Made by a program: the position numbers and the translations under genes. 64,000 bases of DNA from Haloterrigena salifodinae (GTDB lineage Archaea; Halobacteriota; Halobacteria; Halobacteriales; Natrialbaceae): the NCBI RefSeq assembly GCF_003977755.1, contig NZ_RQWN01000003.1, positions 558,001 through 622,000 on the forward strand. Reading direction: 5' to 3'. The notes below the pieces were generated by a model. It was not told where the DNA came from and did not search any database. It saw only the letters and a list, made by a program, of their open reading frames with translations. Positions within the stretch are counted from its first letter, which is position 1, and each line of letters opens with the position of its first letter. Below are positions 1 through 64,000 of the stretch, in pieces.

Positions 1-2
1 CG

Positions 3-311
3 TACGCGATCGACGAGGGACTCCGCGGGTGGAGAGACCGCGGCTACCCGCTCGAGGGGCCGAACGTCGACGCCGAATGGAAACTGTACGAGATCGACGG
101 GACGACTGATTCCGAGTACGCAGGGCAGATGGTCGCTCTCAATCAAATCGATGCGAACCGCAGCGAAGTGGCGCCGATTCAAGATGACGGCTCGTACACG
201 CTCCAGCTCCACTTCGCGGGGTCGACGGACTCGCAGTTCAGCGTCGAGGCGCCCGACTACACCGTCAAGGGAACCCTCGAGGAACTGACGAACGGAACCG
301 TCTCCGGGTAA
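3..311 (+). CDS. C-terminal part of an unrecognised protein (5' end outside window)
   Basis: An open frame runs in from the left edge and stops at TAA 309-311, giving about 102 visible residues. The first stretch (LRGWRDRGYPLEGPN) recalls the GyrI-like/effector-binding pattern, in which a helix with a conserved W and GY is followed by a GP loop. The remainder is beta-rich and acidic, as in halophilic proteins. No catalytic motif is visible. It converges on the OYE-family gene with only one base between the two stop codons. I cannot assign a function; the GyrI-like resemblance is weak. The coding call rests on the uninterrupted frame and haloarchaeal composition. Confidence 0.6.
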   Translation, partial: YAIDEGLRGWRDRGYPLEGPNVDAEWKLYEIDGTTDSEYAGQMVALNQIDANRSEVAPIQDDGSYTLQLHFAGSTDSQFSVEAPDYTVKGTLEELTNGTVSG

Positions 312-312
312 G

Positions 313-1683
313 TTACGATTCAGGCCGTTCGTACGCCCCCTCGCGCTCGAGTTCGCCCCGCGCTCGAAGCACGTCCGGCGTCCGACAGATGCCGGGGGCA
401 CCCGTGACCTGCGGCACGGTACAGTTGTTACAGCTCTCACAGAGAACGCGCGTCCGTTCGTTCTTGTTGCCGCCAGTCCCGCTCTCGAGCAGCCGCGCCC
501 CAAGCCGCGGTTCGGCGTAGAAGGGCCGGGCCATGCCGACCATATCGCAGACTGGTGTGTCAGGGTTGTCACTCTCGTTGTTCACACTTCCCAGTAGCTG
601 GTCCATCTCTTCGCGCTCGCGAATCCCCCCCTCCGCCAGTACGGGGATCGACACCCGCTCGCGAACGCGCCGACAGAACTCTTCGTTCCACGTCGGCTCG
701 AAGTCGTACTGTAGCGACTGAATTCGGTTGGCCAGCGAGACGAGTCGCTTTCGCGTCGCGCCGCCGAACGCGGCGTCGTACTCCGCTTGTAACCCCTCAT
801 TGGTCCACGCCCGCTCCGGATACGCCCCGCGGACGATGCTCATGTCCCAGACGACCGACGTCTGAACCGGCACGACCGCGTCGTAGCCGATTTTCTCGAG
901 TCGACGGGCGATCTCGATGCCGTCCTCGAGTGACAGCTTCCGGCGAACGACGGGCGCGGGCGGGGTGGGCGTCTCCGCGGGGACTTTGGTCATCAGCGGG
1001 ACGTCGCCGGCCCGCTCGCGGATCTCGTCGTGGACGACGGCGAGGAACTCGAGTCGCGCCTCCGGACTCCCCCCGAACTCGTCGTCCCGTTGGTTGTAAA
1101 AGGGCGACAGGAACTGCTGGACGATGCCCATGTTGGCCCCCGCAAGGTGAATACCGTCGTAGCCGGCGTCGACCGCAGACGCCGCCGCTCGTCCGAAATC
1201 GGCTGCCAGGTCGTACACCTCGTCGGTCGAGAGGACGTGCGGGTCGTAGGAGAGAAACCCGAGTCGGTCGAGCAGCCGCAGCTGCCACGGCGGTCGCGAG
1301 ACCGCGAGTTGCTCGAGGTCAGGATGCTCTCGGCGGTACTCGGCGTGCCAGGTCTCCATGCTCCGGAGGCCGCCGTGTTCGAGTTGCACGAAGATCCGGC
1401 TCCCGTGATCGTGGATCCGCTCCGTGAGTCGGGACAGTCGCTTCACGAAGTCGGGATCGTGGACGCGGGTCATCCCCGGCGCGGCGCAGCCGCCGTCGCC
1501 GCGGACGATCGTCGCGCCCTGACAGATCAGGCCGACGCCCGACTCGGCGGCCGGCTCGAGGTCGTCGATCAGGACGTCGACTGCGTCGGGCCCGTTGCCC
1601 GCACACTCGAGCAGCGGCGCGCGGTAGAGCCGGTTGGGGATCGTGACACCGCCGATCTCGATGGGGTCCTCGAGGGTGGCCAT
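313..1683 (-). CDS. NADH:flavin oxidoreductase / old yellow enzyme family protein with C-terminal Fe-S cysteine cluster
   Basis: 456 residues from ATG 1683. An in-frame upstream ATG at 1764 would add 27 residues without family similarity; the chosen start gives the usual OYE opening (LEDPIEIGGVTIPNRLYRAP). The FMN-binding TIM barrel shows the substrate-loop pattern QQFLSPFYNQRDDEFGGS near residues 220-240 and a GG/GMARPF phosphate-binding end. The C-terminus has CESCNNC followed by a further Cys, the CxxCxxC...C arrangement of the 2,4-dienoyl-CoA reductase/trimethylamine dehydrogenase branch, which binds a 4Fe-4S cluster. The extra FAD/NAD domain of those long enzymes is absent. A cytosolic ene-reductase or related flavin oxidoreductase is likely; the substrate is unknown. 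Confidence 0.9.
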   Translation of the reverse strand: MATLEDPIEIGGVTIPNRLYRAPLLECAGNGPDAVDVLIDDLEPAAESGVGLICQGATIVRGDGGCAAPGMTRVHDPDFVKRLSRLTERIHDHGSRIFVQLEHGGLRSMETWHAEYRREHPDLEQLAVSRPPWQLRLLDRLGFLSYDPHVLSTDEVYDLAADFGRAAASAVDAGYDGIHLAGANMGIVQQFLSPFYNQRDDEFGGSPEARLEFLAVVHDEIRERAGDVPLMTKVPAETPTPPAPVVRRKLSLEDGIEIARRLEKIGYDAVVPVQTSVVWDMSIVRGAYPERAWTNEGLQAEYDAAFGGATRKRLVSLANRIQSLQYDFEPTWNEEFCRRVRERVSIPVLAEGGIREREEMDQLLGSVNNESDNPDTPVCDMVGMARPFYAEPRLGARLLESGTGGNKNERTRVLCESCNNCTVPQVTGAPGICRTPDVLRARGELEREGAYERPES

Positions 1684-1850
1684 ATAGGGCGTATCAGGGG
1701 GCCCTACAAGAGCGTAGCGCCGATCGAGACGCGGTGGTGTCGGTCCCGAACGGTCGAGGGGCACCGGTTCGACGGCGATGGGGTTCGGCAGACAAACACG
1801 GACGCGAACGCCTATTGTATGTCTGGTGTTATCATAGAACAGTGGTGGTG

Positions 1851-2060
1851 ATGTCCGTCGAAAACGAGCCAGTTACGGAGCAACCCATCTATTCGCGGTG
1901 TAGAACCGAGATGAAGTTCCGGGGCGCGGGGAGCACGACGACCATTCCGATCGTCGGACAGGAGATCGAGTTCCGGCAGTACAGCTGTCCCGAGTGCGGG
2001 CAGGGGACCCGGTTCGAGCAGCACGGTTCCGACGAGGAGTGGTCGCGGCCCACGCTCTGA
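1851..2060 (+). CDS. Small zinc-ribbon-like haloarchaeal protein
   Basis: 69 residues from ATG 1851; a longer in-frame reading from 1734 overlaps the OYE gene start and looks non-coding. One Cys (YSRC) precedes a beta-rich middle (IPIVGQEIEFRQYSC), followed by CPEC, as in small single-knuckle zinc ribbons. Only three cysteines are visible, so a fourth ligand would have to be a His or the fold is degenerate. It lies divergently, 167 bases upstream of the OYE gene start. The function is unknown; many haloarchaeal genomes carry such short zinc-finger proteins. Confidence 0.6.
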   Translation: MSVENEPVTEQPIYSRCRTEMKFRGAGSTTTIPIVGQEIEFRQYSCPECGQGTRFEQHGSDEEWSRPTL

Positions 2061-2252
2061 TCGGCCGCGGAACGGCCCGAACCGCCGTCGAGCCGAGGGA
2101 TCGATCGTCTAACGCGCGCCGCGACGTTCTTTCGTGGTGTCCGGAATCGCCGAGGCGATAGCGCGTCGCCGGAAGAGCGAACGGATCGCTATCGGCGTTC
2201 GGATCTGGTGGGCCGGTTCCATCGGAAGCGGCGGATGCACCTGCCGATCTCG

Positions 2253-3296
2253 TCACGGCGGCTGGATCACCGCTCGGCCCTCGATCTCGTTGTGCTCGAG
2301 CCGTTCGGCGACCGTGTTGATGTCCGAGAGATCGTGGCGTTGGGTTCGCAGTTCGACGTCGCCGCGGTCGACGAGCGCGACGAGCTCCTGGAGTTCGGCG
2401 TACTTGCCGACCAGCGTCCCACGGAACGAGAACTCGCCGTCGACGAGCGCCTGGCTGGGTTCGTGGATGTGGCCGCCGTAGCCGACGATGTGGTGGTCGC
2501 CGCCGGCGGCGACGACGTCGGCTGCGAGCCCGGTCGTCTCGTCGCTTCCGACGAAGTCGATTACCTGTCGGGCGCCCTCGTCGTCGGTCAGGTCCCCGAT
2601 CGCGTCCGCGAGGTCTTCCTCGGCGGAGTTGACGGTGTGACGGGCGCCCAGTTCTTCGGCCAGCTCGAGGGCCTCGTCTTTGATGTCGGCAGCGACGATG
2701 TCGGCGGCGCTCATCGCCTCGAGACACTGGAGGCCGATGTGGCCGAGGCCGCCGACGCCGACGACGACGCAGGTGTCGCCGGGGTTCAGTTCGTCGACGG
2801 CCTTCTTGACTGCGTGATAGGCCGTGATCCCCGCGTCGGCGTGGGGGGCGATCTCGGTCGGATCGACGCTGTCAGGCAGCGGGATCACCGCGCGCTCGTT
2901 GGTCTGCAGGTACTCCGCGAAGCCGCCGTCGGTGGTGAGCCCGTTGAACGCGCTGTTCTCGCAGTACATGTCCTCGCCGAGCCGGCAGGGGCGACAGATG
3001 CCACAGGTCTGGACGGGATGACAGATCACCGGGTCGCCCTCCTCGACCAGCGTCACCTCCTCGCCCGTCTCGGCGACGACGCCGGCGTTCTCGTGGCCCA
3101 GCGTCATCGGTAGGTCCTGGGGCGCGTAGTCTTCCCACATCCCTTCGATGATGTGGTTGTCCGTCTGGCACCACCCCGCGCCCTCGACCTCGACCAGTAC
3201 CTGATCCGATCGCTCGAGGTCGGGGCGGTCGATCTCCTCGATCCGCAGCGCCTCGCTCATCTCGTCGGTGTACTCGTGGAGTCTGGCTGCCTGCAT
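2253..3296 (-). CDS. Zinc-dependent NAD(P)+ alcohol dehydrogenase (MDR family, Adh1 of propane-type clusters)
   Basis: 347 residues. Catalytic zinc ligands C43, H68-E69 (GHEN) and D154 (HADAG) are present, as are the structural zinc cysteines C98, C101, C104 and C112. The Rossmann motif GVGGLGHIG lies at 180-188. The sequence reminds me of the Adh encoded in actinobacterial propane monooxygenase clusters (phrases such as YHAVKKA and GLGHIGLQCL). Such enzymes oxidise short-chain secondary or primary alcohols to ketones or aldehydes. It is divergent from the amidohydrolase/DUF59 pair, with an AT-rich shared promoter region between. The MDR family is certain; the link to alkane or ketone metabolism is inferred from resemblance and neighbours. 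Confidence 0.92.
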   Translation of the reverse strand: MQAARLHEYTDEMSEALRIEEIDRPDLERSDQVLVEVEGAGWCQTDNHIIEGMWEDYAPQDLPMTLGHENAGVVAETGEEVTLVEEGDPVICHPVQTCGICRPCRLGEDMYCENSAFNGLTTDGGFAEYLQTNERAVIPLPDSVDPTEIAPHADAGITAYHAVKKAVDELNPGDTCVVVGVGGLGHIGLQCLEAMSAADIVAADIKDEALELAEELGARHTVNSAEEDLADAIGDLTDDEGARQVIDFVGSDETTGLAADVVAAGGDHHIVGYGGHIHEPSQALVDGEFSFRGTLVGKYAELQELVALVDRGDVELRTQRHDLSDINTVAERLEHNEIEGRAVIQPP

Positions 3297-3482
3297 GGAA
3301 TCGCGTCACAGTTCACCGCCATTCGTGATAACATTCCCCACCAATATCGGCTTGTGTGAATATTCAGATATTGATATTATCTTCAGAGTACGCTCATTTA
3401 GGCCGAGAAAACTGGTGTGAATGCGTAACTCAGTCGTGTCTGAAAAAGAGTAATGTGGAATGGTAACGACATACACTGTGGC
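3297..3482. promoter_or_regulatory. AT-rich divergent promoter region between adh and amidohydrolase
   Basis: 186 bases, far more AT-rich than the flanking genes. Repeated AATATC/GATATT-type words cluster at about 3344-3380. It must hold the promoters of both the dehydrogenase (leftward) and the amidohydrolase/DUF59 pair (rightward). I cannot fix individual TATA boxes with confidence. The arrangement suggests joint control of the three genes. Confidence 0.5.
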
Positions 3483-4547
3483 ATGTATCAGCACAACGGG
3501 GAGGAGATCTTCGTCATCGACGCGCACGTCCACCTGTGGGACGCCACGACGGAGAACATCGATCACGACGGTGGGGAAGAGTTCATCCAGTGCTTCTACG
3601 ACTACCACACGACGTTCACACCGGAGGAGCGGGAGTGGAGCATGGAGGAGTACCGAAAGTACGGCCCCGACCGGATGGTCGAGGACCTGTTCGGCAACGC
3701 CGCCGCGGACATGGCGATCTTCCAGCCGACGTACCTCTCGGACTTCTATGTCGAGGGGTTCAACACTACCGAACAGAACGCCGAGCTCGCGACCGAGTAT
3801 CCCGAACGATTCGTGCTCAACGGCTCCTTCGATCCGCGTGACGGCGACGAGGGACTCGAGTACCTCGAGGACCTCCACGAGACGTACGACATTCCGGGGG
3901 TCAAGCTCTACACCGCCGAGTGGCGCGGCGAGTCGAAGGGGTGGCGCCTCGACGACGAGGAAGCCTTCGAGTTCCTGGAGAAGTGTTCGGAACTGGGGAT
4001 CGAGAACATCCACGCCCACAAGGGGCCGACCATCCGGCCGCTGAACCGCGACGCCTTCGACGTGGCGGACGTCGACGACGCAGCCTCGTCGTTCCCCGAA
4101 CTCAACTTCATCGTCGAGCACGTCGGACTCCCCCGCCTCGATGACTTCTGCTGGATCGCCGCTCAGGAGAACAACGTCTACGGCGGACTGGCGGTCGCCG
4201 CGCCGTTCGCCCAGAACAGGCCGGGCAAGTTCTCCGAAATCATGTCCGAACTCCTCTGGTGGCTCGGCGAGGATCGCATCCTGTTCGGCTCGGACTACGC
4301 GCTGTGGAATCCCGACTGGCTCGTCGAGGAAGTCCTCGAGGCCGAACTCACGCAGGAACACCGCATGGAGTATGGCGTCGAGTGGGACCTCGAGACGAAG
4401 AAGAAGGTCATGGGCGAGAACGCCGCCGAACTCTACGACGTCGACATCGAGGAGAAGCGCCGTCAGTTCCAAGACGACGAGATCAGTCTGGAGTTCGATC
4501 TCGGGGACCACTACGCCAGCGAGGAACCCGCGGCGGCCGACGACTGA
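3483..4547 (+). CDS. Amidohydrolase-2 family metal-dependent hydrolase
   Basis: 354 residues from ATG 3483, chosen over an in-frame ATG at 3453 because it places the family opening (IDAHVHLWD, metal ligands H15 and H17) near the N-terminus as usual. Further TIM-barrel landmarks are HAHKG near 180, VEHVG near 215 and LFGSDY near 270, supplying the His and Asp ligands. Members hydrolyse or decarboxylate small carboxylates and amides. A close paralogue type sits in actinobacterial prm/mim propane monooxygenase operons next to a DUF59 gene and an Adh, which is the neighbourhood seen here. The stop codon overlaps the DUF59 start (ATGA), so the two are translationally coupled. The substrate is unknown. 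Confidence 0.88.
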   Translation: MYQHNGEEIFVIDAHVHLWDATTENIDHDGGEEFIQCFYDYHTTFTPEEREWSMEEYRKYGPDRMVEDLFGNAAADMAIFQPTYLSDFYVEGFNTTEQNAELATEYPERFVLNGSFDPRDGDEGLEYLEDLHETYDIPGVKLYTAEWRGESKGWRLDDEEAFEFLEKCSELGIENIHAHKGPTIRPLNRDAFDVADVDDAASSFPELNFIVEHVGLPRLDDFCWIAAQENNVYGGLAVAAPFAQNRPGKFSEIMSELLWWLGEDRILFGSDYALWNPDWLVEEVLEAELTQEHRMEYGVEWDLETKKKVMGENAAELYDVDIEEKRRQFQDDEISLEFDLGDHYASEEPAAADD

Positions 4548-5368
4548 TGACCGGGACCGAATCCGACGGTTCGATGTCCGCGCCCTCGCGGACGGCCGTC
4601 CGCGACCGACTGGACCGCGTCACCGATCCAGAACTCGACCGCTCGATCATCGAACTCGAGTACGTCGATCGGATCGAGATTGACGGCGACCGCGTCGCGG
4701 TCGAATTCACGCTCCCGACGGCGTGGTGTTCGCCCGCCTTCGCCTGGATGATGGCCGTCGACGCCCGCGACGAAGTCGAGTCGCTCTCAGCGGTCGAGGC
4801 GGCCCGGATCACGCTCCGCGAACACATGCACGAAGCGGAGATCAACCGCGGCGTCAACGAGGAACTCTCGTTCGCCGAGGCATTTCCGGACGCCGACGGC
4901 GACGTCGCGGCGGTCCGCGCGGAACTCGACGAGAAGGCTCGGGTGGCTCGCCAGTACGACGCGGTCGAAACGCTGCTCGAGGCCGGACTCGACGCCGAGG
5001 CGATCGTTGCCCTCCGCCCCCGCGACCTCAAGCGGCCCGAAGCGGACGGAGACGATGCCGCGGTTGGCGCGACCGCCGACGCGACCGAGGCGGTCGCCGT
5101 CTACGTCCGCGACCGCTCGTTCGCGGTCAGCGTTCCCGCGGAACCGATCGAACGCTACCTCGAGAAAGCCCGCGAGACCGACCTCGTCTCGGGGCCGGAC
5201 GACGTGTTGTTCCGGACGCCCGAGGGCGAGCCGATCGACGCCAACTCGTTCGACCTCGTCCACCAGCGGGGCCGGCTGGCGCAGGTCAACATGTCGAGTC
5301 AGGGCGGTATCTGCGACGGCCTCCGGGAGGCGAGAGAGGAACGGCTCGAGGAACCCGCGGACGACTGA
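4547..5368 (+). CDS. MIP18/DUF59-family metal-sulfur cluster assembly protein with C-terminal extension
   Basis: 273 residues; start ATG 4547 overlaps the amidohydrolase TGA. Residues about 15-110 show the DUF59 pattern (VTDPELD, hydrophobic strands, then the reactive cysteine C61 in TAWCSPAFAW). The rest is a long extension with a conserved-looking end (NMSSQGGICDGLREAR). Plain SufT/MIP18 proteins are about 100-150 residues. This long form is the type I associate with propane/acetone monooxygenase operons of actinobacteria, where it may help install or repair metal centres. The absence of isc/suf genes nearby and coupling to the amidohydrolase favour a dedicated role over general Fe-S assembly. 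That role is inferred. Confidence 0.82.
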   Translation: MTGTESDGSMSAPSRTAVRDRLDRVTDPELDRSIIELEYVDRIEIDGDRVAVEFTLPTAWCSPAFAWMMAVDARDEVESLSAVEAARITLREHMHEAEINRGVNEELSFAEAFPDADGDVAAVRAELDEKARVARQYDAVETLLEAGLDAEAIVALRPRDLKRPEADGDDAAVGATADATEAVAVYVRDRSFAVSVPAEPIERYLEKARETDLVSGPDDVLFRTPEGEPIDANSFDLVHQRGRLAQVNMSSQGGICDGLREAREERLEEPADD

Positions 5369-5408
5369 AGTGCCGCCGAGCGCGATTTCCGCTCTCGCCC
5401 GATACCGA

Positions 5409-5945
5409 CTATTTCTCGACCTCGAGCAAAGCCACCCGCTCCCGAACCAGCGCCGACAGCGAGGCGTTGGTCGCCGCCCGTTCGGCGTCGGTGATCTCGA
5501 AGAACGACTGGAGCGTCTCCTCGTCGGGCTCCTCGAGGGTCGGCTCGGTCGCGACGACGGCTGCGAGGTCGGCGACGGCCGCGAGGGCAGCCGTTTCGTC
5601 GGCGTCGCCGTCGTCGCGAACCCCTTCGTTTCCGGTGGAATCCTTGTCAACGAGGACCACGGTCCTGGTCTCGCCCTCGTTAACGCCCATCTCGAGGGCG
5701 CGGTCGATCTGGCGGCGGCCGGCGGCGTACAGCAGGATCTCGACGGCCCGATCACGGGCGACGTTCTCGCCGCGGGCGATGGCCCGATCGGCCAGGCCGA
5801 CGGCCTGCTCGAGGTGGGCACGATCGGCGACGTAGCGGGCGTCGAAGGCCTGAATCGTTACGTCGTGGCGGTCGCCGATCGAACCGAGGTCGGCGACGAA
5901 TGCGTCGAGGTCGTCGATCGAGAGGGTGCATTCTAGGAGCTCCAT
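5409..5945 (-). CDS. cgi121: KEOPS complex subunit Cgi121
   Basis: 178 residues. The N-terminal beta-alpha pattern, the central AVEILLYAAGRRQIDRALEMG segment (helix with the conserved YAAGRRQI) and the C-terminal FFEITDAERA fit archaeal Cgi121. In KEOPS (Kae1, Bud32, Pcc1, Cgi121) it binds the tRNA 3' end and supports N6-threonylcarbamoyladenosine formation at position 37 of ANN-decoding tRNAs. A low-complexity acidic insert (about 120-145) is typical halophile decoration. It overlaps the hel308 stop by one base (TGATG), so the two are co-translated; this pairing is common in haloarchaea. Confidence 0.9.
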   Translation of the reverse strand: MELLECTLSIDDLDAFVADLGSIGDRHDVTIQAFDARYVADRAHLEQAVGLADRAIARGENVARDRAVEILLYAAGRRQIDRALEMGVNEGETRTVVLVDKDSTGNEGVRDDGDADETAALAAVADLAAVVATEPTLEEPDEETLQSFFEITDAERAATNASLSALVRERVALLEVEK

Positions 5946-8305
5946 CAGAAATCACCCAGGCTGGACTGGCTGTCGTCCGATTCGGTTTGTGCCGCCGCCG
6001 CTTTATCGCCGCTGGTCGAGTCCTCGGTGTCCGCACCGTCTACATCGATTCCGGCCGGCTCGACGCCGTCCATCGAGGGGTCCTCGCGGCCGGCGTTCTC
6101 GAGGATGTTCTCGGCCGTCTTTTCGCCCTTGAGCACGCTCAGCACGACGCCTTTATCGGCGCTTCGGAGGTCCGCGGGTTCCTCGATACCCGCATCGTAG
6201 AGCCGGCGAGCGCGCTTGCGACCCACCCCGCCGACGCTGACGAGTTCGAGCAGTTCCTCGCCGACGCCGTGTTCGACGCGGGCGCGGGCCTCGCGGACGG
6301 CGACGGTCCACTCGCTGTCGATTTCGGCGGCCAGCGACTCGGCCGCGCCGAGCAGCCACTCGGCGGTATCGACCTTCCCGCGGAGGTCGCCGGGGCCGAT
6401 CTTGTACCGGTCCGTGATCGTCACCTCGTCCGTCTCGTCGGCCCAGTCCTCGAGCAGCTTGCCCGTCTTCAGTGCAGCCAGCCAGTCCTCGAAGCGGTCC
6501 TCCTCGTACTCGCTGGGGGCGTCTCCGAGCAGTTCGGCCTCACGCTCGTAGAAGAGCTCGCCGAACTGCTCGTCCTCGCCCGAGCGCAGGTAGAGCTCGT
6601 ACATGTCCGGCGTCCGCGAGACCAGCTGGTAGAGGCCGAGCGCGGTCGGACGCTCGTCGGCCCGCTCTAAGCCGTGGACGATCTCGGCGGCGCTCATCGG
6701 ATCGAGGTAGAGCCACGAGACGGTGTGACCGAGGCTGGTGGCCTCGAGGGTCTCCTCGCGTTTCGCGGCCTGCTGTTCGGCGAGGTCGGCGGCGGAGGTG
6801 AACGGGCCATCGTCTTCGCCACTGTCTTCGGCCTCGTCGTCTCGGCTCCGTTCGATGAAATCGTTCCGCTCGAGGTAGGCCAGCACGTCGTCGGTCACCG
6901 ACTCGAGCCGGCCCGCCTCGCTCGACTGGCTCGCGTAGAGAGTGGCCTCGAGGAACTCGAGCAGTCCACCGCGCGTGCGGGCGAAGCCGGAGGCGACGGT
7001 CGCGAGCACGTGGGTCCGGAGGGCGGGTTCGGCCGCCAGCTTCGAGCGGACCGGCTCCGGGTCGGCCCAGATGTACCGGTCGAACAGCTCCTCGCTCTCG
7101 TCGTGGCTCTTCGCGAGCAGGACGGCCTCGCCGTAGGGGTCGAGGCCCGGCCGCCCCGCGCGGCCCATCATCTGGTGGACCTCGAGGACGTCCAGCGGGG
7201 CCATCCCGCCCGCGCTGGGGTCGAAGCGCCGCCAGTCGCGGACGATGACCCGCCGGGCGGGCGTGTTCACGCCGGCGGCGAGCGTCGGCGTCGCCGAGAT
7301 CACCTTCAGCAGGCGGTCGCGGAAGGCGTCCTCGACGAGCGAGCGCTGGGTGCTCGAGAGCCCGGCGTGGTGGAAGGCCGCGCCGCGCTCGACGCAGTCG
7401 GCCAGGTCCGCGCTGGTCTCGGTGTCGCTATCGTCCCGAATGTCGTCGGCGAGTTCGGCCAGTTCGACGCGTTCGTCCTCGGTGATTTCGTGACTCGAAA
7501 CCTGTCCGAGTCGCTTGGCGGCGCCCTCGGCGTTGCGCCGGGAGTTGACAAAGACGAGCGACGACCCTCCTTCCTGGAGGATGTCGCGAACGAGCGCGGC
7601 CTCCTGCTTCTCCGATCCCTCGACGGGAACCTCGCGGGTCGAGCCGTCGTCGAAGTTCAGGGCGTTGCCGTAGTGGACGCCCATCTGGAGGTCGATCGGC
7701 CGCCAGTCGGTATCCACGAGGGCGGCGTCGAGCCAGTCGGCGATTTCGTCGGCGTTGCCGACGGTCGCCGAGAGGGCGACGACCTGCATCCCCGGGTTCA
7801 ACCGGCGGAGTTTCGCGAGGGTGACCTCGAGCGTCGGCCCTCGATTGCGGTCGTCGATAAGGTGGACCTCGTCGCTGACGACGCAGGTCAGATCGGAGAG
7901 CCAGTCGGCGCCGTTGCGCACGAGCGAGTCGACCTTCTCGCTGGTGGCGACGATGATGTCCTTCGTCGCCAGCCAGTCGTCGGTGCTCTCGTAGTTGCCG
8001 GTCGTGACGCCGACGGTAGCGCCGAACTCCTCGTAGGCCTCGAACTCCTCTTTCTTCTCGCTGGCGAGGGCTCGCAGGGGGACGATGTAGAGCGCCTTCC
8101 CGCCGCGCTGGATCGCCGACAGCATCGAGAGCGCAGCGATCATCGTCTTCCCGCTGGCGGTCGGGACGGCCGCGACGAGGTTCTCCCCGTCGGTCGCGCC
8201 GGCTTCGACCGCCTCGGCCTGGGGCGGGTAGAGCTCCTCGATTCCCTCCCCCCGGAAGTGGTCGGTCGCGCCGGGCGGGAGCCCCGTCAGCTCCTCGAGA
8301 TTCAT
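5945..8305 (-). CDS. hel308: ATP-dependent DNA helicase Hel308
   Basis: 786 residues. Walker A is PTASGKT at 48-54, followed by SDEVH (motif II), ALSATVGN (III) and [10 protein letters not shown] (VI). A winged-helix/ratchet region and a C-terminal helix-hairpin-helix ([17 protein letters not shown]) follow. This is the archaeal Ski2-like 3'-5' helicase acting on stalled replication forks. The last residues (SSLGDF) end in a hydrophobic tail that may contact a partner. It is the first gene of a two-gene unit with cgi121. Length and motif order are standard for the family. Confidence 0.96.
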
Positions 8306-8485
8306 TGTCCGTCCTTGGCGCGTCCCGCGGTTTAAAGTATCGTCTCAGCACTGCTGCTCGCGAGGGGGAGTTGTCTTGGCACCGTTCCTCGCGAGGCGTG
8401 TTCCTCGAGGGAGCCGGCGTCACACTGTCGTCCGATTTCTATCCGCTACCCTAACCGTTTAGGACGGCGTGAAGGTCTTCGACGT

Positions 8486-9733
8486 ATGGCCGAACAGCTA
8501 ACGGACGTCCAGCAGGCGATCGCGACGTCGTCGTCGCCGGCCACGGAGTTCCGGCGGCTGTCCCGAAGGCGGCAGCGGGAAGTGTTCTTCCTCCTTCCGG
8601 AGACGATCCAGCAGTCGCTCGTCGAGGACATGGACTCCGACCAGTTGCGGGAGTTCGTCCGGCGACTCGACCCCGACGAAGTGACGGATATCCTCGCATT
8701 GGTGGACGACGACACCCGATCCGCCGTGCTCCGTCGACTCGACGAGGACCGTCGGGAGCGCGTTGAGTACCTCCTCGGCTTCAGTTCCGAGAGCGCCGCC
8801 GGCCTGATGCACCTCGACTACGTCACCGTCGACGTCGACCGCGGCCTCGACGCCATCGCGGACCGTGTCCAGCGCCACGAGGCCCGGACCGGCCGGATAC
8901 CGACCATCTTCGTCACCGACGACGGACAACTCGTGGGCGAACTGCCCGGACAGGTGCTGGCGATGGCCGACGACGGACCGGTGGAACTCAGCGAGCACGT
9001 CCTCGAGACGCCAGCGGTCGCGTACGACGCGGCCGACGAGGAGGTGCTCGACGTGTTCCGGGAGCATCCCGAGAGTTCCGTGGCCGTCCTGGACGACGAC
9101 GGCTCCGTCATGGGTGTCATCTACGCGGAGGACCTCCTTCGGATCGTCGAGGAGGAGGCGACCGAGACGCTCTACGAGTTTACAGGCGTTCAGGAAGAGG
9201 AGAGCATCCTCGACGGCCCGCTCTCGAAGGTTCGATACCGGTACAAGTGGCTGATCATCAACCTCGGGACGGCGTTCCTGGCGGCCGGCGCGGTCGGCTT
9301 CTTCGAGGACACGATCGCGGCGTTCACGCTGCTGGCGGTGTACATGCCGGTCGTCGCCGGAATGGGCGGGAACGCCGGCACGCAGTCGATGGCCGTGACC
9401 GTCCGCGGCATCGCCCTCGATCAGATCACCCTGTCGACCGGGGGTCGAGCCGTCGTCAACGAGATCATCGCCGGCGCCGCGAACGGCCTCATCACGGGCG
9501 TCCTCGTCGCCGTCATCGCGTCGGTGTTCAATCAGAGCCCCCTCCTAGGCCTCGTGCTCGGCGTGTCGATGGTGTTGAACCTCGTCATCGCCGGCTTCTT
9601 CGGGACGATCATCCCGCTGCTCCTCGACAAGATCGGCAAGGACCCGGCGACGTCGGCGACGATCTTCATCACGACGATGACCGACGTCCTCGGCTTCTTC
9701 ATCTTCCTCGGACTGGCGCAGGCCGTCCTCTAA
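8486..9733 (+). CDS. mgtE: Magnesium transporter MgtE
   Basis: 415 residues. The N-terminal helical superhelix domain (about 15-125), two CBS domains (about 130-250) and the C-terminal five-helix pore domain (from about 265) are all visible, including the signature AGMGGNAGTQS. MgtE is a Mg2+ channel gated by cytosolic Mg2+ binding to the N and CBS domains. The 180-base upstream gap carries no other gene. Length and domain order are normal. It is monocistronic on this strand, with a universal stress protein gene 176 bases downstream. Confidence 0.95.
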   Translation: MAEQLTDVQQAIATSSSPATEFRRLSRRRQREVFFLLPETIQQSLVEDMDSDQLREFVRRLDPDEVTDILALVDDDTRSAVLRRLDEDRRERVEYLLGFSSESAAGLMHLDYVTVDVDRGLDAIADRVQRHEARTGRIPTIFVTDDGQLVGELPGQVLAMADDGPVELSEHVLETPAVAYDAADEEVLDVFREHPESSVAVLDDDGSVMGVIYAEDLLRIVEEEATETLYEFTGVQEEESILDGPLSKVRYRYKWLIINLGTAFLAAGAVGFFEDTIAAFTLLAVYMPVVAGMGGNAGTQSMAVTVRGIALDQITLSTGGRAVVNEIIAGAANGLITGVLVAVIASVFNQSPLLGLVLGVSMVLNLVIAGFFGTIIPLLLDKIGKDPATSATIFITTMTDVLGFFIFLGLAQAVL

Positions 9734-9835
9734 GGCGGTTCCACCGCCGTTTCGACGGCTGCGCTTTTCACACTCTCGGCGACTCGAGTACCTCGCAAGC
9801 GACTCGAACGTCTCGAGCGACCCGAGGACGGTAAC

Positions 9836-9856
9836 CGACCGTCGACCGTCGACCGT
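9836..9856. repeat. Three tandem CGACCGT heptamers
   Basis: The intergenic gap before the universal stress gene contains three exact copies of CGACCGT in a row, ending in a further CGA. It is too short to be a minisatellite of note. It may be chance in GC-rich DNA, or a regulator binding array. Confidence 0.6.
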
Positions 9857-9909
9857 CGAGTCGCCAATCGTCGTCCCGATCGGTCGGCGACGATACCGGC
9901 GATAGACCG

Positions 9910-10371
9910 ATGGCCGTGGCGACCGAACCCGTCCCCATGGTCGATCCCGACCGCGTCCTCGTCCCGACGCTCGGCCGTCCGCGGGAGGACGAGGCGCTGG
10001 CCTACGCCCTCGAAACGTTTCCCGACGCCGCGATCACCCTGCTGGCGGTCGTAACCCCCCTGGACGCGCCGCTCAGCGAGGGCGGCGTCCTGGAGCGAAG
10101 CGAGGACCGCTCGTCGCAGGCGCGATCCAGCGCGGCCGACCTGCTCGAGTCGGTCGCCGAACCGACCGTGACGGCGCGGGTTCGAGTCGAGGCGGTCGAG
10201 GGGCGGCCCGGAACGATCATCCCGCAGTATGCGAGCGACGCGGACATCGATCACGTCGTCATGTACGGCCACGGGACCGACACGCGCGGTTTCGTCCGGC
10301 GGTTTCTCGGCCGCGGCGTCGCCACGACCGTCGTCGAACGGACCTCGCGTCCGGTGACGGTCCTCGAGTGA
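9910..10371 (+). CDS. Universal stress protein (UspA family)
   Basis: 153 residues from ATG 9910; ATG 9946 would give 141 residues beginning MVDPDRVLVPTL, closer to the usual UspA opening, so the start is uncertain. The Rossmann-like alpha/beta fold shows the family C-terminal strand ERTSRPVTVL. The nucleotide-binding G2xG9xG(S/T) signature is only partly kept (YGHGTDTRG...GRGVATTV), so ATP binding is doubtful. The role in the cell is a general stress-related cytosolic protein. It converges on the phosphate permease gene, ending 21 bases from it. Confidence 0.85.
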   Translation: MAVATEPVPMVDPDRVLVPTLGRPREDEALAYALETFPDAAITLLAVVTPLDAPLSEGGVLERSEDRSSQARSSAADLLESVAEPTVTARVRVEAVEGRPGTIIPQYASDADIDHVVMYGHGTDTRGFVRRFLGRGVATTVVERTSRPVTVLE

Positions 10372-10392
10372 GACGCCGGTTCTCGAACGGGA

Positions 10393-11601
10393 TTACCCGC
10401 CGATGACGGCCGTGAGCAGGCGGTAGAGCCCGTAGCCGACCGCGGTCGAACTCCCGAGCGTCAGCAGCCAGAAGGTGATCGTGACGCCGATCTTCCGCCG
10501 CGAAACGCCGGCCGAGCCGCCGGCCAGCCCGCCGCCGATGACCCCCGAAAGGACGATGTTGTTCAGCGAGATCGGAATCCCGAGCGCGATCGCCAGCTGC
10601 GCGACGATAAAGCCGGGCACGAGCGCGGCGATCGAGCGCCGGACCCCGAGCTGGGCATATTCCCGCGAGGTCGCCTGTAGCAGGCGCGGCGCGGCCATCC
10701 AGGCGCCCGCGAGGATGCCGGTCGCGCCGAGCGCCAGCAGGACGATTCCCGGCAGGCCGAGTTCCGTCCGAAAGAGGTTCTCGAGCGGTCCGGTCGCGAG
10801 GCCGACCTGCGAGCCACCCGAGGAGAAGGCAACGATGCCGCCGAGGACGAGCAGGAACGAGCGGATGCCGTCCTCGACGGAGTCGCGAACCCGTTCGCGG
10901 ACCCAGTAGAACGCGAGGACGCCGACCCCGATCGTCACGAGGACGGTACCGAGGTCGAACTCGCCGGCGAGCGCCGGGCCGCCGCCGAACCGACGAGCGA
11001 CGAATCCGGCGAGGGTTCCCTGCTCGGCGGTCGGATCGGGAATTACCCCGAGCCGGACGTTCGCGACGATGGCGCCGACGATGCCGGCCAGCAGCGGGAC
11101 CCCGACCGTCTCGGGGACGTCGTCGCGCCGCAGGACCGTCGCCGTCGCGTACGCCAGTCCGCCGGACATGATCGGAACCAGCGCCCAGAAGATCCCGAGT
11201 CGGCGGTAGGTCGCCACGGCCGGATCGCCGCCCAGCGAGAGGCCGACGCCGACCATCGCGCCCGTCGTCGCGAACGCGGCCGGGATCGGATACCGCGTGT
11301 AGATCCCGATCGCCATGAACGTCGCTGCCGTCAGCAGGCCGGCGGTGGCCGCCAGCGGCGTGATCGCGACGCCGTCGATGAGTTCCGCGCCGACCGTCTC
11401 GGAGATGCTTCCACCCTGCATGAGCGCTCCCGCGGCCGCGAGCAGCCCGATCACGAACGCGGCCTGCATCGTCGAGATCGCGTTCGCGCCGATCGCGGGC
11501 GCGAAGGGCGGCGAGTTGCTGTTGGCCCCGAGCACCCACGACATGAACAGACAGGTGACGATCGCGGTCCCGACGAGTACGGTAGACGACAGTGCGACCA
11601 T
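10393..11601 (-). CDS. Inorganic phosphate transporter, PiT family
   Basis: 402 residues with about 10 hydrophobic segments. The duplicated PiT half-repeat is visible: GANSNSPPFAPAIGANA near 25-42 and a degenerate second copy around GIPISLNNIVLSGVIGGG near 345-365. PiT proteins import phosphate with Na+ or H+, or as a metal-phosphate complex. The first GAN-x-N-S/P signature is slightly unusual, as in other haloarchaeal members, so sulfate or another anion cannot be excluded. It stands alone on this strand between the universal stress and methyltransferase genes. Confidence 0.88.
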   Translation of the reverse strand: MVALSSTVLVGTAIVTCLFMSWVLGANSNSPPFAPAIGANAISTMQAAFVIGLLAAAGALMQGGSISETVGAELIDGVAITPLAATAGLLTAATFMAIGIYTRYPIPAAFATTGAMVGVGLSLGGDPAVATYRRLGIFWALVPIMSGGLAYATATVLRRDDVPETVGVPLLAGIVGAIVANVRLGVIPDPTAEQGTLAGFVARRFGGGPALAGEFDLGTVLVTIGVGVLAFYWVRERVRDSVEDGIRSFLLVLGGIVAFSSGGSQVGLATGPLENLFRTELGLPGIVLLALGATGILAGAWMAAPRLLQATSREYAQLGVRRSIAALVPGFIVAQLAIALGIPISLNNIVLSGVIGGGLAGGSAGVSRRKIGVTITFWLLTLGSSTAVGYGLYRLLTAVIGG

Positions 11602-11691
11602 TTCGTCTCGTACCGCGTCGTTCCACGACCCGCTGGAAAAGCGTTGGCTCGAGCGAGGCCCCGGACGATTGCGACAGGCACCGGTCCTCGG

Positions 11692-12513
11692 TTACTCGCT
11701 CTCGAGGGATCGATCACGCGCTCTCGAGGGCGCCTTTTCCAGTACCGCGCGGTAATGGGCGTCTCCGTCGACCCGGAGTACGTCGCCGACGCGCCACGGC
11801 GTTTCGGCGGTCGCCTCGCGGAGTCGAGTGGGCGAGCACAGCAGGAAGTGGAGCGTTCGACCGACCTCGCGGTACCGTTCGCCGTCGGCTCCGTCGCGCT
11901 CGAACTCGGGGTGAAAACACCGATGGGCGATTCCCTCGCGGGGATCCGATCGGTAGCCAAAGCACTCGTCCAGCCGGGTCGGATCGTGGTTGTCGACGAC
12001 GGCTGTCGCCTCGTCGGCCGTGACGCGGGCGAACTCCCAAAGTAACTCGCGAATCCCGGCTAGCGAGCCGCCCAGCCCCAACTGCATGCCGACTGCGTGG
12101 ACGGCCCCGAACGCGTCCGTCGGAACCGGTAGGGCGAACATGTCGCCGACGAGCGTGGCCTCGAAGCCCCGTTGGCGGGCCGTCAGCACCGCGTTCGGAC
12201 TCGCGTCGACGCCGACGGCTCGGACGCCGCGGTCGGCCCACCACAGGAGGTGGTTCCCCGCGCCACAGCCCACGTCGAGGATCGGCTCGCGGTCGGCCAG
12301 TCGCTCGAGAGCCTCGATCGTCGGCCGATCCCAGGACTCGCTGGACGAGAAATAGAACGACTCGACGTTGCCGTCCTGGGTGGCAGGGCCGTCGCGATAG
12401 ACGAGTTCTCCCGGTTCGTCGCGGTGGTGTGCGAGCATCGCTCGGCCGAGCGGATCGGCCATTGCCCGCATCTCGTCGCGATCCCCCGCCGGTCGGGTGC
12501 GCTCTCGATCCAT
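11692..12513 (-). CDS. Class I SAM-dependent methyltransferase
   Basis: 273 residues from ATG 12513; the reading frame extends to 12582, but the added stretch (MCLLLSWNKY...) covers the AT-rich promoter. Motif I (ILDVGCGAGNH) and the acidic end of strand 2 (VGVDASP) define the SAM pocket. Later strands contain GDMFALPVP and the AVVDNHDP loop in place of the usual motif IV-VI region. The substrate is unknown; overall it resembles UbiE/Methyltransf_11 proteins. It is divergent from the ferredoxin gene, with 114 bases between. Confidence 0.85.
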   Translation of the reverse strand: MDRERTRPAGDRDEMRAMADPLGRAMLAHHRDEPGELVYRDGPATQDGNVESFYFSSSESWDRPTIEALERLADREPILDVGCGAGNHLLWWADRGVRAVGVDASPNAVLTARQRGFEATLVGDMFALPVPTDAFGAVHAVGMQLGLGGSLAGIRELLWEFARVTADEATAVVDNHDPTRLDECFGYRSDPREGIAHRCFHPEFERDGADGERYREVGRTLHFLLCSPTRLREATAETPWRVGDVLRVDGDAHYRAVLEKAPSRARDRSLESE

Positions 12514-12627
12514 GTTCCAGTGGACGATCCGGCCGATATTATCGTTTTGGTGGTATTTGTTCCACGATAACAGTAAACACATCTCCCGACCGCTACCGAT
12601 TTACGACGATCGATCCAACTTCCATGC

Positions 12628-12873
12628 ATGAAGATCGAATTCGACGAGGACGTTTGTATCGGGATGTACCAGTGCGTCGCCGAGTGGAGCGAGTTCGAGA
12701 AGGATACGTCGAAGGGGAAAGCGGTCCTGAACGACTCGGAGGAGGTCGAGGACGGCGTCTTCGTTCGCGAGGTTCCCGACGGCTCGGAGCTGGACGCGAA
12801 GTTCGCCGCCCGGACCTGTCCCGTCGACGCGATCAAGATCTACGACGACGACGGCGAGCAGTTGATCCCCTGA
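12628..12873 (+). CDS. Short ferredoxin with three cluster cysteines (3Fe-4S type)
   Basis: 81 residues. The cluster ligands are C10, C16 and C64 (CIGMYQC ... RTCPVDAIKI); the position of the second cysteine of a classical CxxCxxC motif is M13. Three cysteines of this spacing are the pattern of 3Fe-4S ferredoxins that serve cytochrome P450s in actinobacteria and some archaea. A helical insert (about 19-60) lies between the motifs and the surface is strongly acidic. A P450 gene starts 2.2 kb downstream on the same strand, making this a plausible electron donor for it. That pairing is inference; the cluster type follows from ligand count. Confidence 0.9.
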   Translation: MKIEFDEDVCIGMYQCVAEWSEFEKDTSKGKAVLNDSEEVEDGVFVREVPDGSELDAKFAARTCPVDAIKIYDDDGEQLIP

Positions 12874-13174
12874 CGGCCGCGGCCGACGAGCGCCACTCAA
12901 GTGGAGAGCCCTCCTTCCGTCTCGCACCGATCTTCGAGTCACCGTTTCGAATCGTCACCCGCTCGTTCTCGCCGCACGCGATCGTCACCGACCGCCGATG
13001 AACTGACCTGGTGATCGCTCGAGCGCCCGTACGACGCCTCTCCGTCGTCAGTCGAGCGCGTTTCGGACATTAGTCTATTTTTCCGGAACTAATATTTTAA
13101 TTCAGATTTATTGTATTAATGCACGCCGTTACCTATCAAATCCTGTTCGACGGCGACGGCGTGCGGAGAAACCC

Positions 13175-14278
13175 ATGACACGAGAGACCGACGAGACCGG
13201 CGAGACGAACCGCAACATCGAGACGACGGACGCCCGGATGCCCGTCCGAAACTCCCGCCGACGCTTCCTGCAACTCGGGGCCAGCGCGCTCGCGGCGACG
13301 ACACTCGGTGCTTCGAGCGCCGCCGCCCAGGACGCGGTCACCGAGGCGTGTGGCTCGTCCGATACCCTCGACGTCGGCGACGGCGACTTCCTGCTCATCA
13401 ACAACGAGTGGGGCGCCGACGTCGATATGTGCATTTGGGCCGCGGGCGACGGGACCTACGGCTACGAGTGGGCGACCAGAACGGCCGGAGGCGAACCCAA
13501 CTATCCCGAGGTACTCCTCGGCACCAAGCCGTGGGGGACCGAAAGCGGCGTCGACGCGTTCCCCGTCCCCCGCGGCGACGTCGACGAACTCGAGTTGACG
13601 TTCGACGTCGACGTCGCCATCGACGGCGAGAACTGGAACCTCGCCGAGGAGTGGTGGCTCATGGACGGCAAACCGAACGCGGACGGCCCGCACACCCACG
13701 AGATCATGCTGGTCTTGGACTGGGGCGACGAGCACAGTCACGGCGATCCGGTCGCGCCGGGGGCTATCGAGGACGCTCACGGGAACGTCATCGACCACTG
13801 GGTAAGCTACGACTCAGGCGGCACCGACGCGGACTTCCACATTTTCCGACTCGCCGATCCCACCACCTCGGGCACGGTCGACCTCACGGCCATCATGTCC
13901 TACGTCGAGACCGAAATCGGCGGCGTGAGCGACGACCTCCTGCTCAGCGGCATCGAAGTCGGCAACGAGTACTGGTCCGGGACGAGCGGCGACGTCACGT
14001 TCAACACCCTGGACGTCGCGATCAACGGGCAGACGTACTCGAGCGGCGATGGGTCGACGGTCGACGACGGAGACAACGGCGACGACAGCGATGGAGACGG
14101 CAGCGACGGAGACAGCGGCGATGGTGGTGATCGTGACGTCCCCGCGTGGACTCCCGACGAGATCTACACCGCAGGCGACCAGGTGAGCCACGACGGCGCC
14201 GTCTGGGAAGCACAGTGGTGGACTCGCGGGCAGGAACCCCGCGACGAGGCGTGGTACGTCTGGCAGCGCGTCGAGTGA
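13175..14278 (+). CDS. Secreted GH12-family endoglucanase-like protein with C-terminal carbohydrate-binding module
   Basis: 367 residues. A twin-arginine signal (SRRRFLQLG, 27-35) with a cleavage-like AAAQ near 49-52 sends the folded protein outside. Residues about 58-285 fit the GH12 jelly roll: NNEWG near 76-80, the likely nucleophile E176 (HTHEIMLVLDW) and the acid/base candidate E265 (IEVGNEYW). A Gly/Asp/Ser-rich linker (about 292-320) leads to a small module (WTPDEIYTAGDQVSHDG ... WEAQWWTRGQEP), the ChiC/CBM5_12 pattern that binds chitin or cellulose. It probably hydrolyses beta-1,4-glucan extracellularly. An AT-rich promoter precedes it (13070-13130). Confidence 0.85.
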   Translation: MTRETDETGETNRNIETTDARMPVRNSRRRFLQLGASALAATTLGASSAAAQDAVTEACGSSDTLDVGDGDFLLINNEWGADVDMCIWAAGDGTYGYEWATRTAGGEPNYPEVLLGTKPWGTESGVDAFPVPRGDVDELELTFDVDVAIDGENWNLAEEWWLMDGKPNADGPHTHEIMLVLDWGDEHSHGDPVAPGAIEDAHGNVIDHWVSYDSGGTDADFHIFRLADPTTSGTVDLTAIMSYVETEIGGVSDDLLLSGIEVGNEYWSGTSGDVTFNTLDVAINGQTYSSGDGSTVDDGDNGDDSDGDGSDGDSGDGGDRDVPAWTPDEIYTAGDQVSHDGAVWEAQWWTRGQEPRDEAWYVWQRVE

Positions 14279-14314
14279 CCGTCTACTCCGCGGCTGCGTA
14301 ACGCCGGTTCGTTC

Positions 14315-14968
14315 TCACTCCCCTAGCGCCGCGTCGACCAGTTCCGACTCGACCGTCCGGAGCAGCGTCGACGCCGCGCTCTCCGAACAGTCCAGTTCGG
14401 CGGCGACCTCGGCCAGCGACCCCGTTCGCGGGACGTCGAAGTAGCCCAGTTCCTGCGCGGTCTCGAGCGCCTCGAACTGGCGGGCGGTGAGCCGTCCCGC
14501 GAGCGTCTCCGCGCGACGCTGGTGTTCGCTCACACGCCGGACCTCGACGCCGACGCCGTCGGGAATGCGCTCGAGCAGCGTCGGCATCGCACCGGGATCG
14601 CCGAGAACGGTGATGTGGACGTTCTCCCGTCCCGTGTACACCATCGGCGGGACGATCACGAGGCCGGGCAGGTCGAACGCCTCGAGGAACGTGACGTCGG
14701 AGCTCCGGAGGTCCATCTCCACGTAGCCGTAGAACGTATCGGCGTCGACCGGCGTGAGGTCGTACCGGTACATGTGCTCGAGATCGTCGGACAGATCGCC
14801 GAGCACGTCCGGGTCACCGACGATCAGCGACAGGAAGCGGATCTGCTCGGCCTCGCGGTCAATCTCCCAGGAGAGCACTTCTTCGCGCCGGACCGCCTCG
14901 AGGGTCGCCTCGGGGGCCGGCGACTGCATCGCGGGCGGGAGTCGAAGGGTGAGGTCGGCCGATTGCAT
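14315..14968 (-). CDS. HTH_10 (bacterio-opsin activator type) transcriptional regulator
   Basis: 217 residues from ATG 14968. The C-terminal 55 residues are the HTH_10 domain (LTARQFEALETAQELGYFDVPR, then LAEVAAELDCSESAASTLLR). The N-terminal 150 residues are the beta-rich sensory half seen in Bat-like proteins, without a PAS or GAF motif I can recognise. It is divergent from the cytochrome P450 gene, with 81 bases between, containing a perfect inverted repeat over a TATA-like core. It therefore probably controls the P450 and itself. The signal sensed is unknown. Confidence 0.9.
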   Translation of the reverse strand: MQSADLTLRLPPAMQSPAPEATLEAVRREEVLSWEIDREAEQIRFLSLIVGDPDVLGDLSDDLEHMYRYDLTPVDADTFYGYVEMDLRSSDVTFLEAFDLPGLVIVPPMVYTGRENVHITVLGDPGAMPTLLERIPDGVGVEVRRVSEHQRRAETLAGRLTARQFEALETAQELGYFDVPRTGSLAEVAAELDCSESAASTLLRTVESELVDAALGE

Positions 14969-14984
14969 AGCGGCCGTTCGACGC

Positions 14985-14999
14985 CCTCTTATAAAGAGG
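14985..14999. promoter_or_regulatory. Inverted repeat CCTCTT-ATA-AAGAGG in the regulator/P450 divergent promoter
   Basis: Two perfect 6-base arms around ATA, with a TATA-like core (CTTATAAAG) readable on both strands. It lies 17 bases before the regulator ATG (14968) and 51 before the P450 ATG (15050). This is a likely operator or shared promoter element; binding by the neighbouring HTH_10 protein is an inference from position. Confidence 0.55.
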
Positions 15000-15049
15000 T
15001 TCAGTGGTTCGAGCGAGCGACGATGACCCGTCGGCGCGAACCGAGAGCT

Positions 15050-16393
15050 ATGAGCGACACACGACCGTCGACGTCCTCGCTTCCGGGACTCCGGAGCCTC
15101 CCGCTCGTCGGAAACACGATCTCGTTCGCCCGCGAACCGCTCGCGTTCCTCGAGGCGATCCGTGAGTACGGCGACCTCGCCCGGTACGAGGCGTTCGGTC
15201 GCGAGTTCGTCGTCGTTTCCCGCCCCGACCTCGCCGAGGCGGTGCTGGTCTCTCGGAGCGACGAGTTCTGGCGGGGATCGTTCGAACACGAGTTGGGCGA
15301 GAGAGTCGGTATCGAAGGGGTGTTCTTCTCCGAGGGCGAGCAGTGGCGACGGCAGCGACTGCTCTTACAGAACGCGTTCACGCCGGCGCGGATCGAATCG
15401 TACGCCGAGGTCATGGTCGACGAGACCGTCCGAGAAGTCGCCAGCTGGCCTGAGGGAGGAGTCATCGATGTGAACGAGCGGCTGTCGGCGCTAACCCTCG
15501 GCGCGCTCACGCGGTCGCTGTTCGCCCTCCCGCTCGAGGGCGACCGCGCTGACCGCGTACGACGCTGGGTCGACGCCATGGGCGCGTACCTCGAAGCCGA
15601 CTTCTTCGGGCCGGGCGCCGTGTTGCCATCGTGGTTCCCGCGGCGAACCGAACGCGAGTACGAGCACGCCACAGCCGACGTCGAAGCGCTCGTCGGGGAC
15701 CTCCTGACGGAGCGTCGGGAATCGGACGCCGAGGGTGACGACCTCCTCTCGCTGCTCTCGACGGCCGAGTACCCCGACGGAACCCGTCCCTCTGCCGACG
15801 AGATCGCCGATCAGCTGCTGACGTTTCTGCTCGCGGGCCACGAGACGACCGCGACCGCGCTCACCTACGCCTGCTGGTTCCTCGCGGCCGACGGCGAAAT
15901 TCGGGACCGGCTCGAGCGGGAGGTCGAGGCCGTCTGCGGCGACCGCGACCCGACGTTCGCCGATCTCCCCGAACTGACCGTCGCCGAGGCCGTCGGCCGG
16001 GAGGCGTTGCGACTCTATCCGCCGCTGCCGTTCCTCCACCGAGAGCCCCGCGAGCCGACGTCTCTCGACGGCGTCCGCGTCGGGCCCGAGACGACGATTC
16101 AATTGAACATGTACGGGATCCACCGCGACGAGCGCTGGTGGGAAGCACCCGATTCGTTCCGTCCGAAGCGCTGGCTCGACGACGACGACGATCGACCCGA
16201 GTACGCCTTCTTCCCCTTTGGCGGGGGACCGCGACACTGCATCGGCATGCGATTCGCGATGACGGAGCTCAAACTGTCGCTCGCGACGATCGCGCGTCGG
16301 GTCCGGTTCGACCGCGTCTCGACGTCGCTCGAGCCGTCGATTGAGGTCTCGCTCGATCCCGGAACCGTCGAAATGCGGGTTCGCCGACCGTAG
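15050..16393 (+). CDS. Cytochrome P450 monooxygenase
   Basis: 447 residues from ATG 15050; an in-frame ATG at 15023 would add nine residues. The I-helix oxygen-binding motif (AGHETTATAL), K-helix EALR (ExxR), the PDSFRPKRW meander and the heme loop FFPFGGGPRHCIG with thiolate ligand C397 are all present. It is soluble, without an N-terminal membrane anchor. The family catalyses O2-dependent hydroxylation using electrons from a ferredoxin or flavoprotein. The substrate is unknown; short P450s of this class in haloarchaea are orphan enzymes. It is divergent from an HTH_10 regulator, and a 3-Cys ferredoxin gene lies 2.2 kb upstream. Confidence 0.95.
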   Translation: MSDTRPSTSSLPGLRSLPLVGNTISFAREPLAFLEAIREYGDLARYEAFGREFVVVSRPDLAEAVLVSRSDEFWRGSFEHELGERVGIEGVFFSEGEQWRRQRLLLQNAFTPARIESYAEVMVDETVREVASWPEGGVIDVNERLSALTLGALTRSLFALPLEGDRADRVRRWVDAMGAYLEADFFGPGAVLPSWFPRRTEREYEHATADVEALVGDLLTERRESDAEGDDLLSLLSTAEYPDGTRPSADEIADQLLTFLLAGHETTATALTYACWFLAADGEIRDRLEREVEAVCGDRDPTFADLPELTVAEAVGREALRLYPPLPFLHREPREPTSLDGVRVGPETTIQLNMYGIHRDERWWEAPDSFRPKRWLDDDDDRPEYAFFPFGGGPRHCIGMRFAMTELKLSLATIARRVRFDRVSTSLEPSIEVSLDPGTVEMRVRRP

Positions 16394-16465
16394 TCGCGGA
16401 CGCTACGCGTCTCTCTGCCACCGGTGGCGACGAAAAAAGCGGGCTCGAAACCGAGACGACCGCGA

Positions 16466-17380
16466 TTACGAGATCTTGTCGTACTGCTCGGAGAGCTTCT
16501 CGGCGGCCTCGCCGAGCTGGTTGCGCTCGAACTCGGTGAGGTCCCACTCGACGATCTCCTCGACGCCGTCCGAGCCGAGCTTGACGGGAACGCCGAAGGC
16601 GGCGTCTTCGTGGCCGTACTCGCCCTCGAGTTTGACGCTGCAGGGGAGCACCTCGCCGGTGTCGCGGACGATGGCTTCGACCGTGTGGCCGACGCCGGTC
16701 GCCGGACCCCACTGGGTCGCGCCCTTCTTCTCGATGACGTTCATCGCCGAGGTCTGGAGCTCCTCGAGCAGGTCGTCCTTCTCGTTCTCGTCGAACTCGG
16801 GGTCTTGGCCGTTGACCCGCACCTTGGAGAACACGGGGACCTGGGCGTCGCCGTGCTCGCCGAGGATGGTCGCCTCGACGTTCTGGACCGGCACGTCGAA
16901 GCGCTGGGAGATCACGTAGCGGAAGCGGGCGGAGTCGAGCCGACCACCGAAGCCGATTACCTTCTCGCGTGCGCGGTCGCCCGTCTCGTAGAGGTGGCGG
17001 TTGAGCAGGTCAACGGGGTTCGACGTGGTGACGGTGATGAAGTCGTCGTTGTGCTCGGCGATCGAGGAGCCGATGTCCTCCATGATCGGCGCGTTGTCGC
17101 CGGCCAGATCGATCCGGGTCTGGCCCGGCTGGCGCGGGATGCCGGCAGTAATGACGACGACGTCCGAGCCGGCGGTGTCCTCGTAGCCCCCCTGACGGAT
17201 TGTCGTGTTCGAATCGTAGGCCGCGCCGTGGTTGACGTCGGCGGCCTGGCCGATCGTGTCGTCTTCCTTGTCCGGAATGTCCACCAGAACGAGCTCGTCG
17301 GCGATGTCCCGAAGCGCGATGTTGTACGCCGCAGCGGCCCCGACCGTGCCGGCCGCTCCGACTACGCTAACTTTCGTCAT
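16466..17380 (-). CDS. mdh: Malate dehydrogenase (archaeal LDH-like type)
   Basis: 304 residues. The Rossmann motif GAAGTVG (8-14), the LVDIPD acidic residue for NAD(H), the active-site [13 protein letters not shown] with substrate-binding arginines, and GEHGDAQVP with the catalytic histidine are all clear. This tetrameric LDH-like malate dehydrogenase interconverts malate and oxaloacetate in the citric acid cycle. Length matches the haloarchaeal enzyme. It stands alone with a 311-base region upstream. Confidence 0.97.
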
Positions 17381-17691
17381 ACCACGTAAATCTCTACCAC
17401 GCTACGCGTTAAATCCGTCGGAAACCGCTTCGTTACCCGGTCCAACGAGCTGTATTTCGACGATCGTCGATTGCTGCTGAACTCGTTCCGTTACGCCCAC
17501 GCGAATCACACGAACCGGCACATCCTGCGCATTTACCGGGTTCGAATCCGACGTTCGTCGACCGGCGGCCTCGAGCCATTCTCGGTGTCACCCTTCGAGC
17601 GCCCTGTCTCGAGACCGACGAGCACGGAAACGAACGCTACCGCCGAGGGGGAACCGAATCAACCATTGCCGATGCCCGCTGTCGGTCGGGT
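17381..17691. other. Non-coding gap between mdh and TIGR00725 gene
   Basis: 311 bases holding the divergent promoters. The stretch next to mdh (17381-17412) is relatively AT-rich. A tRNA-like T-arm word (GGTTCGAATCC, about 17539-17550) occurs, but no D-arm, anticodon arm or acceptor stem can be built around it. I see no convincing gene here. Confidence 0.5.
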
Positions 17692-18156
17692 ATGCGCGTC
17701 AGCGTCATCGGCGGCGGTGCGATCACCGACGAACAGGCGGCCCGCGCGGAAGCCGTCGGGCGGGAACTCGGGTCCCGCGGCCACACGGTCGTCTGCGGCG
17801 GCCGTGGCGGGACGATGGAAGCCGTCTGTCACGGCGCGAAAGCTGAGGGCGCCACGACGATCGGAATCCTCCCGAGCGACCGCACCACACAGGCCAACGA
17901 CTACGTCGACGTCCCGATCGCGACGGGGCTCGGCCACGCTCGGAACGCGCTCGTCCCCATGAACGGCGACGCGGTGATCGCGCTCACCGGCGGCGTCGGG
18001 ACCCTCTCGGAGATCGGCTTTGCGGGCATCTACAACCGACCCGTCGTCGGCCTCGAGACCCACGACGTCTCCGAGATCGACGTCGAACTCGAGACCGTCG
18101 AAACCCCCGAAGCGGCCGTCGACGCGGTCGAGGCGGCACTCGAGGACCGTGCCTGA
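17692..18156 (+). CDS. TIGR00725-family (SLOG/LOG-like) nucleotide-binding protein
   Basis: 154 residues. The Rossmann-like fold opens with VSVIGGG and contains the SLOG signature GGRGGTMEAVCHGA (PGGxGTxxE-type loop) and ALTGGVGTLSEIGF. Family members bind nucleotides or their derivatives; LOG relatives are phosphoribohydrolases, but this subgroup has no proven reaction. The protein is cytosolic, with no membrane segments. It is followed 52 bases later by the Sjogren-autoantigen-like gene, possibly as one transcript. Confidence 0.85.
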   Translation: MRVSVIGGGAITDEQAARAEAVGRELGSRGHTVVCGGRGGTMEAVCHGAKAEGATTIGILPSDRTTQANDYVDVPIATGLGHARNALVPMNGDAVIALTGGVGTLSEIGFAGIYNRPVVGLETHDVSEIDVELETVETPEAAVDAVEAALEDRA

Positions 18157-18208
18157 GCCGGGGACAGCCTTCGCAGCTTTTTCGACGTTCCATCGTCTCT
18201 AGACGACC

Positions 18209-19003
18209 ATGAGCGACTTCGACAAGGAAGCCGAACGCGAGAAACTCCGGGAGAAGTACGAGCGCGATCAGGAGGAGCGACAGGCCACCCAGCGCATGAG
18301 CGATCTGCTGCTCAAGGGCGCGACGATGACCAACGCCCACTGCGGCACCTGCGGCGACCCCTTGTTCCAGATGGACGGCACCACCTTCTGCCCGAGCTGT
18401 CACGGCAACCCCGACGCCGTCGAGGGGACGCAACTCGAGGCCCAATCAGCCGAGGACGCCGCCGCCGAGGAAGCCGACGGGACGGCCGCTGATCGCGAGC
18501 CGAGCCGTCAGGACTCGAGTCCGGCGGCAGGCGGCTCGGAAACAGTCGATACCCCCGAAACCGACGCCCCGGCCGCGCGTCAGAACCGACGGGGCGGCCA
18601 GCAGACGGGGCGTGCCGACGCGAGCGGGACCGCCGACTCGAGTCCGGCGACCGACGAGAACGCGGCGGCCGAACCGGGGGCCGCGAACGAGGAGCAACCG
18701 ACCGCCGCTGCCGCGGGCGATCGGCAGCCGTCGACCACCCGCTCGGCGTCGACGCGCTCGACCGACGCCGATCGCGAGCGCTCCGCCCGATCACCCGCCG
18801 ACGACCGGCGATCGATCGACGGCGCCGGTACCGGCGGGGCCGCTCGGTCCGCCGACGGCGACCTCGAGGCCGCCCGCGACTCGCTCGTCGCGGCCCTCGA
18901 GAAGTTCGCCGGGAACGCTGCGGCGACGGACGATCCTCGTTACGCGAAGGAATGTCTCGAGGCCGCCCGCGAGGCCGCCGAGACCCTCGAGACGCTGCGC
19001 TGA
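18209..19003 (+). CDS. Sjogren's syndrome/scleroderma autoantigen 1 family protein with acidic tail
   Basis: 264 residues. The N-terminal 65 residues match the family: a charged helix, LLLKGATMTNAHC, and a zinc ribbon with C45, C48, C61 and C64. The following ~150 residues are low-complexity (Asp, Ala, Thr, Ser, Gly, Gln), and the last ~45 form a helix-rich domain (LEAARDSLVAALEKF). This zinc-ribbon family is widespread in archaea; its molecular role is not established. The length of the disordered middle part varies among haloarchaea. Confidence 0.85.
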   Translation: MSDFDKEAEREKLREKYERDQEERQATQRMSDLLLKGATMTNAHCGTCGDPLFQMDGTTFCPSCHGNPDAVEGTQLEAQSAEDAAAEEADGTAADREPSRQDSSPAAGGSETVDTPETDAPAARQNRRGGQQTGRADASGTADSSPATDENAAAEPGAANEEQPTAAAAGDRQPSTTRSASTRSTDADRERSARSPADDRRSIDGAGTGGAARSADGDLEAARDSLVAALEKFAGNAAATDDPRYAKECLEAAREAAETLETLR

Positions 19004-19253
19004 CCGCCGCTCTTCCCGCGGCGCGTTGCTCCGGACAGCGTCTCCACCGGCGCCGTCGGCCGTCGAGTCGCTCGATACCGTTTTCCGTCGTTCTGATCGC
19101 TCGAGTCAGTGCGCCGTAGTCGAACAGAAGGTGAGTCGCGGTCGCGAGCGCTTCCCCTTATAGCTGTTTCGGGGAACGTGTTCTCGGGACTTCCCGCCCG
19201 GTAAGAACGGGCTCGCCCCGTTATACGACGGCGCTTCATAGGAGCAACTGTCT

Positions 19254-20399
19254 ATGAACGATCGTATCGGCGCACCCGGGTCCGGACTCTCGCGACGCGA
19301 ACTGATGATCGCCACCGGCGGCGCGGCAGCCCTCGCCGGCTGTATGAGCCGCGGTCAGGGGGCAGATCCCGAGCCGTCGGACTCGAGCGGCGACGAGGAG
19401 GACGCGCCGTCCGACCTCCCGCAGACGAGCGCGCCCGAAGTCGTCCAGGTCGACGAGCAGGGCGGGAGCGTGACGCTGCGTTCGGTGACGGCCCGCCACC
19501 CCGTCCACCCGATGGATTCGATGGGGGGACCGATCGAGCTCCCGCAGGTCTGGGCGTTCCAGGCCGACGACGGCGAGCCGAGCGTTCCCGGGCCGATCCT
19601 TCGGACGACGGAGGGGAACGATATGGAAGTCACGCTGGACAACACGGACGCCGGCCACCCCCACACCCTGCACTTCCACGGCGTGAGGAAGTCCTGGAAG
19701 AACGACGGCGTTCCCACGACGACCGGGGTGACGGTCTATCCCGGCGAGAAACACACCTACACGATTCCGGCGAACGTCCCCGGGACGCACTTCTACCACT
19801 GTCACTACCAGACCCACCGGCACATCGATATGGGGATGTACGGCATCTTCCGCGTCGATCCGAAGGGATACGAACCCGCCGACAAGGAGTACTTCTTCAC
19901 CCTCAAGGACTGGGATTCGCGGGTCAATCGACAGATGACCGGCGAAAACGTCGACTACAGTCCGCGCCAGCGAAATCCCGACGTGTTCACGATCAACGGA
20001 AAGAGCCTCCCGCGGACGCTCCATCCGGAGGAGGGGTCGCCCATCATCGTCGACCACGGCGACACCGTCCGCCTTCACATGGTCAACGCGGGCTACATGT
20101 CTCACCCGATGCACACGCACAACCACCGGTACCGCCTCGTCGAGAAGGACGGCGGCCAGATTCCCGAAGCCGCTCAGTACGAACAGGACATCACTAACGT
20201 CGCGCCAGCCGAACGCCACACCATCGAGTTCGAGGCCGACGCCGATCCCGGCATCTACCTCATGCACTGCCACAAGGTCAACCACGCCATGAACGGGACC
20301 TCCTACCCCGGCGGGATGGTCAACGGCATCGTCTACCGCGACGCGATGGACACCGACGTCTTCGCGGATCTCATGGAGTACGCCGGCTACGAGGGGTGA
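19254..20399 (+). CDS. Multicopper oxidase, Tat lipoprotein
   Basis: 381 residues. The N-terminus is a Tat/lipobox signal (SRRELMIATGG, then LAGC with C30), so the protein is exported folded and lipid-anchored. The first cupredoxin domain has HPHTLHFHG and HFYHCHYQTHRHIDMGM. The second has HPMHTHNHRY and YLMHCHKVNH. These supply type 1 and type 2/3 copper ligands as in laccase-like two-domain oxidases; a copper nitrite reductase-like role is less likely because HCHxxxH appears twice. The substrate may be phenolic compounds or metal ions. It is monocistronic, with a 250-base upstream region. Confidence 0.9.
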   Translation: MNDRIGAPGSGLSRRELMIATGGAAALAGCMSRGQGADPEPSDSSGDEEDAPSDLPQTSAPEVVQVDEQGGSVTLRSVTARHPVHPMDSMGGPIELPQVWAFQADDGEPSVPGPILRTTEGNDMEVTLDNTDAGHPHTLHFHGVRKSWKNDGVPTTTGVTVYPGEKHTYTIPANVPGTHFYHCHYQTHRHIDMGMYGIFRVDPKGYEPADKEYFFTLKDWDSRVNRQMTGENVDYSPRQRNPDVFTINGKSLPRTLHPEEGSPIIVDHGDTVRLHMVNAGYMSHPMHTHNHRYRLVEKDGGQIPEAAQYEQDITNVAPAERHTIEFEADADPGIYLMHCHKVNHAMNGTSYPGGMVNGIVYRDAMDTDVFADLMEYAGYEG

Positions 20400-20619
20400 T
20401 CCACCCGAGAGGGTGAGACGTGACGTCCCCGCTCCGGTGACAGTCGTGACAGCATCGATATCCACGGTTTCTCCGCCGATACCGACGAAAGACGGCGATA
20501 ATCGGATTTTCGAACCGTCGTGTCTCCTCGAGTGACTGCGAGTTTATACTTCGCTCGAGTAAATAGATATAAATACGCCAAAGCTATAGAATACCTAGAA
20601 TAACGAGGCCGATACGGAC

Positions 20620-21477
20620 ATGGCACTGGCAAATATGCTCCTCCTGACCAGCCTCGCCGTCCTGGCTGGACTGACGATGACGTGTTGTCTCTGTCTCGAG
20701 CGGCGGCAGGTCCGCCGAACCATCGACGAATACGATCGCCGACTCCGGTCGGTCGCCCCGTATCTCGGCGTCGCGGCGCTGTTCTTCCTGGCGAAGCGGG
20801 GGACTCACGAACAGAGCGTGAAGCTCTCGAAAGCGATCGACTGGGACATTACCGCCGAAATCTACGCCGTCGAAGGCGAGTTCGTCGCACACCTCCAGGA
20901 TATCGTTCCCCAACAGGCCACGCTCGAGTTCTTCTCGGTCATGTACATGTTCGGCTTCCCGTTTCTCCTGGTGACCGCGCCGATCCTCTACTTCGCGCTG
21001 TCCTCCCAGCGCCACCTCAAGGAGTTGCTCATCGCGTACGTGTTCAACTACGTGATCGGCGCGATCTGTTACACGCTGTTCATCGCGTACGGCCCGCGCA
21101 ATCACCTGTCGACCGTCAACGGGCTCATGTACAGCTTCTATCCGCAGACTCAGGACATGACGGCGGCAGTCTCGGCGAACACGGACGTGTTCCCGTCGCT
21201 GCACACGTCGCTGGCGGTCGTCGTCTTGCTGTTTGCCTGGCGGTCGCGCCGGGAGTACCCCCGCTGGCTCCCTATCGCATCGTTCGTGGCTGCCAGCGTC
21301 GTCTTCTCGACGATGTACCTGGGGATCCACTGGTTGCTCGACGTGGTGGCCGGCATCGTCCTCGGCGTCGGGAGCGTCTACGCGGCCGAACGGATCGTCG
21401 CCCGCGCGGAGGGCGACGATCGCGTCACCGTTCCCGGCGAGCGCGACGAGGGAATCGCGTCCGACGCGAGCGACTGA
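20620..21477 (+). CDS. PAP2-family membrane phosphatase/phosphotransferase
   Basis: 285 residues with about six to seven membrane segments. The PAP2 signature is present: GPRNHLS (motif 1 region), FPSLHTS (motif 2) and STMYLGIHWLLDVVAG (motif 3), providing the catalytic His residues. The arrangement resembles AUR1/inositol-phosphoceramide-synthase-like archaeal members more than soluble acid phosphatases. It probably acts on isoprenoid phosphates or a phospholipid head group at the membrane. It is preceded by an AT-rich promoter (20540-20619) and ends 42 bases from hef (convergent). Confidence 0.85.
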   Translation: MALANMLLLTSLAVLAGLTMTCCLCLERRQVRRTIDEYDRRLRSVAPYLGVAALFFLAKRGTHEQSVKLSKAIDWDITAEIYAVEGEFVAHLQDIVPQQATLEFFSVMYMFGFPFLLVTAPILYFALSSQRHLKELLIAYVFNYVIGAICYTLFIAYGPRNHLSTVNGLMYSFYPQTQDMTAAVSANTDVFPSLHTSLAVVVLLFAWRSRREYPRWLPIASFVAASVVFSTMYLGIHWLLDVVAGIVLGVGSVYAAERIVARAEGDDRVTVPGERDEGIASDASD

Positions 21478-21518
21478 GTCGAGGCCGACGCGAGCGATTT
21501 CCCCCGACAGTCAACTGA

Positions 21519-23981
21519 CTACCCCGTGTACTCGCTTCCGATCACTTCCCGGATCCGCTCGGCGGTCACCGCCCCGACGCCGTCGGCTTCCTGTAACTCG
21601 TCTTCCGTCGCGATCATCACCGCCTCGACGGTGCCGAACTCCTCGAGCAGCGATCGCGCCGTCACGGGCCCGATCTCGGCGATCGAGGAGACGACGTACT
21701 CCTGCTGTTCGGCGAGCGTCTTGGACTGCTTCTCGCCGTGGACCGACACCTCCCGGTCGGCGGTCTCCTGCTCGCGGCCGGCGATCACCGCCAGCAGTTC
21801 GGTCGTCTCCTGTTCGCCCTCCGTCCGGAGGACGCTCGCGCCAAAGTCGACGGCCAGACTCGAGAGCGCTCCCCGAACCGCGTTCGGGTGGACGTCCCGC
21901 TGTTCGTAGAGGCCGTCGCCCTCGACGATCACGATCGGTCGGGAGTAGTGGCGGGCCATCGCGCCGACCTGCTCGAAGACCGACCGGTCGCCGCCAACCA
22001 GCGAGTCGACGAAGTCCGCGACGGACTTGCGCTCGACAACCACCCGGTCCGAACAGACGTAGTCGCCGACGTCGAGCGTCTCGAGGCGGACCTCGATCTC
22101 CTCGCGTCTCGAGAGGTCTCGCGCGATGTTGGCGTCCATCTCGCGCTGGTCCGCGACGACTTCGATGGCGTCGCCCTCAGCGTGGGGTTCGTGGGTTTCG
22201 ACCGCCTCTTCCGCAGCGCCGTCGCTCCCATCGTCTCCGTCGGCGTCGTCTTCGGCTCCGTCGCCGCCTGCGAACTCCCGGAGACCGGGCTGTGACGAAA
22301 CCCCCCCGCTTCCACTGGAAGAATCGCCGACGGCGCCGGGGTTTTCGCTGTGACCGTCCACTTTCACTTCGCTTTCCGGAGCGTCGTCGTCGAAATCCGT
22401 CAGCGCCTGCTGGGAGTCGTCTAACTCTTCCTCTAAGTCGTCGGCGGCCCCTTTCAGGTCGCGCAGTTCCGACTCCATCTCCTTCTCGCGGCGCCGCGAG
22501 ATCCAGAAGTAGGCCTCGTCGCGGGTGTCCTCGGCCATCAGGACGACGACCCGGCCCTCGGACTGTCGGCCGGTCCGGCCCTTGCGCTGGATCGAGCGGA
22601 TCGCCGTCGGAACGGGCTCGTAGAACAGCACGAGGTCGACCTCCGGGACGTCGAGCCCCTCCTCGGCGACCGAGGTGGAGACGAGCACCTCGAACTCGCC
22701 GCCGCGGAACTGATCGAGCACTTCCTGCTGCTCTTTCTGGGTCATCCCGTCGCTCCCCTCGCGGTCGCCCTGGCCAACGAACCGCTTGGCGTCGAAGCTC
22801 TCGGAGAGGAAGTCCGTCAACGCTTCCGCGGTGTCCCGGGACTCAGTGAAGACGATGACGCGCTCGCCGCCCTCGAGGCCGAGCGTCTCGGCGAGCAGCA
22901 TTCTGGTCTTGCGATACTTGGGATGGAGCTGGTCGAAGCTCTCGGCTTTGCGCATCGCCTCCCGCACTCGCGGATCGGAGACCAGCCGCTGGCTCGCCTT
23001 CGAGGCGCCCGACGAGCGGGCCTGGTTGCGCTGGCGGTCGAAGTACCGGCAGACGGCTTCGACGCTCTGGGTTTCGACCAGCGTCACGGCCTGCCGGAGC
23101 TTCATGATTTCCGCGTGGATGGACATCCCCTCGAACCCCTCCGACTGATCGTTGTTGATCAGTTTCTGGAGTTCGGCGCGCATCCGGTTCAGGTCCTTCT
23201 GGGACTGGTCGGGCTGGGTCGAGGACGCCACGCCGAGTTCCTTGAGTTTCTCGAGCCGTTCCTTGATGACTTCGTTGAGCCCGTCCCGAATCTCGATGAC
23301 CTCCTCGGGGAGGTCGATGCGCTCCCATTCGACGTCGGTGTCGTGGGTGAACTCATCGACGTCGGCGTCCTCCTCGGTCATCACCTCGACCTCTCGGAGA
23401 CCGAGGTTCTCACAGACCTCGAGGATGGCCTCCTCGTCGCCGCCGGGCGAGGCCGACATGCCGGTCACCAGCGGATCCGTCGCGTCGGCGTGATAGCGCT
23501 CGGCGATGTAGTTGTAGGCGTAGTCGCCGGTCGCGCGGTGGCACTCGTCGAAGGTGATGTGGGTCACGTCGGAAAGCGAGATCCGACTGCCGACGAGGTC
23601 GTTCTCGATCACCTGCGGTGTCGCCATCACGACCGTCGCTTCCTCCCACATCGCGGCACGATCGTCGGGGCTGACGTCGCCCGTAAATACGACGATCTCC
23701 TCGTCGGGGATCTGCAGCGCCTCGCGGTAGAAATCGGCGTGCTGCTGGACGAGGGGTTTCGTCGGCGCGAGCATCAGCGACTTCCCACCGACCTCCTCAA
23801 GGCGGCGGGCCGTGACGAGCAGACTCACCGTCGTCTTCCCCAGCCCCGTGGGGAGACAGACGAGCGTATGGTGGTTCGCGGCCGTCCCCGCGAGCTTTAG
23901 CTGGTAGAGTCGTCGTTCTAGAAAGTCGGGCTCGAGAAGCGGATGCTCGATCGAGGGCGGTTCCTCGTCCTGTGCTGCCAT
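21519..23981 (-). CDS. hef: Hef helicase-nuclease (XPF/FANCM family)
   Basis: 820 residues. The N-terminal SF2 helicase has Walker A PTGLGKT at 44-50, FDECH (motif II) and QRKGRTGRQ (motif VI). A low-complexity acidic linker (about 520-600) leads to the XPF-type nuclease with ERKSVADF, then tandem helix-hairpin-helix motifs near the C-terminus (EFGTVEAVM, EADGVGAVTAERIREVI). Hef processes stalled or branched replication forks and is important in haloarchaea, which lack some resolvase options. The gene is intact. A frameshifted copy of its first ~57 codons plus upstream DNA occurs 1.4 kb away at 25193-25425. Confidence 0.96.
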   Translation of the reverse strand: MAAQDEEPPSIEHPLLEPDFLERRLYQLKLAGTAANHHTLVCLPTGLGKTTVSLLVTARRLEEVGGKSLMLAPTKPLVQQHADFYREALQIPDEEIVVFTGDVSPDDRAAMWEEATVVMATPQVIENDLVGSRISLSDVTHITFDECHRATGDYAYNYIAERYHADATDPLVTGMSASPGGDEEAILEVCENLGLREVEVMTEEDADVDEFTHDTDVEWERIDLPEEVIEIRDGLNEVIKERLEKLKELGVASSTQPDQSQKDLNRMRAELQKLINNDQSEGFEGMSIHAEIMKLRQAVTLVETQSVEAVCRYFDRQRNQARSSGASKASQRLVSDPRVREAMRKAESFDQLHPKYRKTRMLLAETLGLEGGERVIVFTESRDTAEALTDFLSESFDAKRFVGQGDREGSDGMTQKEQQEVLDQFRGGEFEVLVSTSVAEEGLDVPEVDLVLFYEPVPTAIRSIQRKGRTGRQSEGRVVVLMAEDTRDEAYFWISRRREKEMESELRDLKGAADDLEEELDDSQQALTDFDDDAPESEVKVDGHSENPGAVGDSSSGSGGVSSQPGLREFAGGDGAEDDADGDDGSDGAAEEAVETHEPHAEGDAIEVVADQREMDANIARDLSRREEIEVRLETLDVGDYVCSDRVVVERKSVADFVDSLVGGDRSVFEQVGAMARHYSRPIVIVEGDGLYEQRDVHPNAVRGALSSLAVDFGASVLRTEGEQETTELLAVIAGREQETADREVSVHGEKQSKTLAEQQEYVVSSIAEIGPVTARSLLEEFGTVEAVMIATEDELQEADGVGAVTAERIREVIGSEYTG

Positions 23982-24130
23982 TGCCGACGATTCGACGCGG
24001 CCGCGGTTAAGCGTTGAGAAAGCGTGGTGAAAGTGAACGTAGCCGTTCCCGACGGACTCGCGTCACGTCCGATACTAGTTAGTAATCCGTCACCATTGCT
24101 CTTTTGAAAACCCGTCTCGATATATCGATT

Positions 24131-25102
24131 ATGCCCTCCACAGTACGCAGATTACAACTACGGATGGTCGCTTCGTTCGTCGGCCTGCTGCTCGTCGCGA
24201 GTGCGCTCTTCGTCGGCGTGTGGGCGATGTTTTACGGCGTCTTCTTCCTAATCGGGAGTACGCATCCCGCTTTGATCGCCGCCGGTATCACGGCCGTAAT
24301 TGTAGTCGCGATCGGCTATCTCGAGTACGGACACCTCGAGACGATCGAACGACTCTCCGACGCGCGTCCGGTCGATCGCGAGACGGCCCCGGAGTTGTAT
24401 CAGACGGCGACTCGCGTCGCTGCCCAACTGGACGTGCCACCGCCGACGATCGCCGTCTCGGAGCGCGACGCGCCCGAGGCATTGGTCGTCGGCTTCCGGC
24501 CGACGAACGTCCGTCTGGTACTTTCACGCGGGACGATCGAGACGCTCGAGCGGCCGGACGAACTCGAAGCGGTGATCGCCCACGAACTGGCACACGTCAA
24601 AAACCGAGACGCGATGGTGATGACGGTCGTTTCCCTCCCGGTCGTTCTCGCGGCCGGACTCCGATCACGACTCGCACGGATCGACCACCCTGGAATCGTC
24701 ATAGCCGTGTTCCTCGTCTTTTTAGCGAACGCCGTGTGGGTCGTCGGACGATTCCTCACGGCTCACCTCTCCAGAGCCAGGGAACGCGCCGCGGACCGGG
24801 CCGCCGCGGAGGTGATCGGCTCTCCCACCACCCTCGCCAGCGCGCTCTCCCGTTTGGACCGGGAAATTTCCGAGACGCCCGAGCACGACCTCCGGGACGC
24901 GTCGGCCGTCTCTTCGCTCTCGATCCTGCCGCTGGAACCGGCGGACCCCGAAACGGTTATGCTCGGTCCCGAAGGCGATACCGAGCCGTCGTACTGGTGG
25001 TTCCGAAAGCGGCTCCACCGGCTCGAGCGACGGTTCTTCGGCACGCACCCGCCGACGACTGACCGACTCGAGGCGCTCTCGAGGCTCGAACGGGAATCGT
25101 AA
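24131..25102 (+). CDS. M48-family membrane metalloprotease (HtpX-like)
   Basis: 323 residues from ATG 24131; a TTG at 24104 in the same frame is less likely. Two N-terminal membrane helices (about 12-65) precede the zinc motif HELAH at 151-155, followed by NRDAM, another hydrophobic pair (about 165-205) and ERAADRAA with the third ligand Glu. Such proteases clear damaged membrane proteins. The gene sits between intact hef and the hef remnant, so it may have arrived with that recombination. A TATA-like AT-rich stretch lies at about 24075-24110. Confidence 0.9.
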   Translation: MPSTVRRLQLRMVASFVGLLLVASALFVGVWAMFYGVFFLIGSTHPALIAAGITAVIVVAIGYLEYGHLETIERLSDARPVDRETAPELYQTATRVAAQLDVPPPTIAVSERDAPEALVVGFRPTNVRLVLSRGTIETLERPDELEAVIAHELAHVKNRDAMVMTVVSLPVVLAAGLRSRLARIDHPGIVIAVFLVFLANAVWVVGRFLTAHLSRARERAADRAAAEVIGSPTTLASALSRLDREISETPEHDLRDASAVSSLSILPLEPADPETVMLGPEGDTEPSYWWFRKRLHRLERRFFGTHPPTTDRLEALSRLERES

Positions 25103-25192
25103 CTCGGTCACCAGTCGAGAATTCGCGGTCGGCCCGCTCAACGACACGGAAGGACCATCGTCTCAGACGTTGTCGAACCCCATCGACCGATA

Positions 25193-25425
25193 GGCGGTGA
25201 CGAGCAGGCTCACTGTGGTTTTCCCCAGTCCGGTCGGGAGACAGACGAGGTGTGATGATTCGCGGCCGTTCCCGCGAGTTTCAACTGGTAGAGTCGCCGT
25301 TCTAGAAAGTCGGGCTCGAGAAGCGGATGCTCGATCGAGGGCGGTTCCTTGTCCTGTGCTGCCATTGCCGGCGATTCGACGCGGCCGCGGTTAAGCGTTG
25401 AGAAAGGGCGGTGAAAGTAAACGCG
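25193..25425 (-). pseudogene. Remnant: second, frameshifted copy of the hef upstream region and first ~57 codons
   Basis: The 233 bases align with 23809-24041 (promoter side and start of intact hef) in the same orientation at roughly 88-90% identity by eye. The start codon corresponds to 25363-25365. The reading matches Hef through AGTAANHHT, then a one-base deletion shifts the frame just before the Walker A codons, and homology stops at about 25193. Many differences in the coding part are synonymous, so the copy comes from a diverged functional hef, not a recent local duplication. It is not expected to make a useful protein. Confidence 0.9.
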
Positions 25426-25515
25426 GTGTTTGAACCTGCTTCCTCCCGCCGCGCCACGGCTATTTGCAGCCCAGACATGTAGATTTAAATATACCACGTG
25501 CGGATCCCCAATGAG

Positions 25516-26004
25516 ATGGACGAGCCCTCGAGTCGGTCCCCTGCCGAATCGGCGACGAACCGAGTACATCCTCGCATACGGATCGTCTGGGCGATCAAGT
25601 GGCTGCTCGTTGGCGTCGCCGCAGCGGTCGTCGCGACGATCGTCCTCTCGTCGGATTCGAGCCTCGAGCGGCCCCTCCTCGCTGTCGCGGCGGCGAGTCC
25701 CGTCGTCGGAATCTTGCTGGCGGTCGTCCGCTACCGTCGGTTCCGGTACGCGGTCACCGACGACGGCATCTACGTGCGCCGCGGGCTGTTCACCGTCAAC
25801 GAGACGGTCGTTCCCGCCGCGAGCATCCAGCAGGTCGACGTCGACGAACCGCTTCTCGCGCGGCCGTTCGGCCTCGTCTCCGTTCGGCTCTTCACTGCGG
25901 GGACGTTCGGCGGGCGAGTTGCGATTCCAGGACTCGACGCGGCGACGGCGACCGACCTCGCGGACCGACTCGACCGCCTCGCCAGAGGTGAGTCCGGCGT
26001 ATGA
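25516..26004 (+). CDS. PH-domain (bPH2, YdbS-like) membrane protein
   Basis: 162 residues from ATG 25516; a GTG at 25498 in frame would add six. Two membrane helices (about 25-70) are followed by a bacterial PH domain: YAVTDDGIYVRRGLFTVNETVVPAASIQQVDVDEP, broken here only by family variation. It overlaps the next gene by four bases (ATGA). YdbS/YdbT-type pairs are thought to work together in the membrane, and in Bacillus they affect resistance to other strains' bacteriocins. The role in archaea is unknown. The promoter region contains ATTTAAATATACC at about 25482-25495. Confidence 0.85.
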   Translation: MDEPSSRSPAESATNRVHPRIRIVWAIKWLLVGVAAAVVATIVLSSDSSLERPLLAVAAASPVVGILLAVVRYRRFRYAVTDDGIYVRRGLFTVNETVVPAASIQQVDVDEPLLARPFGLVSVRLFTAGTFGGRVAIPGLDAATATDLADRLDRLARGESGV

Positions 26005-27530
26005 GCGCGTACACGAGTCTGAAGCCTGATATCCGGTCGGTCCCGGTCAAAGCGCTCGAGAACTTCGATTTCACGATGTTCGCGACGCTCGCCGTGATGC
26101 TGACGGTGTTCGGCGACGGATCGGCGTCCGGAATCGATGCGATCGTCTCGGGGGTGGTGACGCTAGTGCTGATCGCCGCCGTCTTCGGGCTCTTTCAGCT
26201 CGTCATCGAGGGCGTCGAGTGGTGGCGCTACAAACTCACCCTCGAGGAGGAATCGATCGTCGTTCGCTCCGGAATTCTTCGTCCCAAACGCCGGACGATC
26301 CCGTTCTCTCGGATCCAGCAGTCGACGGTCTCGACGACGACGCTGAGCCGCCCGTTCGGACTCGCCGTCCTCGAGTGCGAGACCGCCGGCAACCCCGACG
26401 AGGCCGACCTCTCGGTGCGGTACCTCGAGCGGACCGACGCCGAGGACCTCCAGCGGCGAATCCAGTCGGCCGCCGACGTCGATGCGACGTCCGCGAAGCC
26501 GCCGGAGCGCCGTCGCGTCTTCACGCTTCGGCCGCGGGAGCTCGCCCTGTACGGCGTAACCCGTTCCCACCCCAAGACGGTGCTTCTGGCCGCGCTGGCG
26601 TGGGTCGGGGCAAACTACTTCGAACCGGACGCGATGACCGACCTGCGATCGACCGCCGTCGCCCTCCTCGAGGACCTCCTGCCGCTGTCGCCGGCAGTCG
26701 TGCTGGGGCTGGTCGTCCTCGCCGGCTGGCTCGCGGGTGTCGTCCTCGCAATCGATCGAATGGCCCGATTCCGTCTCTCCGCGGGCGAGGGCTCGTTTCG
26801 GCGCCAGCACGGCCTCTTCCGGACGACCGACGCGGATGTCTCGAACGACCGGATCCAGATCGCCCGGGTTCGGTCGAATCCGATACATCGACGGCTGGGG
26901 CTGGCGCAGGCGGATATCGGCACCGCTGGACTCTCCGATCCTGCTCCGTTCGGATTGAAGTGGCCGCTGGCGCCGCTAGCCCGGCGAGACGTCGCGTGGG
27001 ACCTCGTCGAACGGGCTGTCGGAGTCGATCGCTCGGCGATCCACCTCCAGTCCCTCCCTACCCGTGCGCGCCGGCGATACGTCGTCAGATACGCGCTCGG
27101 CGTCGTCGCGCTGGCCGTCGGCACGGTGATCGCCCGGCAGTTTGTTCCGGCGGCTCGAGTGATCCCCCTCCCGCTGTTCGCTGTCTTCCTCGCGCTCGCG
27201 CCGCTCGCGGGTCACGTGACGTGGACCCATCGCGGCTATGCGCTGCTCGAAGACCACGTCGTCGTCCGGCGCGGCTTCTGGACGCGCCGAACGTACGTCA
27301 TCCCGACCGACACCGTCCAGAACCTCACCGTCTCGCAGAGCCCGTTTCAGCGACGCGTCGATCTCGTCTCGGTCCGCCTCGACGTCGCGTCGATGCCGTT
27401 TCTCCCCGGCGTTCCGCTACCCGACGTCGACGCGTCAGTCGGCGGACGACTGCAGCATCGGCTGCTCGAGGACGATTCCGATGATGACTCCGAGGACGAC
27501 CCCACTGAGGTACCGACCGGACGCACATGA
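26001..27530 (+). CDS. PH-domain (bPH2, YdbT-like) membrane protein with three PH repeats
   Basis: 509 residues; ATG 26001 overlaps the previous stop. Three repeats of a two-helix membrane hairpin followed by a bPH2 domain can be seen. They begin near 30, 225 and 360, with PH openings YKLTLEEESIVVRSG, FRLSAGEGSFRRQHG and YALLEDHVVVRRG. This layout is that of YdbT, the usual partner of a YdbS-like short protein, as found upstream. The C-terminus is acidic and low-complexity (DDSDDDSEDDP). The function is unknown; partnership with the upstream gene is strongly suggested by translational coupling. Confidence 0.88.
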   Translation: MSAYTSLKPDIRSVPVKALENFDFTMFATLAVMLTVFGDGSASGIDAIVSGVVTLVLIAAVFGLFQLVIEGVEWWRYKLTLEEESIVVRSGILRPKRRTIPFSRIQQSTVSTTTLSRPFGLAVLECETAGNPDEADLSVRYLERTDAEDLQRRIQSAADVDATSAKPPERRRVFTLRPRELALYGVTRSHPKTVLLAALAWVGANYFEPDAMTDLRSTAVALLEDLLPLSPAVVLGLVVLAGWLAGVVLAIDRMARFRLSAGEGSFRRQHGLFRTTDADVSNDRIQIARVRSNPIHRRLGLAQADIGTAGLSDPAPFGLKWPLAPLARRDVAWDLVERAVGVDRSAIHLQSLPTRARRRYVVRYALGVVALAVGTVIARQFVPAARVIPLPLFAVFLALAPLAGHVTWTHRGYALLEDHVVVRRGFWTRRTYVIPTDTVQNLTVSQSPFQRRVDLVSVRLDVASMPFLPGVPLPDVDASVGGRLQHRLLEDDSDDDSEDDPTEVPTGRT

Positions 27531-27809
27531 TGACGGATCGAACCGTCGGTTCCGGGCCTCCTGCTGGACGACCGTCGGCGTCGTCGACCGCCTCGAGCAC
27601 GCCGCCCGCGACGATATTCCTGCACGACGACGACCGATCACAGTTCGGCGCGGCTGAATCGTCAGTAACCGATTCACTATCGCTCGCCGAGAAAATGGCA
27701 GTCGCTCGAGCATTGAACGGCAGCTCGGAATGGCAAACGTCACGTTCCGCTCGCGTGATCGCGTCTGGCCGGAGCCGAGAACTCGTCTCCCACGTCGGCA
27801 GCCGTCGGT
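27531..27809. other. Non-coding gap after the PH-domain operon
   Basis: 279 bases between the YdbT-like stop and the stop of the leftward hypothetical gene. Short frames exist on both strands but have no family resemblance. I see no convincing gene or repeat. Confidence 0.4.
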
Positions 27810-28340
27810 TCAGTCCGCAGTCGCATCGACAGACGAGCCGGTAGTCGCAGCCGGTATCGAGACGGTCCCGGTCGCATCCGGAATCTCGCGCTGTCGGTCG
27901 TCAATCGCCGCCCGGAACACCTGCGCTAGCTGCTGGACCGTTTCCGGCGAGTACGACTGCTGTGGGTTGGTCCGGCATTCGCTCGAGTCGCGATCGGCGG
28001 TCGCCGTCCCGACCAGCGGAACGCGGCCAACGAGCAGCGCGAGGAGTCGTCGCAGTCGGTTCGCAGGCGAGCGGGCGCGATCCCCCTCAGCCTCATTCAC
28101 TCGTCCCGCGGATTCGCCGGCCGTCCGTTTCTCCCGCTCGACGTACCCCTCGAGTCGCGCCCGAACGGTCTCCAGTTCGCGGCGCGTGAGTTCGTCCGTC
28201 GGCTCGACGCCCGTAATATCGACCAACAGGTCGCGATGTGGCTCGAGCGAGAGCCGCCACTTACCCTCGTCACCGTCGAGTCCCTCGATCGGCGGCGGCA
28301 TCCGTTCCTCGTTGACGCAAATCCGGAGTTCCCCTCCCAT
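27810..28340 (-). CDS. Hypothetical haloarchaeal protein
   Basis: 176 residues from ATG 28340. The composition is acidic and halophile-like, with the opening MGGELRICVNEER and a predicted helical centre (ELTRRELETVRARLEGYVEREKR, written here in part). I do not recognise a domain and see no signal peptide or strong membrane helix, though LLALLVGRVPLVG near 110 is mildly hydrophobic. An AT-rich promoter-like stretch (28340-28390) lies directly upstream, supporting expression. The region has lower GC than the neighbours, so horizontal transfer is possible. Confidence 0.5.
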   Translation of the reverse strand: MGGELRICVNEERMPPPIEGLDGDEGKWRLSLEPHRDLLVDITGVEPTDELTRRELETVRARLEGYVEREKRTAGESAGRVNEAEGDRARSPANRLRRLLALLVGRVPLVGTATADRDSSECRTNPQQSYSPETVQQLAQVFRAAIDDRQREIPDATGTVSIPAATTGSSVDATAD

Positions 28341-28756
28341 GAATCGTTAAATCATACTGACTAATATGTATTTAATACTTTGGGTAATAGATATACGTTC
28401 GAAAACGTATTCTCGGATTTCGCGTTCGAAATCCACGGGTCGCTGCGGCTGACTTCGTTACCGATCGCGCTTGCCGCTCCGTCGGAGTGAGTACCGAGAT
28501 CGTCACCGATCGAGTCGCTGTCTCGATGCAGTTCCGTCGGTCGGGTCCGCTCCAGCCGTTTCGAGCGCCGTTCCGACCGTTCTCCCTCGCCATCGGAATA
28601 CGTATTCCGGGTTGAACGGCAGTTCTTCCCGGTCCGGGAGTCGACTCGCATTCGTTCTGTGAGCGGATATGATGGACTATGTACTGGTATGTATTCAAAC
28701 GTATATAAAATATAACATCTTATCTTCGATTTTTCGAAGTTTTTGGTAGGAAACTC
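28341..28756. promoter_or_regulatory. AT-rich divergent intergenic region before metallophosphoesterase
   Basis: 416 bases, clearly more AT-rich than average, especially at 28341-28395 and 28675-28745. It should contain the promoter of the leftward hypothetical gene and, at about 28700-28716 (GTATATAAAATATAAC), a strong TATA element for the metallophosphoesterase-ppk1 unit. Overlapping leftward frames of about 100 codons cover much of it but look non-coding. Confidence 0.55.
28724..28739 (+). promoter_or_regulatory. Perfect hairpin CTTCGA-TTTT-TCGAAG followed by T run, in the leader of the metallophosphoesterase gene
   Basis: Six-base arms with a TTTT loop, followed by GTTTTT, ending 17 bases before the GTG start (28757) and downstream of the TATA element. 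It looks like an intrinsic-terminator or operator shape. In archaea the T run alone could terminate, so attenuation or repressor binding are both possible. Confidence 0.5.
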
Positions 28757-29446
28757 GTGACGATTGCTCCATCAGTTGCCGACGACGAGGTATCGTTCAA
28801 CCATCAGCGTCTCGACACCGACTCCTACGACGACGTCTACATAATCGGTGACGTTCACGGCTGTCTCGACTCCCTCGAGCGGTTGCTCTCGACCCTCGAG
28901 TTCGGCCCAAACGATCTCGGGGTGTTCGTCGGAGATCTAGTCCGGAAGGGCCCCGAGAGCAAGGCGGTCCTCGAGCGAGTGCGAGACTCGCCGCAGCTGC
29001 AGTCGGTCCGGGGGAACAACGAGCAGAAATTCCTCGACGACGAGGCCGCCCTCGAGGCGCTCGAACCGGCCGATTACCGGTACCTCGAGTCGCTTCCGAC
29101 CGCCATCTCGTGGGACGATCACCTCGTCGTCCACGGCGGCGTCGACCCGACGCGAGCGCTCTCGGAGCACTCGGATCGAGACCTGCTGACGATGCGGAGT
29201 CCGAACGGTGACGGCTACGACGGCCCGTTCTGGTTCGACGAGTACGCGGGCCCGCTGCGGGTCTTTTTCGGCCACACCGTGCTCGACGAGCCCGTCGAAC
29301 GCGAGTGGGCCGTCGGCCTCGATACGGGCTGTGTCTACGGCGGTCGGCTCACGGCCTACGACCTCCGCGGCGAGCGGTTCGTGAGCGTCTCGACGCCCGA
29401 ACACCAGCCGCGCCCGGACGAGAAGTTCGCTGAGCCTGCGGAGTGA
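28757..29446 (+). CDS. Metallophosphoesterase (serine/threonine phosphatase / diadenosine tetraphosphatase-like)
   Basis: 229 residues from GTG 28757; no closer ATG precedes the first motif. The five metal and phosphate motifs are present: GDVHG (31-35), GDLVRKGP, GNNE, VHGGVDP and FFGHTV. The fold and length fit the PrpA/ApaH-like branch, whose members cleave phosphoserine/threonine or Ap4A. It ends one base before ppk1, so the pair is co-transcribed, suggesting a role in nucleotide or polyphosphate turnover. The C-terminal tail is short and acidic. Confidence 0.9.
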   Translation: MTIAPSVADDEVSFNHQRLDTDSYDDVYIIGDVHGCLDSLERLLSTLEFGPNDLGVFVGDLVRKGPESKAVLERVRDSPQLQSVRGNNEQKFLDDEAALEALEPADYRYLESLPTAISWDDHLVVHGGVDPTRALSEHSDRDLLTMRSPNGDGYDGPFWFDEYAGPLRVFFGHTVLDEPVEREWAVGLDTGCVYGGRLTAYDLRGERFVSVSTPEHQPRPDEKFAEPAE

Positions 29447-29447
29447 G

Positions 29448-31892
29448 ATGGGGATGAAGGGGGATGACACATCCGAAGCCGACCGAGCGGAACAGTGGAA
29501 CCGACCGACCGAACGACCGAACCGTACGAACCGAGACGACGACGTGCCGACCGCTCGAGCGATGAGCGACGGCGGTTCGTCGGCGGACGACGCCGACGCG
29601 ACGGCCGAGGAGGAAGTCGACGACGCGGCGCTCGCGTACGACGGGGATGCTGACGACGCGCCCGCCGCTGATCCCGGCGACGGGACCGGGTCCGAGCCCG
29701 ACGCCGACGACTCCGCGCCGACCAACGCCGTTTCCGCCGACACGTTGTCGGTTGACGAGGCGACCGTCGCGGACGCCGCGGCGTCGACCGACGCGGCCTC
29801 GGGAGCGGGCGGCGCCCGGGCCGAGTCCGTCGACCTCTCGGATCCGCGCTACTACCTCAATCGCGAACACAGCGTCCTCGAATTCCAGCGTCGCGTCCTC
29901 CACGAGGCCATGGACGAGAAGAACCCGCTGCTCGAGCGGGTGAAGTTCCTCGCGATCTTCACGACCAACGTCGACGAGTTCATCCGCAAACGCGTCGGGG
30001 GGCTCAAACAGCAGATCGCCGCGGGCATCACCGAGGAGACGCCCGACGGCCGCACGCCCCGCGAGCAGTGGCGCGAGGTCCTGTCTGAGGCCCGCTCGCT
30101 GCTCGAGCGCCAGAGTCGCTGCTACCGGGAGGAGATCCGACCCGCCCTCGACGAGGAAGGGATCCACATCGTCGATTACGACGAGCTCTCGACTGCCGAG
30201 CAACGGGAGGTTCGGAACTACTTCGAGAGTTCGGTCCTGCCGACCCTGACTCCGCTGACGTTCGATCCGGCCCATCCCTTCCCGTTCATCTCGAACCAGA
30301 GTCTTTCCCTCGGCGTCCTGACCCGCGAACGACCCGGCGCCGATCTCACCTTTTCGCGGGTGAAGATCCCGCGCAACCAGGTCCGGTTCGTCCAGCTCGG
30401 CGAGGACGACCGCTACGTGCTCCTTGAGGACATCGTCCGAGCGAACCTCGACCTGCTGTTTCCGGACGTCGAAGTGGTCGACACGGCCCTGTTCCGGGTG
30501 ACGCGAAACGCCGAGGTCCGCCGCGACGAGGAGGTCGCCGAGGACCTCATCGAGATGATCGAGGAGGTTCTGGAGGAGCGCCGGTTCGCCACCGTCGTCC
30601 GCCTCGAGATCGAACGCGACGCCCCCGAGAAGATCCTCGAGATCCTCAGGCGCGAACTCGAACTCGATGAGCGGGAGGTGTTCCACCTCGATGGGCCGCT
30701 CGACTACCGGGACTTCTTCGAACTGGCTGCCCTCGATCGGCCGGAACTGCAGTTGCCCGACTGGACGCCCCAGCCACACCCGCGGCTGGGCACCCGCGAG
30801 GACGGCCGCCCCATCTTCGACGTGATCCGCGACCGCGACGTCCTCGTCCACCACCCTTACCACGCCTTCGAAGACACCGTCCAGCGGTTCTTAGAAGAGG
30901 CGGCCAACGACCCTGATGTACTGGCGATCAAGGCGGCGATCTACCGCACGGCCAGCGACTCGAAGATAATCGAGACGCTCATCGAGGCCGCCCGCAACGG
31001 GAAACAGGTCGCGGTTATGGTCGAGCTGAAGGCCCGCTTCGACGAGGAGAACAACCTCGAGTGGGCGAAGAAACTCGAGGAGGCGGGGATCCACGTCGCC
31101 TACGGGACGATCGGCTACAAGACCCACACGAAGACCTCGCTGGTCGTCCGCGAGGAAGAGGACGGCGTCCAGCTGTACTCCCACATCGGCACCGGTAACT
31201 ACCACTCCGAGACCGCCAAGCAGTACGAGGACCTCGGCCTGCTGACCGCCGACCCCGATATCGGACAGGACCTCGTGCGCGTGTTCAACTACTTCACGGG
31301 CCACTCGATGCACCGCGACTACCGCAAACTGCTCGTCGCTCCCGGCAACATGCGCGAGCGGTTCGTCGACCTCGTTCGGACGGTCGCCCAGCGCGCCCGC
31401 GACGGTGAGGACGCCCGCATCGTCGCTAAGATGAACCGGTTAGAGGATCCACAGCTCGTCCGCGAACTCTACCGCGCGTCGATAGCCGGCGTCGACATCG
31501 ACCTCGTCGTTCGCGACATCTGTCGGCTCCGGCCCGGACTCGAGGACGTCAGCGAGAACATCGCCGTCCACAGCGTCGTCGGCCGGTTCCTCGAGCACTC
31601 GCGGATCTTCTACTTCCGGGCGGGCGACGAGGACTGCTACTACACCGGCTCGGCCGACTGGATGACCCGGAACCTCGACAACCGCGTCGAGGCGGTCACC
31701 CCGATCGAGGATCCGCGCCTCCAGTCCCGGCTCGACGAAATCCTCGAGATGCTCCTCCAGGACACCCGAAACCGATGGGTGATGCAATCGGACGGCACCT
31801 ACGAGCGGTGCCGGGAGCGGGTCGACGAGGCGACGACGGACATCCACGCGACGTTCATGGAATCGGCTCGAGAACAGACGACGCGACACTGA
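29448..31892 (+). CDS. ppk1: Polyphosphate kinase 1
   Basis: 814 residues from ATG 29448; ATG 29562 would give 776. The catalytic part begins near residue 127 (YYLNREHSVLEFQRRVL). PPK1 landmarks are KFLAIFTTNVDEF, FPFISNQSLSLG, the conserved histidine in HIGTGNYHSETAKQYEDL and the second in GRFLEHSRIFYF. The enzyme reversibly makes inorganic polyphosphate from ATP. The first ~125 residues are a disordered Asp/Ala/Glu-rich extension not present in bacterial PPK1, and the start could lie within it. It is the second gene of a unit with the metallophosphoesterase. Confidence 0.95.
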   Translation: MGMKGDDTSEADRAEQWNRPTERPNRTNRDDDVPTARAMSDGGSSADDADATAEEEVDDAALAYDGDADDAPAADPGDGTGSEPDADDSAPTNAVSADTLSVDEATVADAAASTDAASGAGGARAESVDLSDPRYYLNREHSVLEFQRRVLHEAMDEKNPLLERVKFLAIFTTNVDEFIRKRVGGLKQQIAAGITEETPDGRTPREQWREVLSEARSLLERQSRCYREEIRPALDEEGIHIVDYDELSTAEQREVRNYFESSVLPTLTPLTFDPAHPFPFISNQSLSLGVLTRERPGADLTFSRVKIPRNQVRFVQLGEDDRYVLLEDIVRANLDLLFPDVEVVDTALFRVTRNAEVRRDEEVAEDLIEMIEEVLEERRFATVVRLEIERDAPEKILEILRRELELDEREVFHLDGPLDYRDFFELAALDRPELQLPDWTPQPHPRLGTREDGRPIFDVIRDRDVLVHHPYHAFEDTVQRFLEEAANDPDVLAIKAAIYRTASDSKIIETLIEAARNGKQVAVMVELKARFDEENNLEWAKKLEEAGIHVAYGTIGYKTHTKTSLVVREEEDGVQLYSHIGTGNYHSETAKQYEDLGLLTADPDIGQDLVRVFNYFTGHSMHRDYRKLLVAPGNMRERFVDLVRTVAQRARDGEDARIVAKMNRLEDPQLVRELYRASIAGVDIDLVVRDICRLRPGLEDVSENIAVHSVVGRFLEHSRIFYFRAGDEDCYYTGSADWMTRNLDNRVEAVTPIEDPRLQSRLDEILEMLLQDTRNRWVMQSDGTYERCRERVDEATTDIHATFMESAREQTTRH

Positions 31893-32086
31893 CCGGCGTG
31901 AAGCCGGCTTTCGGTCCGTCACGTCCGACGCCCTCATCACTCCGATCGGGCACGTCACGTCCAGGCATATTCGCCACCGGCGCTCGAGATCGTCGGTAGA
32001 CCGCACCGGAGCGACTACGTTTCGTCGCCCTTCGTCCACTGATAATCCACCGCACACTTTTCAATAGTACTGATGTTCTCGAAACC

Positions 32087-33010
32087 ATGACTGAGTGGAC
32101 CACGACGCGGCGCGGAGTGGTCGTCGCCGCCGGCGTTGGCCTCGCCGGCTGTCTCGGGAGCAGCGACGACGACGGCGGGAACGGGAATTCGAACGAGAAC
32201 GGCGAAGACGGAACGGAGGACTCGACCGAACGGGTCAACGGCGTTCCGGCGGGGGACATCGAGGCCCGCCGGGAGCAGATGCCAGACCCTGGGGTCGCGG
32301 TCGACTGGTCGACTGCGCGGGAGTTCCGAAAGTGGCTGTTCGACGACGGCAACGAGAGCAACGGCCGGTTCGACTACACGGCGGACCTGCCGCCCGCAGA
32401 GGACGTCGACTCTCCCGTCATCGAGGTGCTCGACGTCTATCCGGACCAGGTCGATGCGCTCGTCAGCCAGGGGACGACGCAGGTCGTCCTCGGCCAGTTC
32501 GACGCCGACGCGCTCGAGACGCAACTCGCGGAGTCGGACCGGTACGAGGTCGCTGACGAGTACGGCGGCTACGCCGTCGCCGACGGCGCCGACGACGAAA
32601 CGTCCGCGGGACCGATCGCCGTCGGGGACGACGCGCTCATCCTCGGCTCCGGCTACGAGAACCCGATCGACGCCAGACACGGCGACCGCGACCGACTCGA
32701 GGACGTCGACCCGTGGATGACGCACCTGCTCGAGACGCTGCCTGAGGAGCCGCTCGTCACCGGCGAGTATCTGGAACCGCTCGTCGACGCCATCGACATC
32801 CCCGAGATCTACTGCTGGGGGCTGTCGATGCCGGGGCGCGACCCCGAGACGGCGACCTGGGCGTTCGTCTTCGACGATCCCGACGATATCACCGATGACG
32901 TTCGCACGGAGCTTCGGACGCTGGCCGACGAGGTCGATACCCTCGAGGTCGACGGGCGCACGCTGACGATGGACGGAACGGTTCCCGAGAACTCCGATGC
33001 GGGGCAGTGA
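32087..33010 (+). CDS. Haloarchaeal lipoprotein of unknown function
   Basis: 307 residues. The N-terminus has a Tat-like TTRRGVVVAAG and the lipobox LAGC (C22), followed by a disordered Gly/Asn/Asp/Glu tract typical of surface-anchored haloarchaeal proteins. The folded part (about 75-300) is acidic and alternates strands and helices (VIEVLDVYPDQVDALVSQG), without metal or catalytic motifs I recognise. It is probably attached to the outer membrane face. A TATA-like AT-rich stretch (32040-32062) lies upstream. No operon partner. Confidence 0.75.
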   Translation: MTEWTTTRRGVVVAAGVGLAGCLGSSDDDGGNGNSNENGEDGTEDSTERVNGVPAGDIEARREQMPDPGVAVDWSTAREFRKWLFDDGNESNGRFDYTADLPPAEDVDSPVIEVLDVYPDQVDALVSQGTTQVVLGQFDADALETQLAESDRYEVADEYGGYAVADGADDETSAGPIAVGDDALILGSGYENPIDARHGDRDRLEDVDPWMTHLLETLPEEPLVTGEYLEPLVDAIDIPEIYCWGLSMPGRDPETATWAFVFDDPDDITDDVRTELRTLADEVDTLEVDGRTLTMDGTVPENSDAGQ

Positions 33011-33029
33011 GACGCCGTCGGGATACCGG

Positions 33030-34331
33030 TCAGTCCGACGCGGCCACCGAGAGTTCCGGCAGCCACCGAACGAGCACGATCGCGCAGACGACGAACGCCG
33101 CCAGCACAACGTAGCCCTCGTCGAAAAAGCCTCGTTCGGCGAGCGCGCCGAACAGGACGGGACTCGCGGCGCCGATCGTCATGTAGGTGCTCCGCAGGAA
33201 CCCAACGCCCGTTCCCTGCATGTCCGTCGGGAACGCCGCGGTCATGTACGGCAGCGTGATCGTCCCGTACCCCAGGATGCTCGAGAGTAGCACGGTCCCG
33301 GCGACGATCGGCCAGAACCCCTCGAGGAACGGGAGGGCGACGAGCGCGACGGCCATGACGCCCAGAACGATCGGCAACGACCGTCGAATCCCGAACTCGT
33401 CGTAGAGCCGCCCGGTCGTCGGCTGGACGACGATGCCGAGCGCGAAGAACGCGCTGAACAGCGCCGTCGCGACCCCCTCCGAGAACCCCTTGACCTCGAT
33501 CAGGTAGGTCGGATAGAAGCCCGTAAACGCCTGCCAGACGCAGTAGGTAAGGATCTGAATCGCCGTCACGACGACGATCTCCCGGCGGCGCAACTGAGCC
33601 CCTACGTACCGGACGGTCTCGAGCGAGAGGCTGTCGACGGCGCTACCCTCGCCGGAGGTTCGGCCGGGGACGACGGCCCAGAGCAGGCCGGCGACCAGCA
33701 GGAAGACGGGCGCGGCGATACCGAAGCCGAACTGCCAGGCCAGCGTCGTCGCGATGGCGCCGGCCGCGAGCGGGAGCGCGGCGTTCCCGACTTCACCGGC
33801 GGCCATCGTGACGCCGACCGCGGTCCCCGCGTTGTTCGGGAAGACGTCCGAGAGGATGGTGAACCGGGCGACGCCGTACAGCGCCGTCCCGAAGCCGAAA
33901 CAGGCCGTCGCGAGATAGACCAGCGCCGCCGAGTCGGCGACGGCGACGACGCCGACCGCTATCGCCGAGACGAGCGAGCTCGCCACGAGGATGTTCCCCT
34001 CCCCGAGGCGGTCGGCGAGGATCCCGCCGGGAAGCTGTCCGAGCGCGTACGCGAGCCACAGCGCCGTCAGCAGGAACCCCGCCGTCGTCAGGTCGAGGCC
34101 GTAGGCCTCTCGCAGGAAGGGTAACAACACGGGATAGGTGAGTCGGACGCCAATCGAGAAACACCAGCCGGTGGCGACGGCGAACAGGATCTTCCCGCGA
34201 CCCTCCGCGAGCACCGATCGGATCCGCGACACTCGTTCGAACCGCTGCAACCGAGACACTGGCCGCCACGTTGGAGGCAAGCGGTGTTGAGCCCTCCTGA
34301 ACGGTACGGTGTTGCCGATACCGGAACCCAC
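33030..34331 (-). CDS. Major facilitator superfamily (MFS) permease
   Basis: 433 residues from ATG 34331; GTG codons at 34259 and 34232 are alternatives, since the first 45 residues lack family similarity. Twelve hydrophobic segments begin at about 48 (KILFAVATGWCFSIG). The loop 2-3 motif GGILADRLGEG fits the MFS GxLaDrxGrk pattern. The substrate is unknown; the MFS_1 type includes drug, sugar and anion carriers. It is divergent from the broken ABC exporter genes. Confidence 0.85.
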   Translation of the reverse strand: MGSGIGNTVPFRRAQHRLPPTWRPVSRLQRFERVSRIRSVLAEGRGKILFAVATGWCFSIGVRLTYPVLLPFLREAYGLDLTTAGFLLTALWLAYALGQLPGGILADRLGEGNILVASSLVSAIAVGVVAVADSAALVYLATACFGFGTALYGVARFTILSDVFPNNAGTAVGVTMAAGEVGNAALPLAAGAIATTLAWQFGFGIAAPVFLLVAGLLWAVVPGRTSGEGSAVDSLSLETVRYVGAQLRRREIVVVTAIQILTYCVWQAFTGFYPTYLIEVKGFSEGVATALFSAFFALGIVVQPTTGRLYDEFGIRRSLPIVLGVMAVALVALPFLEGFWPIVAGTVLLSSILGYGTITLPYMTAAFPTDMQGTGVGFLRSTYMTIGAASPVLFGALAERGFFDEGYVVLAAFVVCAIVLVRWLPELSVAASD

Positions 34332-34402
34332 AGAGCCACGCGATCGGTGACACCGGCCAACCCATCAAAAAGATAATAGTATCTCACCGATGTTTCGATC
34401 GT

Positions 34403-35337
34403 ATGTCCGCGATCGAACTCCGCGGGGTGACCAAACGCTACCGGCGGTTCGGTATCCGCGGCAGCCGAACGGTCACCGCCCTCCACGACCTCGATCTCAC
34501 CGTGCGCTCCGGCGAGATCTTCGGCTTTCTCGGCCCGAACGGCGCCGGGAAGTCGACGACGATCGACCTCCTGTTGGACTACGCCGCCCCCACCTCGGGC
34601 TCGGTCCGCGTCCTCGGCCACGACGTCGCGACCGAGAGCGCGGCCGTCCGCGACCGGATCGGCGTCCTGCCCGATGGCTACGGCCCGATCGGCGACCGAA
34701 CGGGCCGCGATCACGTCGAGTTCGCCATCGACGCCAAGGACGCCGATGACGACCCCGACGACCTCATCGACCGCGTCGGGATGCAGGGCCCGGCCGACTA
34801 CCCCGTTGCGGAGTACTCGAAGGGGATGGCCCAGCGGCTCATGCTCGCCGTGGCGCTGGCGGGCGAACCGGACCTCCTCGTTCTGGACGAGCCCTCGACT
34901 GGACTCGATCCCAACGGTGCGCGCACCAGCGCCGGATCGTCCGCGAGGAAAACGAGCGCGGCGCGACCGTCTTCTTCTCGAGTCACATCATGGAGCAGGT
35001 CGAGGCGGTCTGCGACCGCGTCGGGATCTTAGACGGCGGCGAACTCGTCGCCGTCGACTCGATCGACGCGCTGCGCGAGTCGGCCGGCGGCTCGGCGGCC
35101 GTGACGCTCGAACTCTCCTCGATTCCCGGCGACGTTGTCGACTACGTCCGGGCCCTCGAGGGCGTGGTCGGCGTCGAGATCGACGAGCCGTCGGTGACGG
35201 TCGCCTGCGACGACGCAACGAAGGCGGCGGTCGTCGCGGCCTTCTACGACTCGCCGACGACCGTCCGGGACGTCACGACCAGCGAAACCTCCCTCGAGGA
35301 CCTGTTCGAACGCTACACGCGAGGTGTCGCCCAGTGA
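34403..35337 (+). pseudogene. ABC transporter ATP-binding protein, frameshifted
   Basis: From ATG 34403 the frame gives a normal ABC ATPase start: Walker A FLGPNGAGKST, a shortened signature region YSKGMAQRL, and Walker B LLVLDEPSTGLDPNGA. At about 34919-34926 the frame must shift by one base (one deleted or two inserted). The second frame then continues as QRRIVREENERGATVFFSSH (H-loop) through EQVEAVCDRVGILDGGELV to the stop at 35337. Joined, the product would be about 311 residues, a CcmA/DrrA-type exporter ATPase. As read here it makes a truncated protein lacking the H-loop. The next gene is also broken, which argues for decay, not a sequencing slip. Confidence 0.88.
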
Positions 35338-36176
35338 GTCGACTGGCCGCCCTCGCGCTGTTCGTCCGCGAGGACCTCCGCGATACGCTCCGGGAGCGGC
35401 AGCTGTACCTGCTGGTCGGGATCTACGTCCTCCTTGGCGCGCTCCTGACCTATTCGGAGGGCCGGACGGCGGCGCAGCTGTCCGGAAGCGCGCCCGACCT
35501 GACGACGGGACTGTACGCGCTGTTCTCGATGCTGACGCCGCTGCTGGCGCTCGGCTTCTTCGCGTCCACGGTCGTCGAAAAGCGTTCGAGCGGCGCCCTC
35601 AAGGTCGTTCTCGGTCTCCCGATCGATCGCGCCACGGTCGTCTTCGGAACCTTCCTCGCGCGGAGCCTCGTCATCTGCGCGGCGATCGGCGTCTCGCTGG
35701 TCGCCGCCGTTCCGGTCGGCCTGGTCGTCGGGCTCTCCGTCGATCCCGTGTAGTTCGGCGGCGTCGCGGGCGCCCTCGCGCTGCTTTCCGTGACGTTCAC
35801 CGCGCTCGCCGTCGGCCTCTCGGCGACTGTTCGCACCTCGACGCGGGCGACGATCGCCGCCTTCGGCGTCTTCGTCCTGTTTTTCTTCCAGCTGTGGGCC
35901 CAGTTTCCGCAGATCGTCCTCTACGTCCGACACGGCTTCTCGTGGCCCGCGACGACCCCCGAGTGGGTGACCTTCGTCGATGCGCTGAACCCGATGGCGG
36001 CGTACACCTATCTGCTCGCCGGATTCTTCCCCGACCTCGAGGGAGGGACGTTCGTCACCCCGCCGGTCGACCCCGCGTTCTACCAGCGACCGGCGTTCGC
36101 GGTCGCGGTACTGGCCGGCTGGATCGTCCTCGCGCTCGGCGTCGGTTACTGGCGGTTCCGGACGACGGATCTCTGA
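35334..36176 (+). pseudogene. ABC-2 type transporter permease with in-frame TAG stop
   Basis: The GTG at 35334 overlaps the ATPase stop (GTGA). The frame runs through membrane segments (LYLLVGIYVLLGALL, LLALGFFASTVVEKRSSGALK) to TAG at 35751-35753. It then continues in the same frame with FGGVAGALALLSV through further membrane segments to the stop at 36176. Without the TAG it would be 280 codons, the normal size for a NosY-like/ABC-2 permease. A single C-to-T change in a CAG codon would explain the stop. The 139-residue truncated product has only about half of the membrane helices. Together with the ATPase frameshift, the exporter is non-functional unless suppressed. Confidence 0.88.
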
Positions 36177-36229
36177 GGTGGCCGGAAAGCGGTTCGAACA
36201 ACGAGAGCGTACAATTCGACTGACGGACT

Positions 36230-36820
36230 TCAGACCGGTCCGAACTCGAGTACCAGTGTGGCCAGCAGGCCGGCGTAGATGGGGATCGTCAGGTTGTCGT
36301 CGACGATGAAATCGCCGATCCTGAGCTTGACGCCGTCGGCGACGGTCGCCCCGACCGCGGCCGCGACGACGGCCAGCGGCGTCTCGTGGAGAAAGAGCGC
36401 GGCGATGAGCGTCGAGACGACGAACATCGTGACCAACACCTTCGGCCCCTTGACGAACTTGAGGCTGTCGTCGGAGACGGTCCCACTGATCGGATCGCCG
36501 ATCGCGAGCATCAACATCGACGGGAGAGCGACCCGCGGCTCGAAGAACAGCACGGCGACCGTCATGCTGAGCATGTAGTAGCCGTAGCCGGCGAACTGGT
36601 CCTGTTCGTACTCCCGGGTCAGCGAGTCGTAGAGCGACAACTCGACGCCGACGTACAGCCGGAGGAACTCGAGGGCGATCGTTCCGACCGCGAGGAGGCC
36701 CATCAGGAGCTGAAATCGATCCCAGGTCAGTCCGAGATCGAACTGAGCGGCGAGGAGATAGAGTGCGACCAGTCCCGCCCCGCTCGCGTGGACGGCTCGT
36801 CGCTTTAGTTCGTCAGCCAT
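36230..36820 (-). CDS. Dolichol kinase-like / polyprenol kinase family membrane protein
   Basis: 196 residues with about six membrane helices. The CDP-alcohol/CTP-kinase-like motif GDPISGTVSD followed by KGPKVLVTM and the later ATVADGVKL (Asp in membrane-border loop) fit the SEC59/dolichol kinase and VTE5 group. Such enzymes phosphorylate polyprenols or related lipids with CTP, supplying dolichyl phosphate for glycoprotein synthesis or salvaging geranylgeraniol. The lipid substrate here is not determined. It converges on the broken permease. Confidence 0.82.
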   Translation of the reverse strand: MADELKRRAVHASGAGLVALYLLAAQFDLGLTWDRFQLLMGLLAVGTIALEFLRLYVGVELSLYDSLTREYEQDQFAGYGYYMLSMTVAVLFFEPRVALPSMLMLAIGDPISGTVSDDSLKFVKGPKVLVTMFVVSTLIAALFLHETPLAVVAAAVGATVADGVKLRIGDFIVDDNLTIPIYAGLLATLVLEFGPV

Positions 36821-36916
36821 CAGGTCTCCCGTCGAAGGTAACGACCTTCAGTCCGTCGGTTACGTTCGACACGATCCGTGTTCGGACGCCGATCCACCCC
36901 GTCCGCGGGAGCCGAA

Positions 36917-37273
36917 TTAGTCCGTAGCGAGTTTGACGACGACGGTTCCGTCGCTCGAAACGACCACGTGACAGCCCTCGTAGGAAAAGCTCACGGTGAG
37001 GGGATGGTCGCGAGTCGACGTCACGAGATCGGCGAGCGACTCGGGGTCGACGGTCGTGAACAGCGGCGCCATGGTACAGGGATCGCGGTCCGTGACGGCC
37101 CCGATGTTCTCGACGATCGCGGTGGTGAGCGCGTCGGTAACCGTACCGTGCTTCGTTTCGAGCGCCACGTCGAAGCGAGTGTGAAACGTCTCTGTGGTGG
37201 GATCGTGACCGACGCTGTCCTCGCCGATCGGTCGGGAAGGCATGACGTCCGAGTGGATCGTATCCTCGTCCAT
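36917..37273 (-). CDS. HalOD1 output-domain protein
   Basis: 118 residues. The haloarchaeal HalOD1 pattern is visible: a middle helix (VTDALTTAIVENIGAV), then PLFTTVDPESLADLV and the closing strand pair VSFSYEGCHVVVSSDGTVVV. This domain is thought to be an output module of haloarchaeal signalling, often as a single-domain protein; its ligand or partner is unknown. It lies 46 bases downstream of the PAS/HTH_10 regulator on the same strand, so the two may be co-transcribed. Confidence 0.88.
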   Translation of the reverse strand: MDEDTIHSDVMPSRPIGEDSVGHDPTTETFHTRFDVALETKHGTVTDALTTAIVENIGAVTDRDPCTMAPLFTTVDPESLADLVTSTRDHPLTVSFSYEGCHVVVSSDGTVVVKLATD

Positions 37274-37319
37274 TGGGCACAGTATGCAAGCGGCCGTGGT
37301 AAGGGCGGACGCTGACTAG

Positions 37320-38459
37320 TCAGCGTGCGTCCGCGCCGGACTTCTCGAAGAGGTGTCGCAAGACGGTCTGCTGGGCCTTTCGTAGGTGCTGGTTGAAGGT
37401 CTGGCGCGTGACGTCGAAGCGGTCGGCCAACTCGTCGCCGGTGCTGGTCCGGGGCGTATCGAAGTAGCCGCCGAAGTAGGCGGCATCGAGCGCCGACAAC
37501 TGTCGCTCGGTGAGCGCGTCGGCGACGACGCCGTACAGCAACTGGGGCGAGTAGACGAGGTCTTCGGAGACCAGTTCGACTTCGGGGTGGAACCGCCGGA
37601 TCCCGGACGCGGCTTGCCGGGGATCCACGTCGCCGGGCAACTCGCCCAGAAACCGGACCTCGTCGGGAGCGATCACAACGGCGCGGGCGCGACCGCCGAG
37701 GTCCGGAAACACCTGCGAGACTGTCGCCGACTCCGCCTTCGCTTCGACGCGATGGTAGCCGTCGATCGAACTGAGCAACCGCGCGTCGTGGTAGTGGGGC
37801 ACCTCCTCGACGGCGGTCACGAACTCGCTCGCCGGGAGGTCCGATGTCCCCATGTACTGGACGGTCGTCCCGTTCTGCAGCGAGACGACCGAGTCGACCT
37901 CGAGTCGAATTTCGTCGTCCGCGACCCGCAGGGAGGGCGGGACCGCGGTCCGGTCCGTGCGGAACTCGAGGCGCCGGACGTGGTCGCTGGTCAACCGCTC
38001 CTCGCGGCGCTTCAGCGCCGTCGCGTCCTCGAAGGAGACGACGACGTACTCCACGTTCCCGTCGTCGTCCAGTACAGGCGCCGAATTGCTCGAGAGCCAC
38101 CGCTCGGAGCCGTCGGGGAGTTCGATCCAGTGTTCGAAGCCGTAGACGGGTTCGCCCGTCTCGAGAACTTGCGTAACCGGGTTTTCCGACACCGGAACGG
38201 GCGAGCCGTCGTCGTAGTAGATGTTCCACTCGGTCTCGGCGTACGACCGGCCGACGATATCTTCGTTCGTCCGGCCGAGCGTTTCCGCCGCTCGTTCGTT
38301 CGCGAAGGCGTAGCTGCCCGCCGAATCGATCACGACGGTGCTGACCGGGTTCACGTCGAACACCCGCCGAGCCAGATCCTCGGGCGGGGTTCGGACAAAC
38401 TTGTCTTCTTGGAGGTCGACCGACTCCTCGGTCTCGTCGTTCTCGGCGGACTCCGTCAC
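37320..38459 (-). CDS. PAS and HTH_10 domain transcriptional regulator (Bat-like)
   Basis: 379 residues. An N-terminal PAS domain (about 30-150) contains NPVSTVVIDSAGSYAFANERA, IVGRSYAET and the closing VVSFEDATALKRRE. A beta-rich bacterioopsin-activator GAF/HTH-associated region follows (about 160-310), then the HTH_10 domain (LTERQLSALDAAYFGGYFDTPR, ELADRFDVTRQTFNQHLRKAQ). The protein is soluble and probably senses redox, oxygen or a small ligand through PAS. Its targets are unknown; the downstream HalOD1 gene may share its signal. Confidence 0.92.
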   Translation of the reverse strand: MTESAENDETEESVDLQEDKFVRTPPEDLARRVFDVNPVSTVVIDSAGSYAFANERAAETLGRTNEDIVGRSYAETEWNIYYDDGSPVPVSENPVTQVLETGEPVYGFEHWIELPDGSERWLSSNSAPVLDDDGNVEYVVVSFEDATALKRREERLTSDHVRRLEFRTDRTAVPPSLRVADDEIRLEVDSVVSLQNGTTVQYMGTSDLPASEFVTAVEEVPHYHDARLLSSIDGYHRVEAKAESATVSQVFPDLGGRARAVVIAPDEVRFLGELPGDVDPRQAASGIRRFHPEVELVSEDLVYSPQLLYGVVADALTERQLSALDAAYFGGYFDTPRTSTGDELADRFDVTRQTFNQHLRKAQQTVLRHLFEKSGADAR

Positions 38460-38653
38460 CGTCCCATCGCCCCGTACGGTCGGACGCTTCCTCGACCTCG
38501 GCTGTCCCTCTCGCCGGAACGGTCGCGGTCACGCCGGTCACCGCCGAACAGTCGCGCGCGCTCGCCCCCTTTCGACGGCGTCTCGGCGAATTGACGCTGC
38601 TCCATACGAGTGAGAAGAGACCAACGAATAAATGGGATTCTATCGGGGGGTCG

Positions 38654-39640
38654 TCACGCACGCGTGGGTCGCTGCTTCGCCTCGGGAAAGATGCTCTCCG
38701 GGAGGTACGCGGAGACGACCCAGTTCGGCGCGTTGACGGCCTCGTTGATCTTCAGGTCGACGGCCGCCGAACACAGCATGTAGGCGTCGTCGCGCTCGAG
38801 TCCACGCTCGTTCTGGAGGTGGTCGACCATGCTCCGGACGGCTCGTCTGGTCGCCGTCATCAGGTCGTCGGCGATGCCCGTTGTCCCGTACATCGGCTCG
38901 TCTCGACCGGTCGGGGTGAACGGGCCCGCGGTCTCGAACTGGGGCCGGTCGATCGAGCGGTCCGAGCGCAGGCCGAACCGGCAGGTGACGGTCATCGGCG
39001 CTTCGATGCCGGTCCCGCAGACCTCGCCGTCCCCCTGTGCGGCGTGGCAGTCCCCGATGCTGAACAGGGCGTCCTCGACCGCGACGGGAAGATAGACCCT
39101 CGAGCCCGCCGTGAGCTGCTTGACGTCTATGTTCCCGCCGACGTCCCGCGGCGGAAACGTTCCGTGGGGGCCGTCCTCGGCGGGCGCGACGCCGACGATG
39201 CCGGGGAACGGATTCAGCGGTACCTCGATCCCGTCCACGAAGTGGCCGATGTCGCCCTCGAGATCCCAGACGTGCAACGCCGGGTCGGGGAACTCGTCGG
39301 CCAACACGCCGAGCTCCGCCGATCCCGGGAGGACCAGCGTGTAGCCGACGCCCTCGTGTTCGACCTTGAGCAGTTCGACCGCGAGGACGTCGCCCGGTCG
39401 GGCGCCCTCGACCGCGATGGGGCCGGTCAGCGCGTGGATCGGATCGATGTCGAGCGCGGCGACGTCCGCCGCCGTCGACGTCGGGCTGAGCTGTCCGTTC
39501 GTCGCGTCCCGACACGAAATCCGGACGACGTCCCCCGGTTCGACCGTTAGAGCCGGCTTGCGTCCGTTGTCCCAGTCGCTGTGAACGGTGTCGTCGTCGG
39601 CGTCGATCCGATGGTCTACTGCGATCTCTTCGGCTTCCAT
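38654..39640 (-). CDS. Acetamidase/formamidase family protein
   Basis: 328 residues. The FmdA_AmdA fold is indicated by the N-terminal HSDWDNGRKPALTVEPGD, VWDLEGDIGHF, VGVAPAEDGPHGTFPPRDVGGNIDV (here split), IGDCHAAQGDGEVCGTGIE with metal-binding Asp and His, and the terminal segment AVDLKINEAVN. The family hydrolyses formamide or acetamide to ammonia and the acid, giving nitrogen. The protein is cytosolic. It is monocistronic, upstream region AT-poor. It neighbours signalling genes without obvious functional link. Confidence 0.9.
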   Translation of the reverse strand: MEAEEIAVDHRIDADDDTVHSDWDNGRKPALTVEPGDVVRISCRDATNGQLSPTSTAADVAALDIDPIHALTGPIAVEGARPGDVLAVELLKVEHEGVGYTLVLPGSAELGVLADEFPDPALHVWDLEGDIGHFVDGIEVPLNPFPGIVGVAPAEDGPHGTFPPRDVGGNIDVKQLTAGSRVYLPVAVEDALFSIGDCHAAQGDGEVCGTGIEAPMTVTCRFGLRSDRSIDRPQFETAGPFTPTGRDEPMYGTTGIADDLMTATRRAVRSMVDHLQNERGLERDDAYMLCSAAVDLKINEAVNAPNWVVSAYLPESIFPEAKQRPTRA

Positions 39641-39741
39641 TATGATACTCGGTACGACATCATGGGATAAAACGGTATCTCGCCGGTAGCGGCGTCAAAT
39701 CTCGATTTCCGATCGAGACGGCAAACGCGGTCGACGCCGCG

Positions 39742-41526
39742 TTACAGCTCGTCGAACTCGAGGTCGCCTTCTCGGATCGCCGACAGCGTCTCCGCGAGGT
39801 CGTCAACGGGCAGCCGCTTCTGGTCGGTCGTGTCCCGCTCGCGGACGGTGACGGTCGTCTCCTCGTTCTCGACGGTCTCGTAGTCGACGGTCACGCAGAA
39901 CGGCGTGCCGACTTCGTCCTGCCGGCGGTAGCGCCGGCCGATGTTGCCCGAGTCGTCGTACGTGACCGAGAGGCCGACCTCGCGCAGGTCCGCGACGATC
40001 TCGTTCGCCTGCGCCTCGAGTTCGTCGTCGTTCTGTAAGGGGAAGACGCCGACGAAGGTGGGCGCGACTTCCGGCTCGAGTTCGAGATACGTTCGCTCCT
40101 CGTCGGCGACCTCGTCCTCGCGGTAGGCGTGGTGGAGGACGGTGTAGACCAACCGGTCGACGCCGAAGGAGGGTTCGATGACGTGGGGCGTGATGTGCTC
40201 GCCAGCCTCGGTCTGCTCCTCGACCGCGAAGCCGGTCTTCTCGACGGGGATCTCGTGGGTCTCGCCCTCGAGGTCGATCTCGACGGCGTCGCCGTCGAAC
40301 GCCGAGCGATCGCGCGCGGCGAGGTCCTCGAGCTTCTGGACGACGGCCTGCGCGTCGCCGCCGAACTCGGGACCGAGGTAGCTCATGTCGGGGTCGACGG
40401 TGGCGCGCTCGACGGTCTTCGGTTCGTCGTACTGCTTGAAGATCGTAAAGCGGTCGTCGGAGTGCTCGCCGTGTTTCGAGAGGTCGTAGTCGCCCCGGTA
40501 GGCGAAGCCGGCCATCTCGATCCAGTTGCCGTCGATTTCGCTTTCCGCGTCCCAGCAGTCGCTGGCGTAGTGGGCCTGCTCGCCCGAGAGGTGCTGGCGG
40601 AACCGAAACCGGTCCATGTCGACGCCGACCGCGTCGTACCACGGCTTGGCGACGCCCAGGAAGTAGGCGACCCACGGGCTCGAGATGATCCCGTCCTCGA
40701 CGGCGTCGCCGATCGTCGTCCGGATCTCGTCGCCGTCCTCGGCGTTTTGCTCGCTGGCCGGGTAGAGCGTCACCTCGACGTCTTCGACGGACTCGAGGTC
40801 CGGCTCGTCCGTTTCGGGGTCGATGAAGTACTCGAGTTCGGCCTGCGTGAACTCGCGGGTGCGGATGATCGAGCGCCGCGGGCTGATCTCGTTGCGGTAG
40901 GCCCGGCCGATCTGGGTGACGCCGAACGGCAGCTGGTTGCGCGCGTACTCCTTCAGGCGCGGGAACTCGACGAAGATGCCCTGCGCGGTCTCGGGGCGCA
41001 TGTAGCCGGGGTCGGAGTCGCCGGGGCCGATGTTCGTCGCGAACATGAGGTTGAACGTTTCGACGGCCTGGCCCGCGAGTCCCGCCCCGCAGGAGGGACA
41101 GACGAGTTCGTACTCGGCGATGACCTCTTCGACTTCGGGGATGGGGAGGCTCTCGGCGTCCTCGTACTCGGTGTTGTCCTCGACGATGTGGTCCGCGCGG
41201 TGGCTCTCGCCGCACTCCGGACACTCGACGAGCATGTCGTCGAACCCGTCCAGGTGGCCCGAGGCCTCGAAGACGGGCTCGGGCATGATGGTGGGCGCGT
41301 CGATCTCCATGTTCCCCTCGGCGACCGCGAACCGGTCGCGCCAGGCGTCCTCGACGTTCCCCTTCAGCGCCGCGCCCTGCGGGCCGAAGGTGTAGAAGCC
41401 GCCGACGCCGCCGTAGGCGCCCGACGACTGGAAGAAGTAGCCCCGCCGCTTGGCCAGTTCGACCAGTTTCTCGCTCGTCGCCGCGGTCACGCTCCCGGTG
41501 TCGTCCGCGTGTTCTTGCTCACTCAT
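39742..41526 (-). CDS. glyS: Glycyl-tRNA synthetase (archaeal/eukaryotic type)
   Basis: 594 residues from ATG 41526; the frame extends nine codons further upstream into the CBS gene. Class II motifs are present: RNEISPRRSIIRTREFTQAE split around motif 2, and the C-terminal anticodon-binding domain (VGVFPLQNDDELEA). A zinc-ribbon insertion has C102/C105 and C143/C146. It charges tRNA-Gly. The start overlaps the end of the CBS-domain gene by eight bases, so translation is coupled; this gene order is common in haloarchaea. Confidence 0.96.
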   Translation of the reverse strand: MSEQEHADDTGSVTAATSEKLVELAKRRGYFFQSSGAYGGVGGFYTFGPQGAALKGNVEDAWRDRFAVAEGNMEIDAPTIMPEPVFEASGHLDGFDDMLVECPECGESHRADHIVEDNTEYEDAESLPIPEVEEVIAEYELVCPSCGAGLAGQAVETFNLMFATNIGPGDSDPGYMRPETAQGIFVEFPRLKEYARNQLPFGVTQIGRAYRNEISPRRSIIRTREFTQAELEYFIDPETDEPDLESVEDVEVTLYPASEQNAEDGDEIRTTIGDAVEDGIISSPWVAYFLGVAKPWYDAVGVDMDRFRFRQHLSGEQAHYASDCWDAESEIDGNWIEMAGFAYRGDYDLSKHGEHSDDRFTIFKQYDEPKTVERATVDPDMSYLGPEFGGDAQAVVQKLEDLAARDRSAFDGDAVEIDLEGETHEIPVEKTGFAVEEQTEAGEHITPHVIEPSFGVDRLVYTVLHHAYREDEVADEERTYLELEPEVAPTFVGVFPLQNDDELEAQANEIVADLREVGLSVTYDDSGNIGRRYRRQDEVGTPFCVTVDYETVENEETTVTVRERDTTDQKRLPVDDLAETLSAIREGDLEFDEL

Positions 41527-42373
41527 AGAGTGCCTCCAGCAGGTCGACGTCACAGACGATGCCGACGAGGTCCTCGCCCGTGACCATCGGGATCTGTTCG
41601 ATATCGTTGCTGATCATCCGCTGGGCGGCCTCCTGAATCGACGTCTGCGCCGAGACCGTCACCACGTCGTCGCTCATGAACGCGCTGACCGGCTCGGCCG
41701 GAATCTCGATGTCCCGCGTGGGAAGATAGCGGCTGCCGACGGCCTTGATCCCCTCCCACGACCAGTCGTCGTCCTGGTCGCCGAAGTTGTCGCCGGTCTC
41801 CTCCTCGCCCTCGACGATGCGGGCGACGTCGATGACGTCGACCTCCGTCAGGACGCCGCTCATCCGGCCGTCGTCGTCCAGCGCGACGGCGTAGGGGACG
41901 TTCGCGTAGGATAGTTCCCGCTCGGCGACCGGGAGCGGCGCGCCCTCGTAGGTGGTGTTGACGTCCTCGCTCGCGTAGGACTCGACGGTGCCTTCGGTCT
42001 CCTGGTCGCCCGCCGCGATCGCGTGGATCACGTCGGTCACCGTGACGATCCCCTCGAACTCCCCGTCGACGACCGGCACGCGGCGCGCTCCGTCCTCGAC
42101 CATCGTCCGCGCGACGTCCTCGAGGCTGGTGTCGGCCGTCGTCGTCGGGACGTCCTCGTCCATCAGGATGACGAGTTGGTCCTCGTCGGGCTGTTCGATC
42201 AGTGCGTCGCGGGAGATCAGCCCTCTGTACTCGAGACTGTCCTCGGTCGATTTGAGCACCGGAACGGACGAGAACGGCCGCTCTTGGAGGTACTCGAGGA
42301 CGTCCGAGCGCGAACCCGGCAGTTCGACGGTTACCACGTCTTCGCGGGGCGTCATCGCGTCGGCTACGTTCAT
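41519..42373 (-). CDS. Four-CBS-domain protein
   Basis: 284 residues from ATG 42373 (MNVADAMTPRED), the classical CBS start; longer upstream readings cover the promoter. Two tandem Bateman modules are seen: CBS1 about 1-60, CBS2 about 70-125 (MVEDGARRVPVVDGE), CBS3 about 135-195 (YANVPYAVALDDDG) and CBS4 about 225-284 (MISNDIEQIPMVTGEDL). CBS pairs bind adenine nucleotides or similar ligands and sense energy state. It is the first gene of a unit with glyS, a link that suggests but does not prove a role in protein synthesis control. Confidence 0.92.
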   Translation of the reverse strand: MNVADAMTPREDVVTVELPGSRSDVLEYLQERPFSSVPVLKSTEDSLEYRGLISRDALIEQPDEDQLVILMDEDVPTTTADTSLEDVARTMVEDGARRVPVVDGEFEGIVTVTDVIHAIAAGDQETEGTVESYASEDVNTTYEGAPLPVAERELSYANVPYAVALDDDGRMSGVLTEVDVIDVARIVEGEEETGDNFGDQDDDWSWEGIKAVGSRYLPTRDIEIPAEPVSAFMSDDVVTVSAQTSIQEAAQRMISNDIEQIPMVTGEDLVGIVCDVDLLEALYE

Positions 42374-42503
42374 ATCCCCACGGTACGGCGAAAATGAGTA
42401 TAAACCCAGTGTTTCGTGCGCCCGCGATACCGGCACCAACAAGTCACTCGAGCTGATAGTTCGATTCGATGAGTTTATATGTGGTTGGGAATGAATAACA
42501 TAC

Positions 42504-42665
42504 ATGGCGACGAACCCCCACGCCATGACGTCCGACGACACCGTCGTCGGTTCGATCGACTCGACGGACTCGAGTACGGAGTACGTCATCGCTGATATCT
42601 CGGCCGATGGCGCCTGGCTTTCCATGCAGGCTGACGACGCGCCGACGCTTCCGGCATGGCGATAA
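42504..42665 (+). CDS. Small haloarchaeal protein (53 residues)
   Basis: ATG 42504 to TAA 42665. The product starts MATNPHAMTSDDTVVGSIDS and ends with YVIADISADGAWLSMQADD, then APTLPAWR. The Y/F-VIADI....AWLSM...TL..WR pattern is one I know from many short haloarchaeal proteins, so the gene is probably real although very small. It is divergent from the CBS gene, with an AT-rich region (42440-42503) upstream. No function is known; soluble and acidic. Confidence 0.75.
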   Translation: MATNPHAMTSDDTVVGSIDSTDSSTEYVIADISADGAWLSMQADDAPTLPAWR

Positions 42666-42936
42666 TTGGGGGTGGGAAACGGGATTTCTGTTCCGTCGAC
42701 GAGCTCGGTCGCGCGCCGGTCACCGGTGATCGGCTGCGTACCGGTTCCGTTCGACGGCTTATTTGACGAGGCTAGTCACGACTACTGTCGTTCGAGCGCG
42801 GCAGCCGACGGTTTCGCCGACGCGACAACGGGACGACGCCGTCGCCGGCTGCAACCGCTGCTCGAGTAGACCGTCGATCGGGACGCTTGAGCCGTCGGAA
42901 AACGAGCGGTTCGATTCCTGATACCGTACGCGACGT
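42666..42936. other. Non-coding gap before DoxX gene
   Basis: 271 bases with no plausible gene. Short frames on both strands lack family similarity. A tRNA T-loop-like word (GGTTCGATTCC, about 42908-42918) is not surrounded by other tRNA arms. Confidence 0.4.
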
Positions 42937-43386
42937 TCAGAAGAGGCCGAGGCCGACCGCGTAGGGCCACTCGAGGGCGCCGAGCGCGACCAGCGTCAGC
43001 GACGCGCCCAGCAGGCCGACGTTCTTCAGGAACGAGGTCATCTCGGACTGTTGCTGGTCCTCGGGAACGGCCCAGAAGTCGTGCATCGTCGGCGTCGCCA
43101 CGAGCAGGAACACGGCGAGCGCGCCGGCCGCGAGCGCGGGGAAGACGCCGAGTATGACGCCCAGACCGCCCGCCACGAGCACGACCCCTGAGAGGGCGAC
43201 GGAGGCCGTCGGCGCCGGAATCCCTTTCATCTCGGCGTAGCCGGCCATGCCCTCGAGGTCGAGGAAGTGATTCACGCCCGTGAACGCGAGGACGCCGCCA
43301 AAGAGGATCCGAGCGACGAGGAACAGTTCGGCCGCGAGCGGGCCGTCGAAACTCTGTAGCGGTACCGTTTCGATAGCAGATATCAT
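42937..43386 (-). CDS. DoxX-family membrane protein
   Basis: 149 residues from ATG 43386 (MISAIETVPL); an in-frame ATG at 43434 would add 16 residues. Four membrane helices are visible: LFLVARILFGGVLAFTG, then SVALSGVVLVAGGLGVILG, ALAAGALAVFLLVATP, and LKNVGLLGASLTLVALG, with DFWAV before the last as in other DoxX proteins. Members are linked to thiosulfate:quinone reduction or to oxidative-stress complexes in bacteria; the role here is unknown. Confidence 0.85.
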   Translation of the reverse strand: MISAIETVPLQSFDGPLAAELFLVARILFGGVLAFTGVNHFLDLEGMAGYAEMKGIPAPTASVALSGVVLVAGGLGVILGVFPALAAGALAVFLLVATPTMHDFWAVPEDQQQSEMTSFLKNVGLLGASLTLVALGALEWPYAVGLGLF

Positions 43387-43624
43387 TCTGTAACCTGCTG
43401 TAGTAACCGAACCGTAATAGCCGTTCTCGGACATCTGTATCCCCTGGTAACGGCGGTGTTATCGGCTATCCTCGGTGACATCGAGAGCGAATCACATACC
43501 TGTGAATCGCGATCTCGATGCTTGCCCTGGCTCCTCGAATTCGGTCCGACCGTGAGTGTCCGCGTCGAACGACCGATCCGCAGCGCCCAACGATTTTAGT
43601 ACGCGAGGACCGAGCGTCCGATCG

Positions 43625-44149
43625 ATGGACGGTCCAGACCCCCGACGCGACGGCGGCCCCGAGCGCCCGTGGACGGCGGACGCCGTCGGCCTCGAGCGCG
43701 ACGACTCGCGGCCGACGATCGCGACGTTCCTCTCGTCGCTCGTTCCGGCAGCCCTGGCCCGACGCGCGGTCGCCGTCTCGATTGCGACCGACCGCGAGGT
43801 CTACGCTCGCGACGAGCCGGTCGACATCTCGGTCGACTTCAAAAATCGGCTGCCGGTGCCCGTCTCCGTGCCGACGCCGCGGCGGCGCCGCTGGGGATGG
43901 ACGATCGACGGCGACCTCGAGGGCAGCGACGAGCGCCGCTACGTCCCGGAACGTCCCTCGACGTTTCGATTCCGCGGCGGCGAGCGCAAACGAGTGCAAG
44001 TGACCTGGAACGGCCGCCTCGAGCGCACCGACGGCGACCGCCGCGAGTCGGTCGTCCCCGATCCTGGCACCTACGAGCTCCGGGCGTTCGTCGCGACCGG
44101 CGCCGATCGGCACCGGCCCAGCGACGAGACGACGATCCGCCTTGAGTAG
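43625..44149 (+). CDS. Hypothetical beta-sandwich protein (BsuPI-like pattern)
   Basis: 174 residues from ATG 43625; an ATG at 43556 in frame would add 23 residues. After a variable N-terminal ~60 residues with a short hydrophobic ATFLSSLVPAALARRAV segment, the rest has strands typical of an Ig-like sandwich: VSIATDREVYARDEPVDISV, RLPVPVSVPTP, W, then RGGERKRVQVTWNG and PGTYELRAFVAT. This order (N-x-x-P-V, G-x-S/R, W, PGTY-L) resembles the BsuPI/intracellular-inhibitor domain. The function is unknown and the match is by eye only. Confidence 0.65.
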   Translation: MDGPDPRRDGGPERPWTADAVGLERDDSRPTIATFLSSLVPAALARRAVAVSIATDREVYARDEPVDISVDFKNRLPVPVSVPTPRRRRWGWTIDGDLEGSDERRYVPERPSTFRFRGGERKRVQVTWNGRLERTDGDRRESVVPDPGTYELRAFVATGADRHRPSDETTIRLE

Positions 44150-44265
44150 GTCGAGGCCATCCGGCTCGAGTCGCGCCCGTTTCTGTCTCGAGCGGTCGAT
44201 GACCCCCGCCGACGCTCAGCGGGACCACCGGTAACCGTTTACTCGGGTGTGCCGTGACAGCACAT

Positions 44266-44772
44266 ATGTCGCTCGAGCAGGTGTTCTCGCGGCTGCCGGA
44301 CCCTCGATCGCACGCGTTCCCGGACCACTCGCTGCCTCGCGGTGACCCCGTGTTTCCGATCGCGGTCGCGCGCGAGGAACTGACGGCGGTCCTGGAACTG
44401 TACGAGACGTTTCGGGCCGTGGACCCGACCGGACTCGACGCGAACCCGTTCCTCGAGGCGGCGACGACGCACATGCAACAGACGTTCGGCGTCCCCCGAT
44501 ACCGTCCGGACGAGCAGTTGGCCGACGACATCGCGGCGCTGTTGAACGATTTCTCGGACGACCTCGGCGGCCGTTCGATGGGGGTCGTCGACGCGACGCC
44601 GGCCCACCACCGGACGCTGTACTTCTTTCTGGTCAGCTGTCGAGGCTACTACGGCGCGCCACACATCCGGTTCGAGCCCGACAAGGCCGCCGTCGAGACG
44701 CTGTACGACCTCTACCAGCGGGTGACCGAGCAGGAGGTGTACCTCAAACGGCCGTCGTCGGTCCTCGAGTGA
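44266..44772 (+). CDS. Hypothetical haloarchaeal protein
   Basis: 168 residues from ATG 44266; GTG 44254 is an alternative. It is acidic and helical with no signal or membrane segments: MSLEQVFSRLPDPRSHAFPD at the start, ADDIAALLNDFSDDLGG in the middle, AHHRTLYFFLVSCRGYYGAP later. The composition and third-base bias fit a real halophile gene. I recognise no domain. It precedes a fragment (44811-44921) and a DUF2267 gene. Confidence 0.6.
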   Translation: MSLEQVFSRLPDPRSHAFPDHSLPRGDPVFPIAVAREELTAVLELYETFRAVDPTGLDANPFLEAATTHMQQTFGVPRYRPDEQLADDIAALLNDFSDDLGGRSMGVVDATPAHHRTLYFFLVSCRGYYGAPHIRFEPDKAAVETLYDLYQRVTEQEVYLKRPSSVLE

Positions 44773-44810
44773 CGTCGTTGCCTTCCGTTCGTTCCCAGTC
44801 GCGCGAGTGA

Positions 44811-44921
44811 GACGTCCTCGAACGTGTCGACGACGAGAACGGCGAGCGACTGCGCGAGCGGCTCGCGGAACTCGACTTCGGGGAGGCGCTCGCGCAGTCC
44901 GTCCCCGGCGCTCGGAGCTAG
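44811..44921 (+). pseudogene. Short coding remnant without start codon
   Basis: In-frame 36 residues (VLERVDDENGERLRERLAEL, then DFGEALAQ, ending ARS) to TAG 44919-44921. It has clear coding character but no start codon and no link to the preceding gene. It looks like the C-terminal end of a lost helical protein. It may relate to DUF2267-type repeats, but this is uncertain. Confidence 0.4.
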
Positions 44922-45025
44922 GGCCTCGAGTTCGCGGTCGGCGTCGCAGCGGCCGGCGTCCCGTCGTCGCGGCCCCGGCAGTTGCCGCCCGAAGGGTCAG
45001 GAAGCGAGTGGGCGTGGGGACGCCC

Positions 45026-45442
45026 ATGGAACGGGCAGCCATCGTCGAGACAGTCAGCGACCGCACCGAAGCCGACGACGACGGCGCGACGGACGCCACG
45101 CGAGCCGTCCTCGAGACGCTCGGCGAACGCCTGAGCGCCGATCAGGCCGACGATCTGGCAGCCGAACTGCCCCCGGACCTGAGCGAGCACCTCACCGAGG
45201 GCGAGCCCGGGGAGCAGTTCTCCGAGGAAGCGTTTATCTCGCGGGTCGACCAGCGCATGGAAACGCTCGACGTGACCGGCGAGCGCGCCGCGACCGCGGT
45301 GCTGGCGACGCTCCTCGAGTCGGTCGACGAGGCGGAGCGTTCCGCGGTCGTCGACCAGTTCCAACAGTACGGCTTCGAGACCCTGCTGGGTGAGACCGAC
45401 GTCGACATCGACGTCAGCGAACGCTCGCCTCGAGAGCGATAG
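45026..45442 (+). CDS. DUF2267-domain protein
   Basis: 138 residues from ATG 45026. The helical DUF2267 pattern is seen: ATRAVLETLGERLSADQADDLAAELPPDL, followed by FSEEAFISRVDQRM and VLATLLESVDEAERSAVVDQF. Such proteins are widespread in haloarchaea and actinobacteria but have no assigned function; some bacterial ones are linked to stress or symbiosis operons. It is soluble and acidic. The upstream 100 bases contain a short coding remnant. Confidence 0.82.
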   Translation: MERAAIVETVSDRTEADDDGATDATRAVLETLGERLSADQADDLAAELPPDLSEHLTEGEPGEQFSEEAFISRVDQRMETLDVTGERAATAVLATLLESVDEAERSAVVDQFQQYGFETLLGETDVDIDVSERSPRER

Positions 45443-45779
45443 TGAGTGAGCGTCGTCTCTTGAAGCGTCGAACCGACGGTAACTGGTGTCTCGGAGCGAA
45501 CTGATCAGAGAATCGCCACTCGTTTTCCTCGCGCTGGCAACGAGGAGTTCCACACCCTCCCCAGCCGACTCGTTCGCTCGCTGGCTCACGGCCGTCGGCC
45601 GTTCGCCCGTCCGCTCACTCGCCCTCGCGAGTCGCGTCGCGTCTCGCTACCGCTCGCCGCGACGCAGCGCGCCGATGGTCGAATTGCGATCGATCGCTAC
45701 TCGAGTCGCTACGAGGTCGGTCGAACCCCCGCGAAAAACGAGTCGTCTCGGGTCGTCTCGAGTCGTTCGAACGCCCGGT
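45443..45779. repeat. Intergenic region with putative haloarchaeal interspersed GC-rich repeat
   Basis: 337 bases with no plausible gene. The segment about 45535-45680 (with CACACCCTCCCCAGCCGACT and repeated CGCTCGC/CTCACTCG words) resembles a motif I have seen scattered downstream of genes in haloarchaeal genomes. Only one copy is visible here, so the repeat status is a memory-based guess. The stretch has a strong pyrimidine bias (CTCG runs) different from coding DNA. Confidence 0.35.
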
Positions 45780-46046
45780 TCAGGCCTGGTCGACCTGCTC
45801 GCGGTAGTCTTCGACCTCTTCGATCGCTTCCTCGACCTTGTCCTTGGTGTTGCCGTCGGCCGCCTCGCGGACCTGTCGCAGCGTATTGAGCCGTTCGTCG
45901 AGGATCGCGTGATCGGGCGTCGTGTCGCCCATCACGTAGTCGGCGAACGCGTCGGTGGTCTCGCGGATGTCGTCGCGAACGTCGTCGTCGGCCGATTTGG
46001 CCGCTTCCTCGAGGTCGTCGCGGGCCTGCTGGAGTTGCTCGGTCAT
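45780..46046 (-). CDS. Small helical haloarchaeal protein
   Basis: 88 residues from ATG 46046. It is almost entirely alpha-helical and acidic: MTEQLQQARDDLEEAAKSA, ETTDAFADYV, DERLNTLRQVREAADGNT, VEEAIEEVEDYREQ. This resembles short haloarchaeal coiled-coil proteins of unknown role. No signal or membrane segment. It is divergent from the DUF1508 gene, with a 139-base spacer. Confidence 0.72.
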   Translation of the reverse strand: MTEQLQQARDDLEEAAKSADDDVRDDIRETTDAFADYVMGDTTPDHAILDERLNTLRQVREAADGNTKDKVEEAIEEVEDYREQVDQA

Positions 46047-46185
46047 GGTCGAATCCAAACCGAGATGACCCATAACGGTTGGGCGAGCAATAGCCACGTC
46101 CGCTCGGACTCCGAACGACGCTCGCACGAGTTGATTCCGGGGTATGGAAGGCTATTAGTGGCGACCGACGGTACCTTGCTGGTGA

Positions 46186-46380
46186 ATGACCAGTACGGCG
46201 ACGTTCGAGGTTTTTCAGGACAGGGCGGGTGAGTGGCGGTGGCGTCTCGTCGCCGCGAACGGGAACATCATCGCCGATAGCGGCGAAGGCTACGCGTCTA
46301 AACAGGGGGTCAAGCGAGGCATCAACAGCGTCAAACGGAGCGCGGCCGGAGCGGACGTCCAGTTCGTGACGGACGACTGA
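46186..46380 (+). CDS. DUF1508 / YegP-family small protein (HVO_2922-like)
   Basis: 64 residues. One DUF1508 repeat: FEVFQDRAGEWRWRLVAANG, NIIADSGEGYASKQGVKRGI, then NSVKRSA. Bacterial YegP has two such repeats; the single-repeat dimeric form is typical for haloarchaea. Function unknown. A TATA-like word (CTATTAGTGG) lies near 46153-46160, about 30 bases before ATG, consistent with a leaderless transcript. Confidence 0.9.
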   Translation: MTSTATFEVFQDRAGEWRWRLVAANGNIIADSGEGYASKQGVKRGINSVKRSAAGADVQFVTDD

Positions 46381-46610
46381 GGCGGCGCCGTGGTCGGCGA
46401 ACGGATTCGAAACGTCGTCCCGCCGGGACGACATCCAGACGAGCCATCGGATCCAACACTGACGTTTTCATCACTCTATCTCCAAAACGGCCGAATTTCG
46501 TCGAAGAAGCCCGTGAGACGGGCAGATTTCCGAACGTCGACAAATCCCCGATTCAGCGCGTTCGATGCCTCGAGACTCTCGAAATCGACGGGAAGAGACA
46601 CATCTTGTGC

Positions 46611-46617
46611 CTTATAT
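46611..46617 (+). promoter_or_regulatory. TATA box of the CaCA antiporter gene
   Basis: CTTATAT, 30 bases before the ATG at 46647. The spacing puts the transcription start at or next to the start codon, the normal leaderless layout in haloarchaea, and supports the chosen start of the antiporter. Confidence 0.55.
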
Positions 46618-46646
46618 GGGGGGACGTCCTCGTCATTATTACATAC

Positions 46647-48002
46647 ATGTCGTCTCGGTTACGCCATCCGCTCGTCGCCGTCATCGTTACGCTATTCCTG
46701 ACAGTTCCGTGGATCGGGACGTTCCTTTCCCATGGCGGCTACGGAACCGTTCATCCGAGTGAAAACATCGCGGCCGGTATCGCCGTCCTCGTCGCCGGAA
46801 CCGCGATCCTCGGCGCGGCGTTCCTGCTCGCGTGGGCGGCCGAAACCGCCGAGAAGGACGTCCCGCAGGCGTTCGCCATCGCGGTGCTCGCGGTGCTGGC
46901 CGTGGCCCCCGAGTACGCCGTCGACGCGCTCTACGCCTGGCAGGCCGGCGCCGGCTCCAGCGAAGCGGGCAACCTCGCGGTCGCGAACATGACCGGCGCG
47001 AACCGGATCCTCATCGGGCTTGGCTGGTCGGGGATCGCGCTGTTCAGCATCTACCGCGCGAAGCGTACGGCCGATCCGGCGGTCGAACACCGCTCGGGGG
47101 TCCTCACGGACGCGGTCACGCTGGACCGCGCGATCTCCCTCGAGATCGTGTTCTTGCTCGTCGCGACGGTGTTCGCGTTTCTCGTCCCGCTCGGCGGCGG
47201 GATCGGGATCGTCGATACGCTCGTTCTCGTCGGCCTCTATCTGATCTATCTCCTCGTGATCATCCGGAGCGACGTCGAGGAAACCGAGGAACACGTCGGT
47301 GTGCCCGCGTATTTCCAAGGCTTCCCCAAGATCCCGCGAGTGGCAGTCGTCCTCTTCGGATTCGCGTTTTCGGGGGCGATAATCTTCACTGCAGTGCACC
47401 CGTTTGCGGAAGGGCTCGAGCAGATGGGGCTCCAGTACGGCGTCCCCGAGTTCTTCATGATCCAGTGGCTCGCCCCGCTGGCCTCGGAAAGCCCCGAGTT
47501 GATCGTCGTGGCCTACCTCGTGAACAAAGCGCGGACGACCGCCGGATTCAACGCGCTCATCTCCTCGAAGCTCAATCAGTGGACGCTTCTCATCGGGACG
47601 CTCGCGGTCGTCTACTCGATCTCCGCCGGGCACGTCGGGACGCTCCCGTTCGATTCGAAGCAGGTCGCAGAGATCTGGATCACCGCGGCCCAGAGCTTCT
47701 TCGCGATCGCCATCCTGACGAACTTCGAGATCAGCACCCGCGAGGCGCTCGCGTTGCTCGGACTGTTCGGAACGCAGGTCCTCGCGGAGTTCTACGTCAT
47801 CCGGACGTACTCCGAGCCGGTCGTGACGGACCTCAGCATGAGCGTCCTCTACGGCTACACTGCCGTGTACGTCCTGCTCGGGCTCGCCTTATTCCTCCGG
47901 CGACGCGACAGCGTCCGCGAGCTCCTCGAGCGGACCGTGATAACCACGCGAGCGGCGATCGGTCTCGGGACCGCCCAAGCCCAGAGAGAGCACGCGGACT
48001 GA
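46647..48002 (+). CDS. Sodium/calcium exchanger family (CaCA) membrane antiporter
   Basis: 451 residues from ATG 46647; a 14-codon longer frame covers the TATA box. About 11 hydrophobic segments are arranged in two inverted halves. The alpha-repeat-like segments are AIAVLAVLAVAPEYAVDALY with N-x-T-G-x-N (ANMTGANRIL) and, in the second half, QWLAPLASESPELIVVAYLV with the conserved P-E/S-E pair. These Glu residues bind Ca2+ and Na+ in NCX proteins. It likely exports Ca2+ or another cation against Na+ or H+. It is monocistronic. Confidence 0.88.
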   Translation: MSSRLRHPLVAVIVTLFLTVPWIGTFLSHGGYGTVHPSENIAAGIAVLVAGTAILGAAFLLAWAAETAEKDVPQAFAIAVLAVLAVAPEYAVDALYAWQAGAGSSEAGNLAVANMTGANRILIGLGWSGIALFSIYRAKRTADPAVEHRSGVLTDAVTLDRAISLEIVFLLVATVFAFLVPLGGGIGIVDTLVLVGLYLIYLLVIIRSDVEETEEHVGVPAYFQGFPKIPRVAVVLFGFAFSGAIIFTAVHPFAEGLEQMGLQYGVPEFFMIQWLAPLASESPELIVVAYLVNKARTTAGFNALISSKLNQWTLLIGTLAVVYSISAGHVGTLPFDSKQVAEIWITAAQSFFAIAILTNFEISTREALALLGLFGTQVLAEFYVIRTYSEPVVTDLSMSVLYGYTAVYVLLGLALFLRRRDSVRELLERTVITTRAAIGLGTAQAQREHAD

Positions 48003-48085
48003 GTCTCGTCCGTCGTCGCCTCCGCCCGCGTTCGCGCGTCGCGTAATGCGAGCGCGTAAAGTAGCTCGAGGCCCTGATCCCGTTA

Positions 48086-50152
48086 ATGAGCGACTCCGAT
48101 TCTCGAGGCCCCCTCCAGCCGGATCGTCCCGACGTCGATCGGCCGTTTACGGTCGACGCGCCCTTCGAGCCCGCGGGTGACCAGCCCGAGGCGATCGAGC
48201 AGTTAGCCGAGGGGTTCCGACAGGGGATGGACAGACAGACCCTGCTCGGGGTGACCGGCTCCGGGAAGACGAACACCGTCTCGTGGCTGATCGAGGAAAT
48301 CCAGAAGCCGACGCTGGTGATCGCCCACAACAAGACGCTGGCGGCCCAGCTCTACGAGGAGTTCCGGAACCTGTTCCCCGAGAACGCCGTCGAGTACTTC
48401 GTCTCCTATTACGACTACTACCAACCCGAGGCCTACGTCGAGCAGAGCGACACCTACATCGACAAGGACGCCTCGATCAACGACGAGATCGATCGGCTGC
48501 GCCACTCCGCGACGCGCTCGCTGCTGACCCGCGAGGACGTCATCGTCGTCGCTTCGGTCTCGGCGATCTACGGCCTCGGTGATCCGCGCAACTACGTCGA
48601 CATGTCCCTGCGACTCGAGGTCGGCGAGGAGATCGGCCGCGACGAGCTCTTGAAGCGGCTCGTCGACCTGAACTACGAGCGCAACGACGTCGACTTCACG
48701 CAGGGCACCTTCCGCGTGCGGGGCGACACCGTCGAGATCTACCCGATGTACGGCCGCTACGCCGTCCGCGTGGAGCTCTGGGGCGACGAGATCGACCGCA
48801 TGGTCAAGGTCGACCCACTCGAGGGGAAGACCCAGGGCGACCAGCAGGCCGTCCTCGTCCACCCCGCGGAGCACTACTCGATCCCGGAGACGACTCTCGA
48901 GGAGGCGATGGACGAGATCCGGAACGATCTGGACTCGCGAATCTCTTACTTCGAGCGCACGGGTGACATGATCGCCGCCCAGCGCATCGAGGAGCGGACG
49001 AGCTTCGACCTCGAGATGATGCAGGAGACGGGCTACTGTTCGGGCATCGAGAACTACTCGGTCTACCTGTCGGATCGGGAGTCCGGCGAGGCGCCCTACA
49101 CGCTGCTGGACTACTTTCCGGACGATTTCCTTACCGTCGTCGACGAATCCCACGTCACGCTGCCCCAGGTTCGCGGGCAGTACGCCGGCGACAAGTCGCG
49201 TAAGGACTCGCTGGTCGAGAACGGCTTCCGACTCCCGACGGCCTACGACAACCGGCCGCTCACGTTCGAGGAGTTCCAGGAGAAGACCAACCAGACGCTG
49301 TACGTCTCGGCGACGCCGGGCGACTACGAGCGCGAGGAAAGCGACCAGATCGTCGAACAGATCGTTCGACCCACCCACCTCGTCGACCCCGAGATCGAGG
49401 TCTCGCCGGCCAGCGGCCAGATCGACGACCTGATGGACCGCATCGACGAGCGCATCGAGCGTGACGAACGGACCCTCGTCACCACCCTCACCAAGCGGAT
49501 GGCCGAGGACCTGACCGAGTACTTGGAGGAGGCCGGCGTCGACGTCGCGTACATGCACGACGAGACCGACACCCTCGAGCGCCACGAGATCATCCGCTCG
49601 CTGCGTCTGGGCGAGATCGACGTCCTCGTCGGGATCAACCTCCTGCGGGAGGGGCTGGACATCCCCGAGGTCTCGCTGGTGGCGATTCTCGACGCCGATC
49701 AGGAAGGCTTCCTCCGCAGCGAAACGACGCTCGTCCAGACGATGGGTCGGGCGGCGCGAAACGTCAACGGCGAGGTCGTCCTCTACGCCGACGACCCCTC
49801 GAACGCCATGGAGTCGGCGATCGAGGAAACCCAGCGTCGCCGCCGGATCCAACAGGAGTACAACGAGGAACACGGCTTCGAACCGACGACGATCCAGAAG
49901 GAAGTCGGGGAGACGAACCTCCCCGGCAGCAAGACCGAGACCACGCAGGTCTCGGGCCGCGAGATCGAAGACGAGGAGGAGGCCGAACGCTACGTCGCCG
50001 AACTCGAGGATCGCATGGACGAAGCGGCGAGCAACCTCGAGTTCGAACTGGCGGCGGACATCCGCGACCGGATTCGGGAGGTCCGAGAAGAGTTCGAACT
50101 CGGAGGCAGTGGCGAGGACGAGGGGATCGCGCCGCCGACCGAGGAGTTCTGA
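48086..50152 (+). CDS. uvrB: Excinuclease ABC subunit UvrB
   Basis: 688 residues. Walker A is GVTGSGKT (55-62). The beta-hairpin that clamps DNA is intact ([18 protein letters not shown]), as are DESH-type motif II (VVDESHVT), the helicase motif VI (QTMGRAARN) and the C-terminal UVR domain ([20 protein letters not shown]) that binds UvrA/UvrC. UvrB verifies damage in bacterial-type nucleotide excision repair, which haloarchaea acquired. Length is standard. The low-GC gene that follows starts nine bases after the stop. Confidence 0.97.
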
Positions 50153-50161
50153 GCAACATCC

Positions 50162-50710
50162 ATGAGCTCTGCATACGATCAGGCATTGTCTCTCGAGCAA
50201 AAGGGCGAGTTAGCCTCGGCGGCGGTGCTCTACACCGACGCGGGATTCTCCAAACTGAATGATGCAGATTTCGAGTTCGGAACGAAGTACCGAGTCGGAT
50301 TCACGACGCTGCTTAGAGCCATCAGCGCAGACGCACGTGCAGGCAACCAGACGCGTGCAACGGCGATTCGTGACGTCGTCGTGACATTGATCGAGCGTGC
50401 TGTCGACGCTGACTCTCGAGCGGACCGAATTCTTCAAGGGCTATATTATGAGTGGATCGGTGACGCCTATTTACTCACCCGCTCCGAACGAACTGCGGAC
50501 TATTACCGAATGGCCCTCGAAACGTACGAGAACCACTCACAGAGTGAGTTCCTCTCGTGGGATATGGAGCAGGAGTTCGACTACGCACACTGGGCAGTGC
50601 AGTCGTACTTATCAGAGAACGGAATAGATATCGCTGAAGAACTTCCCTCTCTGGACTTTCCCTCCCGCATTGAAGCTAAACTCGAATACGCCGAATCGGA
50701 CGAATCGTAA
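50162..50710 (+). CDS. Hypothetical TPR/SNAP-like helical-repeat protein, low-GC island
   Basis: 182 residues. The start MSSAYDQALSLEQKGELASA with AVLYTDAGF is a TPR-like helix pair (A-x-x-x-E-x-G-x-x-x-x-A), and a second possible pair is YYEWIGDAYLLTRSERTADY. No signal or membrane segment. Its codon use and base composition are distinctly AT-richer than uvrB just upstream, suggesting transfer. Downstream, a coding fragment in other frames (to 50820) hints that the gene was once longer. The partner is probably the next gene; the role is unknown, with a toxin-immunity or defence role possible but unproved. Confidence 0.7.
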   Translation: MSSAYDQALSLEQKGELASAAVLYTDAGFSKLNDADFEFGTKYRVGFTTLLRAISADARAGNQTRATAIRDVVVTLIERAVDADSRADRILQGLYYEWIGDAYLLTRSERTADYYRMALETYENHSQSEFLSWDMEQEFDYAHWAVQSYLSENGIDIAEELPSLDFPSRIEAKLEYAESDES

Positions 50711-50820
50711 CGGATCGCTCGAAGAGACGTATTCATCCACCTAACGAAGGGAATGAGATCATTGAAGATGTCGATATCGATGAACAAGCAGAGCCAATTC
50801 CAGAACTGGACACGCCATGA
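50680..50820 (+). pseudogene. Startless coding tail between the two island genes
   Basis: In the frame ending at TGA 50818-50820 the last 25 residues (NEGNEIIEDVDIDEQAEPIP, then ELDTP) look like a genuine acidic protein tail. Stops at 50671 and 50677 and the lack of ATG/GTG exclude an independent gene. The stop overlaps the next ATG (ATGA), the usual coupling signal. It is best read as the shifted C-terminus of the upstream gene or of a lost one. Confidence 0.4.
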
Positions 50821-51245
50821 TCAAATTTGAATTGAAAAATGAATATGGCGGCTGGAAAGTGACCGGTCTACCCGATAGTCTGCGATTCGTGGTGCAGACG
50901 CCGACAAAATCTATTACGTTTAATGCGTCACTTGAGGAACTGCTGCGAGCGTATGGACACATCTACCACGAAAAAGACGGGGTCATCCCTGTGTACACGT
51001 CAACGTTGGAATTCACCTTCCACGACGATACCTGTCGCCTCAGCACCAACGCGCACAGTACGCAAATAGACACATGCGAACTGAGAAACTCTTTCGAAGA
51101 TTTACTCTTAGAAATATTCCAATCGAAAAATGGAAAAGATCCTGGGAGACGTGGCGATCAATTCGAACACGTTTCTACAAAACTTCGAAAGAAGGGGATC
51201 GGATATGATGTTTTCACGCTACATGACTCACTAGTTGATGATTGA
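50817..51245 (+). CDS. Hypothetical protein, low-GC island
   Basis: 142 residues: MIKFELKNEYGGWKVTGLPD, FVVQTPTKSITFNASLEELLRAYG, LEFTFHDDTCRLSTN and a C-terminal helix with FEDLLLEIFQ. It appears to be a small alpha/beta protein and is less acidic than normal for this genome. The AT content is high throughout. No family is recognised. The ATG overlaps the TGA of the preceding coding tail. A pair of unknown genes, one helical-repeat and one small alpha/beta, is reminiscent of immunity-type cassettes, but this is speculation. Confidence 0.65.
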   Translation: MIKFELKNEYGGWKVTGLPDSLRFVVQTPTKSITFNASLEELLRAYGHIYHEKDGVIPVYTSTLEFTFHDDTCRLSTNAHSTQIDTCELRNSFEDLLLEIFQSKNGKDPGRRGDQFEHVSTKLRKKGIGYDVFTLHDSLVDD

Positions 51246-51378
51246 TCTGATATAGGACTGAGTTGTCTAGTTGGGACTTCCGCCGATATTCAACGACAGC
51301 TGTGCGAAATAAATAAAGATACTAATAATGTAACGAAGAAAACACACTCTGATCTCTCTATAGTCTCTATTCGTTGTT

Positions 51379-51493
51379 TAGAGCACGCTAAATCCGAGTT
51401 TCGCCACCCCGAAGACAGGCCCCACAGCAGGTGGAGCGCGACGCCGACGACGGCGGATAGGAATTGTAGATCGTGGCGAACGAGACCGCAGAT
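51379..51493 (-). pseudogene. Decayed 3' end of a second copy of the 10-TM metal exporter gene
   Basis: The 115 bases align with 51627-51741 (3' end of the intact exporter gene) in the same orientation at roughly 80% identity. The peptide AVVGVALHLLW is kept. After it, one base is missing, and the shifted frame then continues GPVFGVAKLGFSVL to its own TAA, matching APVFGMAEFGFGVL of the intact gene. Homology ends near 51493, about 35 codons in. So a diverged homologue was cut here, next to the low-GC island. Confidence 0.85.
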
Positions 51494-51624
51494 AGCCAAC
51501 TCGAGGGCGCGTACGCTGTCAGAGGCTCAGTGTAGTAATTTTTCGTGTGGAGCCGATCCTCGTCTAGCCGACGGTCCGTCTCGTCGGAACGGACCGCGGT
51601 CGCCTCGCGGCGTTCGAGTGACGA

Positions 51625-52848
51625 TCAGAGCACGCCGAACCCGAACTCCGCCATCCCGAAGACGGGCGCCCACAGCAGGTGCAGCGCGACGCCGACGACG
51701 ACCGCGGGCAGGAAGTTGTAGATCGTGGCGACGATCGCCGCTTTGGCGTCGACGGCCAGCAGCGGGAACAGGGCGTCGCCGTCCTGGGCGATCGCGTTGG
51801 CGGTCAGTGCCGAAAACGGCAGGCCGCCCTCGGCGTAGACGCTGGCCAGCAGAATCTGCGGGCCGCAACCCGGAATGAGGCCGACGACGGCGCCGCCGAT
51901 CGGGGCGAGCACCCCGGCCGCCGAGGCGACGGTCGTGACGTCGATCCCCGTCAGGAGGACGGCGTACTCGTAGATGAGGAAGGCCACGAGCACCCAGACG
52001 GTGACGAAACTCGTCTCCATCGCCGCGTGGGTGAGCGTGTCGTACACCGAGCCGAAGGAGTCCCGCGCCCGGGCGATCTCCCCTTCGCCGACGTAGTGGC
52101 GGCCGACCGCGTAGAGGTACAGCGACAGCACCGCGCCGATGATGCCGACGACGGTGAAGAGGCCGTCGAAGCCGAGGCCGGCCGTCAGCGGGACCTCGGG
52201 ACCGCCGCGGAGCAGGTAGAGACTCCCGAGGACGAGCCCCGCGACGGCCGCGATCCACCACAGGACGTGCGCGAGATGGGAGAGCGGGGTGAGAACCCGA
52301 GAGTGTCGATCCGGACCCGCGTCGTGCGCACACGCCGGCGACGGTCCGCCGTAGTCGTGGGCGGGGTTCGGTCCGACGCCGCCGTTGACGACGGTGCCGC
52401 CGTCGGCCATCGCCGGCGAGAGCTTCGCGACGGCGTTGTCGACTCGAGTGACGCCCAGCCCGACGGAGTCGACGAGGTAGCCCGTCGCGACCGACGCCGC
52501 GAAGGCGATGGCGTAGGCGTACAGCGCGGCTTCGGGGGCGAGCGCGAGGATGACGAACGCCGAGTCGCCCGCGGTCGCTCCGAGCGTCGCGACGACGGTC
52601 CCGAAGCTGACCGTGCCGCGGACGTACAGCGGCATGACGACGATCGCGCCGCCGCAGCCGGGGGTCAGCCCGAGGATGCCCCCGAACAGGACCTGGAGCC
52701 GCTCGTTGTCTTCGATCGCCGCGAGCGCGGCGCCGTCGGTTCGGTACTGGATCAGTCCGAACGCAAGCACCGTTACCGCGACGAACGCGCTCACTTGCAC
52801 GTAGCCGTCCCGCAGCGACTCGAGGAGGACGGTCAGCAGTTCGTTCAC
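51625..52848 (-). CDS. Putative 10-TM heavy-metal (manganese/arsenic-type) exporter
   Basis: 407 residues with about 10 hydrophobic segments in two halves. Each half carries the family motif: LTPGCGGAIVVMPLYVRG near 60 and LIPGCGPQILLASVYAEGG near 335. A His-rich soluble loop (about 170-200) lies between halves, with CAHDAGPDRHSR. This fits the ArsP_2-type putative 10TM heavy-metal exporter family, often called putative manganese transporter. The actual metal is unknown. An inverted repeat of DtxR/MntR type precedes the gene (52888-52913), consistent with metal-responsive control. Confidence 0.82.
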   Translation of the reverse strand: MNELLTVLLESLRDGYVQVSAFVAVTVLAFGLIQYRTDGAALAAIEDNERLQVLFGGILGLTPGCGGAIVVMPLYVRGTVSFGTVVATLGATAGDSAFVILALAPEAALYAYAIAFAASVATGYLVDSVGLGVTRVDNAVAKLSPAMADGGTVVNGGVGPNPAHDYGGPSPACAHDAGPDRHSRVLTPLSHLAHVLWWIAAVAGLVLGSLYLLRGGPEVPLTAGLGFDGLFTVVGIIGAVLSLYLYAVGRHYVGEGEIARARDSFGSVYDTLTHAAMETSFVTVWVLVAFLIYEYAVLLTGIDVTTVASAAGVLAPIGGAVVGLIPGCGPQILLASVYAEGGLPFSALTANAIAQDGDALFPLLAVDAKAAIVATIYNFLPAVVVGVALHLLWAPVFGMAEFGFGVL

Positions 52849-52887
52849 GACACCTCACCCGCCGTTTGTGAGGGGACCGACAGAAGA

Positions 52888-52913
52888 TTAGACATCTCTA
52901 AACATAGGTTTAG
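52888..52913 (-). promoter_or_regulatory. Candidate metalloregulator operator before the exporter gene
   Basis: Two overlapping inverted repeats: TTAG-N6-CTAA (52888-52901) and CTAAAC-ATAG-GTTTAG (52898-52913, perfect 6-base arms). They lie 40-65 bases upstream of the exporter start. TTAG/CTAA half-sites are typical of DtxR/MntR-family regulators. No regulator gene is adjacent. Confidence 0.55.
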
Positions 52914-53132
52914 CAGCATGCGATATATAGTTGCTGGTGGCCCTTGCCGGTCGATGTGGCCACGGTCGAGCGATCGCTGCTACGGAGAGCGTCGGCCACG
53001 CTGCGTTCGCCGGCGCCACAAATCTCCAGTAATAGCGGTTGTCAGCGACCAGTCAGCGATCGGTGCGGCATCTCGAGAACAATCGCTCGAGTATGACTCG
53101 GTCGGTCGATTCGATCGCCGGGAGCCCGACGG

Positions 53133-53615
53133 TCAGAGATCGAGCGTGTAGACGACCTCCCGGCGCTCCTCGCCGCCAATCTCGACCGTGTCCTCGCCGG
53201 TTCGCTCGAATCCCTGTTCCTCGTAGAACCGCCGGCCGCCCTCGTTGGAAGCGAGGTCCATCGCCCGCATTCGCTCCATGTTGAAGTCCTGCAAGTCCTC
53301 GCAGAGCCGCTCGTGTAGCGCCGTCCCGATCCCCCGTCCTTGGTGGTCCGGGTGGACCGCCATCCGGAGGACGTCGCCTTCCGCCTCGCTGACGACGCCG
53401 TGGGTGAAGCCGACCACCTCGCCGTCGGCTTCGGCGACGAGAAACGCCGTCCCCGGTTTTGACAGCGCCTGCTCGAGTCGCTCGTCGCCGTACCAGTCGT
53501 CGATCGTCTCGTCGATCGCGTGGGACTCGAGTTCGTCGTACGTTTCGTGCCAGGTGTCGCGAGCGACGCTCCTGATCTCCGAACGATCCTCGAGGGTGGC
53601 CGGTCGAAGTTCCAT
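53133..53615 (-). CDS. GNAT-family N-acetyltransferase
   Basis: 160 residues from ATG 53615 (MELRPATLEDRSEIRSV); an in-frame ATG at 53657 would add 14 residues without similarity. The acetyl-CoA loop is VHPDHQGRGIGTALHERL, preceded by the beta strands EVVGFTHGVV and DVLRMAV; the end ASNEGGRRFYEEQGFERTG is the typical GNAT C-terminus. Substrate unknown. It is separated from the exporter gene by a 284-base gap and lies on the same strand upstream of it. Confidence 0.9.
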   Translation of the reverse strand: MELRPATLEDRSEIRSVARDTWHETYDELESHAIDETIDDWYGDERLEQALSKPGTAFLVAEADGEVVGFTHGVVSEAEGDVLRMAVHPDHQGRGIGTALHERLCEDLQDFNMERMRAMDLASNEGGRRFYEEQGFERTGEDTVEIGGEERREVVYTLDL

Positions 53616-53876
53616 ACCGCCCGCTACACCACCGGCTATCAAAGTGGTTTCACCCACTCTGTGGGGTTGTAGCAGGTGGCTAGAACGGTCGCTTCGAGTG
53701 GAACCGAAACGGGAGTCGAACGACGGTTGCGGGACGAGGTCGAACGGTAGAACTCCCTGCGAACGACTGTCGAGCCAGGGGAGGCCGACGACTGCACTCG
53801 ACGCGATCGCTACGAAGTTAGTCTCGAGTGGAAGGAGAGGGGTCGAGATCGCGGACGGAGAGCATCGCGATCGTCC

Positions 53877-54035
53877 TCACCCGGTGAGGAACCCACCGGT
53901 CGGGATACGCGTCGTGGGCGTACCGTCCTCGTTCGTCGACGCATCGTCGCCGAAGTCGGGGGAGTGGCGGATCGTTCGTCGGGCCTTTGCCAGTCGCTGC
54001 GTGCTTGCCGTGACGGTGGCGAGTATCTTACTCAT
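53877..54035 (-). CDS. Possible tiny protein (52 residues) with leaderless promoter
   Basis: From ATG 54035 the frame encodes MSKILATVTASTQRLAKARR and continues to TGA 53877-53879. Upstream ATGs at 54053 and 54062 are in frame but overlap the promoter. A TATA box (CTTATAT on this strand, 54061-54067) sits 26-32 bases before ATG 54035, the typical leaderless spacing. A 17-base palindrome (TCCTCACC-C-GGTGAGGA, 53874-53890) covers the end. No family is recognised; whether it is translated is uncertain. Confidence 0.4.
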   Translation of the reverse strand: MSKILATVTASTQRLAKARRTIRHSPDFGDDASTNEDGTPTTRIPTGGFLTG

Positions 54036-54060
54036 ACACGAGTAAAGAAGCATGGGGCGC

Positions 54061-54067
54061 ATATAAG
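54061..54067 (-). promoter_or_regulatory. TATA box for the 52-residue frame
   Basis: ATATAAG on the + strand (CTTATAT leftward), placed so that transcription would begin within a few bases of ATG 54035. It is the main support for the small leftward gene. Confidence 0.45.
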
Positions 54068-54252
54068 TATTTTCGAAATGAAAGATCGTGTGGGTGCGGC
54101 GGTAACGAGCGGAGATCTTCCTATCGATCGAACGAGTGACTTAGAACCTCTAGATCGTGAATTTGGGTGATTTACCAATAGGTATGACCAGACCTAGAGG
54201 ATGATTCACAAAGGTATAAAATAAGATAGGTCGGTGGTATCGGCGCGAGCGG

Positions 54253-55584
54253 TCAGCGATGAAGGTGACATGCGGCGAAGTGTTCGCCTGAGCCAACGGT
54301 CGACTCGAGTTGGTACGCGGGCCGCTCCCGAGCGCAGATACTCTGCTCGGCAAACGACTCGAGCAAGAGGGAACTCGCTTCGTCCCAGTCGTCCTCGTCG
54401 ACCGCGTCGCCGCGGTCGGTCGCGATCCGGTCGATCGCCTCGGTGACGGTTTCGCCGGCCTCGCCGCCGGGCGGTTGGCCGCCGAAGAACTCTCGGCGGA
54501 TCTCGTCGGCCGACATCGCCTCGAAGGTCCGGCGTTTGACCGCCCGCATGAACGCGCGGGTGTGGGCCCACTCCTCGTCGGTCAGGTCGTACTCCGCCGG
54601 CGCGATCAGCCGCGGACACCGCGTTCGGAACCGACAGCCGGAGGGCGGATCCTGCGGGCTCGGCACCTCCCCCTCAAGGACGCCGCGGACGCCCGACTCC
54701 CGCGGATCCGGGACGGGAATGGACTCGAGCAACGCCTTCGTGTAGGGGTGTTGGGGATTCTCGAACAGCTCCTCCTTCTCGGCGACCTCGACCATGTGGC
54801 CCAGGTACATCACCGCCACGCGGTCGGAGACGTAGCGGATGACCGAGAGGTCGTGGGCGATGAAGAGGTAGGTCAGGCCGAACTCCTCCTGGAGTTCGTC
54901 CATCGTGTTCATCACCTGGGCCTGAATGGAGACGTCGAGCGCGGAGACGGGTTCGTCACAGACCACGAAGTCGGGGTCGACCGACAGCGCCCGCGCGAGG
55001 TTGATCCGCTGGCGCTGGCCCCCCGAGAATGCGTGAGGGTGGCGGTTGTAGTGGCGCGGGTCGAGCCCGACCTTCTCGAGCAGTTCCTTCGCCCGCGCCT
55101 CTCGGCCCTCGTCGTCTAACATGTCGTGGGCTCGCATCGGCTCCTCGATGATCTGGCCTACCTTCATACGGGGGTCGAGCGACGACTGGGGGTCCTGGAA
55201 GATCATCTGCATGTCCGAGCGCATGCGCCGCAGCTCCTCGCCGCCGAGGTCGGCCAGGTTCCGGCCCTTGAAGTAGATGTCCCCCTCGGTCGGCTCGAGC
55301 AGGCGCAGGATCGTCCGCCCGAGCGTGCTCTTCCCGCAGCCGGACTCGCCGACGAGTCCGAGGGTCTCCCCGGGTTGGATCTCGAGCGAGACGTCGTCGA
55401 CCGCTTGCACCGTCCCGGGATCCATGCTGATCGGCGGGAACTGATCGGGCTCGAACTGCAGCCCCGCGAACAGCCCTGACTCTTGGGCGAAGTGCTTCGA
55501 GACGGCGTCGAGTTCGAGCAGCGGGCCGTCGCCCTCGTAGCCGCTGTCGTCGCCCAACCGGAGGTCGCTACTCACGGCGCTCAC
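54253..55584 (-). CDS. Dipeptide/oligopeptide ABC transporter ATP-binding protein (DppF/OppF type)
   Basis: 443 residues. Walker [13 protein letters not shown] signature SGGQRQR, Walker [12 protein letters not shown] and the H-loop LFIAHDLS are all present. The family C-terminal oligopeptide segment is [13 protein letters not shown]. An extra ~100 residues follow it ([15 protein letters not shown] and onward), with several His/Cys residues at the end, as in other haloarchaeal homologues. It is the last gene of a five-gene operon and overlaps the preceding ATPase by 17 bases. It energises import of peptides. Confidence 0.93.
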
Positions 55585-56734
55585 CTCCGTCGTCGGCCGT
55601 CGGGTTCGGGGCGAGGCCGGACTCGGAGTCAGTGTCGACGGAATCCTCCCCGCTCGGCGTCGGTTCGCGGTCCTCGAGCGGCGGACTCTCGTCGTAGCCC
55701 ACGTCGAAGACGTCGTGTTTCACGCAGGCCGCCCGGTGGGGTTCGCCGTCGCCCGCGACGATCTTCGGCTCGGGGTGGACCCGCTTGCACACCTCCCGCG
55801 CGTGGGGACAGCGCGGGTGGAACCGACAGCCCGAGGGCGGGTCGATCGCTTCGGGCATCACGCCCTCGATGGGCTCGAGGTCGCCGACGGTCCGGTCGGG
55901 GCGCGGCATCGAGTCGAGCAGGGCATCCGTGTAGGGGTGTTTAGTGTCGTAGAAGAGGTCGTCGACGGCGGCCTGTTCGATGATCTCGCCGAGGTACATG
56001 ACGTTCACGCGGTCGCAAATCTCCGCGACGACGCCCAGATCGTGGGTGACCCAGATAAAACTCGTCCCGTACTTCGCCTGGAGCTCGTCGACCAGATCGA
56101 GGATCTGGCCCTCCACGGTGACGTCGAGCGCCGTCGTCGGCTCGTCGGCGATGATGAGGCTTGGCTCGCAGGCCAGAGCCATCGCGATGAGCACGCGCTG
56201 GCGCATTCCCCCGGAGAACTGGTGGGGGTACTCCTCGTAGCGCTGCTCGGGATCGGGGATACCGACCTCCCGAAGCATGTCGATCGCCTCCGCTTTCGCC
56301 TCGTCCTCTCCGAGGCCGCGGTTGAGTTCGATGAACTCCCGGAGCTGTCCACCCACCGTGAAGACAGGGTTGAGCGACTCCATCGGATCCTGGAAGATCA
56401 CCGCGATCTCGTTGCCCCGGATCCGGGTCCGGATCTCCTCGTTCGAGAGCACGTCGTCGCGCTCCCGGAGTTCGCCGTTCGGCCCCTCCTCGAGGCCGAA
56501 GATCGTCTCGCCCTTGTAGGTGATCTCGCCGGCGACGATCTCGCCGGGATCCTCGACGAGCCGCAGCAGGCTCATCGAGGCGACCGACTTGCCGGCGCCG
56601 CTCTCGCCGACGAGGCCGACGATCTCGCCCTCGTGGACCTCGAAGGAGATCCCGTCGACTGCGCGCACTGTACCGGTTTCCGTGAAGAACTGCGTCTTGA
56701 GGTTCTCGACGCGAAGGAGTGGTTCGGAGCTCAT
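55568..56734 (-). CDS. Dipeptide/oligopeptide ABC transporter ATP-binding protein (DppD/OppD type)
   Basis: 388 residues from ATG 56734; the frame continues 14 codons upstream into the permease gene. Walker [10 protein letters not shown], signature SGGMRQR, Walker [12 protein letters not shown] and H-loop WVTHDLG are visible, then the family C-terminal cluster [14 protein letters not shown]. It starts one base after the DppC-like stop. It pairs with the DppF-type ATPase to power the transporter. The acidic C-terminal ~40 residues are halophile decoration. Confidence 0.93.
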
Positions 56735-56735
56735 G

Positions 56736-57767
56736 TTAGTCGTTGATCCGCGGGTCGAGGGCGTCCTGTAAGCCATCGCCGAACAGGTTGAAGCCCATGA
56801 TGGTGATCATGATCGCGATTCCCGGCCAGATCGACAGCCAGACGTTCGAGTGCATGTAGCCGTGGGCGGTCCTGAGCATCGCGCCCCAGTCCGGCGTCGG
56901 GGGCTGGGCGCCGTAGCCGAGAAACGAGAGACCGGCAACGATGAGGATCGTCACGCCGATTTGCAGCGTCGCGTACACCAGCACCGGCGCGAAGCTGTTC
57001 GGAATGACGTGTCTGAGGATGATGTTGCGATCCCTGACCCCCGCCGCCCGCGCCGCCTCGATGTAGTCCATCTCGCGGATGCTCAGGACCCGGCTCCGGA
57101 TGATGCGCGCGAACACCGGGATGAACGTGATCCCGACGCCCAGCACCGCGTACCAGATGTTCGCCCCGCCGACGAAGACGGTGAAGACGATGATGAGGAT
57201 CAGCGGCGGGATCGAGTAGACCGTTTCGACGGCCCGCATCAGGACGTCGTCGATGCGGCCGCCGTAGTAGCCGGCGACGGCGCCGATGAGCGTTCCGCCG
57301 AGCAGTCCGATAAAGGCCGATATCAGCCCGACGAACACCGACACCTGGGTGCCGTAGACGATCCGCGTGAAGTAGTCCCGACCGGCGCGGTCGGTTCCGA
57401 GCGGGTGCTCGAGGGTGCCGCCCGCCGGCAGCGGGTTCCACGACTGCTCCGCGAGCGGGAAGTACGGCGGCACGTGCGCCTGGCCTTCGCCCGGCGCCGG
57501 GATGTGGGTGGGGTGGTCGAAGATCGGGATCGCCCGCGCGAAGGTAAAGTCCGACAGCAGTCCGAACGTGAGCAGCGAGAGGTTGCTATCGATCAGGGCG
57601 TACACCGCGACGAACAGCACGAACGAGACGATGTACAGCCCCCAGCGGGCCGTCGTGTCCCGTTTGACCTGCGCGACGGTGTACCGCCAGCCGACGCGCG
57701 CTTCGACTTCTTCGTCCTCCGCGACCGATTCAGAGCCGCCTTCGATCTGTGATTCGCCAACTGCCAT
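56736..57767 (-). CDS. Dipeptide/oligopeptide ABC transporter permease (DppC/OppC type)
   Basis: 343 residues. An N-terminal OppC_N segment with the first membrane helix (LYIVSFVLFVAVYALI) is followed by the permease core with the EAA loop (YIEAARAAGVRDRNIILRHVIPN). The motif ADRAGRDYFTRIVYG of OppC proteins is intact. About six membrane helices. It starts two bases after the DppB-like gene and belongs to the same operon. Confidence 0.93.
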   Translation of the reverse strand: MAVGESQIEGGSESVAEDEEVEARVGWRYTVAQVKRDTTARWGLYIVSFVLFVAVYALIDSNLSLLTFGLLSDFTFARAIPIFDHPTHIPAPGEGQAHVPPYFPLAEQSWNPLPAGGTLEHPLGTDRAGRDYFTRIVYGTQVSVFVGLISAFIGLLGGTLIGAVAGYYGGRIDDVLMRAVETVYSIPPLILIIVFTVFVGGANIWYAVLGVGITFIPVFARIIRSRVLSIREMDYIEAARAAGVRDRNIILRHVIPNSFAPVLVYATLQIGVTILIVAGLSFLGYGAQPPTPDWGAMLRTAHGYMHSNVWLSIWPGIAIMITIMGFNLFGDGLQDALDPRIND

Positions 57768-57769
57768 GC

Positions 57770-58771
57770 TTATTCACTCTCTCCGTAGGTGACGCGCGGG
57801 TCGACGTACGCGTAGGAAATGTCGGTGATGATGACGCCGATCACGAACAGGAACCCGAGCATCATCGTGATCCCCATCACGAGCTGGTAGTCGTTCTGGG
57901 CGATCGCGTCGACGAATAGCCGACCCATACCGTTGATGTTGAATACCGTTTCGACCAGCACCGCGCCGCCGATCGCCGTCGACAGGTTCAGCCCGACGAT
58001 CGTGATGATCGGCAGCTGGGCCACGTTGAAGGCGTGCTTTCGCAGGATCGTCCGCTCGGGCACGCCGTAGGCGCGGGCCAGCTTGACGTACTCGCCCTGC
58101 AGCGACTCGATCATCTGGGTGCGCTCGACGCGCATGATCGTCGCCATCTGGAGTGTCCCCAGCGCGATCATCGGCAACAGCAGGTGCCTGAGCGTCTCGT
58201 AGTACAGCTCCGGGTAGCTGCTGATTCCTCGAACGGAATCGGGCGATCGCCAGGGATAGACGAGCCCGCTCGAGGGGAACCAGCCGAGTTTGACTGCGAA
58301 GATCAGGATCAGGACGATCCCGATCCAGAACGACGGCGTGCTGACGCCGAAGAGGGCGACGATCCGCGAGACGTGATCGGTCGGTTCGTTGCGCTTGTTC
58401 GCGGCGATGATGCCGAGCGGGATCGCCGTCACGAGGGCGAACGCGTACGCGGACAGGACCAACAACAGGGTCGGACCGACCCGCTCCAGCATTAGGTCCG
58501 CGACCGGGCGCCGGTAGTAGATGCTCCGGCCGAAGTCGCCCTGCAACAGGCCGGCCATGTACGTCACGTACCGCTCGTGTAACGGCTGGTCCAGTCCGTA
58601 CCGCTGTTCGATCGCTCTGACCTGTGCTTCGGTGTGCTCCTGTCCCTGGAGCATGAGGCTGACGGGATCGCCCGGGCCCAGGTTCGCCAGCAGGAACGTG
58701 ATGACGGAGATCCCGATCAGGACGGGGATCGCCTGTAGGATCCTGTATGTCGTGTACTTGAGTAGTTTCAT
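57770..58771 (-). CDS. Dipeptide/oligopeptide ABC transporter permease (DppB/OppB type)
   Basis: 333 residues with six membrane helices. N-terminus RILQAIPVLIGISVITFLL is the classical DppB opening; LGPGDPVSLM and the EAA loop (YVKLARAYGVPERTILRKHAFN) follow. It forms the pore with the DppC-type permease. 123 bases separate it from the substrate-binding protein gene upstream, a normal gap for a highly expressed first gene. Confidence 0.93.
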   Translation of the reverse strand: MKLLKYTTYRILQAIPVLIGISVITFLLANLGPGDPVSLMLQGQEHTEAQVRAIEQRYGLDQPLHERYVTYMAGLLQGDFGRSIYYRRPVADLMLERVGPTLLLVLSAYAFALVTAIPLGIIAANKRNEPTDHVSRIVALFGVSTPSFWIGIVLILIFAVKLGWFPSSGLVYPWRSPDSVRGISSYPELYYETLRHLLLPMIALGTLQMATIMRVERTQMIESLQGEYVKLARAYGVPERTILRKHAFNVAQLPIITIVGLNLSTAIGGAVLVETVFNINGMGRLFVDAIAQNDYQLVMGITMMLGFLFVIGVIITDISYAYVDPRVTYGESE

Positions 58772-58894
58772 TGGTCCGCGGGTTGATGGTGGTCTCGTCG
58801 CTGCGCCGGTGCCGGCGGTGGCGCGGGACGGCGGTCGCGCGGACCGCCGGGAAATCGGTCGACAGCACCGAACGCGTCCTGCGAGCCGGCGCGC

Positions 58895-60472
58895 TCACTC
58901 GACCGAGACGTTCGCGTAGTCCGAGACGAAGGTCGGGTTGTACGTGGCGTCCGGATGGGCCTGCAGATCCTGCACATAGTCGCGCGAGGCCATCGTGTTG
59001 TCCTGCGTGAACGCGGGTAGCGCCGGCAGTTGCTCGACGATCTCCCGGATGATCGGCTCGTAAATCTCGTAGCGCCCCTCCTGATCGGCCATGTTACGCG
59101 CCTGTGCCAGTCCCTCGTGGAAGCCGTCGCTACCCTCGTAGAAGTGGCCCTGATTGAGCTCTTCCTGGCTCTCGTGGAACAGCGAGTAGAGGTAGAAGTC
59201 CGGATCGGGACCGCCGCTCCACCCCAGCAGGTACATGTTGTAGTCGTCCGCGTTGCCCGTGGTGTAGGTGTCCACGAGCGTCGAGAAGTCGAGCTGCTGG
59301 ACGTCGGCCCCGTAGCCGATCTCGTCGAGCCGCGTGGCGATCCGTTCGGCGAGTTGCGCGCGGATCCCCTCCGGCGTGATGATCGTCGGCGCGAAGTCGT
59401 CGGGCGCGTGCTCGTCTAACAGCGACTGGGCCTCGTCGGGATCGTACCCCGGCAGGAGCTCCTGGTACTCGTCTTCGGGGAATCCCCAGACCTCGTTGAC
59501 GACCGGCGGAATCGGGCTGTACATCGGCGAGGTCACGTTCGCGGCGTTGGACTCGATGAAATCCTCCATCGAGAACGAGTAGGCGATCCCCCGGCGGACC
59601 TCTGGGCTGGTCGTGGGCCCCTCGTTGCAGTTGAACGCCATGTACATGTACGTGGCACTCTCGGCCGAGTGGAGGTTCACCCCCTGCTCGTTCTCGAGGA
59701 CGTCCCAGTCGTCGTTCGGAACGCCCGCGATCACGTCGGTGTTCTCGGCCCGGATGTCCGAGACCCGCCCCGCCGAGTCGTCGTGGGCCACGAACCGGAC
59801 TCGCTCCAAGTTCGGCTCCAGATCGTCCCAGTAGTCGTCCCACCGCGCGATTTCGACGTAATCGCCCTCGAGTTCTTCGAAGGTGAACGGACCGCTCCCC
59901 ACCGGCTCCCTGTTGAACGCCTCGGAATCCTCAGACCGGACGCTTTCGGGCACCACCGTCACGCCCATCGTCTGGAGTTCGAACGGGCCGTACGGTTCCT
60001 CGCCGAGGTCGACCTGCAACTGGTAGTCGTCGATGACCTCGGTGCTCTCGATCATGTCGTACTCGGCGGCGTTCTCCGTCTCCTCCTCGACGGGGGCGGT
60101 AAACGAATAGGCGACGTCCGAGGCGGTCACGTCGTCACCGTTGTGGAACTCGGCCGCCTCCTCGATCTCGAAGATATAGCGCGTCCCCTCGCGCTCGACG
60201 GTCGGTTCGCCCGTCGCGATCTTCGGCTGGAGCTTGAGGTCCTCGCCGAACTCGTAGAGTCCGTCGAAGACGTGGTTGATCACTTGGAAGCTGTAGACGT
60301 CGTTCGAAACGACGGGGTCGAACTGATCCTCCCGTGATTGCTCTTGCGTGAAATGGAAGGCGTCGCCGTCGCCATCACCCCCACCGATGCACCCTGCGAC
60401 CGCTGCCGCGGAGACGGCAACACCTGAGGCGAGGAGCCGCCGTCGAGTTACTGCTGAGCTACGTTGCACCAT
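58895..60472 (-). CDS. ABC transporter substrate-binding lipoprotein (SBP_bac_5, peptide type)
   Basis: 525 residues from ATG 60472; an in-frame upstream reading to 60520 covers the promoter. The N-terminus is a Tat lipoprotein signal (TRRRLLASG, lipobox VAGC with C28) followed by a Gly/Asp linker. The family pattern is visible: FEIEEAAEFHNGDDVTASD (split), GSGPFTFEELEGD, and AFNCNEGPTTSPEVRRGIAY. It captures peptides or related solutes (nickel or sugars are possible in this family) outside the cell. It is the first gene of the operon and its start region carries a 19-base palindrome. Confidence 0.92.
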   Translation of the reverse strand: MVQRSSAVTRRRLLASGVAVSAAAVAGCIGGGDGDGDAFHFTQEQSREDQFDPVVSNDVYSFQVINHVFDGLYEFGEDLKLQPKIATGEPTVEREGTRYIFEIEEAAEFHNGDDVTASDVAYSFTAPVEEETENAAEYDMIESTEVIDDYQLQVDLGEEPYGPFELQTMGVTVVPESVRSEDSEAFNREPVGSGPFTFEELEGDYVEIARWDDYWDDLEPNLERVRFVAHDDSAGRVSDIRAENTDVIAGVPNDDWDVLENEQGVNLHSAESATYMYMAFNCNEGPTTSPEVRRGIAYSFSMEDFIESNAANVTSPMYSPIPPVVNEVWGFPEDEYQELLPGYDPDEAQSLLDEHAPDDFAPTIITPEGIRAQLAERIATRLDEIGYGADVQQLDFSTLVDTYTTGNADDYNMYLLGWSGGPDPDFYLYSLFHESQEELNQGHFYEGSDGFHEGLAQARNMADQEGRYEIYEPIIREIVEQLPALPAFTQDNTMASRDYVQDLQAHPDATYNPTFVSDYANVSVE

Positions 60473-60489
60473 AGCATATGATATGCTAT
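60471..60489 (-). promoter_or_regulatory. 19-base palindromic operator over the start of the peptide ABC operon
   Basis: ATAGCATAT-G-ATATGCTAT: two perfect 9-base arms around one central base. It begins at the SBP start codon and covers the predicted transcription start, since a TATA box lies at 60499-60506. Binding there would block transcription, so a repressor of peptide uptake is likely. Confidence 0.7.
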
Positions 60490-60498
60490 CACGAACCA

Positions 60499-60506
60499 GA
60501 TATAGT
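60499..60506 (-). promoter_or_regulatory. TATA box of the peptide ABC operon
   Basis: ACTATATC on the leftward strand, centred 31 bases before the SBP ATG. The predicted start of transcription (about 60477) falls inside the palindrome, and the mRNA would be almost leaderless. Confidence 0.6.
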
Positions 60507-60538
60507 TTTTGCCGCATCACATATCGTCTCGGAAAATA

Positions 60539-60606
60539 ATGTCCAATGATATACGGAAATAAGGCCTCATGAGAATGTCTGGGCGGTATAGACGATTATT
60601 GGACAT
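60539..60606. repeat. 9-base inverted repeat pair ATGTCCAAT / ATTGGACAT, 50 bases apart
   Basis: Perfect arms at 60539-60547 and 60598-60606 in the gap between the peptide operon and the PPC gene. The spacer is 50 bases of mixed sequence. It could be a paired regulator site, a small folded RNA or the ends of a tiny element; no transposase is nearby. Confidence 0.45.
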
Positions 60607-60778
60607 GCAAGCACCATCGTGTTCATAGACCTTCGATACTGTGCGCAGTCGCCACTCTCTCGTCGTTGTCGTCGTCAATCTCCCGCGGGGGTAGTGTCCC
60701 CTGCTGGCGACTCGGCAGGGACCGCACCTTGGTAGCCAACCGGAGAGCTTTTTCTATCGGCAGATACAGATGTGGGAT

Positions 60779-61198
60779 ATGAACTACCGCACCGTCGAGA
60801 CGACGGACGAGTACGTCGCTCGCCTCGAGCACGGCGCCGACTGGCGGGCCGAGATCGAGTCGCTCGCGGGCGAGGTCGACGCCGACGCAGCCTGGTTTAC
60901 CGCCCTCGGCGCGGTGCAGGACGCGGAACTCTGGTTTTACGATCAGGACGAGTGCGAGTACTACCCAATCGAGTTCGACGAACCGCTCGAGGTCGCGACC
61001 TGCGTGGGGAACGTCTCGTGGCTCGGCGGAGACCGATTTGCCCACACCCACGCCGTCCTCTCGGACGACGAGGGGACGACGTATTCCGGCCACCTGAACG
61101 AGGCGACGGTCTGGGCCGGCGAGGTCTACATGCGCGTCTTCGCGGACGAACTCGAGCGCGAACACGACGAAACCACCGATCTGGACCTGTGGCTCTGA
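60779..61198 (+). CDS. PPC (DUF296)-domain protein
   Basis: 139 residues from ATG 60779; an ATG at 60770 would add three. The PPC fold is recognised by AAWFTALGAVQDAELWFYD, the later GGDRFAHTHAVLSDDEGTTYSGHL (metal-like His pattern H-x-H) and AGEVYMRVF. In plants the domain is linked to AT-hook DNA-binding proteins; archaeal stand-alone proteins are trimers of unknown role. It ends one base before the DNA polymerase D large-subunit gene, so it is probably co-transcribed with it, an order seen in other haloarchaea. Confidence 0.9.
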   Translation: MNYRTVETTDEYVARLEHGADWRAEIESLAGEVDADAAWFTALGAVQDAELWFYDQDECEYYPIEFDEPLEVATCVGNVSWLGGDRFAHTHAVLSDDEGTTYSGHLNEATVWAGEVYMRVFADELEREHDETTDLDLWL

Positions 61199-61199
61199 C

Positions 61200-64000
61200 A
61201 TGCGCGAGGTAGACGAACGGTACTTCGAGCGCCTCGAGTCCCGATTGGACGAGGCCTTCGACGTCGCCAAACGGGCCAAGGAACGCGGCGCCGATCCGAA
61301 ACCCGAGGTCGAGATTCCGACCGCGCGAGACATGGCCGACCGCGTCGAGAACATCCTTGGAATCGATGGCGTCGCCGAACGCGTCCGCGAACTCGAGGGA
61401 GAGATGAGCCGTGAGGAGGCGGCGCTCGAACTCGCCGAGGACTTCGCCGAGGGCCGGGTCGGCGACTACGAGTCCAGGGCCGGGAAGGTCGAGGGCGCGG
61501 TCCGCACCGCGGTCGCCCTGCTGACCGAAGGGGTCGTCGCCGCCCCCATCGAGGGGATCGACAAGGTCGAAATCCTCGAAAACGACGACGGGACGGAGTT
61601 CGTCAACGTCTACTATGCCGGCCCGATCCGGTCGGCTGGCGGGACCGCGCAGGCCCTCTCCGTGCTCGTGGCCGACTACACCCGCGCGCTCGTGGGCATC
61701 GAGCAGTTCAACGCCCGCGACGAGGAGATCGAGCGCTACGCCGAGGAGATCGCCCTCTACGACAAGGAGACGGGCCTCCAGTACACGCCCAAGGACAAGG
61801 AGACGAAGTTCATCGCCAAGCACATGCCGATCATGCTGGACGGCGAGGCCACCGGCGACGAGGAGGTCTCGGGCTTTCGCGACTTAGAGCGGGTCGACAC
61901 CAACAGCGCCCGCGGCGGGATGTGTCTGGTCATGGCCGAGGGGATCGCGCTCAAGGCGCCGAAGATCCAGCGCTACACCCGCAACCTGGACGAGATCGAC
62001 TGGCCGTGGCTCCAGGACCTGATCGACGGCACCTACTACGACGACGCGGCCGACGAAGGGGACGGCGAGGACGACGCCGACGAGGATGAGGCCGCTGACG
62101 ACGAGAGCGAGGGCGAGGACCCCGCGGACGGCGACGACGCCGACGAACCGCAGGGTCCCCCGCGCGTCGACGAGTCCACGAAGTTCCTCCGGGACCTGAT
62201 CGCCGGCCGCCCCGTCTTCTCACACCCCTGCGCGGAAGGCGGGTTCCGACTGCGCTACGGTCGCGCACGCAATCACGGGTTCGCGACCGCCGGTGTCCAC
62301 CCCGCCGCGATGCACCTCGTCGACGACTTCCTCGCGACCGGCACCCAGATCAAGACCGAGCGCCCCGGCAAGGCGGCGGGGGTCGTCCCCGTCGACTCCA
62401 TCGAGGGGCCGACGGTCAAACTGGCCAACGGCGACGTCCGCCGGATCGACGACCCCGAGGACGCCCTCGAGATCAGAAACGGCGTCGAGAAGATTCTGGA
62501 CCTGGGCGAGTACCTGGTCAACTACGGCGAGTTCGTCGAGAACAACCACCCGCTCGCGCCCGCCTCCTACACCTACGAGTGGTGGGTCCAGGACTTAGCG
62601 GCCGCCGGCGCCGACGTGCAAGCCCTCGAGGACGACCCGCGGATCGATCTCGAGTTCCCCGACCCCGAGGAGGCAGTGGAGTGGGCCATCGAGTACGACG
62701 CGCCGCTCCATCCCGAGTACACCTACCTCTGGCACGACATCTCCGTCGACGCCTTCTGCGACCTCGCGGCGGCGGTCGCCGACGGCCGGATCGAGCAGGA
62801 CGGCGACGGCAGCGTGAACGGAAACGGGGACGACAGCATCCTCGTCCTCGAGCACGACAACGCCGTGGCCGACGCCCTCGAGACGATCGTCATCGAGCAC
62901 CGCCAGCGCGACGGCGAGGACCGCATCGAAGTCGACGACTGGCGGCCGTTCGCCCGCACCGTCGGCTACGAACCGCGGCGGGCCGTCGCCGACGGCGCGG
63001 CGCTCGAACCCGACGTCGACCCGGACGAGCGAGCGGAGGAAGCGGAACCCAGCATCGAACTCGAGCGCACCTGGAGCGACGAGGACCTCTCCGACCGCGC
63101 CCGCAACTGGGGCCGCGAGGACGAACCCGACGGCGCCAACGCCATCGAGGCGGTCAACGAGGTCGCCCCCTTCCAGGTTCGGGAACGCGCCCCCACGCGG
63201 ATCGGCAACCGAATGGGACGCCCGGAGAAATCCGAGAGCCGCGACCTCAGCCCGCCCGTGCACACGCTGTTCCCGATCGGCGAGGCCGGCGGCGCACAGC
63301 GCAATGTCGCCGACGCCGCTAAACACGCCGAGACGATGTCCGACACCCCCGGCGTCGTCGAACTCCAGGTCGGCCGCCAGCGCTGTCCCGACTGTGCGAC
63401 GGAGACGTTCAAGAACCGCTGTCCGGAGTGCGACGCGCGGACCGAACCCGACTACCGCTGTCCCGACTGCGACGAGTCCCTCGAGCCCGACGACGCCGGC
63501 CGCGTGGAGTGCGACCGCTGTGAGCGCGAAGGCACCTGCGTCGAGGTCCGCGAGATCGACGTCAACGACGAGTTCCGCTCGGCCCTCGAGTCGGTCGGCG
63601 AACGCGAGAACGCCTTCGAGATCCTGAAAGGCGTCAAGGGGCTGTCCTCGACGAACAAGATCCCCGAACCCATCGAGAAGGGGATCCTGCGCGCGAAACA
63701 CGACGTCTCGGCGTTCAAGGACGGCACCGTCCGCTACGACATGACCGACCTCCCGGTCACGTCCGTCCGCGCCAGCGAACTCGATATCGACGTCGGCCAG
63801 CTGCAGGCGCTTGGCTACGAGGAGGATATCCACGGCGAGCCGCTGACCCACGAGGACCAGCTCGTGGAGCTGAAGGTCCAGGACATCGTCCTCTCGAACG
63901 GCGCCGCCGAGCACATGCTGCAAACGGCCGACTTTATCGACGACCTGCTGGAGCAGTACTACGGCCTCGAGCCGTTCTACGAGTTCGAGGATCGGCAGGA
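61200..64000 (+). CDS. polC: DNA polymerase II (family D) large subunit DP2, N-terminal part (cut by window edge)
   Basis: Open from ATG 61200 to the right edge, about 933 visible residues with no stop. The start MREVDERYFERLESRLDEAF, then EFVNVYYAGPIRSAGGTAQA and TKFIAKHMPIMLDGE fit archaeal PolD DP2. An acidic Asp/Glu-rich insert (about 282-320) is a halophile feature. Zinc-finger cysteines appear in RCPDCATETFKNRCPEC and in following CxxC pairs (about 725-785). No intein is seen up to the window end, though haloarchaeal DP2 often has one in the later catalytic part. DP2 is the catalytic subunit of the replicative polymerase. Confidence 0.96.
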   Translation, partial: MREVDERYFERLESRLDEAFDVAKRAKERGADPKPEVEIPTARDMADRVENILGIDGVAERVRELEGEMSREEAALELAEDFAEGRVGDYESRAGKVEGAVRTAVALLTEGVVAAPIEGIDKVEILENDDGTEFVNVYYAGPIRSAGGTAQALSVLVADYTRALVGIEQFNARDEEIERYAEEIALYDKETGLQYTPKDKETKFIAKHMPIMLDGEATGDEEVSGFRDLERVDTNSARGGMCLVMAEGIALKAPKIQRYTRNLDEIDWPWLQDLIDGTYYDDAADEGDGEDDADEDEAADDESEGEDPADGDDADEPQGPPRVDESTKFLRDLIAGRPVFSHPCAEGGFRLRYGRARNHGFATAGVHPAAMHLVDDFLATGTQIKTERPGKAAGVVPVDSIEGPTVKLANGDVRRIDDPEDALEIRNGVEKILDLGEYLVNYGEFVENNHPLAPASYTYEWWVQDLAAAGADVQALEDDPRIDLEFPDPEEAVEWAIEYDAPLHPEYTYLWHDISVDAFCDLAAAVADGRIEQDGDGSVNGNGDDSILVLEHDNAVADALETIVIEHRQRDGEDRIEVDDWRPFARTVGYEPRRAVADGAALEPDVDPDERAEEAEPSIELERTWSDEDLSDRARNWGREDEPDGANAIEAVNEVAPFQVRERAPTRIGNRMGRPEKSESRDLSPPVHTLFPIGEAGGAQRNVADAAKHAETMSDTPGVVELQVGRQRCPDCATETFKNRCPECDARTEPDYRCPDCDESLEPDDAGRVECDRCEREGTCVEVREIDVNDEFRSALESVGERENAFEILKGVKGLSSTNKIPEPIEKGILRAKHDVSAFKDGTVRYDMTDLPVTSVRASELDIDVGQLQALGYEEDIHGEPLTHEDQLVELKVQDIVLSNGAAEHMLQTADFIDDLLEQYYGLEPFYEFEDRQ

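Follow-up and report, generated by a model that had tools for sequence, protein, structure and literature searches.

Integrative elements, such as SXT in prfC, enter the 5′ ends of genes and supply a new 5′ end, so that the target gene is left intact and the old 5′ end is displaced. In homology-facilitated illegitimate recombination (HFIR), as seen in Acinetobacter, Streptococcus pneumoniae and Pseudomonas stutzeri, foreign genes come to lie beside an anchor gene through one homologous and one illegitimate side, and the non-homologous side usually has 3–10 bp of microhomology. In bacteria, the illegitimate side usually brings deletions, which the classical products carry (PMC3240628). Displaced orphan gene parts are also found in the T6SS effector-immunity arrays of Vibrio cholerae and in Rhs loci, where the old part of a gene is shifted outward by a newly arriving module that is anchored in conserved sequence (PMC5361080). 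In Halobacteria, homologous recombination between genera, which proceeds via conserved flanks and meets no absolute barrier, has been described as frequent and usually amounts to allele replacement (review PMC4500145). We found no experimental tests of HFIR in haloarchaea in the literature.

The locus described here is a small gene islet upstream of hef in the 4.96-Mb genome of the haloarchaeon Haloterrigena salifodinae. As in HFIR, it appears to combine one homologous and one illegitimate side, with foreign genes beside an anchor gene but with a duplication of the resident 5′ end instead of a deletion. The outward displacement of an old gene part recalls the Vibrio and Rhs loci, although there an immunity gene or the 3′ end of a gene is orphaned, whereas the orphan here is the dead 5′ end of a housekeeping gene. 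Like recombination between haloarchaeal genera, the islet involves conserved flanks, but it represents additive gene gain rather than allele replacement, and, unlike the SXT-type elements, with which it shares the intact target gene and the displaced 5′ end, it has no integrase or att core and carries one to three ordinary genes. As a trace of gene transfer, the locus is clear, if fairly ordinary.

The hef locus in Haloterrigena salifodinae

All positions are those of the window, the whole 64-kb stretch of DNA that was analyzed, and G001 to G005 denote the other Haloterrigena genomes. The features of the locus are as follows.

21519..23981, minus strand: hef helicase-nuclease, intact, 820 aa (NCBIfam PRK13766 Hef nuclease, 1130 bits)
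23808..24039, minus strand: intact copy of the 233-bp repeat, comprising the hef 5′ end and 59 bp upstream (repeat alignment)
24072..24077: deletion point, where H. salifodinae and G003 lack 1.83 kb that G002 has (blastn of the interval between hef and M48 in G002 against both genomes)
24131..25102, plus strand: M48 family metalloprotease, intact, the last surviving cargo gene of the islet (Pfam PF01435 Peptidase_M48, E = 6e-28)
25103..25192: downstream end of the islet, which meets hef codon 58 at 25192/25193 (a join shared by G002 and Natrinema pallidum)
25193..25425, minus strand: remnant, a displaced Haloterrigena hef 5′ end that comprises upstream sequence and 58 codons with one base deleted (alignments, tree, site table)
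25285..25293: putative switch inside the remnant, the left part sharing states with the G002 remnant and the right part following the crown Haloterrigena hef (site table)
25498..26004, plus strand: bPH1, the original outer neighbor of hef, which it adjoins in G004 (profile match, gene order)
26001..27530, plus strand: bPH2, a second gene with a bPH_2 domain (least fourfold divergence from G004)

Read in the orientation of hef, the gene order is hef, M48, remnant, bPH1 and bPH2, and each Haloterrigena genome has one full copy of hef. The sequence-only reading held that the upstream region and first codons of hef occur twice in the same orientation with a protease gene between them, which the alignment bears out: positions 23808–24039 and 25193 to about 25425 are 90.5% identical over 232 bp, are spaced 1,385 bp apart, and comprise hef codons 1–58 together with 59 bp of upstream sequence. 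Its description of the second copy, with a one-base deletion and many synonymous changes, is likewise accurate, the deletion falling at repeat position 58 (approximately 25250 in the window) and 15 of the 17 substitutions in the coding part falling at third codon positions (2/0/15 by codon position). The background scan covered the window and 400 kb of the same contig; in the window there is no other near direct repeat this long and similar with more than 1 kb between the copies, and none of the 16 near repeat pairs in the 400 kb has the properties of the hef repeat. Apart from containing the bPH1 promoter region, the remnant most likely serves no function.

The M48 protein contains the HELAHVKN motif (an HExxH-type zinc site) and matches the HtpX models at E = 8e-48, yet falls under their curated (equivalog) cut-offs. 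The dN/dS values among the four carriers of the gene (0.22–0.27) indicate purifying selection. A strong compositional anomaly of M48 was considered and dropped: the composition of the gene is only mildly atypical (GC3 of 0.77 against 0.82–0.88 for the neighboring genes), the islet cargo as a whole spans 0.53–0.77, and the genes that are clearly anomalous are two further cargo genes of G002, those for a Tat-signal protein and a membrane protein. Stretches 72–78% identical to the M48 gene of the window also occur elsewhere in the same genome (G000:C3:80347-80955, L043), likely in a paralogue.

Distribution of the islet

M48 lies beside hef in 4 of the 125 genomes of the family, across two genera; among the close relatives, it does so in G002 and G003 but not in G004, G005 or G001. 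The order in G002 is hef, the Tat-signal protein (262 aa), the 108-aa membrane protein (TM108), M48, remnant, bPH1 and bPH2, with the same join between the M48 side and hef codon 58. The order in G003 is hef, M48, bPH1 and bPH2, without the remnant; this genome and that of H. salifodinae share one 1.83-kb deletion, with which the Tat-signal protein and TM108 genes are gone. In G003, about 120 bp of unrelated sequence separate the end of the islet from the flank of bPH1 (L038 8128-8254).

G004 represents the empty site, with hef directly beside bPH1-bPH2. The sequence upstream of hef in G004 matches the outer flank of the remnants, so that the remnant is, by position, the displaced 5′ end of the resident Haloterrigena hef and not an imported hef, as the sequence-only reading had it. 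G005 and G001 have neither the islet nor the bPH genes at hef, and because G005 is nearer to the carriers than G004 in the species tree, a loss or replacement is required in G005. The bPH1-bPH2 pair (25498–27530) lies beside hef in four of the six Haloterrigena genomes, G001 and G005 being the two that lack it at this place. Insertions on the upstream side of hef appear to be frequent across Natrialbaceae.

The compound cargo of Tat-signal protein, TM108 and M48 is confined to G002 and N. pallidum among the 125 family genomes. The Tat-signal protein occurs in 6 and TM108 in 17 of these genomes, with M48 beside them only in those two; neither protein has a Pfam match (L040 7874-9158 in G002; L046 6537-7802). 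The pair, without M48 nearby, is also present in G023, G050 and G076. In G002 and N. pallidum, the repeats enclose only these three genes and no integrase or recombinase, and the compound cargo was not found on any circle, plasmid or phage/virus record or with any recombinase, plasmids carrying only distant M48 relatives. A reading of the islet as a mobile element was rejected on these grounds.

Transfer between genera

Natrinema pallidum DSM 3751 (G063, record L046) carries these three genes as an islet next to its native hef; the join between the M48 side and hef codon 58 is identical, and a remnant of only 53 bp follows. Given that this join is common to H. salifodinae, G002 and N. pallidum, the first event was old and single. 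The right join in N. pallidum (L046 ~9114) runs into a flank that starts 165 bp upstream of hef in Natrinema G050; the approximately 165 bp of native upstream sequence absent in comparison with G050 could also reflect a later deletion. By eye, this join and the one at 25192/25193 are non-homologous, with no clear microhomology of 3–10 bp.

The fourfold divergence between Haloterrigena and N. pallidum is 33–35% for hef, 21–25% for M48, 20% for TM108 and 14.5% for the Tat-signal protein; the cargo is less diverged than hef and, accordingly, the islet is younger than the split of the genera. The hef CDS of N. pallidum is native (95% identity to Natrinema G050, 91–99% in most segments compared), whereas the upstream stretch of 59 bp has 3 mismatches to Haloterrigena G002 and is unlike G050. 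This combination of a native CDS with a Haloterrigena-type upstream region places the homologous crossover at the start codon of hef, and the promoter sequence suggests that the donor had a hef promoter of Haloterrigena type. The homologous side of the islet is thus supported in N. pallidum by the native CDS, the promoter and the switch at the start codon. Taken together, the lower divergence of the cargo and the Haloterrigena-like promoter indicate that the islet crossed genera through the 5′ end of hef. In the tree of M48, the four carriers form a clade (100/100) in which the three Haloterrigena sequences group to the exclusion of N. pallidum (91/82).

Source of the remnant

The remnant of H. 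salifodinae differs from the hef of G004 at 14 of 232 positions and from the hef of its own genome at 22 of 232, and any hef of the other genera in the panel differs from it at 30 positions or more. In a tree of 48 sequences of the 233-bp stretch, the remnant is the sister of the G004 hef (96/89) inside Haloterrigena (95/89), and a source in a foreign genus was therefore rejected. Its differences from hef being nearly all at third positions, the source hef appears to have been functional until recently. The proposal that the remnant was once a functional hef of another lineage thus holds as to function, and the remnant is indeed not closest to the resident hef, but the lineage is congeneric, nearest to G004.

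The remnant of G002 is of a different kind. It is 83% identical to that of H. salifodinae, so that the structure recurs in relatives but with another degree of divergence, and about 85% identical to the hef of G002 itself (35/231 differences); its substitutions fall at all codon positions (7/5/16), as expected of dead sequence. In the same tree, it occupies a long, poorly placed branch and is not the sister of the remnant of H. salifodinae. The two remnants share four states, at repeat positions 25, 88, 91 and 93, that are absent from the other crown Haloterrigena hef genes; from about repeat position 101, the remnant of H. salifodinae follows the crown hef, and that of G002 follows states common in other genera. 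Because the two remnants are not sisters, a later overwriting has to be added to their history: to judge from the aligned sites, the remnant of H. salifodinae was probably overwritten by homologous DNA from a G004-like relative. In this respect, the homologous replacement proposed in the sequence-only reading stands. Perhaps bPH2 was overwritten together with it, the fourfold divergence of this gene being 15.2% to G004 against 19.7 and 24.5% to the other two carriers of the pair; that of bPH1 is 17–18% to all three and does not discriminate.

Proposed history and alternatives

The case for an islet is strong and is directly supported by the shared join, the empty site, the loss of cargo, the younger divergence of the cargo and the Haloterrigena-type promoter in N. 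pallidum. Its insertion through hef homology at one end and illegitimately at the other, with later losses and overwriting, is probable, and from the comparisons above we infer the order of events, their direction and the illegitimate mechanism. An ancestor of the three Haloterrigena species would have gained, upstream of hef, the genes for the Tat-signal protein, TM108 and M48. Homology in the 5′ end of hef would have provided the join at one end of the islet, so that hef kept an intact start and promoter; at the other end, the islet would have been joined illegitimately within the resident hef at codon 58, which would have stranded the resident 5′ end beside bPH1 as the 233-bp remnant. Later, a crossover at the start codon of hef, combined with a second illegitimate join, would have carried the islet into N. 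pallidum. The lineage of H. salifodinae and G003 lost the first two cargo genes in the one 1.83-kb deletion, and G003 lost the remnant, and in H. salifodinae the remnant, probably with the bPH genes, would have been overwritten by DNA of the G004-like relative. What speaks against one-sided insertion is that Haloterrigena shows a duplication and no deletion relative to G004; this duplication in place of the usual deletion is the weak point of the model and would require a join on the hef side of the homologous crossover, on a second copy of the chromosome. The absence of clear microhomology at either join, the overwriting needed for the non-sister remnants and the additional step needed for G005 also weigh against the model.

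Campbell-type integration, which would make a deletion unnecessary, is possible but rather doubtful. A circle with the 233-bp hef 5′ piece and the cargo would recombine once with hef, yielding hef, cargo and truncated hef in the observed order and orientation and with the observed duplication, and the repeats would allow re-excision. A complete 233-bp direct repeat does flank the cargo in H. salifodinae and G002 (only 53 bp in N. pallidum), empty sites such as that of G004 exist, and the remnant is mosaic around repeat position 93–101, which is the pattern that a crossover within the repeat would produce. As an explanation of this mosaic, the crossover tract fits the remnant of H. salifodinae but was rejected because that of G002 shows no switch, and the mosaic is therefore read as later overwriting. 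Furthermore, no circle, plasmid, virus or recombinase with the compound cargo was found, the right side in N. pallidum is without the native hef 5′ end and upstream sequence expected from a single crossover, and the origin of the join to hef codon 58 on the circle is left unexplained.

The Haloterrigena type of both hef and the remnant would also accord with a plain tandem duplication of the hef 5′ end in one genome, followed by insertion of the cargo between the copies. This is improbable, given that the cargo of G002 starts and stops exactly at the repeat borders and that none of the 125 genomes searched has the duplication without the cargo. Least credible of all is the sequence-only reading, taken as a recent replacement that introduced M48 and hef DNA from a foreign genus into this strain. 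In its favor, the remnant has hardly decayed and resembles the hef of another species more closely than that of its own genome, but its nearest hef is congeneric (14/232 differences against at least 30 for the other genera in the panel), the body of the resident hef is ordinary Haloterrigena, and the presence of the same join in G002 and N. pallidum refutes a single recent event. The recombination scar did come with the gain of M48, but an event of this strain with hef DNA from another genus is not supported.

A second candidate scar

With empty sites in both genera, the same join and a donor-type promoter, the hef islet is a polarized example of gene gain across genera, which suggests that haloarchaea, via a short conserved gene end, add new genes across genera and do not just swap alleles. 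Displaced gene ends could serve as genome-wide markers of such gains. Tentatively, the ends of housekeeping genes in haloarchaea might be recurrent homology anchors for the additive gain of islets, each of which leaves a duplicated gene end. A second islet in the window, bordered by the following genes, suggests that such scars may recur, although two cases set no rule.

48086-50152: uvrB
51625-52848, minus strand: permease gene, with its intact 3′ end at 51627-51731

Between uvrB and the permease gene, there is a two-gene islet of low GC content (about 0.47) at 50155-51624, bordered by a 100-bp, 85% identical copy of the permease 3′ end at 51380-51479. Most of this islet is absent at this place in five congeners, in which the interval ranges from 0.25 to 9 kb and holds other sequence or none.

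Follow-up and report, generated by a model that had tools for sequence, protein, structure and literature searches.

A perfect 19-bp dyad over the predicted transcription start of a peptide ABC operon in Haloterrigena salifodinae: candidate lineage-restricted operator or fortuitous symmetry

Why should the first gene of a peptide transporter operon begin within a perfect palindrome, and does this symmetry mark the binding site of a repressor? We addressed this question for a locus of Haloterrigena salifodinae contained in a 64,000-nucleotide stretch of contig NZ_RQWN01000003.1, referred to here as the window. An initial annotation had described a perfect 19-base palindrome, and it was found exactly at positions 60471 to 60489, reading ATAGCATAT-C-ATATGCTAT on the minus strand and ATAGCATATGATATGCTAT on the plus strand. 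Two 9-base arms flank one central base and all nine pairs match (9/9), a symmetry suited to a dimer. The site is the sole match to the 19-mer in the window at up to three mismatches.

The palindrome had been said to directly precede the ATG of the substrate-binding protein (SBP) gene. It does lie at the SBP start, but it overlaps the ATG (minus-strand 60472-60470) by two bases, ending with the A and T of this codon. Similarly, its reported distance of about 25 bases downstream of the TATA box fits the centre of the dyad (about 22 bp from centre to centre), whereas the near edge is only 11 bp from the box. The TATA centre lies about 30 bp from the ATG. The G+C content is 37% over the 68 bases from 60473 to 60540, compared with 66% for the whole window. 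The A-rich stretch GCAAAAA at 60506-60512 is presumably a BRE, given its position and the BRE consensus, and forms a good TATA/BRE with the CTATAT box. Because of the position of the TATA box and the rule that archaeal transcription starts 26 to 27 bases from the TATA centre, as given in PMC4158304, the start would fall inside the palindrome, with the transcript probably beginning at about 60474 to 60478, within the downstream arm. This would agree with the promoter geometry that had been proposed, namely, a TATA box, a start inside the dyad, and a nearly leaderless gene.

Table 1. Features of the peptide ABC operon and its promoter (window coordinates)
Feature	Position	Strand	Remarks
Candidate operator, dyad ATAGCATAT-N-ATATGCTAT	60471..60489	.	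On the minus strand, its final two bases open the start codon
TATA box CTATAT	60500..60505	-	-33 to -28 from ATG; same in four sister species
BRE-like A-rich stretch GCAAAAA	60506..60512	-	Abuts TATA on the upstream side
Predicted transcription start zone	60472..60478	-	26-27 bases from TATA centre, or leaderless at ATG
SBP_bac_5 substrate-binding protein, peptide type, first gene of the operon	58895..60472	-	
Permease 1, BPD_transp_1 with BPD_transp_1_N	57770..58771	-	
Permease 2, BPD_transp_1	56736..57767	-	
ABC ATPase 1 with oligo_HPY	55568..56776	-	
ABC ATPase 2 with oligo_HPY	54253..55584	-	
Divergent neighbour with PCC domain (PF03479), then polC (DNA polymerase II large subunit)	60779..61198	+	

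The domain content of the five genes bears out the assignment as a peptide ABC operon, with one SBP_bac_5 protein, two BPD_transp_1 permeases, and two ABC ATPases carrying oligo_HPY. No regulator gene had been seen next to it, and we likewise found no HTH regulator in a scan of ten proteins encoded around it. The PCC gene adjoins the operon in 13 of the 28 named-genome loci and in all six genus loci (6/6). Relatives lacking the palindrome have the same PCC/polC neighbours beside the operon, so the pair gives no sign of being a partner specific to the site.

Read from the sequence, the dyad has about an even chance of being an ordinary lineage-restricted operator at which a dimeric repressor would block RNA polymerase. 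As with the start site, we infer the binding protein, the repression, and the inducer: a dimeric winged-helix or similar regulator, encoded away from the operon, would bind both half-sites, which would lie on adjacent helix turns. The bound dimer would span roughly -13 to +6 around the predicted start and deny RNA polymerase access to the TATA/TFB complex. Release of the regulator would depend on an inducer, possibly peptide or nitrogen status.

A haloarchaeal parallel comes from Natrinema sp. J7-2, which we take to belong to the same family as the host of the window. In the sptA promoter of that organism, PMC6085418 describes SPS3 (GAA-N4-TTC), a negative element just upstream of the start. 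SPS3 resembles our site in that it is a semi-palindromic haloarchaeal element placed between TATA and start, but its sequence is different and, according to PMC6085418, mutation of its 3' half lowered rather than raised expression. More generally, PMC4158304 and PMC6085418 place the action of archaeal repressors that prevent polymerase recruitment downstream of TATA, over the start. The examples given in the former are MDR1 of Archaeoglobus, Phr of Pyrococcus, and the Thermococcales TGM of TrmBL1/Tgr acting as a repressor. These sites are like ours in that the dyad lies downstream of BRE/TATA, over the predicted start, where a bound protein would block polymerase recruitment. The consensus sequences are different: neither TGM (TATCAC-N5-GTGATA) nor the TrmB site (TACT-N3-AGTA), as stated in PMC4158304, was seen by eye on either strand of 60460-60520.

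The strongest competing explanation is that the symmetry is fortuitous, the AT-rich stretch between TATA and ATG having turned palindromic in this lineage with no protein partner. TATA-like and CATATG-like words are self-symmetric. We consider such an origin quite possible, if somewhat short of an even chance. When the promoter's own 66 bases were shuffled, an equally good dyad arose in 74 of 200,000 trials. At this rate, one or two such dyads would be expected per several thousand promoters if all were equally AT-rich, but only about 0.02 over the some 50 promoters of a window, or, as a rough estimate that allows other spacers, roughly 0.1. At window scale, a chance origin of the dyad in its own promoter is unlikely. 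The occurrence of dyads window-wide is not remarkable; the window holds seven with arms of at least 9 and a spacer of 0 to 1, most of them GC-rich, against a mean of 1.7 (range, 0 to 4) in 15 Markov sequences, and our palindrome has company of at least equal arm length on this count.

Start-proximal dyads in the organism's own genome also speak against chance. We examined 342 start windows, comprising 341 crude gene-start calls from 464 kb and the SBP promoter, and found six such dyads, some of which may be coding given how crudely the starts were called, where shuffles led us to expect about 0.24. The AT-rich class contributed two, against 0.015 to 0.02 expected. A smaller earlier test (20 shuffles, 341 windows) had given five dyads against 0.55 expected. 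Because start-proximal dyads are commoner than chance, their excess favours a function for the class, and because that excess is clear, most of them are not chance.

Conservation was followed in the upstream sequences of SBP orthologs from 30 loci of a relatives search and 28 named-genome loci, which came to 49 distinct sequences after loci without a usable start and identical sequences were dropped. The initial annotation had looked to conservation of the palindrome before orthologous operons; instead, it is absent outside a four-species clade and decays inside it. Symmetry at the site is 9/9 in the organism itself (G000), 8/9 in G003, 7/9 in G002, and 6/9 in G001, which shares its upstream sequence exactly with Haloterrigena salina JCM 13891. 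The remaining 45 distinct sequences show 0 to 5 of 9, with 1/9 each in two further members of the genus, G004 and G005.

Within the clade, every half-site fits ATANCRYAY, and the G002 site carries three substitutions in its 19 bases (84% identity) where its flanks are 72% identical; flank identity at the site is 0.95 for G003 and 0.72 for G002. Of the nine pairs, four differ between sister species, with no compensation in a count by eye; pairs are broken at about the rate at which substitutions arise, as expected of fortuitous symmetry. The four-way alignment has 14 of 19 columns invariant. We had taken this for an unusually conserved block, a view that was dropped after comparison with the 38 promoters that have orthologs in the same four genomes. 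From -17 to -1, the SBP promoter has 12 of 17 invariant bases and ranks 22nd of the 38, which range from 1 to 17; the median among the remaining 37 is 13. By this comparison, the 17-bp block next to the ATG is under no special constraint, and the sister conservation is what fortuitous symmetry would predict, that is, ordinary start-proximal conservation.

We also compared the decay of the dyad with that of 28 other perfect dyads with arms of at least 8 outside crude gene calls, many of which are GC-rich and, as these calls are crude, possibly coding. Full symmetry was kept by 16 of the 23 that map to G003 and by 7 of 22 in G002. The proposition that the arms of our palindrome decay faster than other dyads is only weakly true and was set aside, given the 7/22 kept in G002 and the recurrent TCGACTGAC dyad at C3:460709, which is also down to 6/9 there. 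As judged from these alignments, conservation leans against an operator, but it is not decisive, because the recurrent C3:460709 dyad itself falls to 6/9 in G002.

The variable columns are unevenly spread, with 1 of 10 in the upstream arm and centre and 4 of 7 in the downstream arm before the ATG. Such a pattern would suit a directional core-promoter element (an initiator or melting region), in which the upstream arm ATANCATATC matters and the symmetry is incidental. However, the columns are too few for significance and the element is missing from orthologs outside the clade, and we regard this explanation as very unlikely. Least probable of all, and barely worth retaining, is an RNA hairpin that buries the start codon: an 8-pair stem could form if transcription began upstream, but with the start set within the palindrome by the TATA box, the 5' arm should stay untranscribed, the fold (-8.1 kcal/mol) is no better than the shuffle mean (-9.7 kcal/mol; z, +0.65), and the stem is broken in sister species. 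A terminator scan found no terminator-like site here, bacterial sigma-70 and terminator models being uninformative for an archaeon.

The initial annotation had left the binding protein as an unassigned global or distant factor. The search that it proposed, for the 19-mer with mismatches allowed, returned no second site at up to three mismatches in the organism's own genome (99.6% complete), as fortuitous symmetry would also have it. At the same threshold, 28 of 125 family genomes had a match, with 33 matches in sum against 35 for the reversed control. The relaxed pattern ATANCRYAYNRTRYGNTAT, which fits all four sister sites, likewise showed no excess in six genus genomes, G000 included (64 matches at up to two mismatches against 60 for the reversed control, as sums), and its only zero-mismatch matches were the four sister sites. 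A global regulator was accordingly rejected, there being no second site in the own genome and no excess over the control in the genus or family genomes. Among the relaxed-motif matches, a dyad-like word resembling ATATCGCANTATGTGATTT recurs (G003:C1:70107, 324415, and 2741648; G001:C59:5057; G004:C1:731075 and 843097). A full-text literature search found neither the core 13-mer, on both strands, nor the 19-mer in any paper.

Two dyads picked from the organism's own genome, both of which recur across the genus, served as yardsticks in the same six genomes. TTTAGGCTAGCCTAAA gave 24 matches at up to one mismatch against 0 in the control. Boxes of this type, which we take to be those of haloarchaeal metal regulators (DtxR/SirR), are, like our palindrome, short perfect dyads close to a start and occur in the same genome; they differ in sequence and in recurring, which the peptide-operon site does not. 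The second yardstick, TCGACTGACNGTCAGTCGA, gave 57 matches at up to three mismatches against 13 and was perfect in four of the six genomes. Its copy in the own genome lies at G000:C3:460709-460727 (L102:2709-2727) and is likely an operator or other shared element.

Other elements were noticed along the way. At window positions 28594-28609, the gap separating two starts (minus strand, near 28340; plus strand, near 28756) holds a dyad, CGGAATACGTATTCCG. Its G003 counterpart reads CGGAGTACGTACTCCG, a compensated double change that preserves 8/8 symmetry although the flanks are poorly conserved (0.68 identity), and in G002 symmetry is 6/8; it is a better operator candidate than the 60471-60489 palindrome. 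A nested inverted repeat around ACGCTGACTAGTCAGCGT lies near a start at 37305-37334, with one near-centre mismatch in G003 and G001, and was not found in the G002 stretch. Finally, a GATAMCAAA-like element occurs about 36 to 38 bases before the SBP ATG in many orthologs (for example, L006, L007, L009, L014, L017, L018, L061, and L070). The pattern is present in 15 of the 49 upstream sequences, three times at -45, against a mean of 0.8 and a maximum of 4 in shuffles, and some of the promoters that carry it have no obvious TATA. GATAMCAAAR was counted 64 times in the six genus genomes against 21 in the control. The element is missing from the SBP promoter in the four-species clade.

Taken together, the regulatory reading of the initial annotation is partly supported, and we narrowly favour an operator over fortuitous symmetry. 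For an operator stand the 74 in 200,000 shuffles, the start-proximal excess in the own genome, the common half-site pattern, and the identity of the G002 site above that of its flanks; against it stand the lack of a second site, motif counts close to control, the absence of compensation, average conservation, and the absence of an adjacent regulator. A more specific proposal is unlikely: that the dyad belongs to a new regulator with the site ATANCRYAY-N-RTRYGNTAT, a single-target repressor encoded elsewhere and confined to one Haloterrigena clade, whose operator would have been replaced within the genus. Over the orthologous promoter of the congener G004 (L007) lies a different dyad, the inverted repeat GATACCAA-N10-TTGGTATC, which is present at 7/8 in G005 (L006).

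Control of peptide uptake was not found described in a limited literature search. If the symmetry is due to chance, the locus would serve as a useful caution: when a perfect dyad covers an AT-rich archaeal start, its conservation should be compared with that of matched promoters. If the dyad is an operator, it would add one more haloarchaeal repressor site and provide a handle on the control of peptide uptake.
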